Assembly: GCA_004376305.1 (NCBI GenBank)
Contig: SOKD01000256.1
Coordinates: forward strand, 1-14,760
DNA: 14,760 nucleotides
Source of the DNA: Candidatus Cloacimonadota bacterium
GTDB lineage: Bacteria; Hydrothermota; E44-bin80
Reading direction: 5' to 3'
Shown here: in pieces, positions 1 to 14,760 of the stretch
Numbering within the stretch: position 1 is the first letter of the stretch
How the letters are laid out: each line of letters opens with the position of its first letter
The notes under the pieces: generated by a model
What the model was told of the DNA's origin: nothing
Seen by the model: the letters and a program-made list of their open reading frames with translations, nothing else
The model's database searches: none
Made by a program: the position numbers and the translations under genes

Positions 1-166
1 GTTTACCTGCCAACTTACCCTACTGAAAGGAAAGTATGGTTACCACATGCTCCTTAATTGTAAGAAACCATTCCTCATACAGAAGATCCTTCTCTCTGCA
101 CGAGCACATTTCAAGACGAAGGGACTCCGTATCATGTACGATATAGATCCATTTGATATGATGTAG
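1..166 (+). CDS. priA: Primosomal protein N' (PriA helicase), C-terminal end only
   Basis: The frame is open from base 2 to a TAG at 164-166 and gives the last 54 residues of a protein whose start lies outside the window. The segment contains 'LKGKYGYHMLL', then a helix 'LIQKILLSARAHF', then 'GLRIMYDIDPFDMM' at the extreme C-terminus. PriA ends the same way: an 'I+G+YRWQ-LL' strand, a helix, and a final strand with a D-x-DP motif a few residues from the stop. PriA is the 3'-to-5' helicase that reloads the replisome at stalled forks. The call rests on this short C-terminal pattern alone, because the helicase motifs and zinc-binding cysteines are not visible here. The reverse-strand frame over the same bases has no recognisable features. 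Confidence 0.7.
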   Translation, partial: FTCQLTLLKGKYGYHMLLNCKKPFLIQKILLSARAHFKTKGLRIMYDIDPFDMM

Positions 167-195
167 TTCACAAAAAAAGAACGTATACCATTTAA

Positions 196-225
196 TTGAT
201 TTCACTGATTGCATATGTTTATAAG
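196..225 (+). promoter_or_regulatory. Candidate sigma70-type promoter, almost leaderless
   Basis: TTGATT (196-201) is followed by an 18-bp spacer and TATAAG (220-225). The signal-peptide ATG at 235 begins 9 bases after the -10 box, so transcription would start within a few bases of the start codon. There is no Shine-Dalgarno sequence. The TTG inside the -35 box could be read as an upstream start codon, but that would hide the signal peptide. Confidence 0.45.
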
Positions 226-234
226 CACGTGAAA

Positions 235-1440
235 ATGAATAAAACTCTTACCGCTGTATCACTCGTACTCCTCCTGGTAAGTGCTGTCCTGGCACAGGTA
301 CCTGATACGCTCTGGACAAAAACCTACGGTGGCAGCAACGATGACTCCGGACGTTCCATCCAGGTAACGAAAGATGGGGGATACATAATCGTTGGTCATA
401 CCGGTTCTGTAAACAAGGATTTTGATGTGTACTGCATCAAAACTAACTCATCCGGTGACACGCTCTGGACAAGAATCTATGGTGGTCCTGACTGGGATAC
501 AGGTTCCTCTATAAAGCAATGCGCGGACCGCGGGTACATTATAACAGGATACACAAAATCGTCAGGTGCAGGATCGAATGATGTCCTGCTTATAAAGATT
601 GACTCGCTGGGTAAAGTCGAATGGACCAAAACCTATGGAGGTCCTAACGAAGATGGCGCTTCTTCAGTCCAGCAAACCGTGGATGGAGGATACATCATAA
701 CCGGTGAAACCATGTCCTTCGGGGCGCAAGATTACGATGTTTTCATCATAAAGACCGATTCCGTTGGTAAGCTTCTCTGGTCAAAAACAATTGGCGGAAG
801 CGATTGTGATGGAAGTCAGGCTATTATCCAGACATATGATGGAGGATATGCAATTATTGGCGATACAAAATCCTATGGGAGAGGATGGCACGATGTGTAT
901 CTCATTAAAACAGATATTCAGGGAGAAACACTTTGGACCAGAACCTATGGAGGTGCGGATTTCGACTATGGTGAATCAATTCAGCAAACAAAAGATAGAG
1001 GATTTATCATTGCTGGCTGGACTCGGTCCTTTGGTTCGGGCATGAGCGATGTGTATCTCATAAAGACAGACAGGTATGGTGACACACTCTGGACAAGAAC
1101 CTATGGTGGCACAGATCATGATTTCGGATTTTCAGTTATCGAAAACCATGACGGTGGTTACCTTATTGTGGGTGACACAAAATCTTTCGGTTCAGGCTGG
1201 TATGATGTTTACGTAATAAAGACTGATGCAAACGGGGATACATTGTGGACGAAAACTGTTGGAGGAATAAAGCCTGATGAAGGTTTCTCAATCGATCGAA
1301 CTTTTGATGGCGGATGTGTTATCGTCGGAAATTCCAGATCATTCGGTTCATGGAACGATGATGTCTACCTTATACGGTTAGAACCTTTTGAGCCATCAGA
1401 TCAAATTTTGCGTATCCTCATCCGGGATTCAACAAAATAA
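235..1440 (+). CDS. Secreted seven-repeat beta-propeller-like surface protein
   Basis: This is a protein of 401 residues starting at ATG 235. The first ~20 residues (MNKTLTAVSLVLLLVSAVLA) form a signal peptide with a likely cleavage after 'VLA'. The mature protein is seven tandem 51-52-residue repeats of the form D-TLW-T-R-T-YGG-x-D-x-D-x-G-x-S-I-x-Q-T-x-DGGY-I-I-x-G-x-T-x-SFG-x-G-x-x-DVYLIKTD-x-x-G. Seven units suggest, by inference, a seven-bladed propeller. Such proteins are common in WOR-3-like and related candidate phyla, where many end in a C-terminal sorting/FlgD-like domain. This one stops 18 residues after the last repeat and has no such domain, so it may be released, or it may have lost its tail. 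The in-frame TTG at 196 was rejected because it would bury the signal peptide. The ligand is unknown. Confidence 0.75.
   Translation: MNKTLTAVSLVLLLVSAVLAQVPDTLWTKTYGGSNDDSGRSIQVTKDGGYIIVGHTGSVNKDFDVYCIKTNSSGDTLWTRIYGGPDWDTGSSIKQCADRGYIITGYTKSSGAGSNDVLLIKIDSLGKVEWTKTYGGPNEDGASSVQQTVDGGYIITGETMSFGAQDYDVFIIKTDSVGKLLWSKTIGGSDCDGSQAIIQTYDGGYAIIGDTKSYGRGWHDVYLIKTDIQGETLWTRTYGGADFDYGESIQQTKDRGFIIAGWTRSFGSGMSDVYLIKTDRYGDTLWTRTYGGTDHDFGFSVIENHDGGYLIVGDTKSFGSGWYDVYVIKTDANGDTLWTKTVGGIKPDEGFSIDRTFDGGCVIVGNSRSFGSWNDDVYLIRLEPFEPSDQILRILIRDSTK
304..1383 (+). repeat. Seven tandem ~156-bp coding repeats
   Basis: Units begin at 304, 457, 613, 769, 925, 1081 and 1237. The first is 153 bp, the next five are 156 bp and the last is slightly shortened. 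The best conserved stretch at DNA level is the start of each unit (for example 'ctctggacaagaa' at 469 and 1087). Units 5 and 6 look most alike. The regular length suggests expansion by unequal recombination of one module. Confidence 0.85.
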
Positions 1441-1460
1441 AGTAAGAACGTTTCAAACCA

Positions 1461-1531
1461 CCCGAAGGGCTCACACCGTTCTGAAAGAACCGACTCCGTT
1501 GCACAGCAACCATTACCGTTCCGCAGGAACC
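1461..1531. repeat. Array of short hairpins with exact 20-bp period
   Basis: Three units begin with CCGTT at 1476, 1496 and 1516. The stems are GTTCT-gaa-AGAAC (1478-1490), GTTGC-aca-GCAAC (1498-1510) and GTTCC-gca-GGAAC (1518-1530). The outer GTT/AAC pairs and flanking CC/C are constant. The two inner base pairs change together (CT/AG, GC/GC, CC/GG), which is a compensatory pattern. A weaker hairpin, CCC-gaa-GGG (1461-1469), sits one period upstream. The array lies between the stop of the repeat-protein gene (1440) and the stop of tsaD (1537-1539), so it ends almost at the tsaD stop codon. It may act as a bidirectional terminator or mRNA 3'-end stabiliser, or be a REP-like mobile repeat. Confidence 0.7.
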
Positions 1532-1536
1532 GTTCT

Positions 1537-2532
1537 TTAATATATATCCTCTGTCGGGTTTGCTTTAATAGAAAATGAAGCACGCTCTCCCTTTTTGTAA
1601 TGATCGTATCCGCATGCAGCAATCATGGCAGCATTATCGGTACAAAGTTGTTTATCAGGAAAGTAGACAGTAAAACCCTCTTTTTTCGCTTCTCGAAAGA
1701 ATCTATCCCGAAGAAAATCATTTGCAGAAACACCACCTGAAACAGCAATCTTCATAATTTTCGTTTCCTGTATTGCCTTCACTGATTTCTTCAGTAACAT
1801 CCTTACCGCTATCTTCTGAAATGATGCAGCTACATCTGCCCTCTGCTCCTCCCGCTCCGCTTCCGATAAATCATTTAAGTAGTAAAGAACAGCAGTTTTT
1901 AAACCGCTAAAACTGAAATCGTAATTTTTAACTCTACCAAGAGGAAACGGAATCGCATCAGCATTACCCCCTCTGGCAAGTTCCTCGATTGCAGGTCCGC
2001 CAGGATATGACAATCCCAGCAGATTGCCCACTTTGTCAAATGCTTCACCGCAGGCATCATCGAGTGTTGAACCAAGAAGTTGATACTGTCCTCGTTCATC
2101 GATAACGATAAGGTCCGTGTGTCCGCCTGACACGATGAGTCCCAGAAGAGGGGAGTCCAGTTCAGGGTAAGTAAGAAAATTAGCGTAGATATGACCTTCA
2201 AGGTGATTAATGGCAAGGAATGGAATATTGAGTGAAAAAGCAAGGGATTTCGCAAAGGAAAGCCCCACGAGGAGAGAACCAATAAGTCCGGGACTCTGCG
2301 TGACAGCAATTGCATCTAAATCTCGCAGGGAAACGGCAGCATCGAACAGGCACCTTTTTACAACGGGGATGATGTTTCTGATATGATCTCTCGAAGCAAG
2401 TTCAGGTACCACTCCGCCATATTCAGCATGAATATCCTGTGAAAACACAACACTGGAGAGTATTTTTTTCCCGTCTTCGACAACAGCGGCGGCGGTTTCA
2501 TCGCATGATGTTTCAATACCGAGTATTAACAT
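1537..2532 (-). CDS. tsaD: tRNA N6-adenosine threonylcarbamoyltransferase TsaD (Kae1/Qri7 family)
   Basis: A protein of 331 residues, close to the usual ~335-340 for bacterial TsaD. With TsaB/TsaE it transfers the threonylcarbamoyl group from TC-AMP to A37 of ANN-decoding tRNAs to form t6A. The N-terminal ASKHA motif 'ILGIETSCDET' is at residues 3-13. The metal-binding HxxxH is H110-LEG-H114, the 'SGGHTD' loop is at 135-140, 'YPGGP' at 176-180, and the C-terminal 'CTDNAAM' (D299) completes the metal site. No key residue is missing. The ATG at 2532 lies 21 bp after the YbbR gene, with no strong Shine-Dalgarno sequence, so it is probably the last gene of the PLDc_N-YbbR-tsaD transcript. The hairpin array starts just beyond its stop. 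The partner genes tsaB, tsaC and tsaE are not in the window. Confidence 0.96.
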   Translation of the reverse strand: MLILGIETSCDETAAAVVEDGKKILSSVVFSQDIHAEYGGVVPELASRDHIRNIIPVVKRCLFDAAVSLRDLDAIAVTQSPGLIGSLLVGLSFAKSLAFSLNIPFLAINHLEGHIYANFLTYPELDSPLLGLIVSGGHTDLIVIDERGQYQLLGSTLDDACGEAFDKVGNLLGLSYPGGPAIEELARGGNADAIPFPLGRVKNYDFSFSGLKTAVLYYLNDLSEAEREEQRADVAASFQKIAVRMLLKKSVKAIQETKIMKIAVSGGVSANDFLRDRFFREAKKEGFTVYFPDKQLCTDNAAMIAACGYDHYKKGERASFSIKANPTEDIY

Positions 2533-2553
2533 TAAACTATTTTGCTCTTTGAA

Positions 2554-3453
2554 TCATTTCAATCGGACCTCAACACGCTGCGGATTGCATGTTTTAAATG
2601 CACATCCCTCCGGCAAGTTAAAAAACGGTATTATGTTCCCTCCAACCTTCTTCGCTTCAACATAGGCTTTAATATCAACAGCAGCTAAATTCTTAAGCAG
2701 GCTTTCCGGTCCCTGTACAGTTACTTCGAGTAATTCGGGAATTATCTCATAATTTCCCTCACCTTTAAGTGTAATCTTCACACCGGTAAGGGTCTTCGTA
2801 ACAAATCGCTCGAAATAAACATTCACCGTTACCACTTCTGTTGCGCTCGAATAACCAGTCTCAGGCATGCGTAATCGCTTTTCAACAGAAAAATCCTTCT
2901 GCAGGTTGGTAATATCAATAGTATCGGTCTGTATTTCCTTTATCTTCCTCATTCTCTTTTTTCCGCTGATAAGTACAATACTGTCTGGTTCAAGTGTTAC
3001 CTGCTTAACAAACACCCCCTCTGTGGGTGAACCTTTGAGAACGGATTTAACAGAAACCTTTTTTTCCGCTCTTTCTTCAAGTTCAAGCTCTATTTGCTGA
3101 GGTGAAATGAGCATGGTAATCTCAAGCGGTCTCCAGCTGGGAAGCACTATCCAATCTTTACTCAGTTTTACGGTATTTTTTCCAACGGTAGCATCCAAAA
3201 GACTGACCTTCATCAAAGGTTTTCCAAATATCATCAGGAGTATAAGTTGTTTTACCTTTGTTCTGATCTGAAAACGTACTTCGTCCTCGACCTCGTTCAC
3301 CACGATAAGCTTTTCAGGTACATTATGAAATACAAGTGGAGCATTAATGGTTTCCAGAACGGATTGTTCAGATGCAACATGAAACCACAGAAGAGCAGCA
3401 ATAACAATGGAGCCGATCTTTATAGAAATATTGTTAAAGAGCCACTTAAACAT
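2554..3453 (-). CDS. YbbR-domain membrane-anchored protein (CdaR-like)
   Basis: A protein of 299 residues. A short cytoplasmic start (MFKWLFNN) is followed by one membrane segment at about residues 11-27 (IKIGSIVIAALLWFHVA). The rest is an extracytoplasmic region of about three YbbR-type beta domains, at roughly 30-115, 125-215 and 220-299. Typical YbbR features are the 'ALLWFHV' anchor and the repeated '...V-x-V-x-GPESLL--L--V---V' pattern near residues 245-265. In Firmicutes the homologue CdaR regulates the diadenylate cyclase CdaA and the two genes are adjacent. Here no cdaA is present and the neighbour is tsaD, 21 bp downstream. A membrane-linked regulatory or scaffold role is therefore possible but not shown. 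The start at 3453 has no clear ribosome site and lies 13 bp after the upstream gene's stop, which supports co-transcription. Confidence 0.85.
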   Translation of the reverse strand: MFKWLFNNISIKIGSIVIAALLWFHVASEQSVLETINAPLVFHNVPEKLIVVNEVEDEVRFQIRTKVKQLILLMIFGKPLMKVSLLDATVGKNTVKLSKDWIVLPSWRPLEITMLISPQQIELELEERAEKKVSVKSVLKGSPTEGVFVKQVTLEPDSIVLISGKKRMRKIKEIQTDTIDITNLQKDFSVEKRLRMPETGYSSATEVVTVNVYFERFVTKTLTGVKITLKGEGNYEIIPELLEVTVQGPESLLKNLAAVDIKAYVEAKKVGGNIIPFFNLPEGCAFKTCNPQRVEVRLK

Positions 3454-3466
3454 TTTAACAGGAATG

Positions 3467-3694
3467 CTATTTCTTATCCATCTTCCGTTTTACCATGAAG
3501 AAATAGATAAGACCTCCAATCCATTGGGTCAAAACAACGATCAGAATCCAGATTAGTTTTGTATTGTCCCCCATTGAAGGAAAATCCTCCTCTTCTCTCT
3601 TGATGCAGTCAATGAGCATCCATATCCACAATCCAAGAAGACCAAGGATAATTAACCAGATAAATGGTACGATACAGAATGGAAATAATGACAC
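3467..3694 (-). CDS. Small two-TM protein of the PLDc_N type
   Basis: A protein of 75 residues with a GTG start. TM1 is at about residues 6-28 (rich in I, L and W, then 'WMLIDCIKREEE') and TM2 at about 46-66 ('LIWILIVVLTQWIGGLIYFFMV'-like), ending in a basic tail. The D-C-I-K-R after TM1 and the 'N-K-L-I-W-x-L-I---T-x-x-IGxLIYF' signature in TM2 match the PLDc_N / phospholipase-D-nuclease N-terminal family of short membrane proteins. The catalytic HKD domain of true cardiolipin synthases is absent. Stand-alone copies are common and their function is not known. It is the first gene of the cluster that continues with the YbbR protein (13 bp gap) and tsaD. The GTG is supported by a strong GGAGGT four bases upstream. 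Confidence 0.75.
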   Translation of the reverse strand: MSLFPFCIVPFIWLIILGLLGLWIWMLIDCIKREEEDFPSMGDNTKLIWILIVVLTQWIGGLIYFFMVKRKMDKK

Positions 3695-3698
3695 AATT

Positions 3699-3721
3699 AC
3701 CTCCGGCTTTTAGAAATTATA
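3699..3721 (-). promoter_or_regulatory. -10 box and Shine-Dalgarno that fix the GTG start
   Basis: Read on the minus strand, TATAAT (3721-3716) is followed by GGAGGT (3704-3699), then four bases to the GTG at 3694-3692. No convincing -35 hexamer was found at 16-18 bp. The -10 match is perfect, and the ribosome site is one of the strongest in the window. Confidence 0.5.
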
Positions 3722-3741
3722 AAATTCTTTCCTGCAAACAG

Positions 3742-3908
3742 TTATATTCTCTTTTGTGATTGAGGATCAAAGAAATGCGATTTTTCGATTACCGGTTTTA
3801 GAATAAGCTCTCCGCCTACACGAAAACCAGGTTCTGAATCAACTCTCGCTATGAGTTGGATCCCTTTCATAATATTTTAGTAATGTGTTTAAGACTGACA
3901 TCTGCCAT
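3742..3908 (-). pseudogene. Internally deleted sugar ABC-transporter ATPase (MalK/MsmX/UgpC type) remnant
   Basis: Two short frames on the minus strand match the two ends of one family. From ATG 3908 the sequence reads 'MADVSLKHITKIL' and then TGA. This is the usual N-terminus of MalK/MsmX-type ATPases (MA-[ED]-V-x-L-x-[HN]-[VI]-TK). Overlapping that TGA, in another frame, ATG 3870 opens a 42-codon frame. It contains 'QLIARVDS', 'GFRVGGEL' and 'SHFFDPQSQKRI', the final TOBE-domain strands of the same ATPases (compare 'ARV...HFFD-x-x-T'), and stops at 3742. The ~300 codons between them, including Walker A, the signature motif and Walker B, are gone, so the product cannot be an ATPase. The remnant sits between accD (stop at 3924) and the PLDc_N gene. 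A real deletion is the simplest reading. An assembly collapse is the alternative. Confidence 0.7.
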
Positions 3909-3923
3909 ATCAATTGTTTCTGT

Positions 3924-4757
3924 TTAGTTTTTTTCAAGAAAGAATCTCAAAACCTTGATGATAGTGTCCTTAAGGTCTTTTCTTTCAACAATGATATCGA
4001 TAAATCCATGTTCAAGGAGAAATTGTGCTTTCTGAAACCCCTCCGGTAATTTTTGTTTTATGGTCTGCTCAATAACCCGGGGACCTGCAAATCCAAGTAA
4101 TGCACCTGGCTCAGAAATAATAATATCTCCAATGGATGAATACGATGCCATCACACCTGCTGTTGTTGGATTGGTAAGTATACTGATAAAAGGAATCCTT
4201 GCTTCTTCAAGTTCAGCAAGCGCTGAACCTGTCTTTGCCATCTGCATAAGTGAGAGAATTCCCTCCTGCATTCGCGCACCACCTGAACTGCTCACGATAA
4301 TAAGTGGAATCTTTTTCCCCTTTGCTCTCAAAATAGCTCTCTTTACTTTTTCACCAACTACTGAACCCATACTCCCGCCAACAAAGGAAAAATCCATGGC
4401 TGCAAACTCGACCTCAAACCCGCCTATCATTCCTTCACCAGCAATGATTGCTTCTTTCAGACCGGTCCTCTCCTGAATTTCCCTTATTTTTCGAGGGTAT
4501 CCATCAAATTTCAGCGGATCAAGGGGGCTCAGCATTACATCATGCTCCGTAAGTCCATCATCAAGAAGAATTTTAACATAACCAGAACTCCCTATTCTAA
4601 AGTGAAATCCGCACTTTTTGCATACATGATGATTCCGTTCAAGCTCCTTCCCGTACAGGATTTCTCCACAACCCTTACACTTTTGCCAGAGCCCATCAGG
4701 AACAGTTTTTCTCTCTTCAGGAGGCTTTAACTTTCTCTTTCTTCTGAACCACTTCAT
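3924..4757 (-). CDS. accD: Acetyl-CoA carboxylase carboxyltransferase subunit beta
   Basis: A protein of 277 residues from ATG 4757. With AccA it moves the carboxyl group from biotin on AccB to acetyl-CoA, giving malonyl-CoA for fatty-acid synthesis. The N-terminal zinc ribbon is C27-x2-C30 ... C46-x2-C49. The crotonase-like carboxyltransferase core follows, with 'FVGGSMGSVVGEK', 'SSSGGARMQEG' and 'NPTTAGVMASY', the last two forming oxyanion/CoA elements of the family. It ends at 'RFFLEKN'. An upstream in-frame TTG at 4793 would add 12 residues, but it lies inside a good -35 box and the N-terminus 'MKWFRRK' is typical. accA, the usual neighbour, is not in this window. Downstream is the decayed ABC-ATPase remnant. 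Confidence 0.95.
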   Translation of the reverse strand: MKWFRRKRKLKPPEERKTVPDGLWQKCKGCGEILYGKELERNHHVCKKCGFHFRIGSSGYVKILLDDGLTEHDVMLSPLDPLKFDGYPRKIREIQERTGLKEAIIAGEGMIGGFEVEFAAMDFSFVGGSMGSVVGEKVKRAILRAKGKKIPLIIVSSSGGARMQEGILSLMQMAKTGSALAELEEARIPFISILTNPTTAGVMASYSSIGDIIISEPGALLGFAGPRVIEQTIKQKLPEGFQKAQFLLEHGFIDIIVERKDLKDTIIKVLRFFLEKN

Positions 4758-4764
4758 ACAAGCA

Positions 4765-4793
4765 ATAATATCATACGAAAAATGTGAAGTCAA
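4765..4793 (-). promoter_or_regulatory. accD promoter, nearly leaderless
   Basis: On the minus strand, TTGACT (4793-4788), a spacer of exactly 17 bp and TATTAT (4770-4765) are followed seven bases later by the accD ATG (4757). The expected transcription start is at or next to the start codon, and there is no Shine-Dalgarno sequence. This explains why the upstream TTG is unlikely to be a start codon. Confidence 0.6.
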
Positions 4794-4844
4794 GGCTTTT
4801 GTTTATCTTACGTTCTTAATAGAGTATTGAATCACGGCGGGATT

Positions 4845-4865
4845 AAATCAAATTTTAGTTGATTT
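4845..4865. promoter_or_regulatory. 7-bp inverted repeat, candidate operator in the accD/lyase divergent region
   Basis: AAATCAA (4845-4851) and TTGATTT (4859-4865) are perfect inverted repeats separated by seven bases, giving 14 bp centre-to-centre. The site lies between the divergent accD and lyase genes, about 90 bp upstream of the lyase ATG. The right arm overlaps a possible TTGATT/TTGTTA -35 element. A regulator dimer could bind here, but no regulator gene is present in the window. The AT-rich composition makes chance occurrence possible. Confidence 0.35.
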
Positions 4866-4940
4866 GTTACACGTTTTATGATAGTGTTATTTCGCTTCAA
4901 ACCGTGAGAAGTTTGATTGAGAACTGAGCAGGCAAGAACA

Positions 4941-4955
4941 GGAGCCCATGTTATG
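4941..4955 (+). promoter_or_regulatory. Ribosome binding site choosing the lyase start
   Basis: GGAG (4941-4944) lies eight bases before ATG 4953. This favours the start 'MIQILPAEP', whose PAEP aligns with the N-terminus of tyrosine phenol-lyase, over the in-frame TTG at 4917, which has no such site. Confidence 0.6.
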
Positions 4956-7712
4956 ATACAAATATTACCCGCAGAACCGCATAAAACAAAAATTGTTCAA
5001 AAGTTACCTTTGACGACATATCATCAACGCCTTAAATATCTTGATAGTATTCAGTTTAATACTTTCAATCTAAATTCTGACAGGGTGACCTTTGATCTAA
5101 CGAGTAATTGCACATCTGCCATGTCACAGGAACAACTATCCAGCATTTTCCTGGGAGACGAAGCATATGCTGGCAGTAGAAATTTCATACACTTAGAAAG
5201 CGCTATGAGAAGAGTCCTGGGGCATACTCAAATTATCCCAACCCACAACCTTTTAGGCGCCAAAAAGTTGATTGCAAAGGTGCTTGGCAAGAAAAACGGT
5301 ACGGTGCTAACAAACAGTACTCTCATTGACACCATATTTCAAGATAATGGTATGGATTGTGTAAATATAAAGATACCTACCCCCCTGAGTGAAGTTACTC
5401 CTTCAAACTTCAGCGGCTCTATTGATATCAAGAAGCTAAAGAAAGAAATTATTAATGATATGACAAAGAGCATTGCTTTCATTTTGATTGAAACGTGTCC
5501 AGCTTCTTCCCATAGCCAGCCTTTTTCACTGAAGAATCTGAAAGAGACATGCTCTATTGCACGAAAACACAAGATCATTACAATTTTGGATATTTCTTTT
5601 ATCGTGGAGAATGCAGCTTTTATTATCCAGTTTGAACCCTCTCATAGAAAGAAATCGATTGCAGAGTTAGTAAGAGAAATGGTTAATGAGGTGGATATTA
5701 CTGTAATGAACGCTGGTGAAGATTGCAGATCAAATGCTGGTGGTTTCATAACCTCACGTTTAGAAGACATTGCCGACGAATTAAAAAATCAGGTTGTAGT
5801 GTACGAAGGCTTGCACACCTATGGTGGAATGACCGGTCGTACTATGGAAATTGTGGCAAAAGGGCTGGAAGATATGGTTAGCGATAGATCTATCTGTTGG
5901 AGAATCACTCAAATCGAGTACCTATTCGGAAAGCTCAGAGAAAACCGCGTGCCATGTATCAAAGGAGGAAATGGTATTTTCCTCATTCTATCGGATTTCC
6001 TTCCTCAGCTTGGACATACCGAATTTCCATTATTTGTGCTTTCATCAGCACTGTACCTGACAGGAGCAGTAAGAACCGTCGTTGATGATATGTACGAATA
6101 TCTTCTTAATTCAGAAAAATCCAAAACCCTTGGTTGTGAGATACCACGGGATTCCTTCACCAATCAGCATTTAGATCATATTGCCAATGCAATCATCAAA
6201 CTCTATGAAAATCGAAGGAGTATCCAAACCTTGCAACTACATGCGAAGGGCAAATGGACTGATGAGTTCACGTTTGAACTTAAGGACAAGAACATGCCCC
6301 TTTTCCCGATAATCAATGAACTCGACGAGCACAATTATGAACCATGGAAGATTACAACCATTGAACATATTGGTTTTACTGAAAGGGAATACCGACAAAA
6401 AGCTGCTGAAGAGGCAGGATATAACACATTCTTGCTAAAATCTGAAGTTATAGGGATTGATGCATTAACGGATAGCGGAACATCGGCAATGTCATTCGAA
6501 CAGTGGTCTTTAATGCTTAAGGCTCATGAAACAACATATTCCAGTAAGGATTATGAAGAATTCGTGGAGACAGTAAAAGAAATTTTTGGCTACAAATTTG
6601 TGATTCCTACCCACCAGGGACGAGCTGCTGAATACATCTGTTCTCAATCTTTAATAAAGGATGCAGATAGAATCCCAGGGAATATGTACTTTACCACCAC
6701 AAAATTGCACCAGGAATTAGCAGGAGGGCAGTTTATCGATGTAATTGTTGACGAAGCACATGACCCTGAGAGTTCTTTCGAGTGGAAAGGAAATGTTGAT
6801 TTAAATAAGATGGAGGATTTGGTCAAGAAAGTTGGAGCTCATCACGTTCCCTATATAAGTTTTGAAACCTGTGTTAACATGGCAGGTGGGCAACCAGCAT
6901 CTATGGATAATATGAGGCAAGTTCATGACTTTTGTAAAAGACATACTATTTTAGTGCTCTTTGATGCAACCAGATGCGCTGAGAATGCTTATTTCATTAA
7001 GAAAAAGGATCCCCGATATAAGAACAAAACAATAAAGGAAATCCTCAAACAGATGATGTCATATGGAGATGGATGTACCGTCAGTAGCAAAAAAGACTGT
7101 TTGGTAAATATGTGCGGTTTTTTCGCCATTAATGATCTTCGTATTTTCAATAAAGCGCAAGATCTGTTGAGAATATACGAGGGCAGCCGCACTACAGGCG
7201 GCCTATCCTGTCAAGATTTATCAGCGCACACGCAAGGTGCCAAAGAGATGTTGGACTATCACTATATTCGTTCAAGAGTTGAACAGACACAATACTTAGG
7301 AAACAGGTTAATAGAAGAAGGAATACCCATTGTTCGTCCGCCAGGAGGTCATGCTGTCTTTCTAAATGCCAGAATGTTTCTTGACCATCTTGATCAAGAT
7401 GAATATCCTGCTCAGGTGCTTGCAATTGAAACTTTTATTGAAGCCGGCATTAGAACAATGGAGCGAGGGAATGTGTCCAAGGGTAGAAATCCTATTACCG
7501 GAAAAAATTACCGTCCTGCGCTTGAGCTCGTAAGAATTACTTTACCCAGAAGGGTCTACACAAACTCCCATATGGAAGTCATTGTACAGGCGGTCAAAAA
7601 AGTATACCAGAGACGCCAGTCTATAAAAGGTTTGAAATTTGTGTATGAACCTGAAGAACTGAGATTTTTCCAGGGTCGCTTTGAATATCTTAAACGAGGG
7701 GGTGCGAAATGA
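4953..7712 (+). CDS. Tandem fusion of two tyrosine phenol-lyase/tryptophanase-family domains (N-half degenerate, C-half PLP-competent)
   Basis: A protein of 919 residues, twice the ~456-470 of the family. Each half is a full-length fold-type I beta-eliminating lyase, ~1-455 and ~460-919, both with the 'NTF-L-S...D-LT---TSAMS-EQ' start. C-half: PLP lysine K714 in 'SSKKDCLVN', N642 in 'ETCVNMAGGQP', D671 and R674 in 'FDATRCAEN', 'THQGR', 'NMYFTTT', carboxylate Arg R861 in 'ELVRITLPRR'. R838 in 'MERG' matches the phenol-binding Arg of tyrosine phenol-lyase (R381) rather than tryptophanase. N-half: the lysine position is E256 ('NAGEDC'), the Asn is A184, the PLP Arg is F216 and the carboxylate Arg is Gly, although D213 remains. 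It keeps 'GDEAYAGSRNF' (Y72), while the C-half has an altered loop 'HETTYSSKDY'. Predicted reaction: tyrosine-like substrate to phenol, pyruvate and ammonia. The stop overlaps the next start (ATGA). Confidence 0.88.
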   Translation: MIQILPAEPHKTKIVQKLPLTTYHQRLKYLDSIQFNTFNLNSDRVTFDLTSNCTSAMSQEQLSSIFLGDEAYAGSRNFIHLESAMRRVLGHTQIIPTHNLLGAKKLIAKVLGKKNGTVLTNSTLIDTIFQDNGMDCVNIKIPTPLSEVTPSNFSGSIDIKKLKKEIINDMTKSIAFILIETCPASSHSQPFSLKNLKETCSIARKHKIITILDISFIVENAAFIIQFEPSHRKKSIAELVREMVNEVDITVMNAGEDCRSNAGGFITSRLEDIADELKNQVVVYEGLHTYGGMTGRTMEIVAKGLEDMVSDRSICWRITQIEYLFGKLRENRVPCIKGGNGIFLILSDFLPQLGHTEFPLFVLSSALYLTGAVRTVVDDMYEYLLNSEKSKTLGCEIPRDSFTNQHLDHIANAIIKLYENRRSIQTLQLHAKGKWTDEFTFELKDKNMPLFPIINELDEHNYEPWKITTIEHIGFTEREYRQKAAEEAGYNTFLLKSEVIGIDALTDSGTSAMSFEQWSLMLKAHETTYSSKDYEEFVETVKEIFGYKFVIPTHQGRAAEYICSQSLIKDADRIPGNMYFTTTKLHQELAGGQFIDVIVDEAHDPESSFEWKGNVDLNKMEDLVKKVGAHHVPYISFETCVNMAGGQPASMDNMRQVHDFCKRHTILVLFDATRCAENAYFIKKKDPRYKNKTIKEILKQMMSYGDGCTVSSKKDCLVNMCGFFAINDLRIFNKAQDLLRIYEGSRTTGGLSCQDLSAHTQGAKEMLDYHYIRSRVEQTQYLGNRLIEEGIPIVRPPGGHAVFLNARMFLDHLDQDEYPAQVLAIETFIEAGIRTMERGNVSKGRNPITGKNYRPALELVRITLPRRVYTNSHMEVIVQAVKKVYQRRQSIKGLKFVYEPEELRFFQGRFEYLKRGGAK
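7696..7712 (+). promoter_or_regulatory. Shine-Dalgarno and ATGA stop-start overlap
   Basis: GAGGGGG (7696-7702) precedes ATG 7709 by six bases. The ATG shares bases with the lyase stop TGA (7710-7712). This arrangement usually gives translational coupling, so the lyase and the dehydrogenase are probably made together in fixed proportion. Confidence 0.75.
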
Positions 7713-8695
7713 CTAAATTGCTATCAAAGGATGATGTTAAGAGGACCCTTAACATGAAGGATACGATTGAAATTCTTGAAAAGGCATTTCAAAATCTTGC
7801 AACAGCGCAAGCAGTAATGCCGCAACGAACTCCGATCATAACCCCAGATCACAACGGACTTGCCTTATTCATGCCCGCATACTTGAAAGGTATGGGTGCA
7901 ATTGGTGCCAAGGTTGTAACAGTATACAAGAACAATCCTTCCAAGTATAACATGCCCACCGTACTCGGCACGATCATACTCCTTGACGAGAAAACAGGCG
8001 CTCCGATTGCAGTTATGGATGGTGGATATTTAACTGCAATGCGCACAGGTGGTGTCGCAGGGCTTGCCACGAAATTCCTAGCCACCAAGAGCGCAAAAGT
8101 CCACACCATGTTTGGTACCGGAGGTATGGCTAAAACACATGCCTGGGCAGTCGATTGTGTGCGTGATATAGAGAAACTAATGCTCTATTCAATCGATCCT
8201 GTCGAAAAACGTGAAACATTCCGTGATTCCTTAAAAGAAATAATTAATTGCAAGATTGTATTAGTTGACGATCCTGCAACCGCTGTCGCTGAGGCTGATA
8301 TTGTAACGTTGATAACAAGTGCAAAAGAACCAATTGTGGAGGGAGACTGGTTCAAACCAGGAAGCCATATCAATGCAATTGGAGCTCACGCACCTGCAAT
8401 GAGAGAACTTGATTCGAAGACAGTTAAACGCGCCACGGTAATCTGTGACCTTGTTGATGCCTGCAGGGCAGAAGCGGGTGATTTCATTATCCCCGTTGGT
8501 GAATGTAATTGGAGCTGGGATGAAGTTCGCGGCTCACTGGGAGATGTTATTTCCGGCAAAATACAAGGTCGTGAAAATGACAACGAGATCACCCTCTTCA
8601 AGAGTGTCGGTCTTGCAATCCAGGATATTTCAACAGCATTCCATGTCTACAGCAAAGCAATTGAAATGGATGTAGGAACAAATTTCACTTTCTAA
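7709..8695 (+). CDS. Ornithine cyclodeaminase/mu-crystallin family dehydrogenase (alanine dehydrogenase or ketimine reductase type)
   Basis: A protein of 328 residues, a normal length. Family features are the substrate-domain 'GAKVV' (K68), 'TAMRTGGVAGLATKFLA' (R112), a Rossmann glycine-rich loop 'FGTGGMAKTH' (135-144), 'ADIVTLITSA' at 196-205 and 'GDWFKPGSHINAIGAH' at 212-227. True ornithine cyclodeaminases carry a catalytic Asp in the motif 'GGDCPGK-EL'. Here the motif is 'GAHAPAMREL', with H227 at that place, which argues against cyclodeamination. It points towards NAD(P)-dependent alanine dehydrogenase, imine reductase or related members. It overlaps the lyase stop by four bases. A plausible role is to use the pyruvate and ammonia released by the lyase (reductive amination to alanine, recycling NADH) or to reduce an imine by-product. 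The family is certain. The substrate is not. Confidence 0.88.
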   Translation: MTKLLSKDDVKRTLNMKDTIEILEKAFQNLATAQAVMPQRTPIITPDHNGLALFMPAYLKGMGAIGAKVVTVYKNNPSKYNMPTVLGTIILLDEKTGAPIAVMDGGYLTAMRTGGVAGLATKFLATKSAKVHTMFGTGGMAKTHAWAVDCVRDIEKLMLYSIDPVEKRETFRDSLKEIINCKIVLVDDPATAVAEADIVTLITSAKEPIVEGDWFKPGSHINAIGAHAPAMRELDSKTVKRATVICDLVDACRAEAGDFIIPVGECNWSWDEVRGSLGDVISGKIQGRENDNEITLFKSVGLAIQDISTAFHVYSKAIEMDVGTNFTF

Positions 8696-8704
8696 TTATC
8701 CACA
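8696..8704 (+). promoter_or_regulatory. Isolated DnaA-box match TTATCCACA
   Basis: A perfect 9-base match to the consensus DnaA box lies directly after the stop codon of the dehydrogenase gene (TAA 8693-8695). No second box, AT-rich unwinding element, or dnaA/dnaN gene is nearby, so it is not evidence of an origin. It may be a regulatory or titration box, or chance. Confidence 0.3.
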
Positions 8705-8788
8705 ACTTTGTCTGCTTTTCTTAACTCAAACACATCCATTACCTGCTCAATGCATTCTTTTTAACCTTGACATTAAACCTGTTTTGTC

Positions 8789-8817
8789 TTGACTTTGTTT
8801 TTGTGAAATGCTATATT
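8789..8817 (+). promoter_or_regulatory. Promoter of the aldehyde dehydrogenase gene
   Basis: TTGACT (8789-8794), a 17-bp spacer and TATATT (8812-8817) precede ATG 8837 by 19 bases. The leader would be about 10-13 bases without a clear Shine-Dalgarno sequence. A second TTGAC lies exactly 22 bp upstream (TTGACA, 8767-8772), two helical turns away, with no -10 box of its own at the right distance. Confidence 0.6.
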
Positions 8818-8836
8818 CTCGCAATATACCGAAGCC

Positions 8837-10258
8837 ATGATTAAGGGAAAAATGTTCATAAATGGAAATTGGGAAAAGGGTTCTCTGTATAATGATGTCA
8901 CCAATCCATTTTCTGGCGAAATTATTGGAAAAGTACCAAAAGCAGACGAGAGCGATATTGAACGCTCAATATCTTCAGCGCTGAACTCGTCCCGAATATC
9001 AAAGGCGCTGCCCGCTTATGAACGTGCAAGAATACTCCAGAAAGTAAGCAGAAAGATTGAGGAACGGCAAGAGGAACTGGCAAAACTTATTGCTCTTGAA
9101 TCAGGAAAACCCATTCGTTATGCGCTTGGTGAAATAAAAAGGGCAGCGGAAACCTTCAGATTTGCTTCAATAGAAGCACAACAGAACTACGGTGAAGTTA
9201 TCCCGATGGATGCCGCATCACGGGGAAAAGAATATTTTGCATTCTCTATCCGGGTTCCCAGGGGGGTAATACTCGCTATTACCCCCTTTAATTTTCCACT
9301 CAATCTTGTGGCACATAAGGTTGCTCCTGCTCTCGCATCAGGGAACAGTATAATACTGAAACCAGCATCCGCCACCCCGCTCATAGCGTTCAGACTCGGA
9401 GAGATACTTGAAGATGCTGGACTCCCCGAAGGTATCATTAATATCATTTACGGATCGGGGAGTGATGTTGGTTTGAAGCTTGTCCGTGACGAGCGTATTC
9501 AAATGGTTACGTTCACCGGAAGTCTTCCGGTAGGCCAAATCATAAAAAGGGAGGCCGGATTCAAAACGGTAACGCTTGAACTCGGGAACAATAGCGCCGT
9601 CGTTGTGGAGGATGTGCAGGACCTCTCTGCGGTTGTCAACAGGCTCATCATAGGTGCTTTTGCATATTCAGGCCAGGTGTGTATATCTATTCAGAGAATT
9701 TATGTGAACAGGAAACTTTTTGACGATTTTCTTTTACTTTTTATCAAAAAAACAAAAGAACAAAAAATTGGTGATCCGCTTGATCCGGATACGGATATTG
9801 GCCCAATGATTGCTCCCTCTGAGATCAGTAGAATAAGAGAATGGCTTAAAGAAGCAAAAGCAATGGGAGCAAGGATTATCACAGGAGACAAAAGCGAAGG
9901 AAATGTAATGTTTCCAACTGTTTTAACAAATGTCTCAAACGAAATGAGGGTTATGAAAGACGAAGTTTTTGCGCCCGTGGTATCCATCATCCCCTACGAT
10001 AATTTTGATGATGCCCTGCAACTCGTAAATGACACACAATACGGTCTTCAGGCAGGTGTCTATACAAAGGACATCGATAAAATCACAAGCGCAATAGATA
10101 CCATTGATGTTGGTGGATTGATAATCAATGATTTTCCTACGTTCAGAGTTGATCATATGCCTTATGGAGGAGTGAAAAAGAGCGGTATCGGAAGGGAAGG
10201 CTTGAAATATGCAATTGCAGAGATGACAGATATAAAACTCATAGTTATAAGAAAATGA
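8837..10258 (+). CDS. NAD(P)-dependent aldehyde dehydrogenase
   Basis: A protein of 473 residues, typical for the ALDH superfamily, which oxidises aldehydes to acids. Visible elements are N152 in 'ITPFNFPLN', K175 in 'ILKPASATP', the cofactor loop 'FTGSLPVG' (226-233), the general base E248 in 'LELGNN', the catalytic C282 in 'SGQVCISIQRI' and the C-terminal 'DEVFAPVV' and 'PYGGVKKSGIGREG' blocks. The 'TPFNFPLNLVAHKVAPALASGN' region is like lactaldehyde/glyceraldehyde and phosphonoacetaldehyde dehydrogenases (a family-level guess). It has its own promoter and lies 44 bp ahead of the aminotransferase, which suggests a shared transcript. An alternative start at 8852 ('MFINGNW') has a weak AAGGGA before it. 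The substrate cannot be told from sequence. An aldehyde derived from an amino acid would fit the neighbours. Confidence 0.92.
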   Translation: MIKGKMFINGNWEKGSLYNDVTNPFSGEIIGKVPKADESDIERSISSALNSSRISKALPAYERARILQKVSRKIEERQEELAKLIALESGKPIRYALGEIKRAAETFRFASIEAQQNYGEVIPMDAASRGKEYFAFSIRVPRGVILAITPFNFPLNLVAHKVAPALASGNSIILKPASATPLIAFRLGEILEDAGLPEGIINIIYGSGSDVGLKLVRDERIQMVTFTGSLPVGQIIKREAGFKTVTLELGNNSAVVVEDVQDLSAVVNRLIIGAFAYSGQVCISIQRIYVNRKLFDDFLLLFIKKTKEQKIGDPLDPDTDIGPMIAPSEISRIREWLKEAKAMGARIITGDKSEGNVMFPTVLTNVSNEMRVMKDEVFAPVVSIIPYDNFDDALQLVNDTQYGLQAGVYTKDIDKITSAIDTIDVGGLIINDFPTFRVDHMPYGGVKKSGIGREGLKYAIAEMTDIKLIVIRK

Positions 10259-10291
10259 AATTGAAAGACGAGAAGCGGGAAACATGGAAAT

Positions 10292-10305
10292 AAGGAGGTG
10301 GCATG
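10292..10305 (+). promoter_or_regulatory. Strong Shine-Dalgarno of the hisC-type gene
   Basis: AAGGAGGT (10292-10299) is followed by three bases and ATG 10303. It is among the best ribosome sites in the window and fixes this start. It contrasts with the promoter-proximal genes that lack any such site. Confidence 0.8.
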
Positions 10306-11400
10306 CCTGTAGAGCCAAGAAAAGCGCTGGATGAGGTTAGACCGTATATTCCCGGAAAACCCATAGAAGAATTGCGGAGAGAACTTGGCATCGAAGATGA
10401 AATTGTGAAACTTGCTTCAAATGAAAGTGCCGCAGGAACCTCTCCAAAAGCTATCGAAGCAATGAAAAAGAGCATTGAGGAGATGTATCTCTATCCTGAT
10501 GACGTATGCTATTACCTAAAAAGAGGTTTGGCGAAACATCTTGGCGTCGCAGAAGAAAATATCTTCACCGGTAATGGCTCAGTTGAACTCATCCTCTATG
10601 CACCATTGGCTTATCTCTCTTCCGGGGATGAATTTCTAACAAGCGAGCAGGCATTTTTAATCGGGAAGATCTCCGCAAAGGTGATGGGAGCAGTCTTTAC
10701 CGCTGTCCCGGAGAAGGACTATAAACATGATTTAAACGCGATGAGAGATGCACTTAACGAGAAGACAAAAATTATCTACCTCGATAATCCAAGCAACCCC
10801 CTTGGCACAAAACACTCACGGAAGGAAATCGAAGATTTTGTTTACTCTATCCCTGATGGAATCCTGATTATGCTCGATGAAGCATACTATGAATTTGTGA
10901 GGGATAGCGACTTTCCCGATTCTATACAATTTGTAAAGGAGAACAAAAATGTTCTTATCCTAAGAACCTTCTCAAAAATATATGGTCTTGCGGGCATGAG
11001 AATTGGCTATGGAATTGCACCGCCTGAAATCATCAGCACAATCAGGAAAACAAGGATTCCTTTTAACGTCAGCAGGCTTGGACAGATAGCTGAGCTTGCC
11101 GCTCTCGAAGATGAAGACCATGTATCAAGAACAGTCCAACTCATTGATGAAGGGAAAAAATACCTGTCCGGAGAATTCGAAAAAATGGGAGTATTTTATA
11201 TTCCTTCGTGCACAAATTTCATCACGCTAAAACCTGGTATTGATGTAAAAAAACTCTTTGCCAAATTACAGAAAAGGGGTATCATCATCAGGCCACTTGC
11301 AGGATACGGAATGCCTGATTTTATCAGGGTGACCATCGGAACCATGAAGCAAAACAAACGTTTCATTAAAGCATTGAAGGAAATCCTTGAAAAACCATGA
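10303..11400 (+). CDS. HisC-type PLP aminotransferase (histidinol-phosphate or aromatic amino acid aminotransferase)
   Basis: A protein of 365 residues of fold-type I, class I/II. Features are 'VRPYIPGKP', 'KLASNES' (36-42), 'YPDD' (64-67), the 'GNGSVELI' phosphate loop, 'NPSNPLG' (162-168), D192 in 'LDEAYYEF' binding the pyridine nitrogen, PLP lysine K225 in 'RTFSKIYGLAGMRIGYG', and a C-terminal Arg in 'FIRVTIGT'. The family consensus ASNENP-G is here ASNESAAGT, and NPNNPTG is NPSNPLG. No other histidine-biosynthesis gene is near. Its neighbours are an aldehyde dehydrogenase and a phosphate acyltransferase. HisC-clade enzymes also transaminate phenylalanine and tyrosine, so a role in amino-acid fermentation is as likely as histidine synthesis. 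The gene symbol is withheld for that reason. Confidence 0.85.
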   Translation: MPVEPRKALDEVRPYIPGKPIEELRRELGIEDEIVKLASNESAAGTSPKAIEAMKKSIEEMYLYPDDVCYYLKRGLAKHLGVAEENIFTGNGSVELILYAPLAYLSSGDEFLTSEQAFLIGKISAKVMGAVFTAVPEKDYKHDLNAMRDALNEKTKIIYLDNPSNPLGTKHSRKEIEDFVYSIPDGILIMLDEAYYEFVRDSDFPDSIQFVKENKNVLILRTFSKIYGLAGMRIGYGIAPPEIISTIRKTRIPFNVSRLGQIAELAALEDEDHVSRTVQLIDEGKKYLSGEFEKMGVFYIPSCTNFITLKPGIDVKKLFAKLQKRGIIIRPLAGYGMPDFIRVTIGTMKQNKRFIKALKEILEKP

Positions 11401-11505
11401 TAATTCTATGCGAATAGAAAAGATAACGTTGCGCGAAACATGTTTCTCTACTCCACTTTTGACTTCAAAGTTGCAGTGTTTGCTCTGCGACTTCTTTTTA
11501 GCACA

Positions 11506-12402
11506 ATGATAAGAACGTTCGAAGAACTGAAGAAAAAAGCAAAGAAAAAGGGCAGAAGAGAACTTGTCATCGCCTGTGCAGAGGATAAAACTGCACTTGA
11601 AGCATCTCTCCATGCTGCTCATGAAGAGCTTGTATCTCCGATCTTTGTGGGAAACAAGGAAAAAATCCTTGCAATTGCAAAAGCGCATGCCCTTGATGTT
11701 GATCAGAACTCAATAGAAAATGTGGATAACCGAACAGATGCTGTTAGTGTATCTATAGAAATCGTCCGTTCGCATAAGGGAAGTTTCCTCCTTAAGGGCA
11801 TGGTAAAAACATCGGCATTTCTCAAAGGAGTTCTTAATCCACAAACCGGACTCTGTACGGGACGGAGGCTCAGCCATTCAGCTATGCTCCAGGTTCCAGG
11901 TTATCATAAGCTCATTCAGTTAACCGATGGGGGTATGAACATCCGCCCGGATATCCAAACAAAAATAGACATTATTAAGAACGCACAGAGCTTCGCATTG
12001 TCTCTGGGTATCGAGCAGCCAAAGATTGCCTTGCTTTCTGCAATTGAAGTAGTAAATCCTGATATGCCTGAAACGGTCGACGCAGCCATCATCAAACAGA
12101 TGGCAGAAAGAGGACAATTAGGAGAAATTCTCATCGACGGACCACTTGCCCTTGATCTTGCCGTGTCAAAGGAAGCCTGTGCAATTAAAGGCGTACAGAG
12201 TGATATTGCCGGGGATGCTGATATTCTCATCGTTCCTGACATTGCAGCAGGAAACATTGCCGCAAAGGCGCTCATTTATCTCGGTAATGCCCTGGCGGCT
12301 GGAATAATTCTCGGTGCGCAATCACCCGTTGTAATGCTTTCCCGGGCTGACGATACCGAAACAAAACTTAATTCCATTGCACTCGGTGTTCTCAGTTGCT
12401 AA
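11506..12402 (+). CDS. ptb: Phosphate butyryltransferase (PTA/PTB family)
   Basis: A protein of 298 residues from ATG 11506, matching the ~300-residue Ptb rather than the ~330-residue Pta. It converts an acyl-CoA plus phosphate to acyl-phosphate, from which an acyl kinase makes ATP. Family signatures are 'MIRTFEELKKKAK' at the N-terminus, 'FVGN', 'GRRLSHSAMLQVPGYHKLIQLTDGGMNI' spread over ~124-151, 'ALLSAIEVVNPDMPETVDA', 'IDGPLALDLAVS' and 'ADILIVPDIAAGNI...YLGNALAAG'. The frame is open back to ATG 11440, but the extra 22 residues are not family-like and neither start has a Shine-Dalgarno sequence. It lies 105 bp after the aminotransferase. No butyrate kinase gene is in the window. The acyl group could be butyryl, a branched chain or an aryl-acyl derivative of an amino acid. 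Confidence 0.9.
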   Translation: MIRTFEELKKKAKKKGRRELVIACAEDKTALEASLHAAHEELVSPIFVGNKEKILAIAKAHALDVDQNSIENVDNRTDAVSVSIEIVRSHKGSFLLKGMVKTSAFLKGVLNPQTGLCTGRRLSHSAMLQVPGYHKLIQLTDGGMNIRPDIQTKIDIIKNAQSFALSLGIEQPKIALLSAIEVVNPDMPETVDAAIIKQMAERGQLGEILIDGPLALDLAVSKEACAIKGVQSDIAGDADILIVPDIAAGNIAAKALIYLGNALAAGIILGAQSPVVMLSRADDTETKLNSIALGVLSC

Positions 12403-12424
12403 GCACCGAATTGCTTGCCTCTCA

Positions 12425-12482
12425 AAAAAAGGTGAAGAATAACCACAGGAGAATTTTTGTTGCACTACTCATCACCTTTTTT
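12425..12482. terminator. 11-bp perfect inverted repeat ending in a T tract
   Basis: AAAAAAGGTGA (12425-12435) pairs perfectly with TCACCTTTTTT (12472-12482) across a 36-base loop. The T tract on the right and the position 23 bases after the ptb stop fit a terminator, but the loop is unusually long and the stem is only partly GC. The left arm includes the GTG (12432-12434) that would start the short membrane peptide, so folding would also hide that start. It could be either a terminator or a translational control element, or chance. Confidence 0.35.
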
Positions 12483-12548
12483 GTGTTCCTCCTCTTCACC
12501 TCTCTCCTCTGTAAAGAGACAGGAGTAAAAGAAATATTTCTCCGTTAA
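12432..12548 (+). pseudogene. N-terminal membrane segment in frame with the COG2426 gene, ended by TAA
   Basis: From GTG 12432 (or TTG 12411) a 38-codon frame encodes a basic start 'MKNNHRR', one strong membrane segment ('IFVALLITFFVFLLFTSLL') and 'CKETGVKEIFLR', then TAA (12546-12548). The frame on the other side of this TAA continues without a further stop, through 'HSNRGIHPVIAILIVS', into the COG2426 protein at 12597. The likely reading is one gene of about 214 codons with a nonsense change at codon 39. It might instead be a separate small membrane peptide. No Shine-Dalgarno sequence is visible for either start. Confidence 0.4.
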
Positions 12549-12596
12549 CACTCAAACAGGGGAATTCATCCTGTAATCGCTATACTCATTGTATCC

Positions 12597-13076
12597 ATGC
12601 TTCCTATTTTTGAACTGAGAGGGGGGATACCTGTTGGCATCAATCTGTTCAATATGCCCTGGTACTCTGTCGTTCCCATCGCTATCGCGGGCAATATGAT
12701 ACCCGTCTTCCCCCTCCTGCTCCTTCTAAGACCATTATCAAAATTCCTGAGCAGGATAAGGCTCTTCCGCATCTTCTTCGAGTGGCTGTTTGAGAGAACA
12801 AGAAGCAAAAGCACCATTATTGAGCGTTACAAGTCCATCGGTCTTATGCTTTTCGTTGCCATTCCACTGCCTGTTACCGGTGCATGGACGGGTTCAGTAG
12901 CCGCATTCCTTTTTAACATACAACTCCAAAACGCAATAGTATCAATTCTCTTCGGGGTCTTCATCGCCGCCATCATTGTAACAACCCTCTCTCTCCTTGG
13001 TATCTGGGGGGCAATTATCGCCGGAATCGTACTGATGACCCTTGGAATTCTTTCCCTTAAAAGATCTATCAAGTAA
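12597..13076 (+). CDS. COG2426 / Sm_multidrug_ex family small membrane protein
   Basis: 159 residues from ATG 12597. The family signature 'LPIFELRGGIPVGI' is at residues 2-15, followed by a membrane helix ('VVPIAIAGNMIPVFPLLLLL'-like), a basic loop ('KFLSRIRLFR...FERTRSKS'), 'GLMLFVAIPLPVTGAWTGSVAAFLF' at about 82-106, and a final hydrophobic pair ending 'LSLKRSIK'. The family is annotated as a putative small multidrug exporter but has no firm function. Homologues normally carry 15-20 hydrophobic residues before the LPIFELRG motif. Here those residues (HPVIAILIVS) are encoded upstream of the only ATG and have no ATG, GTG or TTG between them and the TAA at 12546. The annotated start therefore probably gives a shortened protein, or the gene is read through or mis-sequenced at that TAA. 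Confidence 0.8.
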   Translation: MLPIFELRGGIPVGINLFNMPWYSVVPIAIAGNMIPVFPLLLLLRPLSKFLSRIRLFRIFFEWLFERTRSKSTIIERYKSIGLMLFVAIPLPVTGAWTGSVAAFLFNIQLQNAIVSILFGVFIAAIIVTTLSLLGIWGAIIAGIVLMTLGILSLKRSIK

Positions 13077-13247
13077 CCATCTTGTGTTCTGCTGTCAAGG
13101 AGTGTTGCGGTTATGCAGTTTAAAATCCAATCTCTCATGTACCTCTAAGAATATCTTTAAGTGACTGCTGAAAGAAAAATATCGGGGTAATGAATTCGCT
13201 GCATATAACCCGTGCACCGAAAAATCACGTACGCTCAGTATGAAGAT
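13077..13247. other. Intergenic space between convergent genes
   Basis: This 171-bp gap separates the stop codons of the COG2426 gene (+) and the propeller gene (-). I see no convincing Rho-independent terminator. The best candidate is an imperfect CGGGGT...ACCCG pairing (around 13184-13212) with a ~19-base loop and no clean T tract. An AAGGAG at 13097 precedes an 11-codon ATG frame at 13114, too short to support as a gene. Confidence 0.4.
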
Positions 13248-14760
13248 TTATCTAATAACTGCGATTTTCCCCGTTTTTTTATTTCCGTTTGGATGGACAA
13301 TTACAAACACATAGATTCCTGAATCTACCGGTTTATTGTTTTCATCCGTACCATCCCAGAAAGCCTGATGCGTTACCCCATCAATTTCATCAATCACTTT
13401 TATTCTTTTCATTGACACCGAGTACAGGAAAACCTGAGCATCATCCGGTAACCTGCTGAACGTAACGCGATGATGCTCCCGCGTTATGAAAGGATTTGGA
13501 AAAACACCAACCTGCTCTAATTCGGAATCCGGAGGTAGCGGAACAAAACCTGTTTCATAACGACTGATACCATCCTTTGTTGCAATCCACAAATATCCAT
13601 GTTGCGCATCAAAGGCAAGTCCATCAAGGTCATCAATGATGAAATCGGATGCCAGTCCATCGGAAACGGTCAATGAATCCCATTCGCCATTGTTTTTCAA
13701 AACGGAAACGCCACGGTTCTCAATAAGAAACCACTTGTTATTCTTCCAATCGATTAGAATGTCATGGACAATATCTCCGAGCAAACCGGAGTTATCACGT
13801 GTATAATGGCGGATAACCGAAAAGTCTCTGACCACAACCACGCCTGAAGCTGTTGTTGCTATCCACAGATCGCCATCTTCATCAACCGTAAGGTCATGCA
13901 CCTGCTGGGATGGCAAACCACCCAATTTTATCCATGAATTATCAGGTTTGAGCACACTGACACCGCGCTGTATCGAGCCAAAATACATATTTTGAGCATC
14001 ATCATCTGCGAATGCTACAATATAATTGAGATAGTTCTCATCGGAATAAATCTGCCAGGTTGTATCATCCGGAAGCAATTTGCACACAGAACTGGAAAAG
14101 TTCGAAAACCATTTATTGTCTTGTGAATCCACATATTGCGAACCCACAACATTTCCTACGGGAAGGGCAAGAGAATCCCATATCCCGTCCTCAGAGAGTT
14201 TTAGAATATCTATATCAATATCTATACCCCAGATGCCAAACCATTTGTTATTCTTCTGATCAACATCAACCCATCTGATCGCTGATTCTATTCCCAGTTC
14301 ATTCGTATCATTGAGTATTTCCCATGAATTATTCCGAAAGTGACTGATTGTTTTACCTCTTCTTTCCTGAACAAATCCGCCATAATGCACACCCCATATC
14401 TCTCCATCCTTGTCGATAGTAATGTCGGAAAAATTACTGCTTGATGGTCCCGGAATCCTCAACCTCATCCACAGAGTGTCATCAAGCGATGCAATTCCAT
14501 CGCCATCAATGCCGATCCAGGTTTTCCCTGTATTGTCAGCGGCTATACCTCTCGTTCTCCTCTGCGTTCCCAATCCTTCACTGAGCCGCTCCCATCGTGA
14601 CAATGAATCGACCCAGAAGTACGGTGAACTTTCTGTTGCGGTACAGAGGATATTCGCAGCGAGAAACCTGTTAATCTCATAATTCCCGAGCCCCGCATTC
14701 CGGAGGGTCCAGCTGTTCATGTTTCCGGAAACAATCCCATCCTTTGTTCCTATCCAAAAT
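13248..14760 (-). CDS. Secreted Reg_prop propeller protein with T9SS/FlgD-like C-terminal domain (partial)
   Basis: The minus-strand frame is open from the window edge to TAA at 13248-13250, about 503 residues. The true start lies beyond the window. An ATG at 14720 is internal, because the codons before it read 'FWIGTKDGIVSGN', another propeller repeat. The main part is a series of short beta units of the type 'W-I-[AG]-x-x-x-x-G-[VI]', e.g. 'TWIGIDGDGIASLDD', 'DLWIATTASGVVVV', 'YLWIATKDGISRYET'. These match Reg_prop ('two-component regulator propeller') repeats. The last ~85 residues, 'VGVFPNPF...AFWDGTDENNKPVDSGIYVFVI...TGKIAVIR', form a FlgD-Ig/type-IX-sorting-like domain typical of exported proteins in FCB and related candidate phyla. 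It is therefore likely an extracellular or surface protein. No histidine kinase or GGDEF domain is seen. Confidence 0.82.
   Translation of the reverse strand, partial: FWIGTKDGIVSGNMNSWTLRNAGLGNYEINRFLAANILCTATESSPYFWVDSLSRWERLSEGLGTQRRTRGIAADNTGKTWIGIDGDGIASLDDTLWMRLRIPGPSSSNFSDITIDKDGEIWGVHYGGFVQERRGKTISHFRNNSWEILNDTNELGIESAIRWVDVDQKNNKWFGIWGIDIDIDILKLSEDGIWDSLALPVGNVVGSQYVDSQDNKWFSNFSSSVCKLLPDDTTWQIYSDENYLNYIVAFADDDAQNMYFGSIQRGVSVLKPDNSWIKLGGLPSQQVHDLTVDEDGDLWIATTASGVVVVRDFSVIRHYTRDNSGLLGDIVHDILIDWKNNKWFLIENRGVSVLKNNGEWDSLTVSDGLASDFIIDDLDGLAFDAQHGYLWIATKDGISRYETGFVPLPPDSELEQVGVFPNPFITREHHRVTFSRLPDDAQVFLYSVSMKRIKVIDEIDGVTHQAFWDGTDENNKPVDSGIYVFVIVHPNGNKKTGKIAVIR

Follow-up and report, generated by a model that had tools for sequence, protein, structure and literature searches.

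The gene at 4953..7712 (+) of the window, by which we mean the whole 14,760-nucleotide stretch of DNA analyzed here, encodes two unlike tyrosine phenol-lyase (TPL)-like halves in a single chain. Our results support a model in which the catalytic dimer of TPL has been joined covalently into one chain that carries one composite active site, a reading to which we assign a probability of roughly 0.8. Judged from the aligned residues, the decay of the two halves looks reciprocal: the N-half keeps the residues that a subunit contributes to its neighbor and loses much of what it needs itself, and the C-half does the reverse. This division leads us to predict a single composite site, and it also leads us to expect that the C-half by itself would be an incomplete TPL. 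What we observe is the residue pattern, its constancy among the relatives aligned, the grouping of each half as one clade, and a model of the chain predicted with high confidence; the composite site, its activity, and its substrate are inferred.

Architecture and distribution of the fused protein

The reading frame is uninterrupted from the ATG at 4953 to the stop codon ending at 7712 and specifies 919 residues, and an AGGAG at 4940-4944 ends 8 bases ahead of the ATG. An earlier sequence-only reading had proposed two TPL-like halves joined in frame within one chain, and this description holds: Pfam Beta_elim_lyase matched two stretches of the protein, and the NCBIfam models for TPL and tryptophanase matched each half, taken alone, over nearly its full length. 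With a boundary that we set ourselves, the N-half comprises residues 1-455 (4953..6317, +) and the C-half residues 456-919 (6318..7709, +); the two halves are about 27% identical (mean over 121 proteins). Against TIGR02618, the N-half alone scored 292.2 bits and the C-half alone 634.6, and the 921.7 bits of the whole chain, compared with an equivalog cut-off of 720.7, are those of the two halves summed. The C-half is about 50% identical to TPL, and solved TPL structures align over residues 462-913.

A first AF2 model, based on a shallower alignment, had a pTM of 0.78 and poor active-site loops. The second model, of all 919 residues, had a mean pLDDT of 92.7 and a pTM of 0.92, although a pTM is no proof of a TPL-like pose. 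Its C-half superimposed on TPL chains at 1.1-1.6 Å over 448-456 residues (1.8 Å for 1tpl). Fold searches with this model covered residues 459-913, and the assignment of the N-half to fold type I is based on one structure-search row together with its sequence.

A search with the whole chain, in which candidates were limited to 0.55-1.75 times the length of the query, matched 1256 proteins among the 7996 best candidates. The best 120 of these 1256 matches all share the fused architecture, with 858-946 residues and 46-99% identity to the protein in the window. One of them (P0002) is the window's own database entry; together with the protein of the window itself, the 120 make up the 121 aligned rows considered below. 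The names given for the listed fused matches include Deltaproteobacteria, Bacteroidales, Elusimicrobia, Riflebacteria, and Eisenbacteria, and three Stahlbacteria/WOR-3 contigs carry fused relatives at 73-76% identity. Within the window's phylum, 12 of 147 genomes, the window's included, contain a match at E 1e-120 or better, which in one genome (G073) is a C-half fragment. Three of the 12 are apparently the genomes of the three Stahlbacteria/WOR-3 contigs. In the window's own genome, the fused gene is the only match among those listed.

Reciprocal residue loss in the two halves

Tyr74 and Tyr307 of E. coli tryptophanase are reported to contact the PLP phosphate of the adjacent subunit in the catalytic dimer (PMC2770544), and they align with TPL Y71 and Y291. 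In P. vulgaris TIL, the equivalent of Y71 is Tyr-72, which is described as the proton donor to the leaving group and as a residue contributed by the opposite chain of the catalytic dimer (PMC11301627). For TPL, PMC9262865 describes a homotetramer of identical subunits, protonation of the ring carbon by Tyr-71, and a substrate hydroxyl held by Arg-381 and Thr-124.

The N-half keeps both of the loops through which a TPL or tryptophanase subunit acts in trans. Loop 1, GDEAYAG (residues 68-74; 5154..5174, +), contains E70 (TPL E69) and Y72 (TPL Y71), and all of its residues except the first A are invariant in 121/121 N-halves. Loop 2, EGLHTYGGMTGRTME (residues 285-299; 5805..5849, +), contains Y290 (TPL Y291), and its EGLH, YGGM, and GR are likewise invariant. 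Every one of the 121 N-halves has TPL E69, Y71, and Y291, and all have R297 and a Leu at 288 as well.

The cofactor residues of the N-half have largely gone. Where TPL has the PLP lysine K257, the window has E256 (5718..5720, +), and alignment to C. freundii TPL also bears out the A184, F216, and G394 listed in the sequence-only reading; D213 (TPL D214) is retained. A different N-half lysine as the aldimine former in the window was considered and rejected by alignment of the aldimine column, in which Lys occurs in 1/121 N-halves (P0022). N185 is kept in 4/121, R100 in 3/121, and S254 in 1/121. With D214 kept in 95/121 and R217 in 47/121, the cofactor site is not fully erased. The claim that the N-half is a pseudoenzyme is thus sound as regards the lysine of the internal aldimine, but it is incomplete, given the strict retention of the partner-facing residues.

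The C-half shows the opposite pattern. Its PLP lysine, K714 (TPL K257; 7092..7094, +), is Lys in 121/121 C-halves, and the assignments of N642, D671, R674, R838, and R861 made in the sequence-only reading agree with the alignment to C. freundii TPL. In an alignment with C. freundii TPL and E. coli TnaA as references, all 121 C-halves kept, in addition to K257, T49, S51, Q98, G99, R100, F123, T124, N185, D214, R217, and S254, and also K256, M379, R381, R404, F448, and F449. These include T581 (TPL T124; 6693..6695, +) and R838 (TPL R381; 7464..7466, +), counterparts of the residues reported to contact the substrate hydroxyl (PMC9262865). What had been overlooked is that the C-half itself lacks both trans tyrosines, with T528 (6534..6536, +) at the place of Tyr71 and T748 (7194..7196, +) at that of Tyr291, and that the N-half keeps both. 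Neither tyrosine occurs in any of the 121 C-halves.

Seven more divergent fused loci in the phylum (37-41% identity) have the same pattern for the tyrosines and for the C-half lysine. Four of the seven have a C-half gap at the place of Y71, two (L047 and L048) have Lys at the N-half aldimine column, and all seven keep N-half R100. The division also emerged from a scan for which no residues were picked beforehand. It covered the 270 columns with a conservation of 95% or more among 112 single-domain TPLs, and kept meant 90% or more and nearly absent 10% or less: 68 columns were kept in C-halves only, 13 in N-halves only, 30 in both, and 18 in neither, the rest being mixed. Ten of the 13 N-half-only columns fall within two stretches, 67-73 with Y71 and 280-300 with Y291; the hypergeometric p of 4e-9 is indicative only, as the stretches were named post hoc, adjacent columns are non-independent, and the singles are, in 110 of 112 cases, closely related proteins from the N-half search.

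A Tyr lies one residue past the lost Y71 in 65/121 C-halves (Y529 in the window) and is absent there from 56/121. In the 65 C-halves of the first group, the chain could regain a cis tyrosine by shifting locally, which is no option for the 56 of the second.

The phylum's single-domain relatives provide a control. We counted 18 such loci, leaving out the partial L019, L024, and L028 and the 557-580-residue proteins L020-L023, L029, and L030. Seven of the 18 lack both tyrosines and keep the PLP lysine, with F or I for Y71 and H, E, or Q for Y291. Tyrosine loss alone is therefore no proof that a partner is needed, and it is weaker evidence than the strict retention of the tyrosines in the N-half. 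R381 and T124 are missing from these seven proteins as well, so that a departure from TPL chemistry is probable for them; the C-halves of the fused proteins, in contrast, keep the TPL pocket. Tyr71 and Arg381 are described as not indispensable for all substrates in the family, with a weight that differs per substrate (PMC3870968).

Evolution of the halves

In a quick tree of 68 rows, made up of both halves of 21 fused proteins plus 23 singles and 3 references, one branch set the N-halves apart and another the C-halves, with SH-aLRT values of 99 and 98, and the C-halves grouped with TPLs (SH-aLRT 98). The N-halves lie on long branches, N_L046 above all according to a program warning, which makes it uncertain where the N-half came from. 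The distance matrices of the two halves were strongly correlated, with a Mantel rho of 0.76 against at most 0.04 in 200 permutations. These data fit a single old fusion after which the halves descended together. The N-half has evolved faster, with a mean distance 1.58 times that of the C-half; between the window and L032, dN is 0.208 for the N-half and 0.100 for the C-half. Both halves nevertheless look to be under constraint: between L032 and L033, dN and dS are 0.020 and 0.12 in the N-half and 0.008 and 0.09 in the C-half.

Among the best 120 matches of each N-half search, we found no clear case of a stand-alone N-type subunit, that is, of a two-gene form. Of the 202 proteins listed in these searches, 193 are shorter than 505 residues, and 190 of these single-domain TPL-type proteins keep both residue sets; three are N-type (P0137, P0242, and P0290). 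P0137 is labeled partial and terminates in an apparent C-half start, and P0242 and P0290 belong to clusters in which no contig is longer than 1873 and 2645 bases, respectively. Eight of the nine longer proteins are N-type and end inside the C-half. P0123 (788 residues) begins about 145 residues into the N-half, with the Y71 loop outside it, and has EGLHTYGG and a Glu in place of the lysine. Its C-half contains GDESVAG and a Ser at 291, so that the tyrosines are gone and the remainder of loop 1 is kept; this is perhaps an early state of tyrosine loss.

Substrate and gene neighborhood

The C-half pocket is of the TPL type and not of the tryptophanase type, which makes tyrosine, or a phenolic amino acid close to it, the likely substrate. 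For tyrosine itself we would go only a little above even odds, because the C-half, scored by itself, does not reach the TPL equivalog cut-off. At the positions of E. coli tryptophanase D137 and H463, the C-halves have T and F in 121/121, and the indole contacts are absent; Asp-133 and His-458 are reported as the indole-contacting residues in P. vulgaris (PMC11301627).

The gene that follows (7709..8695, +), the ATG of which overlaps the stop codon of the fused gene by four bases, was assigned by family matches to the ornithine cyclodeaminase/mu-crystallin (OCD) family. The nearest sequence to its product is that of a pyrroline-2-carboxylate reductase structure, followed by alanine dehydrogenase structures, and it reached none of the listed NCBIfam cut-offs. 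An OCD-like gene comes after the fused gene in 4 of the 11 phylum loci compared (the window and L031-L033) and was not found beside it in the stretches from the other seven, of which L046 is a 4.4-kb contig. One idea is that the neighbor might reduce iminopyruvate released by the lyase, or pyruvate and ammonia, to alanine. The wider locus encodes an ALDH, a HisC-like aminotransferase, and a PTB, none of them diagnostic of phenol metabolism, and gene context is not decisive as a guide to the substrate.

Discussion

We propose that an old single fusion of the catalytic dimer was followed by complementary decay of its halves. In the resulting chain, the C-half would carry PLP on K714 and hold the amino-acid substrate. 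The N-half would no longer bind PLP as an aldimine and would pack on the C-half, to which it would give three residues: Y72 (TPL Tyr71), the acid that would protonate the departing phenol; Y290 (tryptophanase Tyr307), a predicted contact to the PLP phosphate; and E70 (TPL Glu69), which presumably has a role at a cation site. The predicted reaction is the beta-elimination of tyrosine, or of a near phenolic analog, to phenol, pyruvate, and ammonia.

Several other readings have to be weighed against this one. A composite single site might act on a natural substrate other than tyrosine, whether another beta-substituted amino acid or in the synthetic direction, and we regard this as a serious contender that falls somewhat short of even odds. 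The C-half score of 634.6 bits is consistent with it, as the chain passes the TPL cut-off through the summed halves only, and so is a neighborhood with an adjoining OCD-family reductase in which nothing points specifically to phenol. However, T124 and R381, the hydroxyl contacts, are kept together with M379 and F448 in all 121 C-halves, and the tryptophanase positions D137 and H463 have become T and F. A different view, that of the sequence-only reading, makes the N-half a purely structural or regulatory pseudoenzyme beside a self-sufficient C-half. The lost lysine and faster evolution of the N-half would agree with this, as would the seven single-domain relatives that manage without both tyrosines, but it has to accommodate a TPL pocket with neither Tyr71 nor Tyr291 in every C-half and the preservation of exactly those loops in every N-half, and we consider it very unlikely.

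It is also conceivable, although rather improbable in our judgment, that the N-half pocket has acquired chemistry or a ligand of its own, which would be compatible with the composite site. The pocket does have conserved features, namely N for Q98 (120/121), S for T216 (121/121), D for S254 (107/121), and Q for K257 (97/121), yet several of its positions vary: the R217 place is occupied by R, N, F, H, Y, Q, or D, and in the window positions 257 and 254 are E and N. A bolder version, in which the emptied pocket is an allosteric or new ligand site that controls the composite site, and in which the proteins form a widespread unrecognized family that independently repeats the glycine-decarboxylase solution, seems to us unlikely, if slightly less so. 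Finally, the fusion could be an artefact of assembly or gene calling that joined two genes, a concern raised by the fact that the window is the whole of one contig (number 40) from a MAG of 1.75 Mb that is fragmented into 400 contigs, with an estimated completeness of 77.6%. The chance of this is negligible: all 120 listed homologs are fused, and the three Stahlbacteria/WOR-3 contigs carry the fusion with the same downstream gene family, which rules out an assembly join.

The fused dimer with one composite site thus remains our preferred reading, and it can be set beside known systems. In its C-half, the protein resembles TPL (EC 4.1.99.2) of C. freundii and E. herbicola in fold, PLP residues, and substrate-hydroxyl contacts; the PLP lysine, the Asn, Asp, and Arg, and the carboxylate Arg occur together in 121/121 C-halves and not in the N-half. 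It differs from TPL, described as a homotetramer of identical subunits (PMC9262865), in having one chain with two unlike halves and in that Tyr71 is separated from the domain with the PLP lysine. Tryptophanase (tryptophan indole-lyase) belongs to the same family and is reported to donate its two tyrosines to the adjacent subunit, but the C-half replaces D137 and H463 of the E. coli enzyme by Thr and Phe. Glycine decarboxylase (P-protein, GLDC/GcvP) is described as a fold type I PLP enzyme in one long chain with a lysine in the C-half and a Gln in the N-half (PMC7259800). The fused protein is alike in its joined fold type I halves and in having the lysine in the C-half only, with the same Gln in most N-halves. 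Glycine decarboxylase nevertheless catalyzes a different reaction, and its P-protein is also reported in a two-subunit form (PMC7259800), of which there is no clear equivalent here; moreover, the fused protein had no match to the glycine-decarboxylase family in Pfam or NCBIfam at E 0.001. In serine palmitoyltransferase, one subunit of the LCB1/LCB2 pair lacks the PLP lysine, other residues are predicted to be catalytic, and a single site has been proposed (PMC3794620), although these are two separate eukaryotic subunits with a different reaction. By analogy with glycine decarboxylase or serine palmitoyltransferase, a composite site per chain would be the best explanation of our observations. 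The pairing of lysine-bearing and lysine-less fold type I partners is a known principle, and within the TPL/tryptophanase family we found no report of this architecture among the open-licence papers listed.

To our knowledge, no protein of the fused double-TPL kind has been assayed, and the relatives of this one are apparently unstudied. With 1256 matched proteins, the best 120 of which are all fused, the family may be large. Where sources name the fused proteins, they call them 'tyrosine phenol-lyase' or 'tryptophanase', and such labels deserve a second look because half of each chain lacks the PLP lysine in 120/121 rows. If our reading is right, the fusion is a natural experiment in which a homodimeric enzyme became an obligate unlike pair, each half having shed what the other could supply, and the residues that act in cis and in trans in TPL and tryptophanase would be separable from sequence alone. 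The protein would also provide enzymology with an asymmetric TPL scaffold.

Single-domain relatives in the phylum

Among the 18 single-domain proteins examined from the phylum, seven (L004, L005, L006, L009, L010, L013 and L014) form a TPL-like set in which the TPL pocket residues T124, R381 and F448 are retained, and all seven share the substitutions E69D, R217L, K256R and N262R (C. freundii TPL numbering). In these proteins an arginine may take the place of the monovalent cation. Another seven single-domain relatives (L007, L008, L015, L016, L017, L018 and L026) have the PLP lysine and lack both trans tyrosines, and their substrate-hydroxyl positions are occupied by unusual residues. Four genomes of one family encode tryptophanase-like proteins of 557–580 residues (L020, L021, L022 and L023), close in length to the tryptophanase chain 8sl7 (569 residues).

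A fused relative and the surrounding genes

In the C-half of P0123, a database relative that is itself fused, loop 1 is mostly retained as GDESVAG, with its tyrosine altered. P0123 perhaps shows the reciprocal loss while it was still at an early point.

Downstream of the fused gene, the window carries genes for ALDH, a HisC-like aminotransferase and phosphate butyryltransferase (PTB) at 8837–12402. Relatives of the latter two also adjoin the fused gene in loci L031–L033, but in divergent orientation. At L039, a locus in a genome (G003) from the same family as that of the window, a single-domain protein of the same pocket-retaining type as L004 is encoded between ALDH and AccD, in the opposite orientation. 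The ALDH–AccD interval holds the fused gene and the OCD gene in the window, whereas at L039 it holds a single-domain TPL-like gene, a difference that possibly arose when one TPL type replaced the other.
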